Under the pieces are notes generated by a model. That model saw only the letters and a list, made by a program, of their open reading frames with translations. It was not told the origin of the DNA and did no database searches. From Psychroserpens ponticola (GTDB taxonomy: Bacteria > Bacteroidota > Bacteroidia > Flavobacteriales > Flavobacteriaceae), in the NCBI RefSeq assembly GCF_023556315.2, contig NZ_CP116221.1, positions 1,189,001 through 1,253,000 on the forward strand: DNA of 64,000 bases, in the 5' to 3' direction. The position numbers and the translations under genes are program-made. Positions within the stretch are counted from its first letter, which is position 1. Each line of letters begins with the position of its first letter. Of the stretch, positions 1 through 64,000 are shown piece by piece.

Positions 1-2017
1 TCAGCATTAGAAAGCTTAGTTCTTTTTTCTTTCTTTCATCCCAATTTTTTGTAAACAAATAAATAAATTCGTGAATATTACCAATTCCTTTATCATTTTT
101 AGGAACACGTTTATTCCAAGTTATTGTCTCTATATGATTTTGCTTTTTAAAAGTTGACTGTAATAATGAACCAAAATTTAGAAATTCATTTTCATCGCAA
201 CTAGCAAAAAACGAACCTTCACTATTCAATAAACTATAGGATTTTTGAAGAGTTTGATTAATCAAAGAACTCCAAGAAGATGATTTAAAAGAGTCTTTAT
301 AGATAAAACCATCTTTACTCGTGTTATATGGTGGGTCAATATAAATACCAGAAATAGAATCTTTAAACTTTAAATTTATAATATCTAACGCTTGATAGTT
401 TTCAGAATTAATTAATAAACCATTCGTTTTATCTTCTAAATCGTCTATTTCAAAAAGTATTTTATCTTTTAATGGGTTTGTGCCATCTGGTTGTTTAAAG
501 CATTTGGTATCTAATACTAAAGTTGGGTTGGCTTTTATATCTTCAATAGTTTTTACTTCTAAAGAAAATAGGTTTTGCCACTCTTGTAGTTGAGCATTGT
601 TTTCTAAAATTTCTTGATAATAGTTTTCATCTATATAATCTACTGTAATACAATACTCGCTTTCTACTACTTTTTTCTTTTTAGTAAATAAGTGTTTTTG
701 AAAATCTTCTATAGTACTTAAAAACTCAATAATGCGTGTGCTTACTTTATCAAAAGCCTTTGCAATTAGTAATGTGGTGTTATCTAATTTACCTGCATAT
801 ATGCTTTCTAAATCATCAAAAATGTAATTTTTAACGTATCTGTTTTTCTCGTTGGTTAAAAACTCGTTTAGGTTTTCGTGTATAAAATAATCAGCATCAT
901 TACCAATGTAAAAACTGTTTAATTTTTGGTCTAATGTATAAAGTGTTTTTATAGTTTCATCTGTAAACTGTTTTGTTTCTTCATCATATAAGCGCACACC
1001 TCTATCAAAATTGTTTTTTACTTCTTTTTCAATTTTTTGTTTCTTTTGGCGTAAAGCAGATAAACCTTTTATAGCTCCGTTTTGTACTTTGTCAAAATCT
1101 TTAGTTAAGTCTACAAATACTTGTTTAGTCTCGATTTTACCATCTTTTTTAATATTTTCATATTCCAAATATTTATCTATATCGGTTTCACTAAATACCT
1201 CTTTATAAATTATTTTATAAATATCTACTTTAGAGGTTGATGCATCAGAAAGATTAAAAACAACTTGATAAATAGTCTCTTTAGTAGCCTTGTCTTTTAT
1301 TTTTTCGATTCTGGCAAAACGATAATGTTTTAGTTGACTGTCCTTGTTGTTGTTTTGGCTTGTTCCCTCATCTTCGCTGTTTTCATTTGTTTCTAAACGG
1401 TATTCTATCTTTTTTCCATTTAATTCAAACTTAATCGCATTGAAAGATGTACCTGTTTTAATGTATAAACTGCCTTTATGCTTCCAATGAAACATTGTGT
1501 CACTACCATTATAATCTGCTTCGTAAGGAACTTTGTATAAATCTCTACTCCTGTCATTATATCCAAAATCTCCGTTAGAATAATACATTTGGAAAAACCC
1601 AAGTATATGATTGTAGATTTTATCTTTTAGCTCGTCAGTAATACTTTCTGATTTTGTGAGATTGTTAAGTGTATCAATTAATTTAGTTTTTTCATTTTCA
1701 TCTTCTAAATCTAATTCCAATTGACCTTTAATTCTATCGTAATTTTTCTCTGGTTCCTCTAAAAGTGATTCTTTATTTATTCCCTTTAAAAAATTATGCA
1801 AATCAAGAGCATCCGTTTTTTGGTTTGCAAGATTTACTTCTTTTAATGTTTCTACAATATTTGGTTCTAAATCGTTAGGGTTATCTCCATCGATAAAGCT
1901 TTCTATGTGGTTACGTTTAAGGTTGTATATTTTATAGATTCCGAAGTCCAAATCGTTTTCATTGAATTGGAACATTTCTTTCAAGAAGTATTTTAGGTTG
2001 TCTATTGATTTTGACAT
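1..2017 (-). CDS. Large adenine-specific DNA methyltransferase, type III Mod-like (3' end beyond window)
   Basis: An open frame runs from ATG at 2017 to the window edge (672 codons, no stop), so the C-terminus is missing. The catalytic motif IV reads DPPYNT at residues about 561-566, typical of N6-adenine methyltransferases of the beta class and especially of type III Mod subunits. It is followed by the expected SSWSSLINQTLQ and LLNSEGSFFASCDE stretches. The unusual part is about 550 residues ahead of the catalytic motif, starting with a segment around NDLDFGIYKIYN; from memory this occurs in roughly 1000-residue Bacteroidota methylases paired with a helicase-type restriction subunit. It is probably cargo of the integrative element, as a restriction-modification or defence gene. 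The partner restriction gene, if present, lies outside the window. Confidence 0.82.
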   Translation of the reverse strand, partial: MSKSIDNLKYFLKEMFQFNENDLDFGIYKIYNLKRNHIESFIDGDNPNDLEPNIVETLKEVNLANQKTDALDLHNFLKGINKESLLEEPEKNYDRIKGQLELDLEDENEKTKLIDTLNNLTKSESITDELKDKIYNHILGFFQMYYSNGDFGYNDRSRDLYKVPYEADYNGSDTMFHWKHKGSLYIKTGTSFNAIKFELNGKKIEYRLETNENSEDEGTSQNNNKDSQLKHYRFARIEKIKDKATKETIYQVVFNLSDASTSKVDIYKIIYKEVFSETDIDKYLEYENIKKDGKIETKQVFVDLTKDFDKVQNGAIKGLSALRQKKQKIEKEVKNNFDRGVRLYDEETKQFTDETIKTLYTLDQKLNSFYIGNDADYFIHENLNEFLTNEKNRYVKNYIFDDLESIYAGKLDNTTLLIAKAFDKVSTRIIEFLSTIEDFQKHLFTKKKKVVESEYCITVDYIDENYYQEILENNAQLQEWQNLFSLEVKTIEDIKANPTLVLDTKCFKQPDGTNPLKDKILFEIDDLEDKTNGLLINSENYQALDIINLKFKDSISGIYIDPPYNTSKDGFIYKDSFKSSSWSSLINQTLQKSYSLLNSEGSFFASCDENEFLNFGSLLQSTFKKQNHIETITWNKRVPKNDKGIGNIHEFIYLFTKNWDERKKKELSFLML

Positions 2018-2103
2018 ATTTCTGACCAGAGTATTTTAATTTATTAAGCCTTAAAAATATAATTCTTTTGGCAGTAATTAGGAATATATCTTACTAAATA
2101 TTA

Positions 2104-2145
2104 AACCCAAAGAACCCATTGGGTTAATTGGGTTCTGTTGGGTTA
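2104..2145 (-). terminator. Hairpin terminator after the polymerase-like gene
   Basis: The segment AACCCAAAGAACCCA pairs with TGGGTTCTGTTGGGTT across a roughly 10-base loop, directly after the stop codon of the minus-strand polymerase-like gene, and is followed on that strand by a T-rich stretch. The unit GGGTT recurs several times in it. A role as intrinsic terminator is inferred. Confidence 0.55.
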
Positions 2146-2146
2146 T

Positions 2147-3658
2147 TTATGCAACCACTCTTGCTTTTTCTTTCAAAGCTCCAAGATGCTTTACCATATT
2201 GCTTTTACACCATTCTTCTCGAGCTAATTTTGGTGGATGACCAATAGCCTTAGATAATTCCTCTATCATTATTTGCTCAACAACATCTACATATTCTTCT
2301 GTTGTAGAAATACTATCGTGTATGGTACATATAAACGCATCTGGATACTCTTCTGATATACGCTTTGCAATAACATTAATCATTAAGTAACTCTCAATAC
2401 TCTGTAATAATCTTGGAAGTAGTGATTTATCCTTACTCTTAATCTGTCTAAAGACTTCATAGACGTATGGAAACATTTCTTTGAACATCTTCTTTGGCTT
2501 TGCTTCTTCTTGCCCCAAAAATCTATTATCTGTAAATAGCACTTGAAATACTGCTGTTTTTACTTCTTTACGGTTTGAGAAGGTTTCACCTAAGCATTGA
2601 CTAAACTGTTGCTCTAAAAACTCGTATAGTGTACCACTCACTACAAGATTTATATACTGACTAAACTCTTTATTCATAAGGGTCTTATCAATATCTCCTA
2701 ACATAATGTAAGAATCACTATCGTGTATCTTTATTTGTGATATATTCATTCTATCATCAATCTCATTAACACCTTTATACTTATTAGTATTTATATCATT
2801 AAAAGCATAATTGTGACAACTTTTGGGCTCGTTAAATGAAATTGATAAAGACTTTTCTTGATTTGGCTCATTTTTTTGCTCAATCCAGAATGAACGACTC
2901 AACAATATGGTGCTTAAATAAGGTTGACTGTTTTTAATATCAATCGAAATTAATTTTTGGCCATCATAAGTAATTGCATTCCTAACAACACTTCGCATAT
3001 TCGTAAGGTTGGAATGGAATCTGTAAACATTACTATCGTGCATTAAATAGTATTCTCCACGATTTATTTTTTCGGCACTAATTTTAGCGTGGTTTAATTG
3101 TGCAATTGGTTCTTTGAATTTTTTTCTACTTCTGTCATAATCTCTTAACGCATCATTATTTTCTTTTAGCTTAAATTCTTCTTTCAAAAATTCGTTTACA
3201 TAATCTATATCAATCTGCAATTTATCATCAAACCATTTTGTTAAGTAATCAAGATGAGTAACCGACGCTTTTATTCTATTGCGATGTACTTTAAGCGTAT
3301 TAGAAAAAACTTGTTCTCTTATAGAAACTGATACAATTTCTGTTTTGTATTCTTCTATTAATCGATAACCTTTAGATTTATAACCTGGAAAGTATTGACC
3401 GTCTGATTCAATTATTTTTAAATCATTTAGAAGATAGTCAAGGTATTCCTTGTAGTTTGATATTTTGCTTTGAAGCATAGTAGCGTTTAAAGGCACGTAG
3501 CCTTCATACAACAAGTCTTTATTCATTAATGGCAAAGCATTAATTAAATGAATAATGTACAATAACTTATCAGTTTTGCATTTGTACTTTTTAAAGTTCG
3601 GTGGATTGTCATACATAAGTTGATCTATATCCAAATTCTCTGGAATATATAATCTCAT
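2147..3658 (-). CDS. Divergent family-A-polymerase-like protein of mobile elements (TV-Pol type)
   Basis: 503 residues. Three blocks resemble the polymerase core of superfamily A in the right order. The first is SIDIKNSQPY with Asp about 240, like motif A. The second is NRKEVKTAVFQVLF with Arg about 363 and Lys about 367, like the O-helix R-x3-K. The third is CTIHDSI with His-Asp about 447-448, like motif C. Established knowledge: a family of minimal polymerases of this type, proposed to act as primase-polymerases, was described in bacterial mobile elements and some viruses. Assignment here rests on my reading of motifs, not on a search. The start codon shares one base with the stop of the upstream helix-turn-helix gene (TAATG), so the two are probably translationally coupled. 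It likely serves replication of the excised element (inference). The N-terminal 200 residues are not recognised. Confidence 0.6.
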   Translation of the reverse strand: MRLYIPENLDIDQLMYDNPPNFKKYKCKTDKLLYIIHLINALPLMNKDLLYEGYVPLNATMLQSKISNYKEYLDYLLNDLKIIESDGQYFPGYKSKGYRLIEEYKTEIVSVSIREQVFSNTLKVHRNRIKASVTHLDYLTKWFDDKLQIDIDYVNEFLKEEFKLKENNDALRDYDRSRKKFKEPIAQLNHAKISAEKINRGEYYLMHDSNVYRFHSNLTNMRSVVRNAITYDGQKLISIDIKNSQPYLSTILLSRSFWIEQKNEPNQEKSLSISFNEPKSCHNYAFNDINTNKYKGVNEIDDRMNISQIKIHDSDSYIMLGDIDKTLMNKEFSQYINLVVSGTLYEFLEQQFSQCLGETFSNRKEVKTAVFQVLFTDNRFLGQEEAKPKKMFKEMFPYVYEVFRQIKSKDKSLLPRLLQSIESYLMINVIAKRISEEYPDAFICTIHDSISTTEEYVDVVEQIMIEELSKAIGHPPKLAREEWCKSNMVKHLGALKEKARVVA

Positions 3659-3921
3659 TATGCACTCTTGTTTTGGATTAAAATACCTACTACATCGTCA
3701 TACTCATAGTACATCGTTTTACCCATCTTTGTATAAGGTAAAGTACCGTTTACACGTAAATTCTGCAATGTACCTGCTGAGATATTTAATAGCTCACGTA
3801 CGTCTGCTGATTTTAACCACTTTTTTTGCTCTGTTTGGCTTCCTAAAATTGTTCTAAGTTCTGTAATGATTTCCTGTTTGAGAGTCTTTAAATCATCCTT
3901 TGTAATTACTTCAAATGTCAT
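3658..3921 (-). CDS. Helix-turn-helix DNA-binding protein, excisionase-like
   Basis: 87 residues. The C-terminal half (WLKSADVRELLNISAGTLQ to MYYEYDDVVGIL) is the MerR/excisionase-type helix-turn-helix (HTH_17) common in Bacteroidota mobile elements. The N-terminal about 30 residues form a short charged helix. It is the first gene of a two-gene minus-strand unit with the polymerase-like protein (TAATG overlap). It probably regulates element replication or assists excision; which of the two cannot be told from sequence. An inverted repeat 23 bases upstream of its start is a candidate operator. Confidence 0.75.
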   Translation of the reverse strand: MTFEVITKDDLKTLKQEIITELRTILGSQTEQKKWLKSADVRELLNISAGTLQNLRVNGTLPYTKMGKTMYYEYDDVVGILIQNKSA

Positions 3922-3943
3922 TCTTTATTAAAATGTATTAAAC

Positions 3944-3955
3944 GGTGTAAACACC
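3944..3955. promoter_or_regulatory. Inverted repeat ahead of the HTH/polymerase operon
   Basis: GGTGT-AA-ACACC, a perfect five-base inverted repeat with a two-base centre, lies 23 bases upstream of the helix-turn-helix gene start. A TAAGTTTG box (matching TAnnTTTG) at 4002-4009 on the minus strand could be the -7 element, which would put the repeat just after the transcription start. Autoregulation is inferred only. Confidence 0.35.
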
Positions 3956-4043
3956 TGATTTATATTGTGTTAATTTACGACATTTTGACTTTTGATTAAA
4001 ACAAACTTATTAACACTTGTAAACAAAAAGAGTGCTTTTTTCA

Positions 4044-4073
4044 ACAAAAAAACCCTTGAATTAACAAGGGTTT
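4044..4073 (-). terminator. Terminator of the integrase gene
   Basis: AAACCCTTG and CAAGGGTTT form a nine-base stem with a six-base loop. On the minus strand, the direction of the integrase gene, the stem is followed by a T-rich run. It lies about 30 bases after the integrase stop codon. Confidence 0.8.
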
Positions 4074-4105
4074 AAGTATATACTTATATGCATTGTGCAT
4101 ATGTG

Positions 4106-5356
4106 TTAATTAGCTATTCGCTTTGAATCGTCTGCAATTCTTTTATCAGCAAATTTTTGTTTTAATATTGCCATATCATCACTCACTTTTCTATCCAATA
4201 TTTTAGCATAATGTTGTGTGGTTTTTAGTGATTTATGACCTAACATTTTACTTACAGATTCCATTGGCACACCATTAGAAAGTGTTACAGTAGTTGCAAA
4301 GGTGTGGCGAGCTAAATGTGTGGTTAAGTTTTTATTGATACCACACAAGTCTGCTATTTCTTTTAAATAAGCATTTGACTTTTGATTGCTTAGTACAGGA
4401 AGTAATACTCCTTTTGTTACTGCTTCTGGGTGGTTCTCGTATTTCTTTAAAATTTCTAAAGCTGTTGGTAATAGTGGAATATTACTTCGTGTATCTGTTT
4501 TGGTACGTTTTACTTTTATCCACTTGTCTCCATCAATACCAAACACTAAATTATCATTAGTAAGTTTCTTAACATCACTATATGCTAAACCTGTAAAGCA
4601 ACAGAACACAAATATATCTCGCACTTGCTCTAAACGAGGTGTATGTAGTTTTTTATCTAACATTGATTGTATTTCTTCTTCAGATAGAAAATGACGTTCT
4701 ACTTCTTTAATACGCACTTTATAATTACGGAATGGGTCTTTAGTAATCCAATCATTTGCTATAGCAATGCGGACTATTTTTTTGAAGTTCTTGATATATT
4801 TAATAGCACTATTATGACCGCAGTTTCTAACTGTTTTTAAATAGAACTCAAAGTCTGTGATAAATTGATGGTCTATTCTTTTAATACCTACATCGCTAAC
4901 TTTGTATTGATGTAACATAAACCGTTCTAAGTGTTTTGCTACTGTTCTATAGCGTTCTAAAGTACCTGGTGAAAACTCTTTGCCAACTAATTTTTCTACT
5001 TGCTTATTGTGGTTTTTAAAGATGGTGTTAAGTGTTCTTTGTTTATCCTCAACACCTAAAAACTTGTTTTTTAGAGTCTCTGTAGTTACACGCTTATTAT
5101 CTTGAATTAAATCTCTTTGACTTTGATAGACTCTTGTAGTAAGTGAGTCTAAATAGGCATTAAGTTCTCGTACATCTTCTGTACGTCCAATTGCTTTATT
5201 GGCTTCTTTGCTCCATTTTTCAATCTCGATAGTACGCTTTGCACTAACCTCTGTACGTTTACCATCTATAGTAATACGTAAATAAATAGGGCATTTGCCC
5301 TGTGCATCTACTTTACTTTTCTTCAAGTAGAATAATAATCCAAATGTTTTGTTCAT
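4106..5356 (-). CDS. Tyrosine recombinase/integrase, Bacteroidota type
   Basis: 416 residues, the usual family length. Order: N-terminal arm-binding domain (residues about 1-90, start FGLLFYLKKSKVDAQGKCPIYLRIT), SAM-like core-binding domain (about 105-210), then the catalytic domain. Visible catalytic residues are HLARHTF (His 347, Arg 350), the LGHKSLKTTQHY box and the nucleophile Tyr about 383. The position of the first catalytic Arg reads TGLAYSDV, without Arg; loss of this residue is known from the CTnDOT integrase family. It sits beside tRNA-Ser and presumably integrates the element at the tRNA 3' end. Four copies of GGTGACC or its complement lie just upstream. The start codon is ATG directly after the first of these copies. 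Confidence 0.93.
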   Translation of the reverse strand: MNKTFGLLFYLKKSKVDAQGKCPIYLRITIDGKRTEVSAKRTIEIEKWSKEANKAIGRTEDVRELNAYLDSLTTRVYQSQRDLIQDNKRVTTETLKNKFLGVEDKQRTLNTIFKNHNKQVEKLVGKEFSPGTLERYRTVAKHLERFMLHQYKVSDVGIKRIDHQFITDFEFYLKTVRNCGHNSAIKYIKNFKKIVRIAIANDWITKDPFRNYKVRIKEVERHFLSEEEIQSMLDKKLHTPRLEQVRDIFVFCCFTGLAYSDVKKLTNDNLVFGIDGDKWIKVKRTKTDTRSNIPLLPTALEILKKYENHPEAVTKGVLLPVLSNQKSNAYLKEIADLCGINKNLTTHLARHTFATTVTLSNGVPMESVSKMLGHKSLKTTQHYAKILDRKVSDDMAILKQKFADKRIADDSKRIAN

Positions 5357-5359
5357 TCT

Positions 5360-5495
5360 GGTGACCTTTAAAATTATACATTAATTTACAAAATATAGAG
5401 GTCTTTAAATAAGTTTAAACCGTTGGTTTATAAACAGTTATTAACAAATTAGGTGACCTAAATAAGGTATAAAAAAGGTCACCGATTGGGTCACC
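5360..5495. repeat. Four GGTGACC/GGTCACC boxes beside the integrase gene
   Basis: GGTGACC occurs at 5360-5366 and 5452-5458; its complement GGTCACC occurs at 5477-5483 and 5489-5495. All four fall in the 240-base interval between integrase and tRNA-Ser. Two direct and two inverted seven-mers in so short a stretch look like protein-binding sites: arm-type sites for the integrase or operators for an element regulator (inference). Confidence 0.5.
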
Positions 5496-5540
5496 AACAG
5501 AATGGTTTTTAATACACTTTTTGATGTTTAGGGTGAACTA

Positions 5541-5575
5541 AAAAGTCCCATAAACATAGTGTTTACAGGACTTTC
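5541..5575 (-). terminator. Hairpin downstream of tRNA-Ser
   Basis: On the minus strand AAAGTCCTGTAAACA folds on TGTTTATGGGACTTT, followed by a T run. It lies about 20 bases beyond the tRNA 3' end, thus inside the inserted element or on the junction. It would terminate the tRNA transcript. Confidence 0.7.
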
Positions 5576-5594
5576 GTCGATTTTGAATAAATCT

Positions 5595-5682
5595 TGGCGG
5601 AGAGTAAGGGATTCGAACCCCTGGAGGTGTGACCCTCAACAGTTTTCAAGACTGCCGCATTCGACCACTCTGCCAACTCTCC
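5595..5682 (-). tRNA. tRNA-Ser (anticodon UGA)
   Basis: 88 nt with encoded CCA. The acceptor stem GGAGAGT/ACTCTCC is perfect, the anticodon loop reads CTTGAAA (anticodon TGA), a long variable arm is present as expected for serine tRNAs, and the T-loop region GGTTCGAATCC is intact. The 3' end faces the integrase gene, so it is the probable integration target and remains complete. Confidence 0.97.
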
Positions 5683-5718
5683 AGTAGTGTCTCATTAGGT
5701 ATTCCCTAAATGCGAGTG

Positions 5719-5749
5719 CAAATATAGAACCCTTTTTTAATTCTTTCAA
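5719..5749 (-). promoter_or_regulatory. Bacteroidota sigma-type promoter of tRNA-Ser
   Basis: On the minus strand TTG (5749-5747), a 20-base spacer and TATATTTG (5726-5719) match the Bacteroidota primary-sigma consensus TTG-N~19-TAnnTTTG exactly. It lies 36 bases upstream of the tRNA 5' end. The remainder of the 5683-5861 interval shows nothing else apart from a lone TATTTTTG (5834-5841) ahead of the nitroreductase gene. Confidence 0.75.
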
Positions 5750-5861
5750 ATAAAACCTGATATTTTTAAAACAAATTATATAGTTATTGATTTAATTAAT
5801 AGTTCTAGTGTTTAAATTCAAATGTGTATAACGTATTTTTGCAATAATAATTGACAAGGCT

Positions 5862-6491
5862 ATGACTACTATTGATCATTTAAAATGGCGCTATGCCACA
5901 AAAAAATTTGATGCTTCAAAATTGCTTTCAGAAGAGAAAGTATCTATTGTTAAACAAGCGTTTAATCTTACTGCAACATCATTTGGGTTGCAAACAATAA
6001 GTTTACTTGTGATAACTGACAAAGTGAAACGCGACTTACTTGTTAAACATTCATATGATCAAAATCAAATAGTCGATGCATCACATTTATTAGTGATTTG
6101 TGTTCAAGATGATATTTTGGATGCTGATGTCGATGGATTATTTGATTCAGTAGCCGATTTAAGAAAAACTCCTGAAGATATTCTTGAGCCATACAGAAAA
6201 GATTTAAAGACAATGATGCAAAATATGTCTAAAACAGAGCGTCAAGAATGGTCTGTAAAACAAGCATATATAGCTCTTGGTAATTTAATGACTGTTTGTG
6301 CTATTGAACGCATTGATGCTTGTCCGATGGAAGGATTTATTTCTGAAGAGTATGATGCTTTATTGAATTTAAAAGAACGAAATTTAAGATCTGTTCTGGT
6401 GCTTCCAATTGGTTATCGCGCTGAAGACGATAAATTTGCTGCATTTAAAAAAGTCAGAAAAACAATTGATGATGCAGTGATCACTTTATAA
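5862..6491 (+). CDS. NAD(P)H-dependent nitroreductase-family oxidoreductase (NfsB-like)
   Basis: 209 residues, the normal length for FMN-dependent nitroreductases. The opening KWRYATKKFD is the family's FMN-phosphate-binding start, followed by ATSFGLQTISLLVITD, and the C-terminal part has the conserved acidic MEGFISEEYDALL segment. It reduces nitro- or quinone-type substrates with NAD(P)H in the cytoplasm; the physiological substrate is unknown. It stands alone on the plus strand after the tRNA-Ser locus. Start chosen at the first ATG, which gives the family N-terminus. Confidence 0.9.
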   Translation: MTTIDHLKWRYATKKFDASKLLSEEKVSIVKQAFNLTATSFGLQTISLLVITDKVKRDLLVKHSYDQNQIVDASHLLVICVQDDILDADVDGLFDSVADLRKTPEDILEPYRKDLKTMMQNMSKTERQEWSVKQAYIALGNLMTVCAIERIDACPMEGFISEEYDALLNLKERNLRSVLVLPIGYRAEDDKFAAFKKVRKTIDDAVITL

Positions 6492-6505
6492 TTCTAATAA
6501 TTGTT

Positions 6506-6535
6506 TTGAACGACATTACTAATATGTTATATTTG
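6506..6535 (+). promoter_or_regulatory. Promoter of the thioredoxin-fold/DegT gene pair
   Basis: TTG (6506-6508), a 19-base spacer and TATATTTG (6528-6535) match the Bacteroidota promoter consensus. It lies 25 bases upstream of the start codon of the gene at 6561. Confidence 0.7.
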
Positions 6536-6560
6536 TTTTATTCACTGTAATATTAATACC

Positions 6561-6983
6561 ATGAAAAAAATAGCCATAATAATCCTACTTATCGTTAGTG
6601 TAAATCTTTCAGCACAAACTAATACTCAAAATTGGTTTACTGATTATAAGAAAGCTATCAAAACTTCAGAAACACTTAAAAATCCAATATTAGTTTTTGT
6701 AACTGATAATTCTACTAATGAGAATTATACAGTGCTACAGGATGAAGTATTTAATTCAGATCAATTCAAAAAATATTCGTCTAGCTTTGTGCTTTTAAAA
6801 CTAGATATATCTGCCGACGATTATAATAAGCGCTTAGCGGCTCATTATACAAAAAGTAAAATTGTACCAGCTTTAGTGCTTATTGATGAAAAAGGAAATA
6901 CAATAGAAAAGGCGTTAACTGAAATAAATTCGAAGACAGTTTCAGAGTTTATGACTTTTCTAAAGACTAAGACCAAATACTAA
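6561..6983 (+). CDS. Secreted thioredoxin-fold protein lacking the CxxC motif
   Basis: 140 residues. A signal peptide (residues about 1-19, KKIAIIILLIVSVNLSAQ) points to the periplasm. The rest matches the thioredoxin_7-like fold: a KNPILVFVTDNS strand, DEVFNSDQFKKYSSSFVLLKLD and the cis-Pro strand KIVPALVLIDEKGN. Where redox-active relatives carry WCxxC this protein has STNENYTVLQ and no cysteine, so it cannot work as a thiol-disulfide oxidoreductase and is more likely a binding or structural member. It lies one base upstream of the DegT aminotransferase gene, implying co-transcription from the TTG/TATATTTG promoter. Confidence 0.75.
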   Translation: MKKIAIIILLIVSVNLSAQTNTQNWFTDYKKAIKTSETLKNPILVFVTDNSTNENYTVLQDEVFNSDQFKKYSSSFVLLKLDISADDYNKRLAAHYTKSKIVPALVLIDEKGNTIEKALTEINSKTVSEFMTFLKTKTKY

Positions 6984-6984
6984 T

Positions 6985-8181
6985 ATGCCTGGATTTGAAT
7001 TATTTGGCGACTTAGAACGTAAAGAAGTCAATGATGTATTAGATAATGGAGTGCTCATGCGCTATGGTTTTGATGGCATGCGAAAAGGCCATTGGAAAGC
7101 TAAAGCTTTAGAAACAGAACTTCAAAACACATTCAAGACAAACCATGTGCAACTAGTGTCTAGTGGAACTGCTGCAGTTTCTGTTGCATTGGCTTCTGCT
7201 GGTGTTGGAGCAGGTGATGAGGTGATTATGCCTACGTTTACTTTTGTAGCGAGTTTTGAAGCGATTATGATGCTTGGAGCAATTCCTGTTCTAGTAGATA
7301 TTGATGATACACTTACATTAGATCCCAAAGCCGTTGAAGGCGCTATTACTGAAAAGACAAAAGCGGTTATGATTGTTCAAATGTGCGGAAGCATGGGGAA
7401 TATGAATGCTCTTCAAAACATTTGTAAAACGCATAATCTTCTTTTTGTTGAAGATGCATGTCAAGCTATAGGTGGAACTTATGAAGGAAAACCTTTAGGC
7501 AGTATTGCAGATTTAGGTTGCTTTTCATTCGATTTTGTAAAAACTATAACTTGTGGTGAAGGTGGAGCAGTTATCACAAATAATCCAGACTATTATAGAA
7601 ATGCGGATCATTATAGCGATCATGGACACGATCATATTGGTAGTGACAGAGGAGCCGAAACACATCCATTTTTAGGTTATAATTTTAGAATTTCAGAATT
7701 GCATGCTGCTGTTGGATTGGCTCAGGTAAAACGATTGCCAGAATTTATAGCCATTCAGAAAAAGAATTATTCTATTCTACGTGATGCAATAAGTAACGTT
7801 CCTGGTGTTACATTTAGAAGAGTTCCCGAAGAAGGAGAAGAAAGTTATGCGTTTTTGAACTTCTTTTTGCCAGATTTAGAAACAGCTCGAAAAGTTTCGG
7901 CTACATTTAAAGATAATGGCATTGATGCGTGTTGGAATTACTTTGATAATAATTGGCATTATGTTCGCAAATGGAATCATTTAAAAGATGCTAAATCTTT
8001 GTATCCATTGTCTTCAGAAATGAAAATAGTTCTATCACAACTTCAAACAAAAGACTTTTCACAATCTGATCATTTTATTGGTCGAAACATATCATGCTTA
8101 ATTAAATTATCTTGGACCGAAGATGAAGTTAAAGAAAGAGCACAATTAATGGCAAAACTTATAAATGAAGTGTTCCAATAA
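6985..8181 (+). CDS. DegT/DnrJ/EryC1/StrS-family aminotransferase
   Basis: 398 residues. PLP-dependent sugar-aminotransferase fold: SSGTAAVSVALASAGVGAGDEVIMPTF as separate blocks near residues 59-85, VEDACQAIGG (about 155), and CFSFDFVKTITCGEGGAV (about 179-196) holding the probable PLP lysine. The C-terminal half has GYNFRISELHAAVGLAQ. It would aminate a keto-sugar nucleotide, probably for surface glycan synthesis, but no other sugar genes lie nearby, so the substrate is open. It directly follows the thioredoxin-fold gene (one base apart). The family start MPGFELFGDLE supports the chosen ATG. Confidence 0.9.
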   Translation: MPGFELFGDLERKEVNDVLDNGVLMRYGFDGMRKGHWKAKALETELQNTFKTNHVQLVSSGTAAVSVALASAGVGAGDEVIMPTFTFVASFEAIMMLGAIPVLVDIDDTLTLDPKAVEGAITEKTKAVMIVQMCGSMGNMNALQNICKTHNLLFVEDACQAIGGTYEGKPLGSIADLGCFSFDFVKTITCGEGGAVITNNPDYYRNADHYSDHGHDHIGSDRGAETHPFLGYNFRISELHAAVGLAQVKRLPEFIAIQKKNYSILRDAISNVPGVTFRRVPEEGEESYAFLNFFLPDLETARKVSATFKDNGIDACWNYFDNNWHYVRKWNHLKDAKSLYPLSSEMKIVLSQLQTKDFSQSDHFIGRNISCLIKLSWTEDEVKERAQLMAKLINEVFQ

Positions 8182-8262
8182 ATTTAATTATTTATTGAGT
8201 TTTAGAGAAATTAAACTCAAAGAATAATCAGTTTATAAAGATGAAAATGGGTCCTAATATTA

Positions 8263-8343
8263 GCGAAATTTTTAGATGGTAAAACGCATTCAGATCGTTT
8301 TGTTTTAAGATATTCTAAGCCTTTTTTAGGTTTTATTTTATAA
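8263..8343 (+). pseudogene. Possible remnant of a T9SS-type surface protein
   Basis: A short open stretch reads KFLDGKTHSDRFVLRY and then SKPFLGFIL before a stop. The THSDRFVLRY part resembles the conserved segment that precedes C-terminal sorting domains in many flavobacterial surface proteins. There is no start codon and no continuation. It may be a decayed gene in the 240-base interval before the hybrid regulator; the match is short and could be chance. Confidence 0.22.
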
Positions 8344-8350
8344 TGTTGCG

Positions 8351-8395
8351 TATGTAACAGATTATGTTACAATAGGTGTAATCCTAATATATTTG
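8351..8395 (+). promoter_or_regulatory. Promoter region of the hybrid regulator with TATGT(A/T)AC boxes
   Basis: TATGTAAC (8351-8358) and TATGTTAC (8363-8370) are direct repeats that also give an inverted TGTAAC/GTTACA pair. The 13-mer TATGTTACAATAG (8363-8375) recurs exactly at 11450-11462, ahead of the next transcription unit. A TATATTTG -7 box follows at 8388-8395, 26 bases before the start codon, but no TTG at the usual distance is seen, as expected of an activated promoter. It is a candidate binding site for the AraC-type domain of the regulator itself (inference). Confidence 0.5.
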
Positions 8396-8421
8396 TTATT
8401 TATATTATTACTTATATTTAA

Positions 8422-11415
8422 ATGAAATTAAAGATATATATGCGATACTTAATAGTTTTATTCTTCTTACTATATCTAAACTCGGTTGTTTCTCAAAACA
8501 ATCATTATAAAGATTCAGTTGTAATTTCCGAAAACAAGAAAAAGGTAATTCAACATATCAATCCTAAACCTGATAGTGCACTTTATTACATTAGAAAGAG
8601 TTTTAAAATTGCAGAAAAAAGCAACTATCAAAAGGGGCTTGCAGATACCGAATATTTATATGCCCAATACTTTAGAAGAACCCAACAAACAGATTCAGCT
8701 TTATATTATTTAGAAAGTTCTGCCAGAAGATCAGAAAAAGAAAAATATAACATAGGTGCAGCTATAGCTTACAATGGTTTGTGTCGGAATTTGTACCTCT
8801 TAACCAAATACAATGAAGCAGAAATAGCGTGTAATAAGGCTTTAATAAATATCAATTCAGATATTGAACTTTCATATATGACCAAAGCAGATACTTATAC
8901 TGCCTTAGGAACTATTTATGCACGACAAGATTTTATTGAAAAAGCTCAAGTTTATTTTCTTAAGGTCGATTCAATGCATATCAATAAAGCCTTACGACCA
9001 GATGTCATTGCTGCAGCTTATCAGAATTTAGGAGGCATATATTTAAAGTTTGATGATCCTGATCTTGCAGAATTATATTACCTAAAGGCTAACAGTCAGT
9101 TTGAAAAACTGCCAGCTGCTGCTGCAGAATATTATATGAGCACCAATAATATAGAGTTAGGAAAATTGTATTTTAAGCAGAAGAAACTAAACCAAGCAGA
9201 TAGCATTCTAACCAATTCACAGGCCTTCTTTTTTAAAATTAATGACTTAAGAAATGCTGCAGATATTGGAACTACACTCGCTCAAATTAAATTGGATAAA
9301 AATCAATTAGTTGAAGCAGAAACATTATTTACAAAATCTTTCGATTTTTTTGAACAATCAAACTTTAATTTAGAAGCAGCCACTAATGCGCTCGAATTAG
9401 CAAAACTTTCATTAAGAAAAAATAATTTTGAAAAGTCTTTATCGTGGTCTCAAATAGGTGTTCAATTAAATAATAGCACCAATAATAGTCTTATTAAAAA
9501 GGAATTGGCATTTGTGATGGCAGACACTTATACCTTAATGGGTGAGCATGAAAAAGCAAATAATCTAAACAAAATTGGATATAAAATAAAAGATTCATTA
9601 AGTCAGATTCAAATCGCTGAGAAGATTAAGGAGTTTGAAGGAAAATATCAAACAGCACAAAGAGATAAAGAGATTAACTCGTTAAAAGCTGAAAATGAAT
9701 TAGCACTTCAACAAAAAAAGAATCAACGAGACCTACTAATAGGTGGTATTTTACTTATCGGTTTGATAGGAGTCTTTTTCTTTATTCTTTTCAGAAATAG
9801 AAAAAAAACGGCTGATAAACTTAGAGAACTTGATATTGCAAAATCTAACTTTTTTACCAATATTACGCATGAGTTTCGTACGCCTTTAACCTTAATCTCT
9901 AATCCTATTGAGGCCACTTTAGAAGATAATACCATATCAGATAAAAAACGACAACAATTTCAAACTGCTAAACGAAATTCTGAGCGTTTATTATCACTTG
10001 TTAATCAATTGTTAGACTTCTCAAAAATTGATGCTGGTCAATTAAAGTTGCACATTCAAAAATCTAATGCTATTAATTTTATTGCAGCAATAAGTGAGTC
10101 TTTTGCTTATTCTGCAGAACAAAAGGAAATTAATTATAGTTTAAATTTAAATGAACATGATCAGAACGTCTATTTTGATAGAGATGCACTAGAAAAAATT
10201 TGTGTAAACCTTTTATCTAATGCTATAAAATATACTCCTGAAAAGGGAACTGTATCATGCGATGCCTTTATTGAAAACGACATACTTCAACTTAAGGTTA
10301 AAAACTCTGGTAAAGGATTAACAGAAACAGAATTGAAACATGTTTTTCAACGTTTCTACCAAACCAACGAGCAAAATCAAGGCACTGGAGTTGGATTAGC
10401 ATTAATTAAAGAATTAGTGGATCTAAACAAAGGAAAAATACAAGTAGAAAGTGCACCGAACTCATTTACCACTTTTACAGTTACATTACCTGTGGACAAG
10501 ATTAGTTTTAAAAATGAACAATTTATAGAGTCAAAAGAAGATAATACTGTAATTGCTCCAGCCGCAACGCAAATAAATACAATAGAAACAGTAGAAACAG
10601 TAGAAACAGTAGAAACAGTAGAAACAGTAGAAACAGTAGAAACAGTAGAACTTGTAGATAACGAACAACCTATTTTATTATTAGTAGAAGACAATGATGA
10701 TGTAAGACTGTTGTTAAGACAAACCTTTGAAGAGACCTATAATATTGTAACAGCATCAAATGGCGAAAAAGGTATTGAAGCTGCGTTTGAGACCATACCA
10801 GATATTATTATTTCTGATATTATGATGCCAGTAAAAGATGGTGTAGCGCTAACACAACAATTAAAAAATGACGAAAGAACTAGCCATATTCCTATTATCC
10901 TACTTACTGCAAAAGCTGGAGATCAAAATGAATTGCTAGGCATTGAAGTAGGCGCAGACGATTATATTACCAAGCCGTTTAATTCAAAAATTCTAATGGC
11001 TAAAGTCAAAAAACTTATCGAAAATAGGCGTTTATTACAAGAACGTTACAGCCAAGAATTAGTGTTATTGCCAAAAGACGTTAGCATTACTAATATAGAC
11101 GAGCAATTTTTAGAACGATTACAAAATGTTCTAGATTCTAATTTGGTAGAACCTTCATTTAGTACCAATAGTTTTAGTGTTGCTATTGGGATGAGCAGAA
11201 TGCAATTACATAGAAAATTAAAAGCACTAACTGGTCTTACAACATCAGAGTTTATTCGTTCTCAACGTTTAAAATTAGCAGCAAAACTTCTTAAAGAATC
11301 TGATACTAATATTTCTCAAATTGGTTACAGTGTTGGATTTAATGACCATACATATTTTAGCAAATGTTTTAAAGATTTTTACAATTGTACACCTTCAGAA
11401 TACGCTAAAAAATAA
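8422..11415 (+). CDS. Hybrid two-component regulator: TPR sensor, histidine kinase, receiver, AraC-type HTH
   Basis: 997 residues. A signal peptide or anchor comes first (MRYLIVLFFLLYLNSVVSQ), then TPR repeats (about residues 50-410) outside the membrane, one transmembrane helix (about 438-457) and a short coiled segment. HisKA follows with phospho-acceptor His 483 (THEFRTPLTLIS), then HATPase (NLLSNAIKYTPE, GTGVGLAL). A linker made of seven ETV repeats leads to a receiver domain with Asp 799 (IISDIMMPVKDG) and a C-terminal AraC helix-turn-helix (about 900-997). All catalytic residues look intact. This one-protein layout is typical of Bacteroidota. It probably controls itself and the surface-protein gene downstream, as both are preceded by the same 13-mer (inference). 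The signal it senses is unknown. Confidence 0.95.
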   Translation: MKLKIYMRYLIVLFFLLYLNSVVSQNNHYKDSVVISENKKKVIQHINPKPDSALYYIRKSFKIAEKSNYQKGLADTEYLYAQYFRRTQQTDSALYYLESSARRSEKEKYNIGAAIAYNGLCRNLYLLTKYNEAEIACNKALININSDIELSYMTKADTYTALGTIYARQDFIEKAQVYFLKVDSMHINKALRPDVIAAAYQNLGGIYLKFDDPDLAELYYLKANSQFEKLPAAAAEYYMSTNNIELGKLYFKQKKLNQADSILTNSQAFFFKINDLRNAADIGTTLAQIKLDKNQLVEAETLFTKSFDFFEQSNFNLEAATNALELAKLSLRKNNFEKSLSWSQIGVQLNNSTNNSLIKKELAFVMADTYTLMGEHEKANNLNKIGYKIKDSLSQIQIAEKIKEFEGKYQTAQRDKEINSLKAENELALQQKKNQRDLLIGGILLIGLIGVFFFILFRNRKKTADKLRELDIAKSNFFTNITHEFRTPLTLISNPIEATLEDNTISDKKRQQFQTAKRNSERLLSLVNQLLDFSKIDAGQLKLHIQKSNAINFIAAISESFAYSAEQKEINYSLNLNEHDQNVYFDRDALEKICVNLLSNAIKYTPEKGTVSCDAFIENDILQLKVKNSGKGLTETELKHVFQRFYQTNEQNQGTGVGLALIKELVDLNKGKIQVESAPNSFTTFTVTLPVDKISFKNEQFIESKEDNTVIAPAATQINTIETVETVETVETVETVETVETVELVDNEQPILLLVEDNDDVRLLLRQTFEETYNIVTASNGEKGIEAAFETIPDIIISDIMMPVKDGVALTQQLKNDERTSHIPIILLTAKAGDQNELLGIEVGADDYITKPFNSKILMAKVKKLIENRRLLQERYSQELVLLPKDVSITNIDEQFLERLQNVLDSNLVEPSFSTNSFSVAIGMSRMQLHRKLKALTGLTTSEFIRSQRLKLAAKLLKESDTNISQIGYSVGFNDHTYFSKCFKDFYNCTPSEYAKK
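10585..10647 (+). repeat. 9-bp tandem repeat, seven perfect copies, in the regulator linker
   Basis: GAAACAGTA is repeated seven times without a mismatch, with an eighth degenerate unit (GAACTTGTA) next to it. It encodes repeated Glu-Thr-Val between the histidine-kinase ATPase domain and the receiver. Because the unit is nine bases, gain or loss of copies keeps the reading frame. Confidence 0.97.
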
Positions 11416-11449
11416 CTCCATTCCGCATTAAAAGTAGATTATTCATACG

Positions 11450-11480
11450 TATGTTACAATAGTTTCAGCTCTTGTTACAA
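11450..11480 (+). promoter_or_regulatory. TGTTACAA direct repeats before the surface-protein unit
   Basis: TGTTACAA occurs at 11452-11459 and 11473-11480, a 21-base period or two helix turns. The first copy lies within the 13-mer shared with the promoter region of the hybrid regulator (8363-8375). A tandem site of two helical turns suits a dimeric AraC-type activator. The rest of the 310-base interval 11416-11725 holds only a possible 49-codon frame. Confidence 0.5.
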
Positions 11481-11556
11481 AATTTACAGAACTCTTTTCT
11501 ATAGTCAATTACATTTATCATGAATTTAAAGCATTGACTTGCTATAACCTATTCAT

Positions 11557-11706
11557 GTGAAAAAGAAATCTTACATAGGAACTCTTGAAAAGGTTCATGA
11601 GAAGCAAATTCTTATAAATATTAATCATTTAGAAAAGGGACTTTATAAGTTGAAGATCGTTCATAATAATAAAGTTATTAAAAGCACAAGTTTTAATAAA
11701 GAATAA
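11557..11706 (+). CDS. Possible small protein resembling a T9SS sorting-domain tail
   Basis: A 49-codon frame starts at GTG (an ATG two bases earlier runs into a stop). The C-terminal half, LEKGLYKLKIVHNNKVIKS, resembles the last strands of type A T9SS C-terminal sorting domains (G-hydrophobic-Y-x-hydrophobic-K-hydrophobic ... K). No signal peptide is present. It could be the tail left from a lost secreted protein or a small gene in the surface-protein unit, 19 bases ahead of the next start. The coding status is uncertain. Confidence 0.35.
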   Translation: MKKKSYIGTLEKVHEKQILININHLEKGLYKLKIVHNNKVIKSTSFNKE

Positions 11707-11725
11707 GAAATAACCCATTTAGAAT

Positions 11726-13822
11726 ATGAAAAAACTAATACTTAGTATAGCATTTAATGTGTTTATATTTAATTCATTTGCACAGGTTGGTGTTGGAACA
11801 ACAGATCCTCAAGCACAATTAGATATCCGATCATCAAATCAAGCTGCTCCAACATCTACAGATGGTATACTTATTCCTAAAGTAGATGTGTTTCCAACAG
11901 GAGTTAATGTTAATCAAAACGCAATGCTTGTGTATCTAACAACAACGTTTGGAATTAATGCGCCAGGGTTTTATTACTACAACCATGGAACAGGCTGGTT
12001 GCCAATTGGCAATGGAGCAAGGGCAATTAATGATTTAATAGACGGTAAATCTGATAATGATGGCTCAGATGATGGCTCGTCTGTTTTTTTAGGAACTGGA
12101 GCTGGTTTTATTGATGATAGTTCAAATAATCATAATGTAGGAGTTGGTTATCAATCTCTTAGTTCAAATATTATAGGTAGTGAAAATACAGCAATAGGGT
12201 ATCAAGCTTTATCTTTAAATACAACAGGTACTCTAAATGTGGCAACAGGGTTTAGGGCTCTGTATCTTAATAGAGAAGGAGATTATAATACAGCAACTGG
12301 TTATAGGGCTTTACGACAAAATACAGAAGGAAATGGTAATGTAGCTACTGGGTATCAATCTTTATTTAGTAATATAACAGGAAACTCTAATATTGCGACT
12401 GGAAATAACAGTTTACATGATAATACTGAAGGAAATTATAATATTGCTTTTGGTACTGGAGCTTTAGGTGATAATTTAACTGGAAGCGCAAACATAGCTA
12501 TTGGTCTTTTCGCTTTAGATTTAAATACAGAAGGTGATGCTAATATTGCTATTGGAATCCGAAGTTTGCGTACTAATGATTCAGGAGATTATAATGTCGG
12601 TTATGGTTTTGAATCATTATATCGAAACATAACAGGGTCTTATAATATCGCGTTAGGTTATCGTGCAGGTTATTATGAAACAGGTTCTAATAGATTATAT
12701 ATAGAAAATTCAAGCGCAGATGCAAATAATGCGCTTATATATGGTGAATTTGATAATGATCTTTTAAGAGTAAACGGCACTTTAGATATCAATAGCGCAT
12801 ATCAATTCCCAACCGCAGATGGCGCTATAAATCAAGTCTTACAAACTGATGGAGCTGGAAATGTTACTTGGGCTAATTCAACCGTCACTCATGAAATAAA
12901 TGATCTAGTTGATGGTAAATCTGATAATGATGGTTCAGATGACGGTTCTTCTCTTTTTTTAGGCATTGGAGCAGGTGTAAATGACGATAGTTCAGATAAT
13001 CGAAATGTAGGAATTGGATATCAGTCTCTTAATTCAACTGATATAGGTGATAATAATGTAGCTTATGGGTTTCAATCTCTATTCAGTAATTCAACAGGGT
13101 CAAATAACATCGCTATTGGCTATCAAGCAGGATATAATGAAACAGCTTCTAATAAATTATACATTGAAAATTCTGATGCAGATAGCACTGAAGCTTTAAT
13201 CTATGGAGAGTTTGATACAGATGTTTTGAGATTTAATGGTAACGTAACTATCAGTAATGTCAATGCAACTCATACGAATGCAACATTGTCTTTGAATAAT
13301 TTAGAAGTTGCCGATCTTGGAGCAAATAATTTAGGTTTAGATGGAGATATTGTACCTTTTGGTGGAAGTGTTTCTGGATATGATTTAGGTAATAATACAG
13401 CAACAGAACATTGGGATGATGTGGTAGCTGATGATTTTGTGAATTTTTCTGATAGAAGGCTTAAAAATTCTATTAAAGAAATACCTTATGGTTTAGAAAC
13501 GGTTTTAAGTCTTAATCCAGTAACGTATAGGTATAATAAAGATTTTTCAATTGACGATCGTTTTCGTCTAGGTTTAATAGCGCAAGAGGTAGAAGTCTTA
13601 ATTCCTGAAGTTGTGTTTAACGATGACATAGACGCTAATCCAGAAACAGGAGAAAAAATAATTACTAAAAGCGACTATAAATCGATGAGTTATGTTGAGT
13701 TAGTGCCTGTGTTAATTAAAGCGATACAAGAACAACAAGATGAAATTGAAGTATTGAAACGAGAACTAAAAATATATAAAACTCTAGAAGATAGAATTAA
13801 GGGTTTAGAGCAAAAGAATTAA
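11726..13822 (+). CDS. Repeat-rich surface protein with C-terminal intramolecular chaperone (peptidase S74)
   Basis: 698 residues. Signal peptide (about 1-19, ending FNSFAQ). A long array of about 13-15-residue repeats of the type N-hydrophobic-ATGYQSLxxNxTG follows, resembling trimeric adhesin or tail-fibre head repeats. The module beginning INDLIDGKSDNDGSDDGSS and ending in GYNETASNKLYIENS-like sequence occurs twice (from about residues 100 and 390), so half the protein is an internal duplication. The C-terminus has the endosialidase-type chaperone: FSDRRLKNSI with Ser 575 and the following Lys, then RLGLIAQEVE. In relatives this domain assembles a trimer and cleaves itself off. A short coiled coil (QEQQDEIEVLKREL) ends the protein. 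Probably a trimeric fibre on the cell surface. Its stop overlaps that of the convergent ribB gene. Confidence 0.85.
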   Translation: MKKLILSIAFNVFIFNSFAQVGVGTTDPQAQLDIRSSNQAAPTSTDGILIPKVDVFPTGVNVNQNAMLVYLTTTFGINAPGFYYYNHGTGWLPIGNGARAINDLIDGKSDNDGSDDGSSVFLGTGAGFIDDSSNNHNVGVGYQSLSSNIIGSENTAIGYQALSLNTTGTLNVATGFRALYLNREGDYNTATGYRALRQNTEGNGNVATGYQSLFSNITGNSNIATGNNSLHDNTEGNYNIAFGTGALGDNLTGSANIAIGLFALDLNTEGDANIAIGIRSLRTNDSGDYNVGYGFESLYRNITGSYNIALGYRAGYYETGSNRLYIENSSADANNALIYGEFDNDLLRVNGTLDINSAYQFPTADGAINQVLQTDGAGNVTWANSTVTHEINDLVDGKSDNDGSDDGSSLFLGIGAGVNDDSSDNRNVGIGYQSLNSTDIGDNNVAYGFQSLFSNSTGSNNIAIGYQAGYNETASNKLYIENSDADSTEALIYGEFDTDVLRFNGNVTISNVNATHTNATLSLNNLEVADLGANNLGLDGDIVPFGGSVSGYDLGNNTATEHWDDVVADDFVNFSDRRLKNSIKEIPYGLETVLSLNPVTYRYNKDFSIDDRFRLGLIAQEVEVLIPEVVFNDDIDANPETGEKIITKSDYKSMSYVELVPVLIKAIQEQQDEIEVLKRELKIYKTLEDRIKGLEQKN

Positions 13823-14979
13823 TAATTAACATATTCCACAATCTCTAATCCATAGCCAATCATTCCAACACGTTTAGTTTGTTCAGTATTAGAAATCAAA
13901 CGAAGCTTGTGAATATTCAGGTCATGTAATATCTGAGCTCCAATTCCAAAGTCTTTACTATCCATATCAATTCTTGGCGCTTTAGTAACCTTACCTTCTA
14001 CCTGACTATCTTTTAAAATATGTAATCGTTTTAAAAGATTCATAGATTGCGACTGCTGATTAATAAAAATAATAGCGCCTTTTCCTGCATCATTAATAAC
14101 CTTAAACATATCGTCTAATTTCTCATCAGCATTGTTGGTAAGTGTTCCTAAAATGTCATTATTTACCAAAGTCGCATTAACTCGAGTCAGTACAGGTTCA
14201 TTTTTGGTCCAGCTCCCTTTTGTTAAAGATATATGTATTTGATTGTTAGTTGTTTGTTGATATGCTCTTAAACGAAAATTACCAAATCTAGTTTCGATAT
14301 TGAAGTCTTCTTTTTTCTCTATTAATGAGTCATGTTCCATGCGATAAGCAACTAAATCTTCTATGGATACAATTTTTAAATCAAACTTTTTAGCTACCTT
14401 CATAAGCTGAGGTAACCTTGCCATGGTTCCATCCTCATTCATGATTTCTACAATAACTCCCGCAGGTTCAAGACCAGCAAGTTTTGCGAAATCAATAGCA
14501 GCTTCAGTATGTCCAGTTCGTCGTAAAACACCACCTTCTCTAGCTACAAGTGGAAAAATATGACCAGGTCTTGCTAATTCAAAAGGCTTAATATTTGGAT
14601 TAATAAGCGCTTGAACCGTTTTTGCTCTATCACTTGCAGATATTCCTGTGGTAACACCATTTCCTCTCAAATCTACAGAAACAGTAAAAGCAGTTTCCAT
14701 AGGATCTGTATTGTTATTTACCATCATGTTTAACTCAAGTTCTTTGCATCTACTTTCGGTTAAAGGAGCACAAATTAGACCTCTACCATGAGTGGCCATA
14801 AAATTGATGGTTTCAGGTGTTATCTTACTTGATGCTGCAAGAAAATCACCTTCATTCTCTCTGTTTTCGTCATCAACAACTATAATGACTTTTCCGTTTT
14901 TAATGTCTTCTATGGCCTCAGAAATAGTATTGAGCTCTATTTTTGCTGAATTTTTAGTATTTGTCATTGTACTGAGCAT
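13819..14979 (-). CDS. ribB: 3,4-dihydroxy-2-butanone-4-phosphate synthase with degenerate GTP cyclohydrolase II half
   Basis: 386 residues. The N-terminal half (about 12-212) is a normal RibB domain: VDDENRENEGDFLAA, the ATHGRGLICAPL block, GHIFPLVAREGGVLRRTGHTEA spread over residues about 140-163. It makes the four-carbon unit of riboflavin from ribulose 5-phosphate. The C-terminal half aligns in order with GTP cyclohydrolase II (end FGIGAQILHDL and GYGLEIVEY) but contains no cysteine at all, so the three zinc ligands and the catalytic site are lost; it reads VNNDILGTLTNN where SLRCDCG is expected. A separate RibA must exist elsewhere. A TATCTTTG box at 15005-14998 sits just upstream, which also allows the start at Met 5. 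Confidence 0.92.
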   Translation of the reverse strand: MLSTMTNTKNSAKIELNTISEAIEDIKNGKVIIVVDDENRENEGDFLAASSKITPETINFMATHGRGLICAPLTESRCKELELNMMVNNNTDPMETAFTVSVDLRGNGVTTGISASDRAKTVQALINPNIKPFELARPGHIFPLVAREGGVLRRTGHTEAAIDFAKLAGLEPAGVIVEIMNEDGTMARLPQLMKVAKKFDLKIVSIEDLVAYRMEHDSLIEKKEDFNIETRFGNFRLRAYQQTTNNQIHISLTKGSWTKNEPVLTRVNATLVNNDILGTLTNNADEKLDDMFKVINDAGKGAIIFINQQSQSMNLLKRLHILKDSQVEGKVTKAPRIDMDSKDFGIGAQILHDLNIHKLRLISNTEQTKRVGMIGYGLEIVEYVNY

Positions 14980-15018
14980 AACGATAAATTAGAATTACAA
15001 AGATATGGCTTATTTTTT

Positions 15019-17382
15019 CTATGCTGAAAAGTCTTCAGTTATTTTATTTCGCCTTTTTAAATATATAACGGGATAAATGATAAATCCTAAAACAGTCATT
15101 ATAAGTTGAGAGTCTGACGTTCGATTAATAAGATTATAAATCTTTTTAAAATAAATACTAGAAGCGATGTAATAAATTAAAAATAAAAGACCTGAAATTG
15201 CAGATAGCTCTAAGGTAGCGCTTTCAGCTGCTGCTAAGTTGTTGTTTTTAAATACAAAGTGTAAAACAAACAATACAATGCCAATTATGTAAAATATTAG
15301 GGCAAATTTTGAATACGATTTGTAATCGTTTAAGACTGTTTCTATTCCTTCTATTTCTAAGAGATTTGATTTGTTAGCAGATTGATGTTCTGCATCGTCA
15401 TCCGTTTTATTGACTTTTAAATCTTCACTAATCTTTTTCTTTTGAAAAAAGTAAAACAGAAAATATAAAGGCAAACCACCAATTGCAAATACTAAAGCAT
15501 TAGCAACATTACTTATGCCTAGATGTTTATATAAATTTGAGTTGTCTATAAAGGATTTAATAAATGCAAACAAATAGAATACTCCGACTATAATTCCGCA
15601 AACAAATATGGTTTGTCCAATAGAAGGGAAACCATTGTTTTTCAAAATTGAACCAGGAAGTATTAGTATTAATGTTATGGCATAAAGGATGAAAGCTAAT
15701 TTTGAGTTTTCTTCGTATAAATATTTTAAACGTATTGATTCTTCGTAGTCATAATCAATTAGATTACCTCCAAATTTTAATTCTTGTTGCGAAATTCCTC
15801 TAGATTCTAATAATTGTAATGAAGAATTTTTGTATTCAATGCTGTAGTCATATTTTCTATAGTGCTTAACCACATCAATTAATTTTTTATTGTCGTAGCT
15901 GTTTAATGTTTCATAAGCTTCAGAATCTGCTTTTAAAATATTTGTGTTGTAAATGAGTGTTTTTCTTTTTAAACCAAAGAGTTTTTTTAGAGGCTCTAAT
16001 AAACCTTCAGATTCAAATAATTGTCTGTCTTTTGTTGCTCTTCGAGTAAGATAGATGCTTAAAGGCAGCATGATAAGCGTCGATAACCAAGTTGCAAAAA
16101 CAGGGTTTAATGTTCCGTCATAAGAGCTGTTTTTTGCAAAAATTCCAATGAAGTGATAGGTTAAAAACAATAATATTGCGATAACTAAAGGCAAGCCAAT
16201 ACCTCCTTTGCGAATTAATGCTCCTAAAGGTGCTCCAACAAAAAACAGAATTATACAGGCAATGCTTAATATATACTTTTCATGTAGTGAGATAATGTGT
16301 TCATTTAGCCATTTGGTAGATCTAAATGTCTGTTTTTTATTTGCAGATATAATTTGTATCGAACTGGAAGCAGTGTTAGCTGCAAGATTAAGTATTTGTA
16401 TTTTAGTTGTGTTTTTATATAAACTAAAAATATCTCCTTTAAAGATTGAATCTTTTTTGGTCGTAATATTCTGATTTAGATTTTCAAAAGTTGAACGTGC
16501 ATAAAGTGTGTTTGAAAAATCTTTTAATTTCTCTGATTTCTGTTCAAATAAACTGTCAATTGTATAGTTAAGACTGATTATGTCAAGCATATTGTAACGA
16601 TTATCATAACTTTTGTCATCGATATCTACATCGTTTAAACCTTCTAGATCTACATTAATTGTGTATTCCTCAAAATAACTTTTTGCATAGGGTTTTTTGC
16701 TGCGTTGTTTAGGTTTTTTACTAAATATTTCTTCGTAATAATTACCTTCAAATAATACGAGTTGGAGAATGTTTGAATTTGGATTACTCTTTAATTCACC
16801 AGTTTTAGAAATGATTGCAGTTGAGTTTCCAGAACGACGAACTCCTTTTTTATGAATCACAACGTTTTTGAAAAACTGACCTTTATCTCCGCTTTTTTCT
16901 TGAACTTTTATGTTGTAATCACCAATGTCATTAAACTGTCCTTCCGCAATGGCCATTGCAGGTTGTACTTTTGCAATGTTCTTTCTTAAGTTGTAAAAAT
17001 TGTAATTCGCCCAAGGAATGACATAATTTGAAAAAACAAACGTAGTTAAGCCAAGTAGCACTATAAAAACACTTAAACTTCGCATTGCACGTTGAAGCGA
17101 AATCCCAGTAGACTTCATAGCTGCAAACTCATAATTTTCAGAAAATTGTCCGAAAACCATAATTGAAGCTAACAAAATAGTAAGTGGTAATATTAATGGA
17201 ATTAGAGTAGGAGTTACATATAATAAGAATTTTAATATAACACCAACGGCTAAGTCTTTTCCTGCTAATTCGCTAATGTATAGCCAAATAGATTGTAAAA
17301 CAAAAATGAGCATGAGTATAATAAACACGCTCAAAAAAGTTTTTAAGTAGGTCGTTAGTATGTACCTATCTAGTATTTTCAT
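15019..17382 (-). CDS. LptF/LptG-family lipopolysaccharide-export permease with long C-terminal extension
   Basis: 787 residues. The first about 480 are the YjgP/YjgQ permease: N-terminal helices (MKILDRYILTTYLKTFLSVF, LIPLILPLTILLASIMVFGQ), a periplasmic beta-jellyroll (about 140-335), then C-terminal helices with GAPLGALIRKGG. It would extract lipopolysaccharide from the inner membrane with LptB. The extension (about 480-787) adds a soluble stretch and about six hydrophobic segments, making it about twice the family length. The lolA gene lies 14 bases upstream on the same strand, so lipoprotein and lipopolysaccharide transport genes are probably co-transcribed. Confidence 0.87.
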   Translation of the reverse strand: MKILDRYILTTYLKTFLSVFIILMLIFVLQSIWLYISELAGKDLAVGVILKFLLYVTPTLIPLILPLTILLASIMVFGQFSENYEFAAMKSTGISLQRAMRSLSVFIVLLGLTTFVFSNYVIPWANYNFYNLRKNIAKVQPAMAIAEGQFNDIGDYNIKVQEKSGDKGQFFKNVVIHKKGVRRSGNSTAIISKTGELKSNPNSNILQLVLFEGNYYEEIFSKKPKQRSKKPYAKSYFEEYTINVDLEGLNDVDIDDKSYDNRYNMLDIISLNYTIDSLFEQKSEKLKDFSNTLYARSTFENLNQNITTKKDSIFKGDIFSLYKNTTKIQILNLAANTASSSIQIISANKKQTFRSTKWLNEHIISLHEKYILSIACIILFFVGAPLGALIRKGGIGLPLVIAILLFLTYHFIGIFAKNSSYDGTLNPVFATWLSTLIMLPLSIYLTRRATKDRQLFESEGLLEPLKKLFGLKRKTLIYNTNILKADSEAYETLNSYDNKKLIDVVKHYRKYDYSIEYKNSSLQLLESRGISQQELKFGGNLIDYDYEESIRLKYLYEENSKLAFILYAITLILILPGSILKNNGFPSIGQTIFVCGIIVGVFYLFAFIKSFIDNSNLYKHLGISNVANALVFAIGGLPLYFLFYFFQKKKISEDLKVNKTDDDAEHQSANKSNLLEIEGIETVLNDYKSYSKFALIFYIIGIVLFVLHFVFKNNNLAAAESATLELSAISGLLFLIYYIASSIYFKKIYNLINRTSDSQLIMTVLGFIIYPVIYLKRRNKITEDFSA

Positions 17383-17396
17383 TGATGGTTAATGGC

Positions 17397-18035
17397 CTAA
17401 TCGAGTCTATTAATATAATAGTCTCCATATTTACTTTTGTCAAATGTAAACAAGGTTTTTGAAATCGGCTCATTCGTTTTAAAAGAATTAACAGTTAAGG
17501 TAGTTTTTGTGCCGTTTTTTCCAATTTCAATTAAATTGTAGATGTGTTTTGTATGTGCATCAATACCTAATAATACCTGCTTTATTTCAGAATTTGTATC
17601 AATTGGATTTAATTTTACATACTGAATTTTTCTTCCTTTTACATTCTGAACAATATCCATTTCATAAGTATAACCTTCTTTGTAGAATGACAACATTTTA
17701 CTTGGCGTAATTGTAGTTTCCTCTTCTGTATTATCCGAAGAAATAGTGACTTCTTCATCTTCTGGACTTATGGTATAGAGTGTTGTGCCATCATAAATTT
17801 GAGTAAGACCAAGTATGTTTAGCACATAATTATCACCTTGTATAACAACATCTCCTCGAGTTTCTTGATTAATGCTTTCACTCGTGTTTTCAAGAACATA
17901 TTTGAAATCTATAGATATGTTTTCATATGATTTAGTTTTGTCATACACGTCATTAAGTAAGGTTTCTGCATCTTGGGCAAAACCAAATGAACTTATTAAA
18001 ACTATTACTACTAGTACTATTTGTTTCATCTTCAA
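17397..18035 (-). CDS. lolA: Outer-membrane lipoprotein carrier protein LolA
   Basis: 212 residues with a signal peptide (about 1-20, IVLVVIVLISSFGFAQ). The pattern AETLLNDVYDKTKSYENISIDFKY, GDVVIQGDNYVLNI, TQIYDGTTLYTISPEDEEV is the LolA half-barrel. It carries lipoproteins through the periplasm to the outer membrane. It lies between ftsK (27 bases upstream) and the LptF/G-like gene (14 bases downstream), all on the minus strand, a cell-envelope group typical of flavobacteria. Confidence 0.9.
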   Translation of the reverse strand: MKMKQIVLVVIVLISSFGFAQDAETLLNDVYDKTKSYENISIDFKYVLENTSESINQETRGDVVIQGDNYVLNILGLTQIYDGTTLYTISPEDEEVTISSDNTEEETTITPSKMLSFYKEGYTYEMDIVQNVKGRKIQYVKLNPIDTNSEIKQVLLGIDAHTKHIYNLIEIGKNGTKTTLTVNSFKTNEPISKTLFTFDKSKYGDYYINRLD

Positions 18036-18062
18036 AATTAATGTTAGTTATAAACTTCTTAA

Positions 18063-20477
18063 TTACGATTCATTTTCTAATAATTGATCTAGAGCTACTA
18101 AATCTGGAACTAAAACTTGTCTGGCTTTACTGCCTTCAAAACCTCCAACAATGCCTGCAGCTTCAAGTTGATCGATTAACCGTCCAGCTCTGTTGTAACC
18201 CAGTTTAAGTTTTCGCTGTAATAAAGAGGCAGAACCTTGTTGTGCAATTACAATAAGTTCAGCAGCTTCTCTAAACAGTTTATCTCTGTCTGCAATATTG
18301 TTATCAATACTTGTGCCACTTTCTTCGCCTACATATTCAGGTAATAAATAAGCATCAGGATACCCTTTTTGTGCACCTATAAAATCAGTAACTTTTTCAA
18401 CTTCTGGAGTGTCTACAAATGCACATTGAATACGAGTGATTTCGTTTCCAGAGGTATATAGCATATCACCACGACCAATCAATTGGTCTGCTCCAGAACC
18501 ATCTAAAATGGTTCTCGAATCTATTTTAGACGTTACTCTAAAAGCGATACGAGCTGGAAAGTTTGCCTTAATAATACCTGTAATTACATTAACTGAAGGA
18601 CGTTGAGTTGCTATGATAAGGTGAATTCCAATAGCACGAGCTAATTGAGCCAAACGAGCAATAGGAGTTTCTACTTCTTTACCAGCAGTCATAATCAAAT
18701 CTGCAAACTCATCAACGACTAAAACAATGTAAGGTAAAAATTGATGACCATCGTTAGGGTTTAGTTTACGTGCTTTAAATTTTGCATTATATTCTTTAAG
18801 ATTACGACACATGGCATTCTTAAGCATTTCGTAGCGATTGTCCATTTCGATACAAAGCGAATTTAACGTGTTAATCACTTTGGTGTTATCTGTAATAATA
18901 GCTTCTTCGCTATCTGGTAATTTCGCTAAGTAATGACGTTCAATTTTATTAAAAAGCGTAAGTTCAACTTTTTTTGGATCAACTAAAACAAACTTAACTT
19001 CTGCAGGATGTTTCTTGTATAATAATGATGTTAAAACGGCATTTAAACCTACAGATTTACCTTGTCCAGTTGCTCCTGCCATCAACATATGTGGCATTTT
19101 TGCTAAGTCGACAACAAAGGTTTCATTGCTAATGGTTTTTCCAAAAGCAATAGGAAGTTCCATTTCTGATTTTTGAAATTTTTGTGATGCAATTACTGAT
19201 CGCATCGATACAATGGTTGAATTTTTATTTGGCACTTCAATACCAATAGTTCCTTTGCCAGGAATTGGAGCAATAATACGAATTCCTAAAGCCGAGAGCG
19301 ATAATGCAATATCATCTTCAAGGTTTTTGATTTTAGAAATACGTACTCCTGCTTCAGGCACAATTTCATACAACGTTACTGTTGGGCCAATTGTAGCTTT
19401 AATACTTGCAATACCAATTTTGTAGTTGTTCAAGGTTTCTACAATTCGGTTTTTGTTTTCTTCAAGTTCTTCTTGATTTATAGTAATACCTTCAGTATTG
19501 TACTTTTTTAATAAATCTAAAGGCGGAAATTCAAATTTACTTAGATCCAAAGTTGGGTCAAATTGTCCGAAATCTTCAACCAATTTGTTTGATAGGTTAT
19601 CAGTTTCTGAAACTTCTTCTTCAATTGTTTTAATTTCAATATTTAACTCAGGCTCTGGTTCAATCTCTAGTTCGGGTTCAGGTTTATTGATTTTTACTTT
19701 TGGAGTTTCAGTCTTCTTTTCTGGTTTCGAATGGTTTTCAATCGTAGGTTCAACTTCTGCTATGTTTAATTCAAAAGCAGATTTTATGTCTTCAGCTTCA
19801 GCAGATAAATCATTATCTAAAGGAACTATGTTGTCTTCATTTGCTGTTTTTACAGAATTAATTTCGTCTTTAAGCTCTTTATTTGCTCTCTTAAAAAGGG
19901 CTACAATAGATTCTCCAGTAACTTTAAAACGAATGGCTAAATAAATTATTAGAATAAAAACAAGTAGGAGTACAGTGCCTATTTTTCCCATATAATCTTG
20001 AAAGAAGCTATTCATTTCAAAACCTATAGTTCCACCAAGTGAATCGTATTTGTGTGCGAAAAAACCAAAGAAAACAGATAGCCAGATAGCAATCAGTGTT
20101 CCCCAAATCCAATGTTTAAGTAGTTTAGATTTATTAATATCTAGAGCAACATAAACTCCAGAAAGGAATAATAACCCTGAAAAAATAAATGACGAGACAC
20201 CAAAAGCTTTATTGATAAACAAGTCGCTTACCCAAGCACCAAGTTTGTTGAGCCAGTTTTTTGTTTCGACATCTCTTGAAGAAAATTCTGTGAGTGTACT
20301 TTGGTCAGTTTGTCCAGTAAAGAAAAATGATAAGAATGCTATAAACAATAAGACGCCAAGAATTATTAATAAACTACCAAAAATCAATTTTTGTTGACTT
20401 GATAATTTAAAACTTGGTTTTTTTAGTTTAGGCGTTGCTTTAGCTTTGCTTTTAGTCTTAGTTTTTTTCTTCGCCAT
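18063..20477 (-). CDS. ftsK: DNA translocase FtsK
   Basis: 804 residues from the Met of MAKKKTKTKSK; an in-frame ATG eight codons further up is possible but lies in unconserved sequence. Order: four transmembrane helices (about 30-190), a Glu/Pro-rich linker (about 220-300), then the motor with Walker A GATGQGKSVGLN, LVDPKKVEL, VVDEFADLIM and IATQRPSVNVITG. The C-terminal gamma winged helix (SLLQRKLKLGYNRAGRLIDQL) recognises polar DNA motifs. It pumps chromosome ends across the division septum and activates XerCD resolution. First of a probable ftsK-lolA-lptF/G unit. Confidence 0.95.
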   Translation of the reverse strand: MAKKKTKTKSKAKATPKLKKPSFKLSSQQKLIFGSLLIILGVLLFIAFLSFFFTGQTDQSTLTEFSSRDVETKNWLNKLGAWVSDLFINKAFGVSSFIFSGLLFLSGVYVALDINKSKLLKHWIWGTLIAIWLSVFFGFFAHKYDSLGGTIGFEMNSFFQDYMGKIGTVLLLVFILIIYLAIRFKVTGESIVALFKRANKELKDEINSVKTANEDNIVPLDNDLSAEAEDIKSAFELNIAEVEPTIENHSKPEKKTETPKVKINKPEPELEIEPEPELNIEIKTIEEEVSETDNLSNKLVEDFGQFDPTLDLSKFEFPPLDLLKKYNTEGITINQEELEENKNRIVETLNNYKIGIASIKATIGPTVTLYEIVPEAGVRISKIKNLEDDIALSLSALGIRIIAPIPGKGTIGIEVPNKNSTIVSMRSVIASQKFQKSEMELPIAFGKTISNETFVVDLAKMPHMLMAGATGQGKSVGLNAVLTSLLYKKHPAEVKFVLVDPKKVELTLFNKIERHYLAKLPDSEEAIITDNTKVINTLNSLCIEMDNRYEMLKNAMCRNLKEYNAKFKARKLNPNDGHQFLPYIVLVVDEFADLIMTAGKEVETPIARLAQLARAIGIHLIIATQRPSVNVITGIIKANFPARIAFRVTSKIDSRTILDGSGADQLIGRGDMLYTSGNEITRIQCAFVDTPEVEKVTDFIGAQKGYPDAYLLPEYVGEESGTSIDNNIADRDKLFREAAELIVIAQQGSASLLQRKLKLGYNRAGRLIDQLEAAGIVGGFEGSKARQVLVPDLVALDQLLENES

Positions 20478-20574
20478 TAAAGGGTTCTTAGTGTAAAACA
20501 AAAATACAAATTACTAACGTTTATCCTAACTTTAAAGTATTTAAAGCGATGAGATATTAACGGAGTTGTTAACC

Positions 20575-20943
20575 TTAAAATATTTTCGGAATGTAAATAA
20601 TCAATGCGGCAATTACAGCAGAAACTGCCGCGATTAAAACGGCTCCAGCCGCAATGTCTTTTATTCTTCCGATATGTTCATGAGTATCGGGATGTACAAA
20701 ATCTGAAATGTGTTCAAAAGCAGTGTTCATACCTTCCAGGCTCATAACTAATCCAATAAAAACAATTTGTATGAGCCATTCTGTATTAGAAATGTCAAAA
20801 TAAAACCCAGTTATAGTTACAGCTATTGCTATACAAACTTGGATTTTTATACTCGATTCTGTTTTTATAAGATGCACAACTCCTTTGTAAGCATGACCTA
20901 CGCTTTTTAATCGGTTGACTAAAAAAGAATCTTTTTTTGACAT
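20575..20943 (-). CDS. dgkA: Diacylglycerol kinase (DgkA family)
   Basis: 122 residues, typical for the small integral membrane kinases. About three hydrophobic helices; the family signature appears as SLEGMNTAFEHISDFV with the catalytic glutamates, then IGRIKDIAAGAVLIAA. It phosphorylates diacylglycerol, or undecaprenol in some relatives, at the inner membrane. It starts four bases after tpx and is probably co-transcribed with it. Confidence 0.9.
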   Translation of the reverse strand: MSKKDSFLVNRLKSVGHAYKGVVHLIKTESSIKIQVCIAIAVTITGFYFDISNTEWLIQIVFIGLVMSLEGMNTAFEHISDFVHPDTHEHIGRIKDIAAGAVLIAAVSAVIAALIIYIPKIF

Positions 20944-20947
20944 AAAA

Positions 20948-21448
20948 CTAAGACAATGCGTTTAGCGCAGCTTTGTAATTAGGTTCGTCTGAGATTTCTG
21001 GTACTTGTTCAGTATATATAATCTTGCCTTTTACATCAATTACAATAATGCATCTCGATAATAAGGTTTCAAGAACACTATCTGTAAATTTAAGATTATA
21101 GTTAGTTCCGAAATCACCTGTTTTGTAATCTGATAAGCTAATGACATTATCTAAGCCTTCAGCACCACAAAAACGAGCAAAAGCGAAAGGTAAATCTTTA
21201 GAAATACATAATACTTTAGTGTTGTCTAATGCGCTCGCTTCTTTATTAAAAGTTCGCATAGATTGTGCGCAAGTACCTGTGTCTACACTTGGAAAAATGT
21301 TTAATACTAGGTTTTGTCCTGCAAAATCGTTTAATGTTTTAGTTGATAAATCTACTGCTGTTAATTTAAAATCTGGAGCTTGAGAGCCTATTTCAGGAAG
21401 TGTTCCAGAGGTGTGTACGGTATTTCCTCCTAATGTTATTGTTGCCAT
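20948..21448 (-). CDS. tpx: Thiol peroxidase (2-Cys peroxiredoxin Tpx)
   Basis: 166 residues, full length. Peroxidatic Cys in VDTGTCAQSMRTFN (about residue 60) and resolving Cys in FARFCGAEG (about 94), the spacing of atypical 2-Cys Tpx proteins. N-terminus GGNTVHTSGTLPEIGSQAPDF is the family start. It reduces peroxides in the cytoplasm or periplasm using thioredoxin. Upstream of dgkA by four bases. Confidence 0.95.
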   Translation of the reverse strand: MATITLGGNTVHTSGTLPEIGSQAPDFKLTAVDLSTKTLNDFAGQNLVLNIFPSVDTGTCAQSMRTFNKEASALDNTKVLCISKDLPFAFARFCGAEGLDNVISLSDYKTGDFGTNYNLKFTDSVLETLLSRCIIVIDVKGKIIYTEQVPEISDEPNYKAALNALS

Positions 21449-21557
21449 GTTTTATGTCGTTTTATTTTTTGTATTACTAAATTAAGTATTATTTAAATTT
21501 TAAACCTTAAGCTTTCATATTATTTTGTAATAGTTTTACAGATGAATTATTAAATGT

Positions 21558-22412
21558 CTAAAAAGAGCCTACAATTCCAATTTGATTTCCTCCAAACTTT
21601 AAATTCCAAGACATATGTTTTTTCTTCTGAGAATAAGCATAAGTTTTTTCATTGAAAAGATATTTATCAATACTATCAACAACGATAATGCTAATTGCTG
21701 CGCTAAAAGCAATATCAGTAATCCAATGCGCATCATCAATTAATCTAGAAATAGGAGGAATAGCTCCAATAGTATATATTCCAATTTTCGTCCAAGTATT
21801 GTCAAACTGCTTTGCTATGGCATGTGCCATGGTAATAGAAAGTGCTGTATGTCCTGATGGAAATGAATGATATTTCGCCTCACTTGAAAATGGTTTAAAA
21901 TCTAAATGATCTAAATCAGAACCAGGCCTAGCTCTTCCAAATACTGATTTGCTAATTGTTTGTATCAATCCGGTTGTAATTGATGATGAAATTATTAGAA
22001 CACTCGTTTTTCTGACTTTTTCATTCTTTGTGATTAATCCAAAACCATATAGTCCAGCATTAGCTATAAAATAGTTTTGCGGACTACCAAAATACCATCC
22101 AAAATCTCTAACAACTTTAGGGAAATTGCTTTTTTGATTTTGAAAAAAGTCTCTTGTAGGATTGTCTGCAACCGTCAATGCCGTTGTTCCTGCTAAAAGG
22201 ATTCCTAATTTTGTAAAATCTCTACTTTTCCATGTTGCAGGCTTTGATAAGGAATGGCCTACGGCTTTAAAAGTTAGTTTTGTGTCATATTTGAGTAATG
22301 TCCATGATGTTTCAGAGCTGTCTATACGCTTAGTAGGCTGTATATTTTGTGATAGAACAAAGTTTGAACAAAATGAGAAGAAAAAAAATAAAAATAACGT
22401 AGATGGTCTCAA
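21558..22412 (-). CDS. PAP2-family lipid phosphatase, exported
   Basis: 284 residues with a signal peptide (about 1-21). The three PAP2 motifs are present: KSVFGRARP, PSGHT and SRLIDDAHWITD. It probably dephosphorylates a lipid phosphate such as phosphatidate, undecaprenyl pyrophosphate or lipid A, outside the cytoplasm. A TATTTTTG box on the minus strand (22443-22436) with TTG 24 bases further up may be its promoter. Originally it was probably the direct downstream neighbour of pheT, judging by the pheT fragment behind it. Confidence 0.88.
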   Translation of the reverse strand: MRPSTLFLFFFFSFCSNFVLSQNIQPTKRIDSSETSWTLLKYDTKLTFKAVGHSLSKPATWKSRDFTKLGILLAGTTALTVADNPTRDFFQNQKSNFPKVVRDFGWYFGSPQNYFIANAGLYGFGLITKNEKVRKTSVLIISSSITTGLIQTISKSVFGRARPGSDLDHLDFKPFSSEAKYHSFPSGHTALSITMAHAIAKQFDNTWTKIGIYTIGAIPPISRLIDDAHWITDIAFSAAISIIVVDSIDKYLFNEKTYAYSQKKKHMSWNLKFGGNQIGIVGSF

Positions 22413-22490
22413 TGATTTTGAATAACAATTATCGACAAAAATAAAGCATTTTCATTTTTAGATTTCACAAAAAAATGCTAATAAAATGAT

Positions 22491-22579
22491 TTTTTGTTAT
22501 CTCAATTCAGCACCAAGCTGTTTTTCAAAGTTTGCTTGAAGCTCATTAATGATTTTCTCAATTTATTTGTGTGAAAGTA
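22491..22579 (-). pseudogene. 5'-truncated, diverged second copy of the pheT 3' end
   Basis: Bases 22491-22570 align without gaps to 24341-24420, the last codons and stop of pheT: 70 of 80 match, the first 33 perfectly. Translated, it ends in NFEKQLGAELR and stop like PheT, with mostly conservative changes further up (IEKIINELQA against IDKIMNKLQT) and one Gln codon turned into a stop. The copy lies 1.85 kb from the real pheT end with the lipoprotein gene between. The rest of the 22413-22650 interval shows no other feature apart from the PAP2 promoter candidate. Confidence 0.9.
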
Positions 22580-22650
22580 TACTAATTATTAAGTATTCTG
22601 ACCTTAATTAATTTTTGTAACTTGTTTGTTTACTAATCAACCCATTTATA

Positions 22651-24297
22651 ATGAAAAATTTTATTCGCTTTTACTTTTTATTTAGTTTAATTATCGTTGT
22701 TTTTTCTTGTTCAGATGATAATGATTCTGACAATTCACCTGATCCAAATAACGAATATATAGAGTATTTAAATACTCCTAATTCTGAAGGGCAATTATTA
22801 TCTGAAATTTATATGGATAATGATAATGCTACGACTTATGTATATGGAAAAACAGATGGAGATGGAGCGCCTTTGGAGATTCAAAGTTTTGCGTATAATG
22901 CTGACAATTCAAATAAAGTCGATTATGTTATTTTAGATGATAATCAAAGAGTCTCATTACTGTATTCTGAAACTAATGGCTTAAAAGATGATATTATTCA
23001 TAAGTTTATTTACCCTGAAGATGGATTGGTAAACTATGTTGTTTATGAAAGAGATTGGATTACGATGTCTGATGCAGTTATTAATTTTACTACAGTAGAA
23101 TATGATGGAGATAGTTTTACAGGTTATGGTCTTCTAAGAAACGCAAGTAATGTAACAGGAATTGAATGGAATGCGGTTAAAGGTTGGTTAGGTGTTTGTG
23201 TTGGTGTTGCAGGTGCCGCAATTTTGGTGGTTACAGCTCCTACAGTATTGGCAGGAGTTTTAGCAGCAGTTATCTTTGCTGGAGCAGCTTCAGCTTCTGA
23301 GCCTCCTGTTGAGGAAACTAATCCAGATGCGCCAGATACACCAGATACTACTTTAGATGAAAACCAATGTGAAGATTCAGATTTGGAAGTCATAATAGGT
23401 GTAGATCCAGGAAATCTTTTAGTTGCTATTGTTAATGGAGATACAGCAAGTTATACCTTTTACTGGTCTACAGGAGATGTAGATACTGGAATAATCACTG
23501 ATTCTATTGTAGCTCCAGGAGACGGTAACTATTACCTTATGGTTATTGATGATAATGGTTGTATTGCTTTTGGATCAGCGACCATAGGTTCAGAGCCTGT
23601 AGATGCTCAACTATTAATTGCAACTTGGTATCTTGTTGGCGAAACGGAAAATGGAGTAAACACATTTGATGTTGATGATTGCAATATTACAGTTGAATTC
23701 ACCGAAAATCAACTTATTGCAACCGAGTTTTATGGTGATGCTTGTGAGTTATCCGATGAAATACCTAGTAACTACGAAGTTAACGGTAACATCATTACTG
23801 AAACAGCAGATGGAGATACATCATTCATTACAATTTTAGAATTGACACCTTATAAAATGGTACTACAAGAAGTTGATGGGGCGTTTACTTATGTTGAGAC
23901 CTATACTAATATTTTTGGAGGATGGTTTTTTGCTGAAAATTCTAATTGTGTTGTTTCAAATGGTGATACTTTTATGGATAATGGATCTGGTGAGCTTTTA
24001 ACTTTAAATGAAGATTATACAGCGATTTTACCTGATGATTCCAATGGTAATTATTTGACAAATAGTTTTACTTTTGAAAATAATATTCTAACTATAAATT
24101 TAAGTTATCAAGATTTTTTCTCACCAGCATGTGATGGAGTTAATTTTCAAACAGCTACTAATTCTATGACTTTAACTTATGATAAGGTTACCAATACGTT
24201 TAATGGAACTTCACAAAGTAGCAGAACAGATGTTATTGGGTCAGATTGTACTAGGTATGGAGAGACTTGCACAGGCACTGTTTCGTTGACACGTTAG
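22651..24297 (+). CDS. Accessory lipoprotein with internal hydrophobic segment, SprB-like repeat and lipocalin-like part
   Basis: 548 residues. Lipobox at the N-terminus (VVFSC, Cys about 20) followed by an acidic Asp/Asn/Ser tether. Residues about 175-215 form a Gly/Ala/Val-rich hydrophobic stretch (VCVGVAGAAILVVTAPTVLA), long enough for one or two membrane passes, which is odd inside a lipoprotein. Then a PKD/SprB-like unit (SYTFYWSTGDVD to GNYYLMVIDDNGC) and a C-terminal part with two lipocalin-like stretches (ATWYLVGETENG; GGWFFAENSNC). Function unknown. It is opposite in strand to its neighbours and sits between the pheT gene and the pheT fragment, so it is probably acquired. Confidence 0.75.
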   Translation: MKNFIRFYFLFSLIIVVFSCSDDNDSDNSPDPNNEYIEYLNTPNSEGQLLSEIYMDNDNATTYVYGKTDGDGAPLEIQSFAYNADNSNKVDYVILDDNQRVSLLYSETNGLKDDIIHKFIYPEDGLVNYVVYERDWITMSDAVINFTTVEYDGDSFTGYGLLRNASNVTGIEWNAVKGWLGVCVGVAGAAILVVTAPTVLAGVLAAVIFAGAASASEPPVEETNPDAPDTPDTTLDENQCEDSDLEVIIGVDPGNLLVAIVNGDTASYTFYWSTGDVDTGIITDSIVAPGDGNYYLMVIDDNGCIAFGSATIGSEPVDAQLLIATWYLVGETENGVNTFDVDDCNITVEFTENQLIATEFYGDACELSDEIPSNYEVNGNIITETADGDTSFITILELTPYKMVLQEVDGAFTYVETYTNIFGGWFFAENSNCVVSNGDTFMDNGSGELLTLNEDYTAILPDDSNGNYLTNSFTFENNILTINLSYQDFFSPACDGVNFQTATNSMTLTYDKVTNTFNGTSQSSRTDVIGSDCTRYGETCTGTVSLTR

Positions 24298-24312
24298 TAG
24301 CAATAAAATAAT

Positions 24313-24345
24313 AAAAAAGCCTTTTCGAAATGAAAAGGCTTTTTT
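24313..24345. terminator. Bidirectional terminator between the lipoprotein gene and pheT
   Basis: AAAAAAGCCTTTTC pairs perfectly with GAAAAGGCTTTTTT around a five-base loop, with A run on one side and T run on the other. It can end both the plus-strand lipoprotein gene and minus-strand pheT. It touches the repeated pheT end, and the left copy lacks the stem. Confidence 0.92.
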
Positions 24346-24346
24346 G

Positions 24347-26773
24347 TTATCTCAATTCAGCACCAAGCTGTTTCTCAAAATTAGTTTGGAGCTTATTCAT
24401 GATTTTGTCAATTTGTTTATCTGTCAAGGTTTTCTTCTCATCTTGAATGGTAAAACTCACAGCGTAACTTTTCTTTCCTTTTGGTAAGTTTTTACCTTGA
24501 TACACGTCAAATAAGTCAACATCTTTAAGCAGTTGCTTTTCCGTTTGCATTGCAATTTTATCGATGTCTTCAAAAGTTATTTGATCGTCTAATAGCAAAG
24601 CGAAATCACGTCTTACTTCAGGGTATTTTGGAATATCTGTAAATTTAATGTTTTGGTGTTTTGCTAGATCAACAATATTATCCCAATCAAATTCAGCATA
24701 AAGTACTTCTTGCGAAATACTAAAATGCTTTATGATCTTCTTGTTAATAATGCCAAAATCAACCAACTTCGTTTTTCCAAGTGATAAGCTAATCCCTTCA
24801 CTAAATACATCGTTTTTAATTGGAGAGGTTTTAAGATTTGAAAAACCTAAACGTTCTAATGTACTATTGACAATGCCTTTTAAATAAAAGAAATCACTTT
24901 TTTGAGCTGCAGAATTCCAACGCAAAGTATTTTTGTTTCCAGTTAAGAAAACAGACAGTCGTTTGTATTCTTCGCGATTTCCATTGTAGTTATGATAGGT
25001 TTTTCCAAATTCATATAACTTCAAATTATCTCGCTTTCTATTAATATTATAGCTAACAGCCTCTAATCCAGAAAACAATAAACTTTGACGCATCACACTT
25101 AAGTCGTTACTTAACGGATTGAGCATTTCTACGTTGTGTTCTTCTTTTAATTGCTCACTTAATTCAATATACTTAGGTGTCGTTAATGAATTAGAAAGTA
25201 TTTCAAAAAAGCCTTGTGAAGACAATTGGTTACCTATTACATTTTGGAGTTTGTAATCTTCAAATCTTGAAGTATTAGAAATTGAAGCGTTTAACTTTTC
25301 AGTGGTTCCAATATTGTTGTAACCATAAACACGCAATATTTCTTCTATAATATCGGCTTCACGTTGTACATCATTTCGGTATGCAGGAACTGTTAGTCCT
25401 AATCCAGTTTCAGTAACGTTATTAACTTTAATATCTAAAGATGTCAAGATGCTTTTTATCGTTTCTTTCGGAATTTCTTCACCGATTAATTTCTTTGCGT
25501 TATCAAAACTCAAACGAACTTGAAAATCTTTAATTTTATTTGGATAAAAATCTAATAAATCACTTGTAATATCTCCACCAGCGACGTCTTGAATTAATAA
25601 TGCAGCACGTTTTAAAGCATATTCAGTAATATTCGGATCGATACCTCTTTCAAATCTAAAAGATGCATCTGTATTCATAGCATGGCGTTTCGCTGTTTTA
25701 CGAATACTAACAGGATTGAAATATGCACTTTCTAAAAAGATATTCGTTGTGTTTTGTGTTACTCCAGAATCTGTACCACCAAAAACACCAGCAATACACA
25801 TTGGTTTTTCAGCATCACAAATCATAAGATCTTCTTCGTGTAATTCGCGTTCAACATCATCAAGAGTTGTGAATTTTGTGCCTTTAGGAAGTGTTTTTAC
25901 AATAACTTTATTTCCTGAAATTTTAGCGGCATCAAAAGCGTGTAAAGGTTGACCTAATTCATGTAGCACATAATTAGTAACGTCAACAATATTATTTTTT
26001 GGTGTTAAGCCAATTGCTTTTAGTCTATTTTGTAGCCATTGAGGAGATTCTGCGACTTTTAATCCAGAAATAGTGACACCACAATAACGAGGTGCTAAGG
26101 TTTTATCTTCAACGTCAATATCTATTTTAAGAGTTCTATTTTCAACATGAAAGGAACTAACAGAAGGTGTGATTAATTCGCTATTGATTTCTTTTTGCAG
26201 TAAACCAGCTTTTAAATCACGAGCGACTCCAAAATGACTCATGGCATCAGCACGATTTGGTGTTAAGCCAATTTCAAATACCTCATCATTTTCTACATTA
26301 AATAATTCAGCAGCTTGGATTCCAATTTTTGTATCAGCATCTAAAACCATAATCCCATCATGAGATGAGCCTAATCCTAACTCATCTTCGGCACAAATCA
26401 TTCCGTGACTTTCTTCACCTCTGATTTTGCCTTTTTTTATGGTCCAAGCTTCTCCTTCAGCAGTATATAATGTTGTTCCAATTGTTGCTACAGGAACTTT
26501 TTGTCCTTTTGCAACGTTTGGTGCTCCACAAACAATTTGTAGAGGGTTAGTATTACCAATATTTACTGTGGTTATTTTTAAGCGATCTGCATTTGGATGC
26601 TGCTCACACGTCAGTACTTCACCAACGACAATGCCTTGTAATCCTCCTTTAACCGATTGAAAAGCATCAATGCCTTCAATCTCTAAACCTAAATCAGTAA
26701 GAAGCTCGCCAGTTTGTTCTGCTGGCCAGTCGATCTTCAAAAACTGCTGTAACCAATTGTATGAAATCTTCAT
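24347..26773 (-). CDS. pheT: Phenylalanine-tRNA ligase beta subunit
   Basis: 808 residues, full length. N-terminal EMAP-type tRNA-binding domain (about 40-150, CEQHPNADRLKI and IVCGAPNVAKGQKV), B3/B4 editing domain (about 220-390, with HELGQPLHAFDAAKI), B5 domain (about 400-480), catalytic-like core and the C-terminal anticodon-binding FDX-ACB domain (YPEVRRDFALLL to the end). With PheS it charges tRNA-Phe. pheS is not in this window. The last about 80 bases are repeated at 22491-22579. Confidence 0.97.
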   Translation of the reverse strand: MKISYNWLQQFLKIDWPAEQTGELLTDLGLEIEGIDAFQSVKGGLQGIVVGEVLTCEQHPNADRLKITTVNIGNTNPLQIVCGAPNVAKGQKVPVATIGTTLYTAEGEAWTIKKGKIRGEESHGMICAEDELGLGSSHDGIMVLDADTKIGIQAAELFNVENDEVFEIGLTPNRADAMSHFGVARDLKAGLLQKEINSELITPSVSSFHVENRTLKIDIDVEDKTLAPRYCGVTISGLKVAESPQWLQNRLKAIGLTPKNNIVDVTNYVLHELGQPLHAFDAAKISGNKVIVKTLPKGTKFTTLDDVERELHEEDLMICDAEKPMCIAGVFGGTDSGVTQNTTNIFLESAYFNPVSIRKTAKRHAMNTDASFRFERGIDPNITEYALKRAALLIQDVAGGDITSDLLDFYPNKIKDFQVRLSFDNAKKLIGEEIPKETIKSILTSLDIKVNNVTETGLGLTVPAYRNDVQREADIIEEILRVYGYNNIGTTEKLNASISNTSRFEDYKLQNVIGNQLSSQGFFEILSNSLTTPKYIELSEQLKEEHNVEMLNPLSNDLSVMRQSLLFSGLEAVSYNINRKRDNLKLYEFGKTYHNYNGNREEYKRLSVFLTGNKNTLRWNSAAQKSDFFYLKGIVNSTLERLGFSNLKTSPIKNDVFSEGISLSLGKTKLVDFGIINKKIIKHFSISQEVLYAEFDWDNIVDLAKHQNIKFTDIPKYPEVRRDFALLLDDQITFEDIDKIAMQTEKQLLKDVDLFDVYQGKNLPKGKKSYAVSFTIQDEKKTLTDKQIDKIMNKLQTNFEKQLGAELR

Positions 26774-26794
26774 TTTTGTACTTTAATCAAGCCA

Positions 26795-26802
26795 CAAAGA
26801 TA
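26795..26802 (-). promoter_or_regulatory. Probable -7 box of pheT
   Basis: TATCTTTG on the minus strand, 22 bases ahead of the pheT start, matches TAnnTTTG. No clear TTG lies at the usual distance upstream, so only the -7 half is supported. Confidence 0.45.
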
Positions 26803-26832
26803 ATAATACTATGTAGTTATAATAATGGATAA

Positions 26833-26863
26833 TTGTCTTTTCTTTGTAAGAATTTTAAATTTG
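26833..26863 (+). promoter_or_regulatory. Promoter of the TlpA-like lipoprotein gene
   Basis: TTG (26833-26835), 20-base spacer and TAAATTTG (26856-26863) match the Bacteroidota consensus; 31 bases upstream of the start codon at 26895. The divergent pheT promoter lies about 40 bases away. Confidence 0.7.
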
Positions 26864-26894
26864 TCAAGACTATTAGTTCATTAATCTCCATATT

Positions 26895-28112
26895 ATGAAA
26901 TTTGTTTTAAGATTTTTTCTATTATCTCTTGTGTTTTTCTCTTGTAAAACGGAAGATAGCAATGATTTACAACTTGGTGTTTGGCGAGCAGAACTTCAAC
27001 TGACTCCAGATGAAGCCTTGCCTTTTATTTTTGAAGTGACTTCAGCTCAGTCTCTCAAGATTTTTAATGCTGAAGAGGTGATTTTGGTAAATGATATTAC
27101 ATATTCAAATGATACAATTGTTTTTAAAACACCAGTATTTGATGGGTTTGTTGAAGCGGTTATAAATAAAGGTAGCTTAAAAGGTAATTTTATAAAAGAA
27201 GATTTGGGTCGCGTAGTTCCGTTTACTGCAGAATTTGGAAACAGTAAGCGTTTTGCTTCTGAAACAAATACAACCAATCAAAATGTAGCAGGAAACTGGG
27301 AAGTTGTTTTTAGTCCAAATATTGAAGCTGAAACGTATATGGCTAAAGGAATTTTTAAACAAGATGGTGTTAATGTTACGGGTACATTTAGGACAACAAC
27401 AGGAGATTACAGATATTTAGAAGGCTTGATAGATGGTAATACTATGAGGTTGTCTACTTTTGATGGTGCTCATGCGTTTTTGTTTACTGCAGAAATTAAT
27501 GGTGACACCATGGATGGTAAATTTTATTCTGGGAGCCATTGGGAAGAGCCTTTTGTTGCTAAACGAAGCGAATCTTATGAATTACCAAATGCAAATGACC
27601 TCACATTTCTAAAAGAAGGTTACGAAACTTTAGAATTTAAGTTTCCTGATGCTGATGGAAATATGGTCTCGTTGTCTGATTATCGATTTAAAAACAAAGC
27701 TGTTGTTGTTCAGGTGATGGGAACTTGGTGTCCGAATTGTTTAGATGAAAGTAAATATTATTCTGAATACTATAATACAAGAAGTAGCAAGGATGTTGAG
27801 TTTGTTGCATTAGCTTTTGAATATGCTAAAACTAAAGAAAAAGCCTTTGAAAACATTAAGCGTTTAAAGGATGATATTGGAATTAGCTATCCGATTTTAT
27901 TGGCGCAATACGGAACTTCAGATAAAGATGAAGCTCAAGAAAGGCTACCTATGTTAAACCATGTCTTATCGTATCCAACGACAATTTTTATTGATAAAAA
28001 AGGTAATGTATGTAAAATTCATACTGGTTTTAATGGTCCTGCAACAGGTGATAAATACACCGATTTTAAGACTGAATTTACAAGTTTTGTAGATGCTTTA
28101 GTAAGCAATTAA
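26895..28112 (+). CDS. TlpA-like thioredoxin-domain lipoprotein
   Basis: 405 residues. Lipobox VFFSC (Cys about 17). The N-terminal part (about 20-240) is beta-rich, unrecognised and acts as an envelope domain. The C-terminal AhpC/TSA-redoxin part (about 250-400) has the active site MGTWCPNCLDESKYY and the cis-Pro strand LSYPTTIFIDKKGN. It reduces or rearranges disulfides in the periplasm or at the outer membrane. Monocistronic; the 130 bases after it show nothing recognisable. Confidence 0.88.
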   Translation: MKFVLRFFLLSLVFFSCKTEDSNDLQLGVWRAELQLTPDEALPFIFEVTSAQSLKIFNAEEVILVNDITYSNDTIVFKTPVFDGFVEAVINKGSLKGNFIKEDLGRVVPFTAEFGNSKRFASETNTTNQNVAGNWEVVFSPNIEAETYMAKGIFKQDGVNVTGTFRTTTGDYRYLEGLIDGNTMRLSTFDGAHAFLFTAEINGDTMDGKFYSGSHWEEPFVAKRSESYELPNANDLTFLKEGYETLEFKFPDADGNMVSLSDYRFKNKAVVVQVMGTWCPNCLDESKYYSEYYNTRSSKDVEFVALAFEYAKTKEKAFENIKRLKDDIGISYPILLAQYGTSDKDEAQERLPMLNHVLSYPTTIFIDKKGNVCKIHTGFNGPATGDKYTDFKTEFTSFVDALVSN

Positions 28113-28244
28113 TAGTTATGTAAGTTTGTATGTTGGGAAATACAAAACCTTAGATTGCTAATTTATTCTTCTCAAAACAAGGTTCAAAAATCGTTATAAG
28201 CTTTAGTTTTAGATGAACGTTGCGCTTTTTTTAACTAAAAATGT

Positions 28245-28760
28245 TTATTTAATTCGGTGTCCTTGAGTCACAAATGATAAACCTTGCTGTCCCATCGTGG
28301 AGTTCATAATACCTTCAAATAAGGGCTCTGGACAGTTTTTTGGAATTTTCCACTCAAAAATAAAATTAGATCCTGTGCCTCCAGTAATATCCTTTTCGTT
28401 AATTATGATTTCTGTAGTTTCTAAAGGAGCTAAATAAATCGTTTGGTTAAAATATGATCTAACCGATTTGCCGTGAGTGTCAAAATAGTCTGCTTTTAAT
28501 AGGTAAATAGTGTCTTTGTCGCTAGTGTTTCTTAAGCTTACCATCGCAGTAAGATTGTGTGTTTTATGTTCAGATTGACTATAGATCTGCGAGTAGATGG
28601 AAAGATAAGTTTTTCCAAATTGAAGGCTGTCTGCTTTATTAATTTTAATAGCTCGTTTGGTCCAATTTTCAGGGTTTATTGAACTGATTTCTTTATGTGG
28701 ATCTTCACAGCTGAAAATTAATGAGAACGTTAAGAGCAATAGGACAAAATGAGATTTCAT
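28245..28760 (-). CDS. DUF3124-family lipoprotein
   Basis: 171 residues from the Met of MKSHFVLLLLTFSLIFSCED, which gives a clean lipoprotein signal with Cys 18. The frame stays open 63 bases further up, but that extension is the decayed miaE fragment read in another frame and is not coding. The body (TYLSIYSQIYSQSEHKTHN, LTAMVSLRNTSDKDTIYLL, QTIYLAPLETTEIIINEKD) matches DUF3124, a family of unknown function. It is probably periplasmic or outer-membrane bound. It seems to have been the original downstream neighbour of miaE. Confidence 0.8.
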   Translation of the reverse strand: MKSHFVLLLLTFSLIFSCEDPHKEISSINPENWTKRAIKINKADSLQFGKTYLSIYSQIYSQSEHKTHNLTAMVSLRNTSDKDTIYLLKADYFDTHGKSVRSYFNQTIYLAPLETTEIIINEKDITGGTGSNFIFEWKIPKNCPEPLFEGIMNSTMGQQGLSFVTQGHRIK

Positions 28761-28794
28761 AATTAATTGAATAAGATTGTCTGTGTGTGCTTTT

Positions 28795-28850
28795 TGATTT
28801 TCCATAACTTTTAATGAGCTCATCTTTAAATTCTACGAACACTTTTTGTG
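28795..28850 (-). pseudogene. 5'-truncated, diverged second copy of the miaE 3' end
   Basis: Bases 28795-28845 align without gaps to 30066-30116 at the end of miaE, with 43 of 51 matching. In the MiaE frame the copy reads KVFVEFKDELIKSYGKS against KDLVEFEGELIKSYGKS in the intact gene. The changes are largely third-position or conservative, so the copy diverged as coding sequence before it was cut. Same strand as miaE; the intact gene ends 1.2 kb away with two small accessory genes between. Confidence 0.85.
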
Positions 28851-28961
28851 TTAATTTACAGAATATTCTAACAAAAATAGTGAAAGTCGTATTATGTTCA
28901 GCGTCAATTTTGTTAAAAACAGATATTGATTTAGTTATGCTTTACTATTTTTATTTGAAAT

Positions 28962-29004
28962 AACTTATTAAGCCTTAATATAATGTATCAAAGCTTAATA
29001 AGTT
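28962..29004. repeat. 12-bp inverted repeat
   Basis: AACTTATTAAGC and GCTTAATAAGTT form a perfect 12-base stem with a 19-base loop, about 20 bases after the stop of the small membrane-protein gene at 29023. It may act as a terminator, although no clean T run follows on the minus strand. The interval 28850-29022 holds nothing else. Confidence 0.6.
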
Positions 29005-29022
29005 GTTTCTAAAAAAAAATAA

Positions 29023-29499
29023 TTAGCGTATATTATCATTAATAATATGTTCCCATTTACGACCGATTTCTAAATCCCCATTTATTTGAAAATCATCAGT
29101 TTGATTATAGATTTCAATGTTGTATTTGTTGTTTTTATTGTTAATTGGGTTTAAGATTAATTCTAGTCTAACAGTATTGCCAACAGCATCTTTGCGAGTT
29201 GGTTTTTTTAAGTTTGAAACGTTACAACTTCTAATCTCATTAAGATTGATGTGTTCAAGGGTTTCACTTGTAGTGCTCTTTTTATAAAAAAACAATTGGT
29301 TCTTATTTTTATCTAATCCAATTGCAAAATTTCTAAATGCTTCGTATTCTGTTAACGAGCAGTTGTTTTTACTAGCGAATGCTTTTAATGCTTTTATGAG
29401 CTTTCGTTCTTTATTCTTTTGTTGTTGTTGCATAAGTACAACAGGTGTAGCGACTATCAACACGAGTATTGTTGACGTGATTGTTATTCCTAAATTCAT
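29023..29499 (-). CDS. Unrecognised small membrane-anchored protein
   Basis: 158 residues. One N-terminal transmembrane segment (about 3-22, GITITSTILVLIVATPVVLM), a Gln/Lys-rich stop-transfer patch (QQQQKNKERK), then a soluble domain with mixed helix and strand (KNCSLTEYEAF type start, NKNQLFFYKK, HINLNEIRSCNV, RLELILNPINN). I do not recognise the family. It lies in the accessory segment bounded by the two miaE ends. Confidence 0.65.
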   Translation of the reverse strand: MNLGITITSTILVLIVATPVVLMQQQQKNKERKLIKALKAFASKNNCSLTEYEAFRNFAIGLDKNKNQLFFYKKSTTSETLEHINLNEIRSCNVSNLKKPTRKDAVGNTVRLELILNPINNKNNKYNIEIYNQTDDFQINGDLEIGRKWEHIINDNIR

Positions 29500-29601
29500 T
29501 TTGAAATATTAAGTTAAAAGTATTGTTATGTAGGTATTGTGTGATTACAATGCCTAATTAATTTTTTTGTCAAATAAATGATGCTTAAAAATTAAAACAG
29601 A

Positions 29602-29973
29602 TTACCAGAATGTATGAAAAGGAAAGATAATGTCAGTATTTAAGAAATTTAGAAAAAGATTTCTTGAGTACTGGAGGTATTTGTTGCGTTTTACTAAGGT
29701 CTGATATTTACTGATGTTTGATTTTATATCAGCATCAGAATGTTTTTTTAAATATTGAGGTGTAAATGTATTTTGATTGTGTGTCGTAATTCTTTCTGAA
29801 TAATCATTTGCATGTAAGTGGCTTACCGATTTTACTGAAGAGCTTTCAGTTTTACTTTTTAAAACCTCTAAATGGATTTCAGAATTAAAACTAACATCTG
29901 TGTTAGGATATGCTACAAGAAAGCAAAATCCTAATATAAGATTTAAAATAGTTGATGTTGTGTTGTGTTTCAC
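29602..29973 (-). CDS. Unrecognised small exported protein
   Basis: 123 residues. A hydrophobic N-terminus (TSTILNLILGFCFLVAYPNT) looks like a signal peptide or anchor. The rest is polar and low in recognisable structure, with Ser/Lys/His-rich stretches. No family recognised and the coding status is less sure than for its neighbours. It sits in the same accessory segment, about 100 bases upstream of the membrane-protein gene. Confidence 0.5.
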   Translation of the reverse strand: MKHNTTSTILNLILGFCFLVAYPNTDVSFNSEIHLEVLKSKTESSSVKSVSHLHANDYSERITTHNQNTFTPQYLKKHSDADIKSNISKYQTLVKRNKYLQYSRNLFLNFLNTDIIFPFHTFW

Positions 29974-30047
29974 AAAGCGAAATTATAGTATTAGTTGGGT
30001 TTACTATGTAAAAAAAATGTTAAAACAGAAGGTTTGCTTGAAAATAC

Positions 30048-30635
30048 TTACCCATGAATACTACCTGATTTCCCATAACTTTTAATGAGTTCGCCTTCAA
30101 ATTCTACTAAGTCTTTCCAGCGTTTATCAACATCAATGTCTTTTCCGTACTTCCTAGCGAATGTGATGAATGTTGTATAATGACCAGCTTCACTTACCAT
30201 TAAATCATAGTAGAATTTCGACAGTTCTGAATCTTTTATGCGTTCAGATAACAGTTTAAAGCGTTCACAACTTCTGGCTTCAATCATTGCTGAAAATAAT
30301 AAACGATCAACCATGCTTTGTAACTGACTTCCGCCTTTGTTCATGAATTTATATAGTTCATTGACATAGCTATCCTTTCTTTCTCGACCTAATGTGTAGC
30401 CACGTTCTTTGATGATATTATGAACCATCTGAAAGTGCTCCAATTCTTCTTTGGCAAGTTCAAGTAATTCTGTAACTAAGTCTTCATATTGCGGATTGTG
30501 AGTAATAATGGTAATAGCGTTTGTGGCTGCTTTTTGTTCACACCAAGCATGATCTGTAAGGATTTCTTCTATGTTTTCTTCAGCTATGGTTGCCCAACGA
30601 GGATCTGTTTCTAATTTGAGATGAAGCATGCTCAT
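30048..30635 (-). CDS. miaE: tRNA 2-methylthio-N6-isopentenyladenosine hydroxylase MiaE
   Basis: 195 residues. Ferritin-like di-iron fold with paired ligands visible: AWCEQKAATNA, LAKEELEHFQMVH, MIEARSCERFKLL and VSEAGHYTTFITF. It hydroxylates the modified adenosine at position 37 of tRNAs reading U-starting codons. Start MSMLHLKLETDPRW; Met 3 is an alternative. The last about 50 bases recur as a diverged fragment at 28795-28850, which marks the boundary of an accessory insertion downstream. Confidence 0.93.
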   Translation of the reverse strand: MSMLHLKLETDPRWATIAEENIEEILTDHAWCEQKAATNAITIITHNPQYEDLVTELLELAKEELEHFQMVHNIIKERGYTLGRERKDSYVNELYKFMNKGGSQLQSMVDRLLFSAMIEARSCERFKLLSERIKDSELSKFYYDLMVSEAGHYTTFITFARKYGKDIDVDKRWKDLVEFEGELIKSYGKSGSIHG

Positions 30636-30715
30636 TTTTCTATGTGTTTATTTCGTAAAGATAGAAAATCTATAAAGAAATAAGGATGTAATTAAATTAC
30701 TGAATTTTGTTAGTT

Positions 30716-32818
30716 TTAACTAATATAATTCCAAATGTTCTTGTATTTACTGAGTTGTCTGTAAGTGTGTAAAATAGTTTTGTTCTCTGGAAGTTTTAAT
30801 GAAGGATCGTTATTTAAAATCCGCTTGGCATAGAAACGAGAACTTTGAAGAATGTCCTTATCTTTAATAATGTTTGCAATTTTAAGGTTTAAAATACCAC
30901 TTTGTTGAGTTCCCATTATATCTCCTGGTCCACGAAGTCTTAAATCAACTTCAGCAATTTCAAATCCATCACTTGTTTTAGTCATAGTTTCTAATCGTAC
31001 TTTGCTGTCTTGACTTAGCTTATGTCCCGACATTAAAATACAATAACTCTGTTCTGCACCACGACCTACACGGCCTCTAAGTTGGTGTAATTGTGATAAT
31101 CCAAAGCGTTCTGCGCTTTCAATAATCATAACAGATGCGTTTGGAACATTAACACCAACTTCAATAACAGTAGTTGCTACCATGATTTGTGTTTCGTTTT
31201 TAACAAAACGCTGCATTTCATATTCTTTGTCTGCAGGTTTCATTTTGCCATGAACAATGGAGATTTGATATTTAGGTAGCGGAAAATCTCTAACGATACT
31301 TTCATAGCCATCCATCAAATCTTTATAGTCTAGTTTTTCGCTTTCTTGGATTAATGGATAAACAATATATACTTGTCTTCCTTTTTCAATTTCATCACGT
31401 ATAAATCGTAAGACTTTAAGACGGTTTTTGTCAAATCGATGAACCGTTTTTATAGCTTGTCTTCCAGGTGGTAATTCATCAATAATTGAGATGTCTAAAT
31501 CGCCGTAAACAGACATTGCTAATGTTCTCGGAATTGGAGTTGCAGTCATCACTAAAATGTGTGGAGGAGAGGTGTTTTTTTTCCATAATTTAGAACGTTG
31601 AGCAACTCCAAATCGATGCTGTTCGTCAATAATTGCAAGTCCTAAATTTTTGAATTTCACCTTGTCTTCGAGTAGCGCATGAGTGCCAATTAAGATCTGT
31701 AATTCTCCATTTTCTAAGGATTCATGAATTTTTCTTCTTTCTGAAGTAGTGCTTGAGCCTGTTAGTATTGATATGCTGATATTCAGTTTGTTAGACAATT
31801 CGTTTAATCCATTGTAGTGTTGGACTGACAAAATTTCAGTTGGAGCCATTAGGCAAGCTTGAAAACCGTTGTCAAGTGCCATTAACATTGACATGAAAGC
31901 GACTATTGTTTTTCCTGAACCTACATCTCCTTGGAGTAGTCTATTCATTTGTGCATTACTTCCTAAATCGTGTCTAATTTCTTTGATGACACGTTTTTGA
32001 GCATTGGTTAAATCGAAAGGTAAATGATCTTTGTAAAAGGTGTTAAAATAATTTCCGACTGACTCAAAAGGAAAGCCTTTAATCTTGGATTTGTGAATTA
32101 AATTTTTAAGAATTAATTGCAATTGAATGTAGAATAATTCTTCAAATTTTAATCGAAATTCTGAACGTGCTAATAGGTCTTGATTTTTTGGAAAATGTAT
32201 GTTGAAAAGCGCTTCATTTTTATATAATAATTTGAGTTCTGAAATTAGGTCTTCAGAGAGTGTTTCTTCGAAGCGTCCTTTGGTTTCCAAAAATAAATTT
32301 TGCATGATCTTCGTCATTATGCGATTTGTTATGCCTTTATTAGAAAGTTTTTCTGTTGAAGGATAAATGGCTTGCATCGATGAGCGAAGATTTTGTTCGT
32401 GCTCACTTTGTAATTCTATATCGGGATGTGGCATGCTAAATACGCCATTAAACCAGTTTACTTTTCCAAAAATCACATATGGTGTATTTAGCTTTATGGT
32501 ATCTCTTAGCCATTTTTGTCCACGAAACCATACTAATTCCATGCGTCCTGTATCGTCTTCAAAGGTGCCGACGAGTCGTTTGCCTCGTTTTTGAGTCACT
32601 TCTTTGAATCCAATGACTTTGCCAATAATTTGAACTTCAGCACTGTTTCTTTGTAAACTATTGATTTTATAGTACTTCGTTCTGTCTAAATAGCGATTAG
32701 GAAAAAGATTTATCAAATCTTGAAAAGTATGAATTCCTAATTCACTTCGCAGTAAATCTGCGCGATTAGGGCCAACACCTTTAAGGTAGTCTATCGGAGT
32801 TTGAAGATTTGTACTCAT
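30716..32818 (-). CDS. recG: ATP-dependent DNA helicase RecG
   Basis: 700 residues from MSTNLQTPIDYLKGVGPNRADLL; an upstream in-frame ATG adds six residues without family support. Wedge/OB domain (about 50-150), Walker A GDVGSGKT, DEQHRFG (DExH box) with ILVMTATPIPRTLAMS, helicase C domain with VATTVIEVGVNVPNA and QLRGRVGRG. It reverses stalled replication forks and branch-migrates Holliday junctions. Confidence 0.97.
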   Translation of the reverse strand: MSTNLQTPIDYLKGVGPNRADLLRSELGIHTFQDLINLFPNRYLDRTKYYKINSLQRNSAEVQIIGKVIGFKEVTQKRGKRLVGTFEDDTGRMELVWFRGQKWLRDTIKLNTPYVIFGKVNWFNGVFSMPHPDIELQSEHEQNLRSSMQAIYPSTEKLSNKGITNRIMTKIMQNLFLETKGRFEETLSEDLISELKLLYKNEALFNIHFPKNQDLLARSEFRLKFEELFYIQLQLILKNLIHKSKIKGFPFESVGNYFNTFYKDHLPFDLTNAQKRVIKEIRHDLGSNAQMNRLLQGDVGSGKTIVAFMSMLMALDNGFQACLMAPTEILSVQHYNGLNELSNKLNISISILTGSSTTSERRKIHESLENGELQILIGTHALLEDKVKFKNLGLAIIDEQHRFGVAQRSKLWKKNTSPPHILVMTATPIPRTLAMSVYGDLDISIIDELPPGRQAIKTVHRFDKNRLKVLRFIRDEIEKGRQVYIVYPLIQESEKLDYKDLMDGYESIVRDFPLPKYQISIVHGKMKPADKEYEMQRFVKNETQIMVATTVIEVGVNVPNASVMIIESAERFGLSQLHQLRGRVGRGAEQSYCILMSGHKLSQDSKVRLETMTKTSDGFEIAEVDLRLRGPGDIMGTQQSGILNLKIANIIKDKDILQSSRFYAKRILNNDPSLKLPENKTILHTYRQLSKYKNIWNYIS

Positions 32819-32922
32819 TCTTTTCAAAATTATCATTTTTTTCTAATGTTTTAATGTCAATTTTATGATTTCATGAAAAATATCATTTATAATTTTTATC
32901 TTGTAAAAAAACCAATCAATTT

Positions 32923-34623
32923 ATGAAAACTAGTAATTTTAAAAAGAGCCTAGGAGTGTTGATATTCTTAATGGGTTTATTGTTTATCGTTAATTGTAGT
33001 AGTGATGATTCATCAAATGATAGTAACCAACAATCTAAAATAATAGTTACAGGAGCGATAAATTCTTTTGGAGAAGTTGATGTTGCGAGTTATTCTGCTT
33101 CTCAAAATGTAATTATTAAAGGAGCGAGTCTTTCTTCGGATGTGTCAGTTACTGTTACTTCAAATTTTGAAATTTCTTTAGATGATGTAAATTTTACTAA
33201 TCAGCTTACAATTAGTAAAAGTGAAGCTAATGGTTTAGAGAATACATTGTACCTAAGGTTTTCTCCAGTAATGAATTCTATTGGCCCTATTGCTGGTACA
33301 GTTAGTATTGAAAGTGATTCTGCGACTACTAGAACATTAAATTTAAACGGAACAGGATTGAGTATTACTCCATTGGTCACTGTGAATACAATGAGTTTTA
33401 TTTTTGATGATACTCAGGTTTTGTCAAACTCAACACCATTAACGCTTTATGTTGATGGTGATAATTTGAATTCTGTAATTGATATAGCTACAACAGAAGG
33501 TTTTGAGGTTTCTTTAGATGGGACGGCTTTTTCTGATGTGTTACAGATTCCTTCAGAATCTGCAAATGGTCAAGCTACTGTTTATGTGAGATTTGCTCCT
33601 TTAGTTCTTGGTAGCGCAACTGGAATTTTAAGTGTTGTGAATTCTGAAACAGATAATATAGAGGTTTCATTAACAGGAGAAGGTGTTCCAATAACTCATA
33701 ATTACACTACTTTTAGTGATGAGCCTTTAGCTTTTGGAACAGGTTTTAGTCAATCAGCTGAACAAGCATTTACGCTTCATCAAGATATGTCTAATATTGA
33801 GCAAATTAAAATGTTTTTACAAATAGACTGTCCAGCAACAGGTTGTGATGATTGGGATAGGTTTGCTAATGTATTGGTTAGAGATTCTAATTCTGGAGAT
33901 TGGTACGAAATAGGACGTTATATTACACCTTATTGGGTTGGAACTGAATTGCTACCTAGAGGTTTAGAGTTTGATGTTACTGATTTTAAATCGTTGTTAA
34001 CTGGTAATGTGGAATTGAGAATTTATATTGAAAATTGGACTTCTAAGGCTGATTTAATTTCAATTGATTTTGATTATATTGAAGGAACGCCAGATTACGA
34101 ATACTATGCAATTGCTGAAGTAATGCAATATAACGAAAATTCATTAGAAGGGGTTCCGTATGGTGTGACTCATGACTTTGATTTAACAAGATCAGTTTCA
34201 GTTCCTTCCAATGCAGAGTCTACACATCTTAGAACTGTGATTTCAGGTTGGGGACATGCAACTCCAAATGATTCTGATGGACGACCTTGTGCGGAATGGT
34301 GTTATAGAAGTCATGATGTTAAAATTAATGGAGCAATCATGTTTCAACATAATATGGAGCCAATTGGTTGTGCTTCAAATCCTATAAATAATCAAAGCCC
34401 AGGAAATTGGTCGCCAGATCGAGCAGGTTGGTGTCCAGGAATGGCTGTTCCTGCACGAATAAATCAATTTGGATTAACTATGGCTGGTAGCTCGTTTTCT
34501 TTTGAATATGATTATGAAGACTGGGTTAGCGATTTAGCTGGTGGAGACGCGTATTATGCAACATCTACTTTTGTGGTTGTAAAAAGCAATACGCCTATTG
34601 CTAAGCCAGTTGTTATGAATTAA
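32923..34623 (+). CDS. Peptide-N-glycosidase-F-like lipoprotein
   Basis: 566 residues. Lipobox LLFIVNC (Cys about 26) with a Ser/Asp tether. Two Ig-like modules follow (about 40-145 and 150-255; each with FEISLD or FEVSLD and a YLRFSP or YVRFAP strand), then a C-terminal part (about 265-560) resembling the two jelly-roll domains of flavobacterial PNGase F: DWDRFANVLVRD, RYITPYWVG, LRTVISGWGHA, EWCYRSHDVKING, NWSPDRAGWCPG. PNGase F releases N-glycans from glycoproteins by amide hydrolysis, which would suit a scavenger of eukaryotic glycoproteins. Active-site acids were not checked one by one. It is surface- or periplasm-anchored and alone on the plus strand. Confidence 0.82.
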   Translation: MKTSNFKKSLGVLIFLMGLLFIVNCSSDDSSNDSNQQSKIIVTGAINSFGEVDVASYSASQNVIIKGASLSSDVSVTVTSNFEISLDDVNFTNQLTISKSEANGLENTLYLRFSPVMNSIGPIAGTVSIESDSATTRTLNLNGTGLSITPLVTVNTMSFIFDDTQVLSNSTPLTLYVDGDNLNSVIDIATTEGFEVSLDGTAFSDVLQIPSESANGQATVYVRFAPLVLGSATGILSVVNSETDNIEVSLTGEGVPITHNYTTFSDEPLAFGTGFSQSAEQAFTLHQDMSNIEQIKMFLQIDCPATGCDDWDRFANVLVRDSNSGDWYEIGRYITPYWVGTELLPRGLEFDVTDFKSLLTGNVELRIYIENWTSKADLISIDFDYIEGTPDYEYYAIAEVMQYNENSLEGVPYGVTHDFDLTRSVSVPSNAESTHLRTVISGWGHATPNDSDGRPCAEWCYRSHDVKINGAIMFQHNMEPIGCASNPINNQSPGNWSPDRAGWCPGMAVPARINQFGLTMAGSSFSFEYDYEDWVSDLAGGDAYYATSTFVVVKSNTPIAKPVVMN

Positions 34624-34645
34624 TAAAGTGTATAAAATACGAAAT

Positions 34646-34670
34646 AAGCACGTTTTTGCGTGCTTTTTTT
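34646..34670 (+). terminator. Terminator of the PNGase-F-like gene
   Basis: AAGCACG and CGTGCTT pair around a T-rich loop, followed by a run of T, about 25 bases after the stop codon. Confidence 0.9.
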
Positions 34671-34761
34671 GTCTGAATTATTTTGTATAAGAATTATTAG
34701 AATTTGTGTTTTGATTTGATTTAATCGTAAGATGAATATTGAAAAATAAATGAAATTATAG

Positions 34762-35655
34762 ATGAAAGCGTTAGTTATATCGGGAGGAGGAAGTAAAGGA
34801 GCTTTTGCAGGAGGTGTTGCTCAATATCTGACTAAAGATTTGGGCCGAGAATATGATATGTTTTTTGGAACGTCTACTGGTAGTTTATTGGTGTCTCATT
34901 TGGCTGCGAATGATATAGGTAAGTTGTATACTATTTTTACAAATGTAAATCAGCGTGATATTTTTAGTGTTAGTCCTTTTGTTCACCGTCAGAAAGGTGA
35001 TCGTGAATACGTGTCTATTGATTTTGTGAATTCATTATGGCAATTTATAAGAATGAAACGAACTTTTGGCGAGAGCAAGTCATTAAAACGATATATTAAG
35101 CGAAACCTTACAAGAGAAGAGTTTGATAGAGTTAGAATGACTAAAGAAGATGTGGTTGTTACTGTTTCTAATTTATCTATGAATCGAGTAGAGTATAAGT
35201 CAATCAAAGAATTTAATTACGAAGAGTTTTGTAATTGGATTTGGATTTCATGCAACTACATTCCATTTATGTCGTTAGCTAAAGTTGATGGTTATGAATA
35301 TGCAGATGGAGGCTTGGGTTGTGTTATTCCAATTCGGGAAGCTATTGAGCGTGGTGCTACTGAAGTAGATGCTATTGTGTTAGAGTCTGAAAACATGAGT
35401 AAACAAAAAGTGTTAGGAAAAAATCCGTTTTCATTAATGCTAAGTTTGTTTGGACATCTTTTAGATCAAGTTGAGAAAAATGATATTGAAATTGGGAAGC
35501 TTGCAGCAAAAAACAAGGGCGTAAAGCTTAATTTGTATTATACACCTACAAGTCTAACAGAAAACTCTTTAATTTTTAGCAAACGTTTAATGGTGAAATG
35601 GTGGGCTCAAGGCTATGAGTATGCTAAAAATAAACATGAAAATTTGTTGCCTTAA
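34762..35655 (+). CDS. Patatin-like phospholipase
   Basis: 297 residues. Oxyanion motif GGGSKGAFAGG at the start, nucleophile elbow GTSTGS (Ser about 41) and the catalytic Asp in YADGGLG (about 189-194), the complete patatin dyad. No signal peptide, so cytoplasmic or membrane-associated. It hydrolyses acyl esters of lipids; substrate unknown. Its stop is ten bases from that of the convergent membrane-protein gene. Confidence 0.93.
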   Translation: MKALVISGGGSKGAFAGGVAQYLTKDLGREYDMFFGTSTGSLLVSHLAANDIGKLYTIFTNVNQRDIFSVSPFVHRQKGDREYVSIDFVNSLWQFIRMKRTFGESKSLKRYIKRNLTREEFDRVRMTKEDVVVTVSNLSMNRVEYKSIKEFNYEEFCNWIWISCNYIPFMSLAKVDGYEYADGGLGCVIPIREAIERGATEVDAIVLESENMSKQKVLGKNPFSLMLSLFGHLLDQVEKNDIEIGKLAAKNKGVKLNLYYTPTSLTENSLIFSKRLMVKWWAQGYEYAKNKHENLLP

Positions 35656-35664
35656 TAGCATTTA

Positions 35665-36183
35665 TTACCAGATGTCTGAAACCTCTTCTTTTATAAATGA
35701 TAAGGCAGCATCGCTAGGAGATCGTTTTTCCATCATCTCACTTAAAATAACTTCTCGGAGTTTGTCAGCGGAATCTACTTTGTCTGATAATGTGGCTTTT
35801 CTTATTATTTGAATAGTGGCATTTTTTGCAGTAGAAGTGATGCTCCAGCATTGGTCTGTTACATAGATTTGTTGTGCTAAATTATGGTTAAATTCTTGTT
35901 CTATGTTAGCTATAAGTAAAGACTCGTAATCTTCTTTTTTTGAAGATGTTGGCTTGGCTCTTAAAAGAAGTTTTGATGGCTTGATTCGTTCTAGGAAAAG
36001 TGATATGCGTTCATATGCTTGAAGTCGCAATGGTAGTGCGTCTTTTTGTAGGTCTTTTTGGATTAGAAAATTTCTGCGATTATTTTCGTTTTCAACATGT
36101 TCTCTAAAAAAGAAAAAAGCAATTGCTCCAGTAATTATTGCAGGTACACAGTATAATAATAAGCCTAAGATATCTAATTCCAT
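35665..36183 (-). CDS. Unrecognised membrane-anchored protein
   Basis: 172 residues. One N-terminal transmembrane helix (about 5-23, ILGLLLYCVPAIITGAIAFF), then a charged, mostly helical cytoplasmic-type body (KDALPLRLQAYERISLFLERI, NIEQEFNHNLAQQIYVTD). Similar small proteins occur in flavobacteria, but I cannot name a family or function. It lies 18 bases downstream of the glutamate-synthase-like gene and may be co-transcribed with it. Confidence 0.7.
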   Translation of the reverse strand: MELDILGLLLYCVPAIITGAIAFFFFREHVENENNRRNFLIQKDLQKDALPLRLQAYERISLFLERIKPSKLLLRAKPTSSKKEDYESLLIANIEQEFNHNLAQQIYVTDQCWSITSTAKNATIQIIRKATLSDKVDSADKLREVILSEMMEKRSPSDAALSFIKEEVSDIW

Positions 36184-36201
36184 AATTGGTTAATCGTATT
36201 T

Positions 36202-37779
36202 TTAATTTGAAGTTTTTGATTGGTTTAAATTACCACCCAAAAATATGCAATCTTTTAAGTCTTGCATAGAATTGAAAGGAACTTTTGTTTTATGGTACAT
36301 ATAAGTGCTGCTCAAATCTTTAGAAAGATTATGGTCATCTACGTTAACTTCAATGTCATCCATAGCAAATTGGCAAGGGTGTTCATGTCCAGCAGCATGT
36401 GTGATTTCTATAAGTTCTTTTTTGAAGGATTTAAAGTATTGAGCTAGACGTTCAGATTTTAAGGGTACATTGATTCCGTTTTGTAACCATTTACTTTGAG
36501 TAGCAATACCTGTTGGACATCTATTGGTATGGCAAATTTGTGCCTGTATGCAACCAAGACTCATCATAGCTTCTCGAGCGACATTAATACAATCTGCTCC
36601 CATTGCAAATGCCATTGCTGCTTTTGCTGGAAATCCAAGTTTTCCGCTACCTATAAATACGATACGTTCTGTAAGTCCTTTGTTTTGAAATACTTTATAT
36701 AAATCACCAAAACCATAAACCCAAGGTAAACTTACATGATCTGCAAAACTAGGAGGAGCTGCTCCAGTGCCACCTTCACCACCATCAACAGTAATGAAAT
36801 CTGGACCTTTTCCTGTTTTTTCCATGATATCTGCAAGCTCCTGCCACTGATCTAATTTTCCTATTGCAGCTTTTATTCCAACAGGTAAACCAGTATGTTC
36901 TGCGATATCTTCAATAAAATCAACAAGTTCAGGAACATTTGAAAACGCTTTGTGATTTGGAGGAGATAAAACATCTTTACCAACTTCAACGCCTCTAATC
37001 TCTGAAATTTCTTGAGTGATTTTTGCACCAGGAAGAACGCCTCCTTTTCCCGGTTTAGCACCTTGTGAAAGTTTGACTTCTATGGCGCGAATAAATGGAT
37101 TGTCTTCAACGAGTTTCACCATTTTTTCCATTGAAAACCCACCATCATCAGCACGAACACCAAAGTAACCTGTTCCGAAGTGAAAAACAACATCACCTCC
37201 ATTTTTATGATATGGCGATAAGCCACCTTCACCAGTATTATGATATGCATGAGCGATTTTAACGCCTTTATTCAATGATTCAATGGCTTTGGCAGATAAT
37301 GATCCAAAACTCATTGCTGAGACATTAATTATAGAAGCTGGACGATATAATTTTCGCCTTTTATTAAATGCTCCCATAACTTTAGCGCATGGAATAAATG
37401 ATTTATCAATACTAGTAGGATGATTTTCATCAACCTTGAATGGCATCATAGCATTGTTTATAAAAATGTGTTGGTGCGCATAAATATCGCGATCAGTACC
37501 AAAACCTTCATAATTATTTTCTTGTTTTGCTGAAGCATAAATCCAACTGCGCTCTATTCTATTAAAAGGTAATTCTTCTCGATTGTTAGCTACAAAATAT
37601 TGACGCATTTCAGGACCTATACTTTCAAGTAAATATCTAATGTGACCAATTATTGGAAAATTATGACTAATAGTATGCTTTCTTTGAACAAAAATATCTC
37701 GCAAAGCGATTACAGCTAATACAATTATAATCCATAGCCACCAGGAAATATTGGATAAAAAATCTAGTATTGATTCCAT
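36202..37779 (-). CDS. FMN-binding glutamate-synthase-family protein
   Basis: 525 residues. N-terminal transmembrane helix (about 10-30), then the FMN barrel of the GltB central domain: SAMSFGSLSAKAIESLN, NTGEGGLSPYH, DGGEGGTGAAPPSF and the Cys cluster CIQAQICHTNRCPTGIAT. It lacks the glutaminase domain, so it is not a complete glutamate synthase; relatives are annotated as membrane-bound oxidoreductases of unclear substrate. It lies two bases downstream of the amidohydrolase gene on the same strand, suggesting joint transcription. Confidence 0.88.
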   Translation of the reverse strand: MESILDFLSNISWWLWIIIVLAVIALRDIFVQRKHTISHNFPIIGHIRYLLESIGPEMRQYFVANNREELPFNRIERSWIYASAKQENNYEGFGTDRDIYAHQHIFINNAMMPFKVDENHPTSIDKSFIPCAKVMGAFNKRRKLYRPASIINVSAMSFGSLSAKAIESLNKGVKIAHAYHNTGEGGLSPYHKNGGDVVFHFGTGYFGVRADDGGFSMEKMVKLVEDNPFIRAIEVKLSQGAKPGKGGVLPGAKITQEISEIRGVEVGKDVLSPPNHKAFSNVPELVDFIEDIAEHTGLPVGIKAAIGKLDQWQELADIMEKTGKGPDFITVDGGEGGTGAAPPSFADHVSLPWVYGFGDLYKVFQNKGLTERIVFIGSGKLGFPAKAAMAFAMGADCINVAREAMMSLGCIQAQICHTNRCPTGIATQSKWLQNGINVPLKSERLAQYFKSFKKELIEITHAAGHEHPCQFAMDDIEVNVDDHNLSKDLSSTYMYHKTKVPFNSMQDLKDCIFLGGNLNQSKTSN

Positions 37780-37780
37780 G

Positions 37781-39052
37781 TTAGTGTTGATTTAAATAAT
37801 CTAATGTCATTTGAGTTAATGCTTTAACGCCAAGTAATAATCCACTTTCATCAACATAGAAACTTGGTGTGTGATGCGGATGTGATTCAGTATTACCCTT
37901 TGTCATGACGCCAAGATAAAAATAAAAACCTGGTATTTCTTCTTGAAAATAGGAAAAATCTTCACCTATAGTTTCTGCTTTAATCTGAATTACTTTATCA
38001 TGACCAGCTGCTTTTTTTAAACTTGGTAACATTCCACTTACTAAGTCGTGATTGTTGTATACAATTGCTGTTTGGTTCCTGAAAGAAATAGTAGCTTCTC
38101 CACCATATGCTTTAGCAATGGTTTCAGTCATTTCAGTCATGCGTTTAATGATTAAAGCTTTCATATCTGGATCTAAAGTTCTTACTGTTCCTACTAATTC
38201 TGCAGTTTCAGGAATGATATTAAAACGAACACCACTTGATATTTTTCCAACAGTAATGACTGCAGCTTCATTTATGAGTTTTGATTCACGACTTATAATG
38301 CTTTGTAAACCATCAATAATTTTTGCCGAAATCAATATAGGATCAACACCTAACCAAGGAGCTGCTCCATGAGCTTGTTTTCCTTTTACATTGATTACAA
38401 AACGTTCTACAGCTGCCATTGCACCTCCAGGTTTGTAATGAATTTGTCCGACTTCAACCATTGACCTTAAATGCAATCCGAAAATGACGTCTACTGCAGG
38501 GTTTTTTAGAACACCTTCTTTAATCATTAATTTTGCACCACCTTCTTCACCAGGAGGAGGACCTTCCTCTGCTGGTTGAAAAATAAATTTTACTGTGCCT
38601 TTAATTTTATCTTTATTCTTTGAAAGAATTTCAGCAACAGACATTAAAATTGCTGTATGACCATCATGACCACATGCATGAGATACACCAGTTTTATTTC
38701 CTAAGAAATCAGTAATTATAGTCGATTTGAAAGGTAAATCATTATCTTCTGTAACAGGTAAAGCATCAATATCTGCTCTTAATGCGACTACTTTTCCAGG
38801 TTGATTGCCTTTTAAAACACCAACAATTCCAGTGACTGCGACACCTGTTTGAACTTCTAATCCTAAAGACCTAAGATGTGTTGCAATCTTTTCAGCTGTT
38901 TTAAACTCTTGATTTGATAACTCTGGGTTTTCATGAAAATCACGTCGCCATTCTATAAGCTTAGGTTCGATTTCTATATATTGAGATTCTAAATCATTTT
39001 GGGCAAATGTGCTCGTAATTCCTAATAAAATAAATAGTAATAGAACTTTCAT
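37781..39052 (-). CDS. M20-family amidohydrolase, exported
   Basis: 423 residues from MKVLLLFILLGITSTFAQ, a clean signal peptide; the ATG two codons earlier is nearly equivalent, while the longer frame to 39142 has no support. Metal-site motifs: RADIDALPV, HACGHDGHTAILM, PAEEGPPPGEEGG, ETIGEDFSYF and HHTPSFYVDE. Typical of N-acyl-amino-acid or hippurate hydrolases with a di-metal centre. It probably cleaves N-acyl amino acids or peptides in the periplasm. Upstream of the FMN protein gene by two bases. Confidence 0.9.
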   Translation of the reverse strand: MKVLLLFILLGITSTFAQNDLESQYIEIEPKLIEWRRDFHENPELSNQEFKTAEKIATHLRSLGLEVQTGVAVTGIVGVLKGNQPGKVVALRADIDALPVTEDNDLPFKSTIITDFLGNKTGVSHACGHDGHTAILMSVAEILSKNKDKIKGTVKFIFQPAEEGPPPGEEGGAKLMIKEGVLKNPAVDVIFGLHLRSMVEVGQIHYKPGGAMAAVERFVINVKGKQAHGAAPWLGVDPILISAKIIDGLQSIISRESKLINEAAVITVGKISSGVRFNIIPETAELVGTVRTLDPDMKALIIKRMTEMTETIAKAYGGEATISFRNQTAIVYNNHDLVSGMLPSLKKAAGHDKVIQIKAETIGEDFSYFQEEIPGFYFYLGVMTKGNTESHPHHTPSFYVDESGLLLGVKALTQMTLDYLNQH

Positions 39053-39189
39053 AGTCATACTTTTTTGTTTAAAACTTAAATATATATTAAAAAATAGCAG
39101 CTGCAATGATTGTTTATAATTATTGATAAAAGCACTACACAAAACCTAAAGCAAATAGTTATTTTTATCATTCTAAAAATGATAATGTA

Positions 39190-41508
39190 TTGGAAAAATA
39201 TTTAAGTCAGCTAAATGAAGCACAATTAGCACCAACTATACAAAAGGATGGTCCTATGATTGTAATCGCTGGAGCTGGTTCTGGAAAAACACGAGTACTG
39301 ACTTATAGGATTGCGTATTTAATGAGTCAAGGAGTAGATTCATTTAATATTCTGGCTTTAACGTTTACCAATAAAGCTGCAAAAGAAATGAAAGGCAGAA
39401 TTGCAGATATCGTTGGTGATGGTGAAGCCAAAAACCTTTGGATGGGAACATTTCACTCAGTATTTGCTAAAATTTTGAGGTTTGAAGGTCATCATCTAGG
39501 ATTTCCAAGTAATTTTACTATTTACGATACACAAGATTCTCAAAAGTTATTAGGCTCAATCATTAAAGAAATGGGCTTAGATAAAGATATTTATAAAACC
39601 AAGCAGGTTTACAATAGGATTTCTTCTTATAAAAACAACCTTGTTACTGTAAAGGCATATTTAAAGAATTCTGAACTCAAGGAAGCAGATATTGCAGCAA
39701 GACGACCTCGAATGGGAGAAATCTATCAAAATTATGTGGATCGCTGTTTTAAAGCAGGAGCTATGGATTTTGATGATTTACTGCTAAGAACAAACGAGTT
39801 ATTAACGCGTTTTCCAAATGTTTTAGCACAATACCAGAATAAGTTTAGATATATTTTAGTAGATGAGTATCAAGATACAAACCATTCGCAATATTTAATT
39901 GTGAGAGCCTTGTCTGATCGTTTTCAAAATATATGTGTAGTAGGTGATGATGCACAAAGTATTTATGCCTTCCGTGGCGCTAACATTAATAATATTTTAA
40001 ATTTTCAAAAGGATTACGATGATGTAAATGTATATAGACTTGAGCAAAACTATCGTTCAACCAAAAATATTGTAGGTGCTGCAAACTCTGTTATAGAACA
40101 CAATAAAACGAAATTAGATAAAATTGTTTGGACAGCTAACACCGAAGGTGAAAAAGTAAAAGTGAATCGTTTAATGACTGATGGAGACGAAGGTCGTTTT
40201 GTAGCGAGTTCTATTTTTGAGAATAAAATGCAACATCAATTGCCTAATAGTGATTTTGCGGTGTTATATAGAACGAATTCGCAATCTCGTGCTATTGAAG
40301 ATGCACTTCGGAAGCGAGATGTTCCTTACCGTATTTATGGTGGACTTTCATTTTATCAAAGAAAAGAGATTAAAGATGTTACAGCTTATCTACGTTTAAT
40401 ATTAAATCCAGCAGATGAAGAAGCTTTAAAGCGTGTGATTAATTATCCTGCTCGTGGTATAGGACAAACCACTGTAGATCGATTAGTAGTTGCTGCTAAT
40501 GGTTTCGGAAGGACTATTTTTGAAGTGCTACAGAATATTGATAAAATAGACATCAATATTAATAATGGTACAAAAAACAAACTCAAAGATTTTGTAACGC
40601 TTATTGATAGTTTTCAGGTTATGAATCAAACAGCAAATGCTTTTGAGTTAACTGAACATGTTACTAAATCTACAGGCTTAATTAGAGAAGTAAATAAAGA
40701 AGGAACACCAGAAGGTCAAGTGCGTTTAGACAATGTTGAAGAATTATTAAATGCGATCAAAGATTTTGTGGAAGGGCAAATTGAACTTGCAGATGCAGGC
40801 GATTCTTTAGCAGAGTTTTTAGAAGATGTTGCTTTGGCTACCGATTTAGATGCGGATAAAGGAAATCCCGATCATGTTGCTTTAATGACCATTCACATGG
40901 CTAAAGGATTGGAGTTTTCGTATGTGTATATTGTTGGTATGGAAGAAGATTTGTTTCCAAGTGCCATGAGTATGAATACTAGAAGTGAGTTAGAGGAGGA
41001 GCGACGTTTGTTCTATGTCGCGTTGACTAGAGCTGAAAAACAGGCTTATTTAACGTATACATTATCTCGTTATCGTTGGGGAAAATTGATTGATGCAGAA
41101 CCTAGTCGATTTATTGAAGAAATAGATGATCAATTTGTAGAAGTATTAACACCTATTAATGAGCCACGACAAAATCCGATGCTATCTGCTGATATTTTTG
41201 GAGATATTGAACCTAGTCAGATTCGGTTTAAAAAACCTATAAAACGAAAAAAAGAAGCTAAACCTGCAAAATTTGTTGCACCAAAAAACCTGAAACCAGT
41301 TTCTAAATCTTCTAATACTAATGATAATACAAATTTATTTGATGATAAATTAGCAGTTGGGAATTTTGTAGAACATGCACGTTTTGGAAAAGGGGAAGTT
41401 TTAAAAATAGAAGGTAAAGGACCAGATGTGAAAGCCGAAATAAATTTTGAAGTTGGAGGTGTGAAGAAGTTATTACTTCGCTTTGCTAAATTAGATGTAT
41501 TAGGTTAA
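39190..41508 (+). CDS. UvrD/PcrA-type DNA helicase
   Basis: 772 residues from a TTG start (TTGGAAAAATATTTAAG); the nearby ATG is out of frame. SF1A motifs: Q-motif LNEAQLAP, Walker A AGAGSGKTRVLTYR, Walker B LVDEYQDTN, GDDAQSIYAFRGA, QNYRSTKNI, MTIHMAKGLEFSYVYI and FYVALTRAEKQ. The C-terminal about 60 residues form a Tudor-like RNA-polymerase-binding domain (VGNFVEHARFGKGEVLKIEG). It works in excision repair and replication-transcription conflicts. It abuts the convergent CBM48-protein gene without a gap. Confidence 0.94.
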   Translation: MEKYLSQLNEAQLAPTIQKDGPMIVIAGAGSGKTRVLTYRIAYLMSQGVDSFNILALTFTNKAAKEMKGRIADIVGDGEAKNLWMGTFHSVFAKILRFEGHHLGFPSNFTIYDTQDSQKLLGSIIKEMGLDKDIYKTKQVYNRISSYKNNLVTVKAYLKNSELKEADIAARRPRMGEIYQNYVDRCFKAGAMDFDDLLLRTNELLTRFPNVLAQYQNKFRYILVDEYQDTNHSQYLIVRALSDRFQNICVVGDDAQSIYAFRGANINNILNFQKDYDDVNVYRLEQNYRSTKNIVGAANSVIEHNKTKLDKIVWTANTEGEKVKVNRLMTDGDEGRFVASSIFENKMQHQLPNSDFAVLYRTNSQSRAIEDALRKRDVPYRIYGGLSFYQRKEIKDVTAYLRLILNPADEEALKRVINYPARGIGQTTVDRLVVAANGFGRTIFEVLQNIDKIDININNGTKNKLKDFVTLIDSFQVMNQTANAFELTEHVTKSTGLIREVNKEGTPEGQVRLDNVEELLNAIKDFVEGQIELADAGDSLAEFLEDVALATDLDADKGNPDHVALMTIHMAKGLEFSYVYIVGMEEDLFPSAMSMNTRSELEEERRLFYVALTRAEKQAYLTYTLSRYRWGKLIDAEPSRFIEEIDDQFVEVLTPINEPRQNPMLSADIFGDIEPSQIRFKKPIKRKKEAKPAKFVAPKNLKPVSKSSNTNDNTNLFDDKLAVGNFVEHARFGKGEVLKIEGKGPDVKAEINFEVGGVKKLLLRFAKLDVLG

Positions 41509-42477
41509 TTACTTAATCATACAAACTGAATTGACATTTCCTTCGCCATCATATTCTTTCACAGAATTGTCTGGATCAAGAATCCAATTTCCATCTATTA
41601 TAAATTTATAATGATGTTTGCCAGCAGCTAAAGGCAATCGGTATTTCCAATATCCATTTTTAGTCTTAGTCATTTCTAGATTGTTTTCATTCCAATCATT
41701 AAATGATCCTGAAAGGATAACGCTTTTAGCATCTTGATAGCCTTTTAGTAGAAATGTTTCGTATTTTCCAACGTTAATTCTAGAGTTGAATTCATAAAAT
41801 TCATTTCTAACCTTATCAGGATTTGAAGGGTCTTCCATCCAAATTCCATCTACAATAAATCGGTATTCATAATTGCCAGGTTTCATCTGAACTTTTAATT
41901 CCCAGCCTTTTTCAATTTTATACATTTTAAATAAATGCTCATCCCATTTATTGAAAGAACCAGCGACAATTACGTGTTCTGCATCTTTATAACCTCTTAA
42001 TCTAAAGCGTACATTTCCATTTTTGCTTGGATAGGCTTTGGCATACATTTTTAGGTTGTAAACATGCAAGTGTGCACCATTTTTATCGATAGCGTCAACT
42101 GTGTTTGGAGCATTTTTATTGGGTTCTGCCCAATACTCATTATTAACTATAAATTTAAATTGCCATGTAAATTCTCCTTCAAACTTGTTAAGCGGTTTTC
42201 TTAATTGATAAGTGTTTTTATCAATTTTGGTCATTTGCCAATCGTACTTTGACCAATTATTGAATTCCCCAGAAACTACGACATTTTCAACAGTTAAGTC
42301 ATCGAAACTAATTCTGTTTCCAGCTTGATCGTGTGATAAGGTTTCATAATCTGATCTAAGAAAAGTAAATACAACTTCATCATCTTCAATAGTGTATCCT
42401 TTTTGGTTTTGAGCAAATACAGAAGACATCGCGATAACGAAGAAGAGAATAAATGTATATAAAGACTTTAATTTCAT
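41509..42477 (-). CDS. Exported protein with three glycogen-binding (CBM48/AMPK-type) domains
   Basis: 322 residues with a signal peptide (about 1-22). Three similar beta-sandwich modules each have the pattern V-hydrophobic-x-G-x-FNxW ... W-x-Y-x-hydrophobic-x-x-G-x-Y-x-Y-x-F-hydrophobic-hydrophobic-D-G: about 45-130 (VVVSGEFNNWSKYDW), 150-215 (VIVAGSFNKWDEHLF) and 235-320 (VILSGSFNDWNENNL). Such domains bind alpha-glucans in AMPK and branching enzymes; here there is no enzyme domain, so binding or scaffolding is inferred. The start codon overlaps the stop of the retropepsin-like gene by four bases, so the two are translationally coupled. Confidence 0.85.
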   Translation of the reverse strand: MKLKSLYTFILFFVIAMSSVFAQNQKGYTIEDDEVVFTFLRSDYETLSHDQAGNRISFDDLTVENVVVSGEFNNWSKYDWQMTKIDKNTYQLRKPLNKFEGEFTWQFKFIVNNEYWAEPNKNAPNTVDAIDKNGAHLHVYNLKMYAKAYPSKNGNVRFRLRGYKDAEHVIVAGSFNKWDEHLFKMYKIEKGWELKVQMKPGNYEYRFIVDGIWMEDPSNPDKVRNEFYEFNSRINVGKYETFLLKGYQDAKSVILSGSFNDWNENNLEMTKTKNGYWKYRLPLAAGKHHYKFIIDGNWILDPDNSVKEYDGEGNVNSVCMIK

Positions 42478-43433
42478 TGCTTGTATAGAGGATTCTTTAC
42501 AAAGTAAAGCTTTTCTTTTTTATAATTGATAATTGTACGCTGTTGCCTAAAAAACTCATAACCTAAAACGCCATCCAACTTTGTTCCAAATGCATTATTC
42601 ATTTGATTGAGGTTGGTTAAGATGGTATGCATTGGTCCATAATAAATCGTTTTCGTTAGTTTAACACGATACAATTTTCCTGCCAAAACTTCAATTTTTT
42701 GTCCGCTAGCTCCAATTAATTGCAGGCGTCGTTTTGGAAAAAACTGTTTTAAAGCGACTTTATCAATTTTTTTGTTGAGTTGGTTGTATTCGGCAGCTGT
42801 ATCTAATCCAAATTTTAATATTTTGCCATTTACATTTGCTTTAATAACAATCGTGTGATTTTTTAGTTTAAAATCGACACTGTCAATTATTTTTTCTAAG
42901 TAAACTGAATCGTCAAGTTTATCACCTTCGTTATTTATTTTAGAGAGCGTTATTTGGTTAAGGTGCATGTCGATAAAGATTTCAAAATCTTTCAATATAT
43001 CATAACCAATAATACCTAAGAGATGCATTTTTTTACTGGATTCAATATGAGATAAATCAATCACATCAGACAGTTTATTTTGAATTATTAAATCTTTAAT
43101 GATGAATTCTTTTAATCGTTTTTCTAACGGATTGTCTATGAAATCAAAAATGCCAGTGGTTTGTTTAGGTGTGTTTAAATTTGAATGGTAACCTTTAAAG
43201 TGATTCTTATTAAGGATTAATGATTCTGAACCAGTATCAATAATAAAGTTTCCTTTCTGATCTAGAAGTTGAGCTTCAATCACAATAAGGTGATCTACAA
43301 GTTGAAAAGGAATTCGGGTTGTATTACTTGTTAAAAATTCGGCTTGAGGAAACGACAGTACATTGTATGATTCTTTACTAAAACCGACAAAAGGAAGTAA
43401 ACAAAATAATAATATGTAGAAAGTCTTCCGCAT
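42474..43433 (-). CDS. Two-lobed retropepsin-like aspartic protease, exported
   Basis: 319 residues with a signal peptide (about 1-19, ending FVGFSK). Lobe 1 has the active-site triad FIIDTGSESLILN (about 62-74); lobe 2 has FGLDTAAEYNQL (about 202-213), so each lobe could supply one catalytic Asp, though the second is DTA rather than DTG. A TKLDGVLGYEFFRQQRTIINY strand set ends each pepsin-like half. Probably a periplasmic or surface protease of unknown substrate. First gene of a coupled pair with the triple-CBM48 protein. Confidence 0.82.
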   Translation of the reverse strand: MRKTFYILLFCLLPFVGFSKESYNVLSFPQAEFLTSNTTRIPFQLVDHLIVIEAQLLDQKGNFIIDTGSESLILNKNHFKGYHSNLNTPKQTTGIFDFIDNPLEKRLKEFIIKDLIIQNKLSDVIDLSHIESSKKMHLLGIIGYDILKDFEIFIDMHLNQITLSKINNEGDKLDDSVYLEKIIDSVDFKLKNHTIVIKANVNGKILKFGLDTAAEYNQLNKKIDKVALKQFFPKRRLQLIGASGQKIEVLAGKLYRVKLTKTIYYGPMHTILTNLNQMNNAFGTKLDGVLGYEFFRQQRTIINYKKEKLYFVKNPLYKQ

Positions 43434-43472
43434 AATATATAGACGGAATAATCAATGAATTGTTACAGTGTT

Positions 43473-44333
43473 TTATTCTAAATGAGTTTCAGTAAACAAT
43501 TTCAATTTAGTCCATGTATCTAATAAATTTAATCCAACCCAACCATGTCCTTCATTTTCGTAAAATGTAAATTCATGTGGAATGTCTAATATTTCTAATT
43601 GAGCATTCATGTCATTACCTTGAGATGATGGCACTAATGGATCTTGCCCTCCATAAAAGAGTATCGTAGGAGGTGCTGAAGCGGTTACTTGATAAAGTGG
43701 GCTAGAGTTTTCTAGATATTCGTTAGTAAGATCATCACCAAAAATTTCAAAAACCGGATCATAAATTGGGTTCTCTGTATATTCCGGATCAGCCAAATTG
43801 GTTGGTCCAACAATACTACAAACCATTTTTACATCATTATCTGTGTCTAAGGAATAGCTCCAAAGCAATGCTAAATGTCCTCCAGCGCTTACACCTATTA
43901 TGCCAAAATCATTAGAAATGGTATAAGTATTCTGATTGGCTTTCAAAAAATTAATTACTGAAGTAATATCGTTGGTTTGCATTGGTAACGGTAAATTGTC
44001 TTGATCTGCAAGCCTGTAATTCATATTTACAATGGCGACATCTGGAAGTTCTTGAAGCGAAATATCCTTATATGGATTCATATCTGTTTTGTCTCCAGAA
44101 ACCCAGCTTCCACCATGGATTAAAATCATAACTTTAGTGTTTGAAGTCCTGCCAGAAGGCAAATAAATATCAAAAACTTGATTGCTATCAGTTCCATAAG
44201 ACACATTTAGTTCTTGTCTAAAATCTAAAGTTTGATCTTGAGGATCATTGTCTGTTGACGATTCATCATCTGTGCAAGCAACAAAACCAATTGTAAGAAA
44301 AAGAAAAAGAAATGTCTGTTTAATTGTTTTCAT
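43473..44333 (-). CDS. Alpha/beta-hydrolase lipoprotein (esterase-like)
   Basis: 286 residues. Lipobox FLTIGFVAC (Cys about 20). BD-FAE/carboxylesterase-type fold: oxyanion region ILIHGGSW, nucleophile elbow GVSAGGH (Ser about 149), late acid in YGGQDPLVPSSQ and His in ENEGHGW. Probably removes acyl groups from carbohydrates or other small esters at the cell envelope. It lies 40 bases upstream of the retropepsin-like gene on the same strand. Confidence 0.88.
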   Translation of the reverse strand: MKTIKQTFLFLFLTIGFVACTDDESSTDNDPQDQTLDFRQELNVSYGTDSNQVFDIYLPSGRTSNTKVMILIHGGSWVSGDKTDMNPYKDISLQELPDVAIVNMNYRLADQDNLPLPMQTNDITSVINFLKANQNTYTISNDFGIIGVSAGGHLALLWSYSLDTDNDVKMVCSIVGPTNLADPEYTENPIYDPVFEIFGDDLTNEYLENSSPLYQVTASAPPTILFYGGQDPLVPSSQGNDMNAQLEILDIPHEFTFYENEGHGWVGLNLLDTWTKLKLFTETHLE

Positions 44334-44463
44334 AGGTTTATTATTTTCAAAGGCTAGATGCAGTTTGTTATAAATGTTTTCGTTTACGATAATATATTTA
44401 ATATGCTCGTGTCATATTGAAATAATTAATTACTTTGTACAGTATAAAGCAATATACATTTTT

Positions 44464-45084
44464 ATGGCTGAATTAATTCGAATATACGAGGAGAATCCTA
44501 ATCCTAAAGCGATTAGAAAGGTTGTTGATGTGTTAAAACGTGGTGGATTAATTATTTATCCTACAGATACGGTTTACGGTTTGGGTTGTGACATTACTAA
44601 TATAAAGGCTTTAGAAAAAATTGCAAGAATTAAAGGCGTGAAATTGGAGAAGTCTAATTTTTCATTTATCTGTCACGATTTAAGCAATTTAAGTGATTAC
44701 GTAAAACAGATAGATACTACGACGTTTAAAATATTAAAACGAGCACTTCCAGGTGCTTATACATTTATACTACCTGGTTCTAAAAGCTTGCCACATCCTT
44801 TTAAAAAGAGAAAAACTGTTGGGATTCGTGTGCCAGATAATAAAATTGCGTTAGATATAGTTCAACAACTCGGTCATCCAATTGTCTCTACGTCTATTCA
44901 TGACGAAGATGAAATTATAGAATATACGACAGATCCTGAGTTAATATTAGAAAAATGGGACAGCCTTGTAGACATAGTTATTAATGGAGGTTATGGTGAT
45001 AATGAAGCATCTACTGTTATTGATTTATCTGAAGATGAACCTGTGATTTTAAGAGAAGGAAAAGGAAGTTTAGAGATTTTTTAA
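44464..45084 (+). CDS. TsaC/Sua5/YciO-family protein (threonylcarbamoyladenylate synthase family)
   Basis: 206 residues from MAELIRIYEENPNPKAIRKV; the frame is open 90 bases further up but that part is hydrophobic nonsense with no family match. The YrdC fold is complete: GGLIIYPTDTVYGLGCD, NFSFICHDLSNL, PGAYTFILPGSKSLPHPF, VGIRVPDN and PIVSTSIHDEDE. TsaC makes threonylcarbamoyl-AMP for tRNA t6A; YciO is its paralogue of less clear role, and the active-site variation here suits the YciO branch, so no symbol is given. Confidence 0.85.
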   Translation: MAELIRIYEENPNPKAIRKVVDVLKRGGLIIYPTDTVYGLGCDITNIKALEKIARIKGVKLEKSNFSFICHDLSNLSDYVKQIDTTTFKILKRALPGAYTFILPGSKSLPHPFKKRKTVGIRVPDNKIALDIVQQLGHPIVSTSIHDEDEIIEYTTDPELILEKWDSLVDIVINGGYGDNEASTVIDLSEDEPVILREGKGSLEIF

Positions 45085-45091
45085 AGCATAA

Positions 45092-45118
45092 AAAAAGCCC
45101 AATCTTTCGATTGAGCTT
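45092..45118 (-). terminator. Terminator of the OmpA-family gene
   Basis: AAGCCCAATC and GATTGAGCTT pair (one mismatch) around TTTC. The T run follows on the minus strand, so it mainly terminates the OmpA-family gene, and it lies directly after the convergent TsaC-family gene. Confidence 0.85.
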
Positions 45119-45143
45119 CTTCATCTATTATGGTACTACTGAA

Positions 45144-46001
45144 TTAGTTGCCAGCAGATAAATTTTTCATTTCTTCTTCAACCATTTCGTAGAATTGGTC
45201 AATTTTTGGTAATACAACAATTCGTGTACGTCTGTTTTTTGCTCTATTTTCAGCAGTATCATTATCTACTAAAGGCACGTAATGGCTACGACCAGCAGCA
45301 ATTAATTGTTGTGGATTTACTTTAAGTTCTTCGAGAACTCTAACTACAGATGTTGCACGCTTCACGCTTAAATCCCAGTTGTCAATCAACACACCTTTAG
45401 AATACGATTTGCTATCTGTGTGTGATTCAACCATAGCTTCAAAGTTTGGTTTACTGTTGATTACAGCAGCAACTTTTGCTAAAACATCTTTAGCTTTATC
45501 GGTTACATTATAACTACCACTCTTAAATAATAATTTATCAGCAATAGAAATAAATACAACACCTTTTTCTACGTTAACTTCAATATCTGGATCGTCAATA
45601 CCAACCGCTTTTTTCAAGCTAGACACAATTGCTAAGGTTACACTATCCTTTTTTGTTAATGCATCTTGAAGTCTTGATATTTTTAAATCTTTTTCCTTCA
45701 TGCTTTCTAGCGATTTCTCTAGGTTTTCAGCACCTTTTTGAGTCAATGTTGTTAAGTTTCCTTTGGTGTCAATTAAATCTTGATTTGATTTTCGCAAATC
45801 TGCTAATTGATCTTTCATAGTTTCAACACGAGCTTCAGCAGCAGCTCTATCAGATAAACAACTGTTTAATTTTACAGTTGCAGAATTTAATAAGTCTTGA
45901 GTTTCTTTTTGTCTTTTTTCAAGCGCCAAATGTTCTTTCTTAGATACACATGATGTTAAAATAAACATTGCTGCAACACTAAATAGCATTAATTTTCTCA
46001 T
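45144..46001 (-). CDS. OmpA-family peptidoglycan-associated lipoprotein
   Basis: 285 residues. Lipobox FILTSC (Cys about 18), then a long coiled coil (about 25-120, LEKRQKETQDLLNSATVKL and onwards), then an OmpA/MotB C-terminal domain (about 140-265) with the binding pattern MVESHTDSKSY ... NWDLSVKRATSVVRVL ... NRAKNRRTRIVVLP. It tethers the outer membrane to peptidoglycan. A TAATTTTG box at 46043-46036 may be its -7 element. Confidence 0.92.
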   Translation of the reverse strand: MRKLMLFSVAAMFILTSCVSKKEHLALEKRQKETQDLLNSATVKLNSCLSDRAAAEARVETMKDQLADLRKSNQDLIDTKGNLTTLTQKGAENLEKSLESMKEKDLKISRLQDALTKKDSVTLAIVSSLKKAVGIDDPDIEVNVEKGVVFISIADKLLFKSGSYNVTDKAKDVLAKVAAVINSKPNFEAMVESHTDSKSYSKGVLIDNWDLSVKRATSVVRVLEELKVNPQQLIAAGRSHYVPLVDNDTAENRAKNRRTRIVVLPKIDQFYEMVEEEMKNLSAGN

Positions 46002-46102
46002 AATAAAGTTTAATAATTAGTTGTTATTAACATACCAAAATTAGAGAAAAGAAAACACCTTAGACTCTACTTTAACTAAACTTTTAACAGTTTTATGAAC
46101 AA

Positions 46103-47083
46103 TTAATAGGTATGACGTTTTCTTATGAAGTACGACCAAACAATTGATTTGGTTGCGTAGTAGTGTTTTTTCTTTGGAAGTTGTTTGCGTTGTTTTAATA
46201 GGCGACTTAGGTTCGCATAAAAATTAAAATGCGCTTTAATAATCGCTAGAATGTGTCCGAATTTTAAACCAAATAGAAATTTTAAACTAGCAATGCCATC
46301 TAAAACTAATCTTATAAAAATAATTCCGAAGAGGAAACCATCTGCATTTTTAGTAATAGTAAACAAGCTATTTCTAAAGTTGAGGTATGTTTTTTTCGGA
46401 TGTAAAGCATTAAGTGTTGCGCCTCCAACGTGATAAACTGTAGATGCACCAACATATTTTGTAATGTGGCCTGTATTGAACGCTCTCCAACACAAATCGA
46501 TTTCTTCAAAATGTGCAAAATAAGATTCATCAAATCCATTTAAGGATTCAAATGTTGATTTTCGTATAAATAAGCAAGCTCCTGAGGCCCAAAAAATTGT
46601 TTTGATATCGTCGTATTGACCTTTGTCTTCTTCTATGGTGTCAAAAATTCGTCCTCTACAAAATGGATAGGCATACTTGTCAATAAAACCACCAGCAGCT
46701 CCAGCATATTCAAAGTGAGATGTTTTTTTGAAGTCTAAAATTTTAGGTTGAATAATCGCCGTTTTTGAATGTGATTGAAATTCTTCAATAATAGGAGAGA
46801 GCCAATTTTTCGTCACCTCTATATCACTATTCAGCAAACAAAACACATCTGCTTCAATATGTTTTAAAGCATCGTTATAGCCTTTGGCATAACCTCCATT
46901 GGTGCGATTTTGAATGATACGAACTTGTGGAAACTGTTGTTTTAAGAATGCTATAGAATCATCTGTCGATGCATTATCTGCCACATAAATATCTGCTTCT
47001 TGCGAATGTATAATTACCGTAGGCACAAACTGCTCAAGCAATTGCTTTCCATTCCAATTTAATATGACAACAGCTAGTTTCAG
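46103..47083 (-). CDS. Family 2 glycosyltransferase, apparently CTG-initiated
   Basis: 326 residues if started at CTG 47083, which yields (M)KLAVVILNWNGKQLLEQF, the exact N-terminus expected of this family. No ATG, GTG or TTG lies at or before that point after the in-frame TAA; the first TTG (47041) would remove the first strand and the NWNG nucleotide-binding motif. Later motifs: DNASTDDSIAFL, CLLNSDIEVT, WASGACLFIRKSTFESLNGFDE and AHFEEIDLCWRAF. It transfers a sugar, probably rhamnose or similar, to a surface glycan. C-terminal hydrophobic stretch near 250-275 suggests membrane association. Confidence 0.88.
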   Translation of the reverse strand: MKLAVVILNWNGKQLLEQFVPTVIIHSQEADIYVADNASTDDSIAFLKQQFPQVRIIQNRTNGGYAKGYNDALKHIEADVFCLLNSDIEVTKNWLSPIIEEFQSHSKTAIIQPKILDFKKTSHFEYAGAAGGFIDKYAYPFCRGRIFDTIEEDKGQYDDIKTIFWASGACLFIRKSTFESLNGFDESYFAHFEEIDLCWRAFNTGHITKYVGASTVYHVGGATLNALHPKKTYLNFRNSLFTITKNADGFLFGIIFIRLVLDGIASLKFLFGLKFGHILAIIKAHFNFYANLSRLLKQRKQLPKKKHYYATKSIVWSYFIRKRHTY

Positions 47084-47145
47084 TATAATTGTTTATTTAT
47101 TAAGTTGTAAAGTCGTTTAGTTTGTTCATTAGATTTATAGTTTCT

Positions 47146-47592
47146 CTAATTACTATAAGATGGAATATCTTTTAAAAACTCATAACGCTCGCTCTCAAAA
47201 TCCATCACACAATAATAATGATTAATTCCGTTAGTAACCATCAAATAACTGGCTTTTAAAGTTAAATTGTATCTCGCAATCTGGTCAAATGTAGTTTGAT
47301 CTATTTTGATTTTATGCGATTTGCATTCTACGATAAGATGAATGCTTCCGTCAGGATTAAACACCACAATATCATAGCGTTTTGTTAAACCATTAACTTT
47401 GAGTTCTTTTTCAACATTTATTAATGATTTTGGATAGTTTTTATGCTGAATTAAATACTGAACGCAGTGTTGACGAACCCATTCTTCTGGTTGTAAAATG
47501 ATGAATTTTTTACGAATCTCATCGAAAATAGAAACTTTATTTTCGTTACTTTTGAAACGGAATTCAAACTTTGGAAAGTTGAGTTCGTGCAT
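47146..47592 (-). CDS. HSDR_N-domain protein (PD-(D/E)xK nuclease-like)
   Basis: 148 residues from MHELNFPKFEFRFKS; the frame is open further up but without family match. It has the type I restriction HsdR N-terminal fold alone: PEEWVRQHCVQYLI, YDIVVFNPDGSIHLIVECK with the acidic and Lys residues of a PD-(D/E)xK site, and FDQIARYNLTLKASYLMVTNG. Stand-alone copies next to the polymerase delta gene are, from memory, frequent in flavobacteria, so a housekeeping role is as likely as defence. Divergent from holA with about 105 bases between. Confidence 0.87.
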   Translation of the reverse strand: MHELNFPKFEFRFKSNENKVSIFDEIRKKFIILQPEEWVRQHCVQYLIQHKNYPKSLINVEKELKVNGLTKRYDIVVFNPDGSIHLIVECKSHKIKIDQTTFDQIARYNLTLKASYLMVTNGINHYYCVMDFESERYEFLKDIPSYSN

Positions 47593-47697
47593 ATAAATAA
47601 GTTCAGTTTTTTTCAAAGTTAACTTACAATACACAAATACCAAAAGCCAAACGCTTTTTTTGGAATTTGAATCTATAAATTTGGAATTTTTCACACA

Positions 47698-48702
47698 TTG
47701 GAAGACGTAAAGCAAATTGTTGCAGACATAAAAAAAGGTCAGATTAAACCCATTTATTTTTTAATGGGAGAGGAGCCTTATTATATTGATGCCATTTCAG
47801 ATTATATTGAAAATAATGTCCTTGCGGAAGAAGAAAAAGGCTTTAACCAAATGGTGTTGTATGGTCGTGATGTTGCTGTAGATGAGATTGTGAGTAATGC
47901 GAAACGTTATCCAATGATGGCAGAGCGTCAAGTCGTTATTGTAAAGGAAGCTCAAGATTTATCGCGTACGATTGAAAAATTGGCTAGCTATGTCGAGCAT
48001 CCACAACCAACTACAGTTTTAGTGATAAATTATAAATATAAAACGCTCGACAAGCGTAAAACCTTATACAAAACTTTAAAAAAGGCAGGTGTCATTTTTG
48101 AAAGTAAGAAGCTGTATGAAAATAAGGTTGCAGATTGGATTCGTCGTGTGCTTTCCGGACAAAATTATACGATTTCACCTAAGGCCTCACAAATGTTAGT
48201 TGAGTTTTTAGGGAATGATTTAAGTAAAATTAATAACGAGTTAGGAAAACTTAAGATTGTACTTCCAGAAGGTACACAAATAACAGCTGAACATATTGAA
48301 GAGAATATTGGTATCAGTAAAGATTATAATAATTTTGAATTGCGTAAAGCTATTGGAGAACGTAACAGTTTGAAGGCATTTAAAATTGTGAATTATTTTG
48401 CTAATAACCCAAAAGATAATCCTATGGTTGTTACAGTTTCGTTGCTGTTTGGTTTCTTTTCGCAGTTATTACAGTTTCATGGCTTGAATGATAAAAATCC
48501 AAGAAACGTAGCGTCTGCATTAAAAATCAATCCGTATTTTGTTAATGAATACGTGTCTGCAGCTCGAAATTTTCCAATGCGAAAAGTGAGTGGTATTGTG
48601 TCAATACTTCGTGAGTTTGATGTTAAAAGCAAAGGTGTTAATTCTAACGCAGTTCCTCAAGGTGATTTGTTAAAGGAGCTTTTGGTTAAGATCTTATCTT
48701 AA
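47698..48702 (+). CDS. holA: DNA polymerase III subunit delta
   Basis: 334 residues from a TTG start (LEDVKQIVADIKKGQIKPIYFLMGEEPYYIDAI is the family N-terminus, read in two parts). Clamp-loader delta features: LMGEEPYYIDAIS, YPMMAERQVVIVKEAQDL, and the helical collar domain with PKDNPMVVTVSLLFGFFSQ. It opens the beta clamp during replication. A second TTG-started gene in this window besides the UvrD-type helicase. Confidence 0.92.
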   Translation: MEDVKQIVADIKKGQIKPIYFLMGEEPYYIDAISDYIENNVLAEEEKGFNQMVLYGRDVAVDEIVSNAKRYPMMAERQVVIVKEAQDLSRTIEKLASYVEHPQPTTVLVINYKYKTLDKRKTLYKTLKKAGVIFESKKLYENKVADWIRRVLSGQNYTISPKASQMLVEFLGNDLSKINNELGKLKIVLPEGTQITAEHIEENIGISKDYNNFELRKAIGERNSLKAFKIVNYFANNPKDNPMVVTVSLLFGFFSQLLQFHGLNDKNPRNVASALKINPYFVNEYVSAARNFPMRKVSGIVSILREFDVKSKGVNSNAVPQGDLLKELLVKILS

Positions 48703-48707
48703 ATAAA

Positions 48708-49058
48708 TTAAGCTTTAGTTTCACACCATACAGCTAATTCGTTTCCAGAAGGATCTAAAAACTGAAAACGTTTTCCGCCAGGAAATGAAAAGATATCGAC
48801 AGAAATTTCACCACCAAGAGTTATGATTTTTTGTTTGATTTCTTCTAAATTCTCATAATGCAAAACAATTAAAGCTCCATTTGTGATCCTGTCATCAGTT
48901 TTTTCAAAACCTCCAGAAATACCACTGTCTGCAAATGAAGTATAGGTTGGACCATAATCTGTAAAGGTCCAATTAAAAGCAGAAGTATAAAATGCTTTTA
49001 TTTGTTCTAAGTCGTTAGTTTTAAACTCGATGTAGTTAATGTGGATGTTTTTTGTCAT
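48708..49058 (-). CDS. VOC-family (glyoxalase/bleomycin-resistance fold) protein
   Basis: 116 residues. Paired beta-alpha-beta-beta-beta motif: NYIEFKTNDLEQIKAFYTSAFNW read in parts, GGFEKTDDR, and the end FPGGKRFQFLDPSGNELAVWCE. Possible metal ligands are at the usual strand positions. Function cannot be predicted beyond the fold. It ends next to holA (convergent) and lies two bases downstream of the SGNH-like gene. Confidence 0.87.
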   Translation of the reverse strand: MTKNIHINYIEFKTNDLEQIKAFYTSAFNWTFTDYGPTYTSFADSGISGGFEKTDDRITNGALIVLHYENLEEIKQKIITLGGEISVDIFSFPGGKRFQFLDPSGNELAVWCETKA

Positions 49059-49060
49059 GA

Positions 49061-49927
49061 TTACTTTGAGGTTTTATGATCAGCTAGTTTGTTATTTAAA
49101 TAGGCTTCAATGATTTGATCTCCTTTTGTATTTAAATGGTCAGCATCTTTAAAGCAAGAGGCATCAATTTGATGATTTAAAAGAACATTCAAATCAAAAT
49201 TGGTCACATCAAATGTTTGTAATAACTCAGAATGCTTTTTTTTCACTTTCTCTGGAACATGTTTGTAATAATACCTGGTTACAGGTGTGTTGATCAGAAT
49301 TATGGTACAATTATTTTTTTTGAGTTCTGCAATAAGCAATGTTATGTACTTAAGCTGAATTTCATCTGATGCCTTGTAATCTTGGCTATAATGTTTTTCT
49401 AAGGTTTTATTGAATAGTAATGTGTCTTTGCCAATAGACGCTGTATTTATTCGTAATTCTTTATTGCTTAATTTGTTAAGATTCAATAATTTTTTTTTCG
49501 AAACAATATCTGATGCTTCTTTTTTACGTATCCAATCATAGTTGTAAGATGTTCCTAAAAGATTATAGCCGTTAAGTTCGTCATTAATCAATGGAATCCA
49601 ACCTTCTTTTATTGAGGTTCTATTAAATCGGTTTTCATAAGATTTCGACAAATTATGGAATCCAAAAGAAATGATGACTGTTTTATTTTTGATTTGTTCT
49701 TCAAAGGTTTTAGCAAAATTATAATGCAATATATAAGGTGCACCAGATAGCGAATAATTAAATGCGTTATTTAAATTTAGACTAACCGTGTGGCTATCTC
49801 CTAAAATAATGACATCGCTGCTTTTGATGGTGTCTTTTAAGTTTTGCTTCAGAAGTACAAAACTTAGTAGAAAAGCAAAGCCTCCAAAGCAGATAAAAAT
49901 TAGTGTTTTAATTAAAAATCTTTTCAT
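49061..49927 (-). CDS. SGNH-like protein, partner of the MBOAT acyltransferase
   Basis: 288 residues with an N-terminal transmembrane helix (about 5-26). SGNH-hydrolase-like blocks: VIILGDSHTVSLNL (Ser in block I), the LSGAPYILHYNF region, VIISFGFHNLS, and DADHLNTKGDQIIEAYL with the block V Asp and His. Proteins of this kind pair with MBOAT acyltransferases in alginate-type or lipoteichoic-type O-acylation. It lies three bases downstream of the MBOAT gene, supporting one O-acylation system acting on an unknown envelope glycan. Confidence 0.78.
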   Translation of the reverse strand: MKRFLIKTLIFICFGGFAFLLSFVLLKQNLKDTIKSSDVIILGDSHTVSLNLNNAFNYSLSGAPYILHYNFAKTFEEQIKNKTVIISFGFHNLSKSYENRFNRTSIKEGWIPLINDELNGYNLLGTSYNYDWIRKKEASDIVSKKKLLNLNKLSNKELRINTASIGKDTLLFNKTLEKHYSQDYKASDEIQLKYITLLIAELKKNNCTIILINTPVTRYYYKHVPEKVKKKHSELLQTFDVTNFDLNVLLNHQIDASCFKDADHLNTKGDQIIEAYLNNKLADHKTSK

Positions 49928-49930
49928 AAA

Positions 49931-51367
49931 CTAGAACTGAAAATATATAAATTCTTGTTCTCTATTGCCAAACCAAAATATAGCAAATATAATAATGTAA
50001 TAAAACGCATACCTCAAAGGCCATTTCCATTTTTGCCCTAAATGAGCAATAGCATACTGTTCTGTTCTACCAATCCATTCAGTGATACAAAATAGAACTA
50101 TGATAAGCATTATATTGGTTGGTCTAATTTCAGGTATTGAAAAAAGCGATTTTGAAGCTATTGATGAGATGTAATTTATTGCGTGACTCATGCTTTCAGC
50201 CCTAAAAAATATCCAAGCAAAAACGGTCATTCCAAATGTTAATGCCATGGAACAAATCTCTTTAAACGAAGGTAAGAGCTTTCCATTTGCAACAATATCG
50301 ATATGTTTTCTATTGTTTTTTGTGAGTAATAGCGGAAGAAAATAAAGGGCATTTAAAGTTCCCCAAACAATAAATGTCCAATTGGCTCCATGCCAAAAAC
50401 CACTAACGATAAAAATGATAAATACATTTCTAATCCGATTCCAAGTATTGCCTTTGCTACCACCTAATGGAATGTATAAATAATCTCTAAACCAAGTAGA
50501 AAGCGACATGTGCCAACGTCGCCAAAATTCAGCAATATCCCTTGAAAAGTAAGGTGTGGCAAAATTTTGTTTTAAGTCAAAACCAAACAAACGCGATGTT
50601 CCAATGGCTATATCTGAGTATCCTGAAAAATCACCATAAATTTGAAACGTAAAAAACAAAGCTCCTAAAACTAAGGTGCTTCCAGAATATTCCGAAGAAT
50701 TATTGAAAATAATATTTGCAAAATGCGCACAATTATCTGCAATGACAATCTTTTTAAATAAACCCCAAAGTATTTGTTTTAATCCATCAACAGCTTTTGA
50801 ATACTCAAAATGGCGTTTCACGAAAAACTGAGGTAATAAATGGGTTGCGCGCTCAATTGGTCCAGCAACTAACTGAGGAAAGAAACTCACAAATGCTGTA
50901 AATGCAATAAGATCTTCGGTTGGTTGCAGTTTCCGTTTATAAACATCAATGGTGTAACTCAAAGTTTGAAACGTATAAAAGCTAATTCCAACAGGTAAAA
51001 TGATGTTTAATGAATTGGCATGTAGTTCAGTTCCAAAAAATGAAAAGGCGGTGATAAAGTTGTCGAGAAAGAAATTATAATATTTAAAAAAGCCTAAAAA
51101 CCCTAAATTCACGATGATGCTTGTCCATAGTAACATTTTTCTTTTGGTAAGATTGGCTTCATTTTTTAATGCCCTTCCAACAGAATAATCAACAAGCGTA
51201 CTGAAAATGATTAAGGACAAAAATCGCCAGTCCCACCATGCATAAAAGACATAACTAGCTACAACAATTAATACATTCTGTAGCTTCAGGTTTTTGTGAG
51301 CAACAAACCAATATAAAAAAAACACTATCGGTAAAAAAACCGCAAAGTCTAATGAATTAAAAAGCAT
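49931..51367 (-). CDS. MBOAT-family O-acyltransferase (AlgI-like)
   Basis: 478 residues with about 10-12 hydrophobic segments. Family motifs: NSLDFAVFLPIVFFLYW, PVGISFYTFQTLSYTIDVYK, FVSFFPQLVAGPIERA, YSDIAIGTSRLFGF, EFWRRWHMSLSTWFRDYLY and the catalytic His in FIVSGFWHGANWTFIVWG. It moves acyl groups across the inner membrane for O-acylation of an extracytoplasmic glycan. Forms a tight pair with the SGNH-like gene. Confidence 0.94.
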   Translation of the reverse strand: MLFNSLDFAVFLPIVFFLYWFVAHKNLKLQNVLIVVASYVFYAWWDWRFLSLIIFSTLVDYSVGRALKNEANLTKRKMLLWTSIIVNLGFLGFFKYYNFFLDNFITAFSFFGTELHANSLNIILPVGISFYTFQTLSYTIDVYKRKLQPTEDLIAFTAFVSFFPQLVAGPIERATHLLPQFFVKRHFEYSKAVDGLKQILWGLFKKIVIADNCAHFANIIFNNSSEYSGSTLVLGALFFTFQIYGDFSGYSDIAIGTSRLFGFDLKQNFATPYFSRDIAEFWRRWHMSLSTWFRDYLYIPLGGSKGNTWNRIRNVFIIFIVSGFWHGANWTFIVWGTLNALYFLPLLLTKNNRKHIDIVANGKLLPSFKEICSMALTFGMTVFAWIFFRAESMSHAINYISSIASKSLFSIPEIRPTNIMLIIVLFCITEWIGRTEQYAIAHLGQKWKWPLRYAFYYIIIFAIFWFGNREQEFIYFQF

Positions 51368-51411
51368 TTATATGTTTATCTATTTATTTATGCAATTACT
51401 ATTTAGGTGAC

Positions 51412-51780
51412 TTATTTACGAACACGCATGATTTTATCTATTTTACGACCTTTTGCTAATTCATCAACAAGTTTATCCATATATCGCACTTGTCTGGTTA
51501 TGGTATTTGTAATCTCTTCTATTCGATAACCACAAACAACACCTTTAATGAGGTCTACATTTGGGTGTAATGTAGCGCTTTGAAAAAATTGTTCAAAGGT
51601 CGTTTTGCTTTCAATAATCTCATTTAATTTTTTTTCATCAAAACCCGTTAACCAAGTAATGACTTGATGTAACTCTGCTTTGGTTCTGCCATTTCTTTCA
51701 ATTCTGGCAAGATAATGAGGATATACAGATGCAAATGTCATGTTTGCAACTCGCTCATCGTGATGGCTTGTATCTTTCAT
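51412..51780 (-). CDS. DUF2200-family protein
   Basis: 122 residues. The whole protein matches the compact DUF2200 pattern: VANMTFASVYPHYLARIERN, TKAELHQVITWLTGF, TTFEQFFQSATLHPN, LIKGVVCGYRIEEI and the basic end DELAKGRKIDKIMRVRK. Cytoplasmic; function unknown. It lies six bases downstream of the restriction-enzyme remnant. Confidence 0.85.
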   Translation of the reverse strand: MKDTSHHDERVANMTFASVYPHYLARIERNGRTKAELHQVITWLTGFDEKKLNEIIESKTTFEQFFQSATLHPNVDLIKGVVCGYRIEEITNTITRQVRYMDKLVDELAKGRKIDKIMRVRK

Positions 51781-51786
51781 AGGTTT

Positions 51787-52527
51787 TTATTCAATGGTTA
51801 TGTTGTCAATAGCGTTCATAATTCGGTGTGTTTCTGAAAGAGCAACGATGATGTTTTGATAATGCAAGATGTCTTCAAAAGTCAAGGTACTATCTTTTCG
51901 GTCTTTGAGCCATTTTTGTGCTGGTTGGTAACCACCAATGTAAAATTCCCAAGCTACTTGTGGTACGTTATCGAAATATTGTATGTCGTTTATCCAAACT
52001 TTGCCAAATGTATTATGGTGAGATGTTTCACTTTGTTCTGAAAGACCGTTTTCGACGTGATCATGTTCATCAGTTCGAGTTGAGGCTTTAGTCGAAGTTT
52101 CGATAAAGGCTTCAAAACCAATGCTATTCTTACTCATTTTACGTGTCACCACATTATCTCCAACTTCTGGGTAAGTTGCCAAATTATGATCTGTTTTAAG
52201 CTGTTCTAACAGGTGAATTTGGCGTAGTTCACCTCCCAATTTTACCAATTCCCAAAAGGTGTTTTGGTCTTTTGGATAAGGCACTCTGGGAAAATCTATT
52301 TTTAAAAATTCTTTATATGTTTCTCTGTAGGTTGGCGAATGTAAAACCGCATAGATGTAATCTAAAAGATCTATAGGAGCAAAACTCGTTTTATAATCGG
52401 CTCTAAGTTCTGTGTTATTGGCAAAACACACATTGCCTGCTGTGGTTTGTTCTGGCACAAAGGTTAAACCTAATGCTTTTGCAATATCGTTTACAATGGT
52501 TTCGTTGAGGTTGGGCTTGCGATACAT
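51787..52527 (-). pseudogene. C-terminal remnant of a type ISP restriction-modification enzyme
   Basis: 246 codons matching only the C-terminal specificity end of the fused type ISP enzymes of about 1000 residues or more: RKPNLNETIVNDIAKALGLTF, FAPIDLLDYIYAVLHSPTYR, EFLKIDFPRVPYPKDQNTFW and WEFYIGGYQPAQKWLKDRK. The nuclease, helicase and methyltransferase domains are absent, and the upstream 33 bases lead directly to another gene. The frame itself is intact with an ATG, so a short protein may still be made. Residues about 135-168 look like a repeat-derived insertion. Not a working restriction enzyme; it marks decay of a defence gene. Confidence 0.85.
52034..52118. repeat. REP-like palindromic sequence inside the remnant coding frame
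   Basis: This stretch contains TTCGAGTTGAGGCTTTAGTCGAAG and related TCGA-containing pieces, resembling the short palindromes (around CTTCGACT...) that flavobacteria carry in many intergenic places. Here it is read in frame as a Thr/Ser/Glu-rich insertion. The resemblance is from memory of such repeats. Confidence 0.35.
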
Positions 52528-52560
52528 TTAATTCAATATAATTTAAAGTTTCAATTTCAT

Positions 52561-53040
52561 TTACAAATAGCCTAATGCTTCAATTTCTAAACCAAAATCG
52601 TATTGCAAATCTTCGTGCATGGCTGAAACTAATTTTTCTGCCAAAGTGAGTTGCCTGTTATAGATGTTAACTAATGTGACATTGTTTCTAATGTTTGGTT
52701 TAAAGTCTTTTAGTTGCATACAGAAGTAGAGTAGTAGTTCGGCTTCAGTCTCTTTTTTTAAAGAATAACGAGCAAACTTTTTGATGTTTCGTAAAATCTT
52801 TCGAACACTCTTTTTAATGTAAAAATAACTGTTGGTATTGATGAGTTCAAACTGTGCGTCCACTTCTGCTTTTACAGTTTCGATATAGCCAGATTCGTCA
52901 TGCGCTTCAAACAGTAAATAGGTGAGAAGCTCTTTGTTTTCTTTCTTAAATTTTGAGAGACGTAAACACAGTTGCATCAGCTCATCAGTAGAACGATGTT
53001 GCAACTCTTTTTTGATGGTAACTACAGAAACTGCTTTCAA
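52561..53040 (-). CDS. Conserved hypothetical helical protein
   Basis: 159 residues, rich in Lys, Leu and Glu and mostly alpha-helical by pattern (STDELMQLCLRLSKFKKENK, LLTYLLFEAHDESGYIETV, SVRKILRNIKKFARYSLKKE). No signal peptide or membrane segment, no catalytic motif. Possibly a DUF6155-type protein, but I am not sure. Its start overlaps the stop of the DUF202 gene by four bases, so the two are translationally coupled. Confidence 0.72.
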   Translation of the reverse strand: MKAVSVVTIKKELQHRSTDELMQLCLRLSKFKKENKELLTYLLFEAHDESGYIETVKAEVDAQFELINTNSYFYIKKSVRKILRNIKKFARYSLKKETEAELLLYFCMQLKDFKPNIRNNVTLVNIYNRQLTLAEKLVSAMHEDLQYDFGLEIEALGYL

Positions 53041-53300
53041 ATTTTATAATGTTTTCTAATGGTTTGTTTCACTCTAAGAAGTCTGATGATACCAATAATA
53101 AGAATGATTGGTGACATGACTAATAAGGCAATTCCGAAGGGTTTTAAATCTGAAAAGAATTCAATTTTAAGAACCGTAAGTCCTGTGCCAAGAAATACAA
53201 CAAATGTTCTAAAGTAAGCCAAAAAAGTGCGTTCGTTGGCTAATTTTGTACGTTCAATAGCCAACCAATCTCTAGTGACTAATGTATTTGGTTCACTCAT
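53037..53300 (-). CDS. DUF202-family small membrane protein (YidH-like)
   Basis: 87 residues. The DUF202 signature LAIERTKLANERTFLAYFRTF precedes two transmembrane helices (about 30-48 and 54-74). Function unknown; such proteins sit in the inner membrane. It starts four bases after the methyltransferase gene ends and overlaps the next gene, so a three-gene run with coupled translation is likely. Confidence 0.9.
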   Translation of the reverse strand: MSEPNTLVTRDWLAIERTKLANERTFLAYFRTFVVFLGTGLTVLKIEFFSDLKPFGIALLVMSPIILIIGIIRLLRVKQTIRKHYKI

Positions 53301-53304
53301 GACT

Positions 53305-54927
53305 TTAATTCCCTTTTAAAAGGTTGACACTTACCGTTGCTAAATCGCTATCAGGAAATCTTGAAAAATAATTTGGATCTGGATGCAAGCCAGCTTCTTG
53401 AGCCACTTTATTAAACACATCTACTTCTAAAATGTATTGGTCGCTGTAACCATGTGTTGCATCGTAAGCGGTTGCAGCAGTTTTTCCGATGTTTTGCGCT
53501 ACTAATTTCGGACTAACTGTATGTAATTCTATCATGAGCAATCCGAAACGCTCTACATAAGGTTTCCATTTTGTTAAATGTTCTAACAGAGAATCTTCTA
53601 CCAAATTATTGCTTAATCGTTTGCCAAGACTCGCATAAGCACCAGACGAATGACTAACTCTATTTGTTTCTGTTTTTGGAGCTTCCCAAATGCGGTTATG
53701 ATCTAAAAAAGTTCTAACGTTTAGTAAATCTTTGAGTTCAATATTGTAATCGTCCTTTAGATCTTTAGCCAGTACATCAGGTCGTCCAATATCTCCCCAA
53801 ATTACTTTGGCCCAAATGTCAGCTTTTATCAAATTAGCTCTGGTTACTTTTAGTGCAGCTTGATTAAAATCAGCTCCAACTAATAATAAAGGATGTTCGT
53901 CGAGCATTTTTCCACGTTCGGTTTGGTATTCAATCACATCAAAAATATGCTGAATAAAAGCGCCATTTCCGCAGCCCATATCCAAAATACCTTTTGGCTG
54001 ATCATCAATGGGTTTGTTGAATAATTTAATAATGACCTGATCGATCACCTTAAAATAAGTAGAATGTGCACCACCACTTCCCCAAACATTCATTTCGCGA
54101 TGGACGTGTTTTTCAGTTTCATCAGGTGAATTGGTTTTTAAAACACTTGCATTTCCGAAGATCAAATCCTCTAAATGAATAAAAGTTGGAATATAGGAAA
54201 CAGTTACACCATAGGCACTTGCACGTTTGGCAAAAAATAAACCTTCATTAGTAAATTGATAGGTGTTTTTCTTTTTATTGAACCATCCTAAATGCGAAAA
54301 GAAGTCCAATATCTTTTTAAAACTTTCCGGGTTTTTGTGATATTCTTCCGCAGTAAAAGACGCTTCCATGAAATATTTATGGAATAAACCATTCATTCCT
54401 AATCGCACAATAATAGGCGCAATGATGGCACCTTCAATATGCTTTAAGATTTGATATTCAACAGAAGTCTCATCAGAAACGTTCATGCCATATTTTGCCT
54501 CGAAGGCTGTAAAGACTTTATCTAAGATATTAAAAGCATCAATTCCTATGGGTTCGTTTGATAATTTAACGGTGTATTTTAACAGATTCACAGCATCTTC
54601 ATAATGCGGAACTAATTCAAACGCATGTACACTTAAGTCATTAGTTTCATAAGAAATTGAATTGGTTTTATTGTCCAAATGCTGTATCAACCAACCTTGA
54701 GACGATAAAATTCGTAAGGCAACATTGAGGTAACCTTCATTAGCTTTAAACTCTGATGTTAAAGCCTCTAATGACACTTGTTTATGTTCTAATAAATAGG
54801 CTAAAACTCCTTTTTTGTGAAGTGTAAAAGCAGAAGTTGCAGTTGCAATACCATCAAGATGTCTAAAAATGGAGCCTCTTAATTTCTGTTTGTCTTGTTT
54901 TGAAAGCATAGTTGGTCTGTTTTTCAT
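53305..54927 (-). CDS. Large class I SAM-dependent methyltransferase (AprA-MT2-like)
   Basis: 540 residues. N-terminal winged-helix-like part (about 10-110, HLDGIATATSAFTLHKKGVL ... NVALRILSSQGWLI), then a Rossmann methyltransferase with SAM motif ILDMGCGNGAFIQHIFD (about 318-334), VGADFNQAALKV and an extended C-terminal part with IELHTVSPKLVAQNIGKTAA. The layout resembles the large methyltransferases next to apratoxin-type polyketide loading domains, but no polyketide genes are present. Substrate unknown. The ATG is only eight bases from the hairpin of the ppk2 terminator, so Met 7 (54909) is a plausible alternative start. Confidence 0.8.
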   Translation of the reverse strand: MKNRPTMLSKQDKQKLRGSIFRHLDGIATATSAFTLHKKGVLAYLLEHKQVSLEALTSEFKANEGYLNVALRILSSQGWLIQHLDNKTNSISYETNDLSVHAFELVPHYEDAVNLLKYTVKLSNEPIGIDAFNILDKVFTAFEAKYGMNVSDETSVEYQILKHIEGAIIAPIIVRLGMNGLFHKYFMEASFTAEEYHKNPESFKKILDFFSHLGWFNKKKNTYQFTNEGLFFAKRASAYGVTVSYIPTFIHLEDLIFGNASVLKTNSPDETEKHVHREMNVWGSGGAHSTYFKVIDQVIIKLFNKPIDDQPKGILDMGCGNGAFIQHIFDVIEYQTERGKMLDEHPLLLVGADFNQAALKVTRANLIKADIWAKVIWGDIGRPDVLAKDLKDDYNIELKDLLNVRTFLDHNRIWEAPKTETNRVSHSSGAYASLGKRLSNNLVEDSLLEHLTKWKPYVERFGLLMIELHTVSPKLVAQNIGKTAATAYDATHGYSDQYILEVDVFNKVAQEAGLHPDPNYFSRFPDSDLATVSVNLLKGN

Positions 54928-54934
54928 AAATATA

Positions 54935-54965
54935 AAAAATCCATCACAAGCGCGATGGATTTTTA
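54935..54965 (-). terminator. Terminator of the ppk2 gene pair
   Basis: AAAAATCCATC and GATGGATTTTT form an 11-base stem with an eight-base loop rich in GC, flanked by A and T runs, 34 bases after the stop of the second ppk2 gene. Confidence 0.88.
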
Positions 54966-54998
54966 TAATAAAAAATGTATTTAATGACGGTTTTTAAT

Positions 54999-55811
54999 TT
55001 ATTCATTCAAAATTGAGCGCAACGTTTTATGTCTTATCGTTTCTATATCTTTTACTTCGTATGGAATTTGTTTTAGGATATATTCAAAAGCCGTAATTCT
55101 GGCACTTGTTTTTCTATTGGCTTTAATGACTTTCCAAGGAGCATGCTTTTGAGTTTTCTCGAACATGGTTTCTTTATATCGTGTGTATTCATCCCAAAGT
55201 GACAACGCTCTTTTATCTACATCACTATATTTCCACTTTTTAATTGTTGAACTAATTATGTCTTTAAAACGACGTTCTTGTTCTTTTTTTGTGATTGAGA
55301 AATAGAGTTTGAGTAAATAAATTCCAGAATCTTGAATCATTTTTTCAAATTCATTGACTTGTCCCATAAAGATGTCATATTCCTTTTTAGTGCAAAACTC
55401 ATTAACGGGTTCAACAACAGCTCTGTTGTACCAACTTCTATCAAAAAACACGATTTCACCATTATTTGGTAAGCGGTTAATATACCGTTGAAAATACCAT
55501 TGACCAATTTCAGTTTCATTCGGTTTTGGTAATGCTACAACACGAATTGCACGAGGAGGTAAGTGTTGAATAATGCGTCTGATTGCTCCTCCTTTTCCAG
55601 CAGCATCACGACCTTCAAAAAGGAGGACTACTTTCTTATTGTTTTTAGCAACCCATTGTTGAAGAATCAGCATTTCTTCTTGAAGCTTTTCAAGGCGTTT
55701 TTCATACTTCACATTTTGAATGGCTTTATCTGTGTCTAAACGGTTTTGACGTAATAGTGCTTCAATTCCTTTTTTTGAATTTAGTATGTTTAAATCTTTT
55801 TCTGTCATCAT
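54999..55811 (-). CDS. ppk2: Polyphosphate kinase 2 family protein (second of tandem pair)
   Basis: 270 residues. PPK2 fold: Walker A LFEGRDAAGKGGAIRRI, Walker B VFFDRSWYNRAVVEPV, lid segment SITKKEQERRFKDI. It transfers phosphate between polyphosphate and nucleotides. Eight bases downstream of the paralogous gene at 55820; the pair shares the core motifs but diverges elsewhere, so this is an old duplication or two subfamilies working together. Confidence 0.92.
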   Translation of the reverse strand: MMTEKDLNILNSKKGIEALLRQNRLDTDKAIQNVKYEKRLEKLQEEMLILQQWVAKNNKKVVLLFEGRDAAGKGGAIRRIIQHLPPRAIRVVALPKPNETEIGQWYFQRYINRLPNNGEIVFFDRSWYNRAVVEPVNEFCTKKEYDIFMGQVNEFEKMIQDSGIYLLKLYFSITKKEQERRFKDIISSTIKKWKYSDVDKRALSLWDEYTRYKETMFEKTQKHAPWKVIKANRKTSARITAFEYILKQIPYEVKDIETIRHKTLRSILNE

Positions 55812-55819
55812 AATTAGGT

Positions 55820-56674
55820 CTATTGGTCTAGTTGAACTGTGTTTCTGAAATAACGTTGAACGATGTTTGGATCTGGTAATATGCTTTTACAGCTATTGCC
55901 TTTATTGTCATAATCGAATAAGCTTAGTACATATTTAATACTTTCTAGTCGTGCTTGTTTCTTGTCGTTAGATTTGATAACAACCCAAGGAGAGAAGGAG
56001 TTATGAGTACGAGAAAACATTTGATTTTTGTAAACCGTAAAATCATCCCAAAGTTCTTGACCTTTTTCGTCAACTGGACTAAATTTCCATTTTTTTAGTG
56101 GATTTTTTAATCGTTTTTCAAAGCGACGTTGTTGTTCGTCTTTAGATACCGAAAACCAAAATTTAATAATGGTTGTGCCAGATTCGTATAGCATGTTTTC
56201 AAATTCAGGAACCTGAATCATAAACTGGTTATATTGTTGTTTGGTGCAAAATCCCATTACAGGTTCTACAACAGCTCGGTTGTACCAGCTTCTATCAAAA
56301 AACACAATTTCACCTGCGTTTGGTAATTCTTTAATATATCTGTTGAAATACCACTGATTTTTTTCAACTTCTGTGGGTTTGTTTAAGGCTACAATTCGCA
56401 TTGCTCTTGGATTGAGGTGTTCTTTGAACCTTTTTATTGTACCACCTTTACCAGATGCATCTCTACCTTCAAAAATTATGGCAATTTTCTTGTTTTCTTT
56501 TTGAACCCAACGCTGGAAATCTACTAATTCAGCTTGAAGAGGAAGTAATTCCTGTTCGTATTTGTGCTTTTCTAAAGCTGACGCATAATTAGGATTGTCA
56601 GTTTTTTGAGCGTTTAAGTATGTAATTAAATCTGATTTGGTTTTAAAAGAATTTAGAAGGTCTTCTGTGAGCAT
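55820..56674 (-). CDS. ppk2: Polyphosphate kinase 2 family protein (first of tandem pair)
   Basis: 284 residues. Walker A IFEGRDASGKGGTIKRF, Walker B VFFDRSWYNRAVVEPVMGF, lid SVSKDEQQRRFEKRL and the conserved KNPLKKWKFSPVDEKGQELW. Single-domain PPK2 of the length that uses nucleoside di- or monophosphates. Read with the adjacent paralogue as one unit of polyphosphate metabolism on the minus strand, ending in a strong hairpin at 54935-54965. Confidence 0.92.
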   Translation of the reverse strand: MLTEDLLNSFKTKSDLITYLNAQKTDNPNYASALEKHKYEQELLPLQAELVDFQRWVQKENKKIAIIFEGRDASGKGGTIKRFKEHLNPRAMRIVALNKPTEVEKNQWYFNRYIKELPNAGEIVFFDRSWYNRAVVEPVMGFCTKQQYNQFMIQVPEFENMLYESGTTIIKFWFSVSKDEQQRRFEKRLKNPLKKWKFSPVDEKGQELWDDFTVYKNQMFSRTHNSFSPWVVIKSNDKKQARLESIKYVLSLFDYDNKGNSCKSILPDPNIVQRYFRNTVQLDQ

Positions 56675-56757
56675 AAATTAAAATTTTGTTTTAAAAAATA
56701 AATTTATGAAAACCTAAATAATTATTTTATGACTAATGTCATTTAGGAAAGAGTATT

Positions 56758-56790
56758 ATTAAAAAAACCTTTCAATAATATGAAAGGTTT
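56758..56790 (-). terminator. Terminator of the E1 dehydrogenase gene
   Basis: AAACCTTTCA and TGAAAGGTTT form a perfect ten-base stem with a six-base loop; on the minus strand seven T follow. It lies 22 bases after the E1 stop codon. Confidence 0.92.
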
Positions 56791-56811
56791 TGATATTCTA
56801 TATGATATAAA

Positions 56812-59229
56812 TTATCTTAATTTAGGATAATCATTTGGATTTGCTTCATGCATGACATCGTAAATGGCTTCGAAAATATCTTCCGCAGAAGGTTTCGAAA
56901 AATAGTCTCCATCAGTGCCATAAGCTGGACGATGAGGCTGTGCAGTTAATGTTTTAGGCTGACCATCGAGATGTTGAAATGCGCTTTGTGTATTTATAAT
57001 TTCATTTAAAATATAAGCAGATGCACCACCAGGAACATCTTCATCGATGACCATAAGTCGATTGGTTTTAGCTACACTTTTTACAATATCATGGTTGATA
57101 TCTAAAGGAAGTAAAGACTGAATATCAATGACTTCAGCATCAACACCAACTTCTATCAATTCTTTTGCGACTTGCTCAACAATTCTTAGTGTAGAACCAT
57201 AAGATACCAATGTAATATCTGAACCTTCTTTTATAGTTTCTACAACACCAATTGGTGTTTTAAACTGACCAATATTATTTGGCATTGTTTCTTTTAAACG
57301 GTATCCATTTAAGCATTCAATAATAAGTGCAGGCTCATCACTTTCTAAAAGAGTATTGTAAAATCCTGCTGCTTTTGTCATATTTCTAGGCACCAAAACA
57401 TGAATGCCTCTGATAAGGTTAATAATACCTCCTAGTTGAGAGCCAGAATGCCAAATGCCTTCAAGTCTATGACCACGAGTTCTTACAATTAATGGTGCTT
57501 TTTGTTTGCCTTGCGTTCTATATTGAAGTGTGGCCAAATCATCACTCATGATTTGTAATGCATACAAAATGTAATCTAAATATTGTATTTCGGCAATTGG
57601 TCTTAAGCCACGCATTGCCATACCAATCCCTTGTCCGAGAATAGTCGCTTCACGTATTCCAGCATCAGAAACTCTAAGTTCGCCATATTTTTCTTGAAGT
57701 CCTTCTAATCCTTGATTGACATCTCCAATATTTCCAGCATCTTCACCAAACACTAAAGCTTGAGGATAGTTGCCAAAAATTGCATCAAAATTATCTCTTA
57801 ATACGAGTCTGCCATCTACTTGTTCAGCATTGTTATCGTAAGTTGGTAATACTTCTTTGATGTTAGTCGCAGCATGTTTTGAAGTACTGTGTAAATGCGA
57901 GCTGTATTTAGGTTGGTTGGATGTCATATAAGAACTAATCCAAGCTTGAATATTATCTTTTTCGATAGCATCTTCAGAAATCACATATCGTAAGCCTTTT
58001 CTAACTGCAGAAGCGATATCTTTTCTAACAGGTTCGTCAATGCTTTTGAGCTGTTCTACAATTTTATTGATAAATACTTTATTACTACTAGATTCAGAAA
58101 GCTCAGAAAGTAAACGTATAGCTTCCTGTTGTTCGTCTTTAATTGGATTCAAATAAGTGTTCCAAGCTGCCTTTTTGCCTTCACGAACGTTTTTTTTAAT
58201 GGTTTTATTTAAAACATCAAGTTCATCTTGAGTTGCGATATTATTGCTAATCATCCACTTTCGCATTTGTACAATGCAATCAAACTCTTCTTCCCAATCT
58301 AAACGTTCTCTACTTTTATAACGTTCATGAGAACCAGACGTTGAATGACCTTGAGGTTGTGTCAATTCTACAACATGTAACATAACCGGAACATGCTCAG
58401 TACGTGCAATGTATTCTGCTTTTTGGTAGGTTTCTATTAACGCAGGATAATCCCAACCGTTAACTTTAAGCAGTTCGTAACCTTTATGATCTTCATCTCT
58501 TTGAAATCCTTTTAAGATTTCTGAGATATCTTCTTTAGTCGTTTGGTATTTGGCATGAACAGAAATTCCATATTCATCATCCCAAATATTAATAACCATT
58601 GGAACTTGTAAAACACCAGCAGCATTTATGGTCTCAAAAAATAAACCTTCACTTGTACTTGCATTACCAATAGTTCCCCAAGCAATTTCATTTCCTTTTT
58701 TAGAAAACTTAGTGGTATCAATGCTCTCAACATTTCTATATATTTTGGAAGCTTGTGCCAATCCTAAAAGGCGAGGCATCTGACCAGCAGTAGGAGAGAT
58801 GTCTGCACTTGAGTTTTTTTGTTCCGTTAGGTTTTTCCAATTGCCATTCTCATCTAAACTGTGTGTACCATAATGTCCTCCCATTTGACGACCTGCAGAC
58901 ATGGGTTCAGATTTGATATCTGAAGTACCATACAAGCCAGCAAAAAATTGCTCAATAGTTAATTGACCAATAGCCATCATAAACGTTTGATCTCTGTAGT
59001 ATCCAGATCTAAAATCTCCATTTTTAAAGACTTTAGCCCAAGCAAGTTGAGGGATTTCTTTACCATCACCGAAAATGCCAAATTTAGCCTTGCCAGTTAA
59101 TACTTCACGTCGACCTAACAAACTACATTCTCTACTAGTTACAGCAATTTTATAGTCGTTTAGAACTTGAGATTTGAAGTCTTCAAAAGTTAAATCGGTT
59201 TTTGTATTAGAGTCGGTTTGCATAGCCAT
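56812..59229 (-). CDS. Fused alpha/beta E1 component of a 2-oxoacid dehydrogenase
   Basis: 805 residues in one chain. The N-terminal half (about 20-400) is an E1 alpha thiamine-diphosphate domain (SAGRQMGGHYGTHSL, AWGTIGNASTSEGLFFETIN, THGHSTSGSHERYKS-like LTQPQGHSTSGSHERYK). The C-terminal half is E1 beta: VFGEDAGNIGDVNQGLEGLQ, ILGQGIGMAMRGLRPIAEIQ, LVPRNMTKAAGFYNTLLESD and the transketolase C domain GSDITLVSYGSTLRIVEQVA. It decarboxylates a branched-chain 2-oxoacid or pyruvate for an E2 partner. The fused form is usual in Bacteroidota. Promoter TTG/TAAATTTG lies 14 bases upstream. Confidence 0.93.
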   Translation of the reverse strand: MAMQTDSNTKTDLTFEDFKSQVLNDYKIAVTSRECSLLGRREVLTGKAKFGIFGDGKEIPQLAWAKVFKNGDFRSGYYRDQTFMMAIGQLTIEQFFAGLYGTSDIKSEPMSAGRQMGGHYGTHSLDENGNWKNLTEQKNSSADISPTAGQMPRLLGLAQASKIYRNVESIDTTKFSKKGNEIAWGTIGNASTSEGLFFETINAAGVLQVPMVINIWDDEYGISVHAKYQTTKEDISEILKGFQRDEDHKGYELLKVNGWDYPALIETYQKAEYIARTEHVPVMLHVVELTQPQGHSTSGSHERYKSRERLDWEEEFDCIVQMRKWMISNNIATQDELDVLNKTIKKNVREGKKAAWNTYLNPIKDEQQEAIRLLSELSESSSNKVFINKIVEQLKSIDEPVRKDIASAVRKGLRYVISEDAIEKDNIQAWISSYMTSNQPKYSSHLHSTSKHAATNIKEVLPTYDNNAEQVDGRLVLRDNFDAIFGNYPQALVFGEDAGNIGDVNQGLEGLQEKYGELRVSDAGIREATILGQGIGMAMRGLRPIAEIQYLDYILYALQIMSDDLATLQYRTQGKQKAPLIVRTRGHRLEGIWHSGSQLGGIINLIRGIHVLVPRNMTKAAGFYNTLLESDEPALIIECLNGYRLKETMPNNIGQFKTPIGVVETIKEGSDITLVSYGSTLRIVEQVAKELIEVGVDAEVIDIQSLLPLDINHDIVKSVAKTNRLMVIDEDVPGGASAYILNEIINTQSAFQHLDGQPKTLTAQPHRPAYGTDGDYFSKPSAEDIFEAIYDVMHEANPNDYPKLR

Positions 59230-59242
59230 TTAATATATGTTA

Positions 59243-59273
59243 CAAATTTAGCTAAAGTTTCTATGGTTTACAA
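59243..59273 (-). promoter_or_regulatory. Promoter of the E1 dehydrogenase gene
   Basis: On the minus strand TTG (59273-59271), 20-base spacer and TAAATTTG (59250-59243) match the Bacteroidota consensus. Confidence 0.72.
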
Positions 59274-59375
59274 CCATGCTAACTGTTATAAATTTATTGA
59301 ATTATCATAAAAACGACATGTTTTTTATGAAATTCTTAAAATTGTTTAATGAATTAGATTTTGGTTAAGAATTTT

Positions 59376-62228
59376 CTAAAACCATCGTCGCCTAAATAGT
59401 CCTAAAAGTTTCCCTGGATCTAAGGTGAATAAAATCCGAATACGTTCTTCGTAGTTTGGTTGTCCAACTTCCCAGCCTAAATTAGAATAAATAGGAAAAT
59501 AAACTTCGAAATAGTCGGTGATTAAGTTTAATCTAATACCAGAATCATAAGCAAAGTTTGGATTATGGCTTCTGTTTTTTATTAAACCTATATCGCCATA
59601 CGCTTCAACATATCTCCAAATCGTGGTACTTGCATTAATAGTTGTCATCCATCGGTTTGCAAAAGGTGTTTCTAACATGGATTTAAATCCACCATCTGCA
59701 ATAATAATTTGCTGACTAAAAATACCAGAAGATTCAGATCGACCTAAGTAGTTATAATCGAAAAGATAATCTGTTGGTCTATCTAACGCAAAACTAAAAT
59801 AATCTGATGTTGGATCGGTTTTGTTGTATAAAAATGTGCCTGCAAAAAAGCGAATATTAAATTGTCGATTACTTTGGGAGAGTTTTCTGTATTCGTAGTT
59901 GACAGCTATTTTACCAAAGCGTTCGGCAAGCTGAAAATCGTAAAACCATTTTTCAAAATTGATAATACCAGGTTTTCCAGTAACATATCTTACATTAAAA
60001 ACATTATAATCTGGTACATCTACAATATCATTATCAACTTCAAAAATTGTAGGATCATTAACATCTCTACTAATGGAAAGGAATCTAAAATTCAAACTTT
60101 TAAATTCATCAGATCTAAAATCAGAATCATTTCTGAAATTCATGGAAATACTTGGTGTAATACGAGTAACAAAAGCCTCTTCAGCAAAAGAAGCATAACT
60201 TGCGCCAAATCCATAATTAATACCATATAGATTACTGTTTTCTATGTTCTGAGTATATTGAGCAGATGCTCTACCAGTAATTATTTTTGAATTGGTAGCG
60301 TATTGTGGAGATATTTTATAATTAAGTCGTTTTCTGAGTAATGTTTTGTTGTAAAATTTCCCGCCAAATGTTACTCCATCATAGATGTTTTTAAATTCTA
60401 ATAAGGGCATCATAAAGATTTGATTGTAATATGGATCTTCAACATCTTGAATGAGTCTAAATTGAAGAGGCTTATTATTTAAAAAATTACTGTTTAACGA
60501 TTTATAATTATCTCTAAGATTAAACTCAGGAATGGTATTGTCATAATTTAAAGCAAACTTATTGTTTCCATCATTAGGGATTGTAATTGTTTTCTTTTCG
60601 TTTATGTTTTCTATCCAGGTTTTAGAAAGAATTGAATCATTATCTAGCGTAAATAACGAAACAGGTGCTTTATGATCTCTTTTGTTTAAAATGGTTAGCG
60701 TTATAGAATCTTCAGTAGCTTCAACCTTTTTGATTTTGAAATCAATCTTTTTTCTAGAATTGACATAATCTGTAAAAAACCAATCGACATCTTTATCTGT
60801 ATTTTTCTTAAGTAGGTTTTCGAAGTTTTTAGATGATGTAATTTCAGTTTTATTATCAGTTAAGTACTGACTTAGTGTTGATTCAATAGTGTTTCCATTT
60901 ACAAAATCATCTAAATACCGTAAGCCAACACCAGCTTTATATTTGTTTGCAATATTAGAATTGAATTTTAAAAGAGAATCTTTAGAAGTTGTTAGTGCTT
61001 GATCAATATTAGTTCTTGCCATTTGCATGTAAAACATTACAAACTGATCGTTATATTTTAAATCTGCAGCATGAAAGGATCTAATTCCCCAAATATTTGC
61101 TAGAGTACCAATCATTTTGGTGTCAGGATAATAGGTTTCGATATACTTCATTAAATAGTAAATCTGAATGCCTTCTTTTATCCAATAATCTGTTCTAGGA
61201 TTGACTAAAAGTGTGTTGTCTAAATAATTTTTAAGAGCTGTTTTTAGCAATTTTAATTCGTACTGAAAACTATCAGGAAAAGGTCTAATAAAATCAGGTA
61301 AAAGGTTTAAACCATAAAGCGGATCTTTTTTGTAATCGCTTTTAGTAATTAATAAACGTTGATGTGGATATTCTCCAAGGTTTTGAGTAATAAAACGTGT
61401 TATTTTATCTGTTATTAGTGCTTTTTGATTTGGAGTAATGTTTTTACTACTAATGTCAGAAATGATATTAAAATCATCGGTTTGAACAAATTTAAAGTTA
61501 GAGAATTTAACTAATATAAATGTTGTGTTAACCCTGTCTTGGCCTTCTAAAATTATGGTTTGATTGTCTTTAGTTTGTTGAATGTCAATAGTATTTAATT
61601 CAGAAACAAAAGTATATCCTAATGGCAGTTTAATTTCAAAATTTAGATGCGCTTTTGGTGTATAGAGGTCGTCAAGATTTTTGTTGCTATAAATTTGCCA
61701 CTTTCCATTGTAAACTGCAGGTGTGAGATACCAGTATTTTAAATTAAACTCTTTGTTTTTACTAATGCCATGACCAGTAAAGGTTTCATCTGGAAGAACT
61801 AAACTGTAGTTTAAATTAAGTTCATATTTTTGATTAGGTAAAAGTGGTGCATCTAAGTCTATTTTTACAATATCTGGATGCTCATCAAGCTGGCTAAAAA
61901 TTAGGTCTTTGTCAGCATTATTTTTTAAAGTGGTAATTGTTGTATAACCACGTTGATCATTTTTTGCAAGATGAAATTTAAGACTATATTCTTCTTCAAA
62001 TCGTTTGGCTAATGGTGTTTTTTTTGTTGAGTAGGCATTATTCCAATCGTTTAAGTAAATCACTTTTAACGCATCGTCACTAGTGTTATGATATATGATT
62101 TTCTGTTGTATGTGAATGGTTTTATTTTCCACATCAAAATCGGCTTTTAGATCAATAGAATTTTGACCAAAACCTATTTTAAATAAGAGCAAACTAAATG
62201 CAACAAAAATGAACAGTTTTAATTTCAA
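59376..62228 (-). CDS. M1-peptidase-like outer-membrane protein without the zinc-binding motif
   Basis: 950 residues with a signal peptide (about 1-21, ending KIGFGQ). The N-terminal part (about 25-490) follows the M1 aminopeptidase layout: beta-sandwich DFDVENKTIHIQQKIIYHN, a domain corresponding to the catalytic one, and WIKEGIQIYYLMKYIE where active enzymes have W-x-N/K-E-G-hydrophobic-A. The HExxH helix is absent; the region reads LLKTALKNYLDNTLL. Residues about 600-950 form many alternating beta strands and end in Phe (FRRRWF), typical of an outer-membrane beta barrel. So probably a catalytically dead peptidase domain on a barrel, used for binding or assembly. Its start overlaps the stop of the next gene by four bases. 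Confidence 0.8.
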   Translation of the reverse strand: MKLKLFIFVAFSLLLFKIGFGQNSIDLKADFDVENKTIHIQQKIIYHNTSDDALKVIYLNDWNNAYSTKKTPLAKRFEEEYSLKFHLAKNDQRGYTTITTLKNNADKDLIFSQLDEHPDIVKIDLDAPLLPNQKYELNLNYSLVLPDETFTGHGISKNKEFNLKYWYLTPAVYNGKWQIYSNKNLDDLYTPKAHLNFEIKLPLGYTFVSELNTIDIQQTKDNQTIILEGQDRVNTTFILVKFSNFKFVQTDDFNIISDISSKNITPNQKALITDKITRFITQNLGEYPHQRLLITKSDYKKDPLYGLNLLPDFIRPFPDSFQYELKLLKTALKNYLDNTLLVNPRTDYWIKEGIQIYYLMKYIETYYPDTKMIGTLANIWGIRSFHAADLKYNDQFVMFYMQMARTNIDQALTTSKDSLLKFNSNIANKYKAGVGLRYLDDFVNGNTIESTLSQYLTDNKTEITSSKNFENLLKKNTDKDVDWFFTDYVNSRKKIDFKIKKVEATEDSITLTILNKRDHKAPVSLFTLDNDSILSKTWIENINEKKTITIPNDGNNKFALNYDNTIPEFNLRDNYKSLNSNFLNNKPLQFRLIQDVEDPYYNQIFMMPLLEFKNIYDGVTFGGKFYNKTLLRKRLNYKISPQYATNSKIITGRASAQYTQNIENSNLYGINYGFGASYASFAEEAFVTRITPSISMNFRNDSDFRSDEFKSLNFRFLSISRDVNDPTIFEVDNDIVDVPDYNVFNVRYVTGKPGIINFEKWFYDFQLAERFGKIAVNYEYRKLSQSNRQFNIRFFAGTFLYNKTDPTSDYFSFALDRPTDYLFDYNYLGRSESSGIFSQQIIIADGGFKSMLETPFANRWMTTINASTTIWRYVEAYGDIGLIKNRSHNPNFAYDSGIRLNLITDYFEVYFPIYSNLGWEVGQPNYEERIRILFTLDPGKLLGLFRRRWF

Positions 62229-63493
62229 TGTGCTACGATGAATTTTAATGGTTTATTTTGTAATTCTTGCGATGTTATGTAATATATACCATTTGACATA
62301 GATGACATGCTTTCTTCAATATATAACGAATTTTTAACAGTTATAGTTTTAATTACTTGTCCTAAACTATTGTTAATAGTTACCGTTTTTAATTGAGCTA
62401 AAGGATTTAGTTTAAGCATTAAAGTGTTGTTGATGACATTAGAACCAACAAATTGCATTGCAGATAGAGTTGTAAATTCTTCTAATGATAATGTTTGATT
62501 CGTTTGTAACTCTAATGTAACGGGAAGGTGGTCACTAAAATTATGCAAAGCATTTCTTATGAAGGACGAATAATCTGCTCCACTACAATCTGATGAATTG
62601 ATTGCTTGATTGTAACATTGTACGTTTGCGTTATTTCCAAAAACCTTATATGAATTTTCTACAAATTTAATTTCAGGATTTGTTTGCATGTTTTCCGACG
62701 TCAAAATAAAATCGAATCGATCATCAAAACCTCCAGTAGCACCACCAAAACCTGTTTGTGTTCTTGTAGATTGTGTCATAACCTCAATGTAACTAGTGTT
62801 ATTATGCCAGCTTCCAATTTGATCTGCAGGATCTATAAAGTCGATATTATTGTTATTATCAGTATCTATGAGTTCTTGAAATGCAGGTTCGGAATGCGTG
62901 TATACATTGAAATCTCCAGCCAGAACTACATTGCTGTCCGAAGGTAATGCATCTAAGTAGGCCACTAAATCTTCAACCATTTGAAGACGAAGTGCTTGAT
63001 TTTCAGTGCCACTAGATGCTTTTAAATGACAAACAATAAAATCAATAAATACTGGATTTGTATCAGATTCTAATGAATTGATTTTCATTCGATAATGATT
63101 AAAATCTCTGTAAATACTTGTGACAATAGTTTGGCTTTCAAGGATGAATTTAGAACTATCATAATAAATTAAATTCTGAAGATCATTTTGATCACTAATG
63201 TTGTCGTCAGACGTATTTAATTCAAATATGGCGCTTTCAATATTTGGATTTAAAAATTGAAGGGAATTCAATATGGTTTGTGCACCATTTATATTATTTA
63301 ACTCACAAACCATAAATATATCAGGTCTGTAGTCATCTAAAATGGCTTCTAAATATTGTAAGCGATTAGGTACTGCATCTTCTAAAGGAAAATTTAAAAC
63401 ATTGTAAAACATTATTTTAAAATTCTCTTGTGCGTGCAATCCTTTAAATGCAAAGATGCAAATCAATACAAACAAACATAGTTTCTTTTTCAT
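62225..63493 (-). CDS. Endonuclease/exonuclease/phosphatase-family protein with T9SS sorting domain
   Basis: 422 residues with a signal peptide (about 1-21). EEP-fold motifs: IMFYNVLNFP, MVCELNNI (metal Glu), IDFIVCHLKASSG, VLAGDFNVY and FSDHLPVTLEL (catalytic His), covering residues about 25-330. The C-terminal about 75 residues (TVTINNSLGQVIKTITVKNS ... MSNGIYYITSQ) are a type A T9SS sorting domain, so the enzyme is exported to the surface or medium. Likely a secreted nuclease or phosphodiesterase. Translationally coupled to the M1-like barrel gene by ATGA overlap. Confidence 0.92.
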   Translation of the reverse strand: MKKKLCLFVLICIFAFKGLHAQENFKIMFYNVLNFPLEDAVPNRLQYLEAILDDYRPDIFMVCELNNINGAQTILNSLQFLNPNIESAIFELNTSDDNISDQNDLQNLIYYDSSKFILESQTIVTSIYRDFNHYRMKINSLESDTNPVFIDFIVCHLKASSGTENQALRLQMVEDLVAYLDALPSDSNVVLAGDFNVYTHSEPAFQELIDTDNNNNIDFIDPADQIGSWHNNTSYIEVMTQSTRTQTGFGGATGGFDDRFDFILTSENMQTNPEIKFVENSYKVFGNNANVQCYNQAINSSDCSGADYSSFIRNALHNFSDHLPVTLELQTNQTLSLEEFTTLSAMQFVGSNVINNTLMLKLNPLAQLKTVTINNSLGQVIKTITVKNSLYIEESMSSMSNGIYYITSQELQNKPLKFIVAH

Positions 63494-63520
63494 AGCACTA
63501 TTAAAAAGTGAATGTTTGTT

Positions 63521-64000
63521 CTAGAAATTTGGACTTAAACCATAGTCTTTATAGAAACCGTCCAAAATGCCAATAACTTCATCAGCAGTATCTACAACGT
63601 GGATTAAATCTAAATCTTTTGGACTGATATTTTTTTCTTCGAGTAAGGTAGATTTTACCCAATCCATTAAACCTCCCCAAAAATCGGTTCCAACCAAGAT
63701 GATAGGGAATTTTTCAATTTTATTGGTTTGTATTAAAGTCATGGCTTCAAAAAGTTCGTCTAAGGTTCCAAAGCCTCCAGGCATCACTACAAAACCTTGA
63801 GAGTATTTTACAAACATTACTTTTCTAACAAAGAAGTAATCAAAATCCAAACTTTTATCAGAATCGATATACGGATTATCATGTTGTTCAAATGGCAATT
63901 CAATATTTAATCCTACAGAAGTTCCTCCTGCAATATGTGCGCCTTTATTACCAGCTTCCATAATTCCAGGTCCACCACCTGTAATGACACCATAACCATG
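63521..64000 (-). CDS. LOG-family protein (TIGR00730 Rossmann fold), 5' end beyond window
   Basis: 160 codons are visible; the N-terminus lies right of position 64000. Family motifs are HGYGVITGGGPGIMEAGNKGA and GFVVMPGGFGTLDELFEAMT, the nucleotide-binding PGGxGTxxE signature. Relatives are nucleotide 5'-monophosphate phosphoribohydrolases, known as LOG in plants for cytokinin activation. The cytoplasmic substrate in bacteria is AMP-like. It is 28 bases upstream of the EEP-family gene and might be co-transcribed. Confidence 0.92.
   Translation of the reverse strand, partial: HGYGVITGGGPGIMEAGNKGAHIAGGTSVGLNIELPFEQHDNPYIDSDKSLDFDYFFVRKVMFVKYSQGFVVMPGGFGTLDELFEAMTLIQTNKIEKFPIILVGTDFWGGLMDWVKSTLLEEKNISPKDLDLIHVVDTADEVIGILDGFYKDYGLSPNF

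Follow-up and report, generated by a model that had tools for sequence, protein, structure and literature searches.

Gene content of the locus behind pheT

The window, i.e., the whole stretch of 64,000 nucleotides analysed here, belongs to the 4.03-Mb single-contig genome of a marine Psychroserpens-type bacterium (G000). The locus consists, in this order, of pheT, a convergent lipoprotein gene, a truncated copy of the pheT 3' end (the scar) and pap2 (Table 1). Apart from the lipoprotein gene, the insert contains only two ORFs of at least 50 aa, both of which overlap that gene (89 and 57 aa), and none of recombinase size. For comparison, we used 24 genus-level pheT loci, namely, those of 23 genus genomes (G000 to G022, including Psychroserpens mesophilus, G019, and Psychroserpens jangbogonensis, G020) and that of Arcticiflavibacter luteus (L088), which was taken as Psychroserpens luteus, its genus placement being based on the name and pheT likeness.

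Table 1. Features of the pheT-lipoprotein locus and of the miaE region in the window.
Feature	Coordinates	Strand	Basis or remark
pheT, intact, 808 aa	24347..26773	-	Pfam B3_4, tRNA_synthFbeta, FDX-ACB, B5, tRNA_bind
Identical core, proximal copy: final 27 nt of pheT including the stop, and 7 more nt	24340..24373	-	34-nt exact repeat
Inverted repeat, likely terminator common to pheT and the convergent lipoprotein gene	24308..24350	.	Inverted repeat, 95%
Lipoprotein gene, 548 aa, mosaic, with Lipocalin_4 domain	22651..24297	+	ORF list, Pfam, homologue comparison
Palindrome-like motif 5' of the lipoprotein gene	22579..22597	+	Read by eye
Scar: 5'-truncated copy of the pheT 3' end, with in-frame stop	22490..22580	-	Repeat and tail comparisons
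Identical core, distal copy	22490..22523	-	34-nt exact repeat
PAP2-superfamily gene (pap2)	21558..22412	-	Pfam; starts 84 nt behind scar stop
miaE	30048..30635	-	
Copy of 51 nt of the miaE 3' part (84%)	28795..28845	-	

The 548-residue lipoprotein originally predicted on the strand opposite to pheT is present as an ORF, with a start that we take to be lipobox-like and Lipocalin_4 as the sole Pfam match (34.5 bits, against a cut-off of 22.4); the lipoprotein profile gave one weak match to solved structures (profile positions 6-50, E 0.0042). A match to NCBIfam BSAP-5i, confined to residues 1-27 and reaching 20.8 of 150 bits, was not accepted as evidence of an immunity function. The protein probably acts at the cell surface. 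Across 24 homologues, the signal region and the N-terminal, middle and C-terminal segments vary independently; the P. jangbogonensis homologue, for instance, shows 73% likeness over residues 1-30, drops to 15-27% in the four segments that follow and reaches 88% over the final 128 residues. This mosaic pattern indicates that the segments are exchanged independently and suits a diversifying surface protein. In G011 (L039), two lipoprotein alleles, A and B, lie in tandem; their likeness is 97-100% in the first 750 nt and 71-92% beyond, and their upstream regions part after approximately 19 nt (by eye). Their first half looks as if homogenised by gene conversion. The description of the cargo as foreign-looking did not hold: the G+C content of the lipoprotein gene (33.8%) is close to those of pheT (33.5%) and ftsK (33.7%), and, judging by its distribution, the family is at home at the pheT locus within the genus rather than an exotic import.

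Motifs similar to the palindrome-like one are also found, by eye, upstream of the G011 and L088 lipoprotein genes. The upstream region of the window gene resembles that of G011 lipoprotein A (0 of 300 shuffles reached the score) and that of L088 (P 0.037); no similarity was detected to the upstream regions in G017, G019 and G020 or to that of G011 lipoprotein B (P 0.53-0.90). A hairpin similar to the likely terminator recurs elsewhere in the G000 genome; for this reason, terminator repeats alone, considered as evidence for G019, were dropped.

The repeated pheT end and its occurrence in relatives

The direct repeat spans 22483-22573 and 24333-24423 (86% over 91 nt). Within it, the original match of 22491-22570 to the pheT end was reproduced at 70 of 80 ungapped positions, both copies ending in the same stop codon; the next best position in the window reached 42 of 80 and the maximum of 20 mononucleotide shuffles was 43. 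The differences are unevenly distributed: the two pheT ends differ at 16 of 57 upstream positions and at none of the last 27 (Fisher P 0.0019), whereas the 126 genus pairs with 10-16 upstream differences all show 2-8 differences in the last 27. Because such a pattern was not seen between species, we place the join in the final ~30 bases of pheT.

The changes in the scar had been described as largely conservative at the protein level, and the fragment, on that ground, as having evolved as coding DNA before truncation. Seven of the 16 differing letters are absent from all 23 genus tails (6 of them from all 112 tails compared) and one of the 7 creates an in-frame stop, which indicates that the upstream part of the scar decayed after truncation. 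The other 9, however, do occur in other genus-level pheT tails, in excess of the share of matches to letters of other species expected from random change (0.23-0.31, P 0.004-0.03). With 9 letters ordinary in other species and 7 novel ones, the upstream part probably derives from another pheT lineage and has decayed since, and the last bases were probably shared or exchanged with the resident pheT. Consistent with the proposed origin in another strain or species, the upstream part has closer counterparts than its own pheT (41/57): 14 of the 22 other tails score higher, up to 45/57 in G011, L088, G018 and G010. A margin of 4 in 57 bases does not allow a source species to be named, and tails of 57-84 nt are too short to carry a meaningful tree.

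The intact end has affinities of its own. Its last 75 nt are nearest to those of lipoprotein carriers, namely, G011 (0.92), L088 and G019 (0.91 each), with G020 at 0.83; by the whole PheT protein, G019 and G020 are nearest to the window, and the pheT segment preceding the last 75 nt shows no such likeness to other lipoprotein carriers. Part of the intact end may therefore have been imported too; this is the chief argument against regarding that end as wholly native. A group test of lipoprotein-bearing versus other pheT tails (P 0.008 at 72 nt) was rejected, segments further inside pheT giving P 0.01-0.33, so that relatedness confounds it.

The lipoprotein gene lies directly behind pheT in 6 of the 24 loci (G000, G011, G017, G019, G020, and L088) and behind pap2 in 2 (G008 and G012), and is not found at the locus in the remaining 16; elsewhere in the genus genomes, the search turned up only distant relatives, in G000, G002 and G017. 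The pheT-tpx gap holds different genes in different species, including the lipoprotein gene, pap2, an ammonium transporter gene (G007, by Pfam PF00909, with similar genes behind pheT in G013, G015 and G022 by inspection of ORFs), an FMN reductase gene (G004) and a gene for an 827-aa Ig-like-domain protein (G001). In 12 of the 24 loci pap2 closely follows pheT, and it is missing behind pheT in G013, G017 and G019. Since pap2 is found close behind pheT in further genera of the family as well, this cargo-free state is probably the older one.

Alignment of each pheT end with up to 6 kb downstream gave scores of 99 for G000, 54 for G011 and 38 for L088, whereas the other 21 loci reached at most 31 (G017, at the start of the lipoprotein gene, followed by G016 with 29) and a reversed-tail control at most 28. 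Thus, 3 of the 6 carriers have a pheT-end copy beyond the lipoprotein gene, and no second pheT end was found by this sensitive alignment in the other 21 loci, which include the carriers G017, G019 and G020. The exact pheT-end pattern matched in 21 of the 23 genus genomes, with two copies only in G000 and G011, and in 65 of 397 genomes of the family sample, which does not contain G011, with two copies only in G000. The lipoprotein-free relatives conform to the original expectation of pap2 directly behind a single pheT end: in the six ORFs displayed, pap2 starts 2-6 nt after the pheT stop and no second end was found. The fragment was thus not found in cargo-free relatives and is not closest to the pheT of its own genome, so that neither of the two results originally held to speak against insertion was obtained.

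The scars of the two relatives differ in context. In G011, pheT is followed in order by lipoprotein A, 27 nt of the pheT end with a terminator, lipoprotein B, a gene like the G007 ammonium transporter gene and pap2. In L088, a decayed copy (34 nt, 82%) behind the lipoprotein gene is followed by tpx, and the 58 nt that separate the upstream motif from the core can be aligned to five pheT tails (P 0.002-0.054) and to the window scar (0 of 500 shuffles reached the score). The corresponding 63 nt of G011 were rejected as a decayed pheT tail (P 0.90-0.98). Neither a pap2 nor a pheT scar was detected behind the lipoprotein gene of G008 (P 0.90 and 0.91). An nhmmer match in L093 (E 0.49) was disregarded; with this profile, the decayed copy of L088 also escaped detection at E 10. 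A 15-nt likeness between the post-scar spacers of G000 and G020 (P 0.048) was not used.

Gene-end copies behind other genes

Nearby repeats of gene ends were sought for 2714 ORFs (100 aa or longer) from 3.52 Mb of sequence, comprising 110 loci (117 before duplicate filtering; six pairs still overlap, so that six genomes are represented twice), 40 stretches of G000 and 20 each of G011 and G005. Before sorting, ends showed no excess: under a 40% coverage rule, 19 'solitary' copies of ends lay downstream and 25 'solitary' copies of starts upstream. Rows judged by eye to be integron-like, tandem or paralogous were then set aside: L193 (7), L196 (2) and L185 (1) among the ends, leaving 9, and L193 (9), L231 (7), L225 (2), L179, L229 and L201 (1 each) among the starts, leaving 4. 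Two 'tail, upstream' rows (L141 and L177) were omitted as probable partial paralogues. Six of the remaining end copies reach at least 45 bits, namely, those of pheT in G000 and G011, L145, L105 (two) and miaE; none of the 4 start copies does, and one of them is the miaE scar itself. A less terminal end copy lies behind a 295-aa gene in L103.

Exact repeats of at least 17 nt at the stop codon were found for 7 of 2479 testable genes, and 4 of these (pheT of G000 and of G011, L145, and L105) remain after L193 (2) and L201 were set aside. At gene starts, such repeats occur in 11 of 2331 genes: 8 tandem or paralogous genes, 1 in L193, an 18-nt match in L194 and the miaE scar. Lowering the threshold to at least 15 nt adds three end matches of 15-18 nt (L231, L252, and L179).

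Altogether, an identical end is present in 4 of 8 gene-end copies (pheT in G000 and G011, the nearer copy in L105, and L145) and missing from the others (L088, the farther copy in L105, miaE, and L103). The identical ends behind the DUF481 gene of L105 and the 487-aa gene of L145 measure 22-23 nt; in G000 and G011, the identical block begins at the same base. In L145 (13127-15912), a 446-nt copy of the end of the 487-aa gene (88%) lies between two related lipoprotein genes, and relatives have one such lipoprotein gene or none at that place. In L105 (835-4618; Winogradskyella MAG BWSM_122), the DUF481 gene is followed by a stack of three convergent genes as cargo. They comprise a cold-shock gene, one with weak glycosidase likeness and one resembling AbiJ (PF18863, 100 bits); copies of the DUF481 gene end precede the second and the third. 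The miaE copy in the window (Table 1) is separated from miaE by two small genes and falls at the beginning of a DUF3124 gene; in P. mesophilus (L082), similar genes are present and no miaE copy was detected (P 0.33 and 0.78).

Two of the sorted-out categories deserve description. In L193 (G000:C1:1900001-1920000), an element of ~130 nt with AACAACGTGTATAAC-like ends recurs in ~20 matches of ~70-94% identity, spaced ~500-1300 nt apart; the arrangement resembles an attC array, as would be expected if G000 carries a chromosomal integron, and Rfam gave no match. Sharing on the start side exists in another form, in tandem genes of ~240-340 aa in L231 and L225 (both G011) and L179 (G000), whose first ~110-160 nt are common and whose later parts differ.

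Possible routes of insertion

A duplicated pheT end with an identical core and a decayed upstream part, no second end detected in cargo-free relatives, and end copies in two relatives and behind a few unrelated genes are the observations to be explained. We hold, with a confidence barely better than even, that a single gene was inserted by recombination in the pheT 3' end through host enzymes; the scar is most likely the trace of ordinary recombination rather than of a mobile-element enzyme. The pheT 3' end would be the fixed edge of a slot for variable genes. The incoming unit would comprise a terminator, the reversed lipoprotein gene with its upstream region and a pheT 3' piece from another lineage, and would enter by recombination within the last ~30 nt of pheT. 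Such a crossover would leave pheT whole with the new gene behind it, and would displace to the far side a hybrid tail, composed of the imported upstream part followed by the last bases and the flank of the resident, which would then decay. We infer that host recombination was responsible and that the unit arrived by uptake of DNA from a related bacterium, the donor being a circle or a scar-bearing chromosome, so that both repeats would provide homology. ComEC and DprA are encoded in the genome, but of 14 control genomes, 10 and 11, respectively, encode them as well. The single-crossover or targeted integration originally proposed is partly supported, in that the join lies in the last ~30 nt, as a crossover between homologous ends predicts; no donor, circle, integrase or attachment site was found for the insert, nor was a transfer seen. 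Against recombination in the pheT end speak the three scarless carriers (G017, G019, and G020) among six and the 4 of 8 gene-end copies without an identical end.

A linear donor explains much of the anatomy of the locus. In homology-facilitated illegitimate recombination, one crossover would fall inside pheT and the other end of the fragment would be joined without homology to the resident tail, such that the intact end is the imported one and the scar the old resident end. The likeness of the last 75 nt, and not of the preceding segment, to other lipoprotein carriers fits an imported intact end at least as well, and there is precedent in the Vibrio cholerae T6SS immunity-gene arrays, in which displaced genes and gene 3' ends have been ascribed to this process (PMC5361080, PMC9711863). 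However, it does not by itself predict 34 identical last nucleotides beside a diverged upstream part, unless gene conversion followed, and identical ends beside diverged parts are also seen in G011, L145 and one L105 copy; we regard it as unlikely, though with an appreciable chance of being right.

Tandem duplication of the pheT end and lipoprotein gene within one genome, followed by loss of the second lipoprotein gene in the window, is decidedly unlikely. A gene-end copy flanked by two lipoprotein genes does occur in G011 and in L145, and the two genes of G011 are nearly identical over their first 750 nt; their upstream regions and later parts diverge, however, and the window scar is not closest to its own pheT. 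Alternatively, pap2 could be the newcomer, added as a pheT-tail and pap2 fragment to a pap2-less genome with the lipoprotein gene behind pheT, the scar being its left edge. Relatives without pap2 at this place exist (G013, G017, and G019) and pap2 usually starts a few nt behind pheT, but in the window it lies 84 nt from the scar stop, and the scar is followed not by pap2 but by tpx in L088 and by the second lipoprotein gene in G011; this explanation has little probability. Site-specific integration, with the last ~27 nt of pheT as the attachment site for a recombinase encoded elsewhere, is very improbable: gene 3' ends are classical attachment sites and the identical block begins at the same base in G000 and G011, but the same form is seen at unrelated genes whose end sequences are likewise unrelated, two pheT ends occur in G000 alone among the 65 matching genomes of the 397 (a sample without G011), and the insert holds no recombinase-sized ORF. 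Integrase-borne islands at gene 3' ends keep the gene whole and duplicate its end on the far side. The direct repeat of the gene end is common to both; the present case differs in the single-gene cargo, the lack of an integrase in the insert and the differing cores at differing genes.

Minimal mobile elements are defined in an article (PMC3082526) whose reference list includes Saunders and Snyder (2002) and Snyder (2007). That article, which also mentions the pheS/pheT locus of Neisseria, characterizes them by conserved flanking genes between which whole genes differ across genomes. The pheT-tpx gap likewise holds differing whole-gene cassettes, and an identical core and a change of similarity near the pheT end, which may reflect homologous incorporation, are observed; in contrast to those elements, here the comparison is between species, the slot lies behind pheT and a truncated end of the flanking gene is left. 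With the Vibrio cholerae arrays, the locus shares a new gene beside a conserved one, displacement of an older allele and a displaced 3' end of the neighbouring gene. A displaced older allele behind the scar is found in G011 and L145, which keep two lipoprotein alleles in tandem, and is absent from the window, where pap2 follows. Unlike in those arrays, we saw no cluster for effectors or secretion at this locus, the scar derives from a housekeeping gene, and some joins carry a 22-34-nt identical core at the stop codon. Our literature search found no paper on this pheT-lipoprotein locus. The window case is a real insertion scar of a known general kind, whose sharp signature, identical bases only at the stop codon, recurs in 4 of 8 copies.

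More broadly, single-gene cassettes flanked by copies of conserved-gene 3' ends in Flavobacteriaceae could represent an integrase-free cassette system, in which short identical ends at stop codons would allow entry, exit and stacking behind housekeeping genes of cargo such as surface lipoproteins and defence-like genes; we consider this generalization doubtful, with a small chance of holding. At the pheT locus itself, the trace of a single gene entering a conserved chromosomal site without a visible mobile-element enzyme can still be read, and similar traces lie behind a few unrelated genes. Should identical stop-codon cores turn out to be general, such scars could help to trace which genes were gained recently and from which donors, with the pheT slot as a natural test bed.
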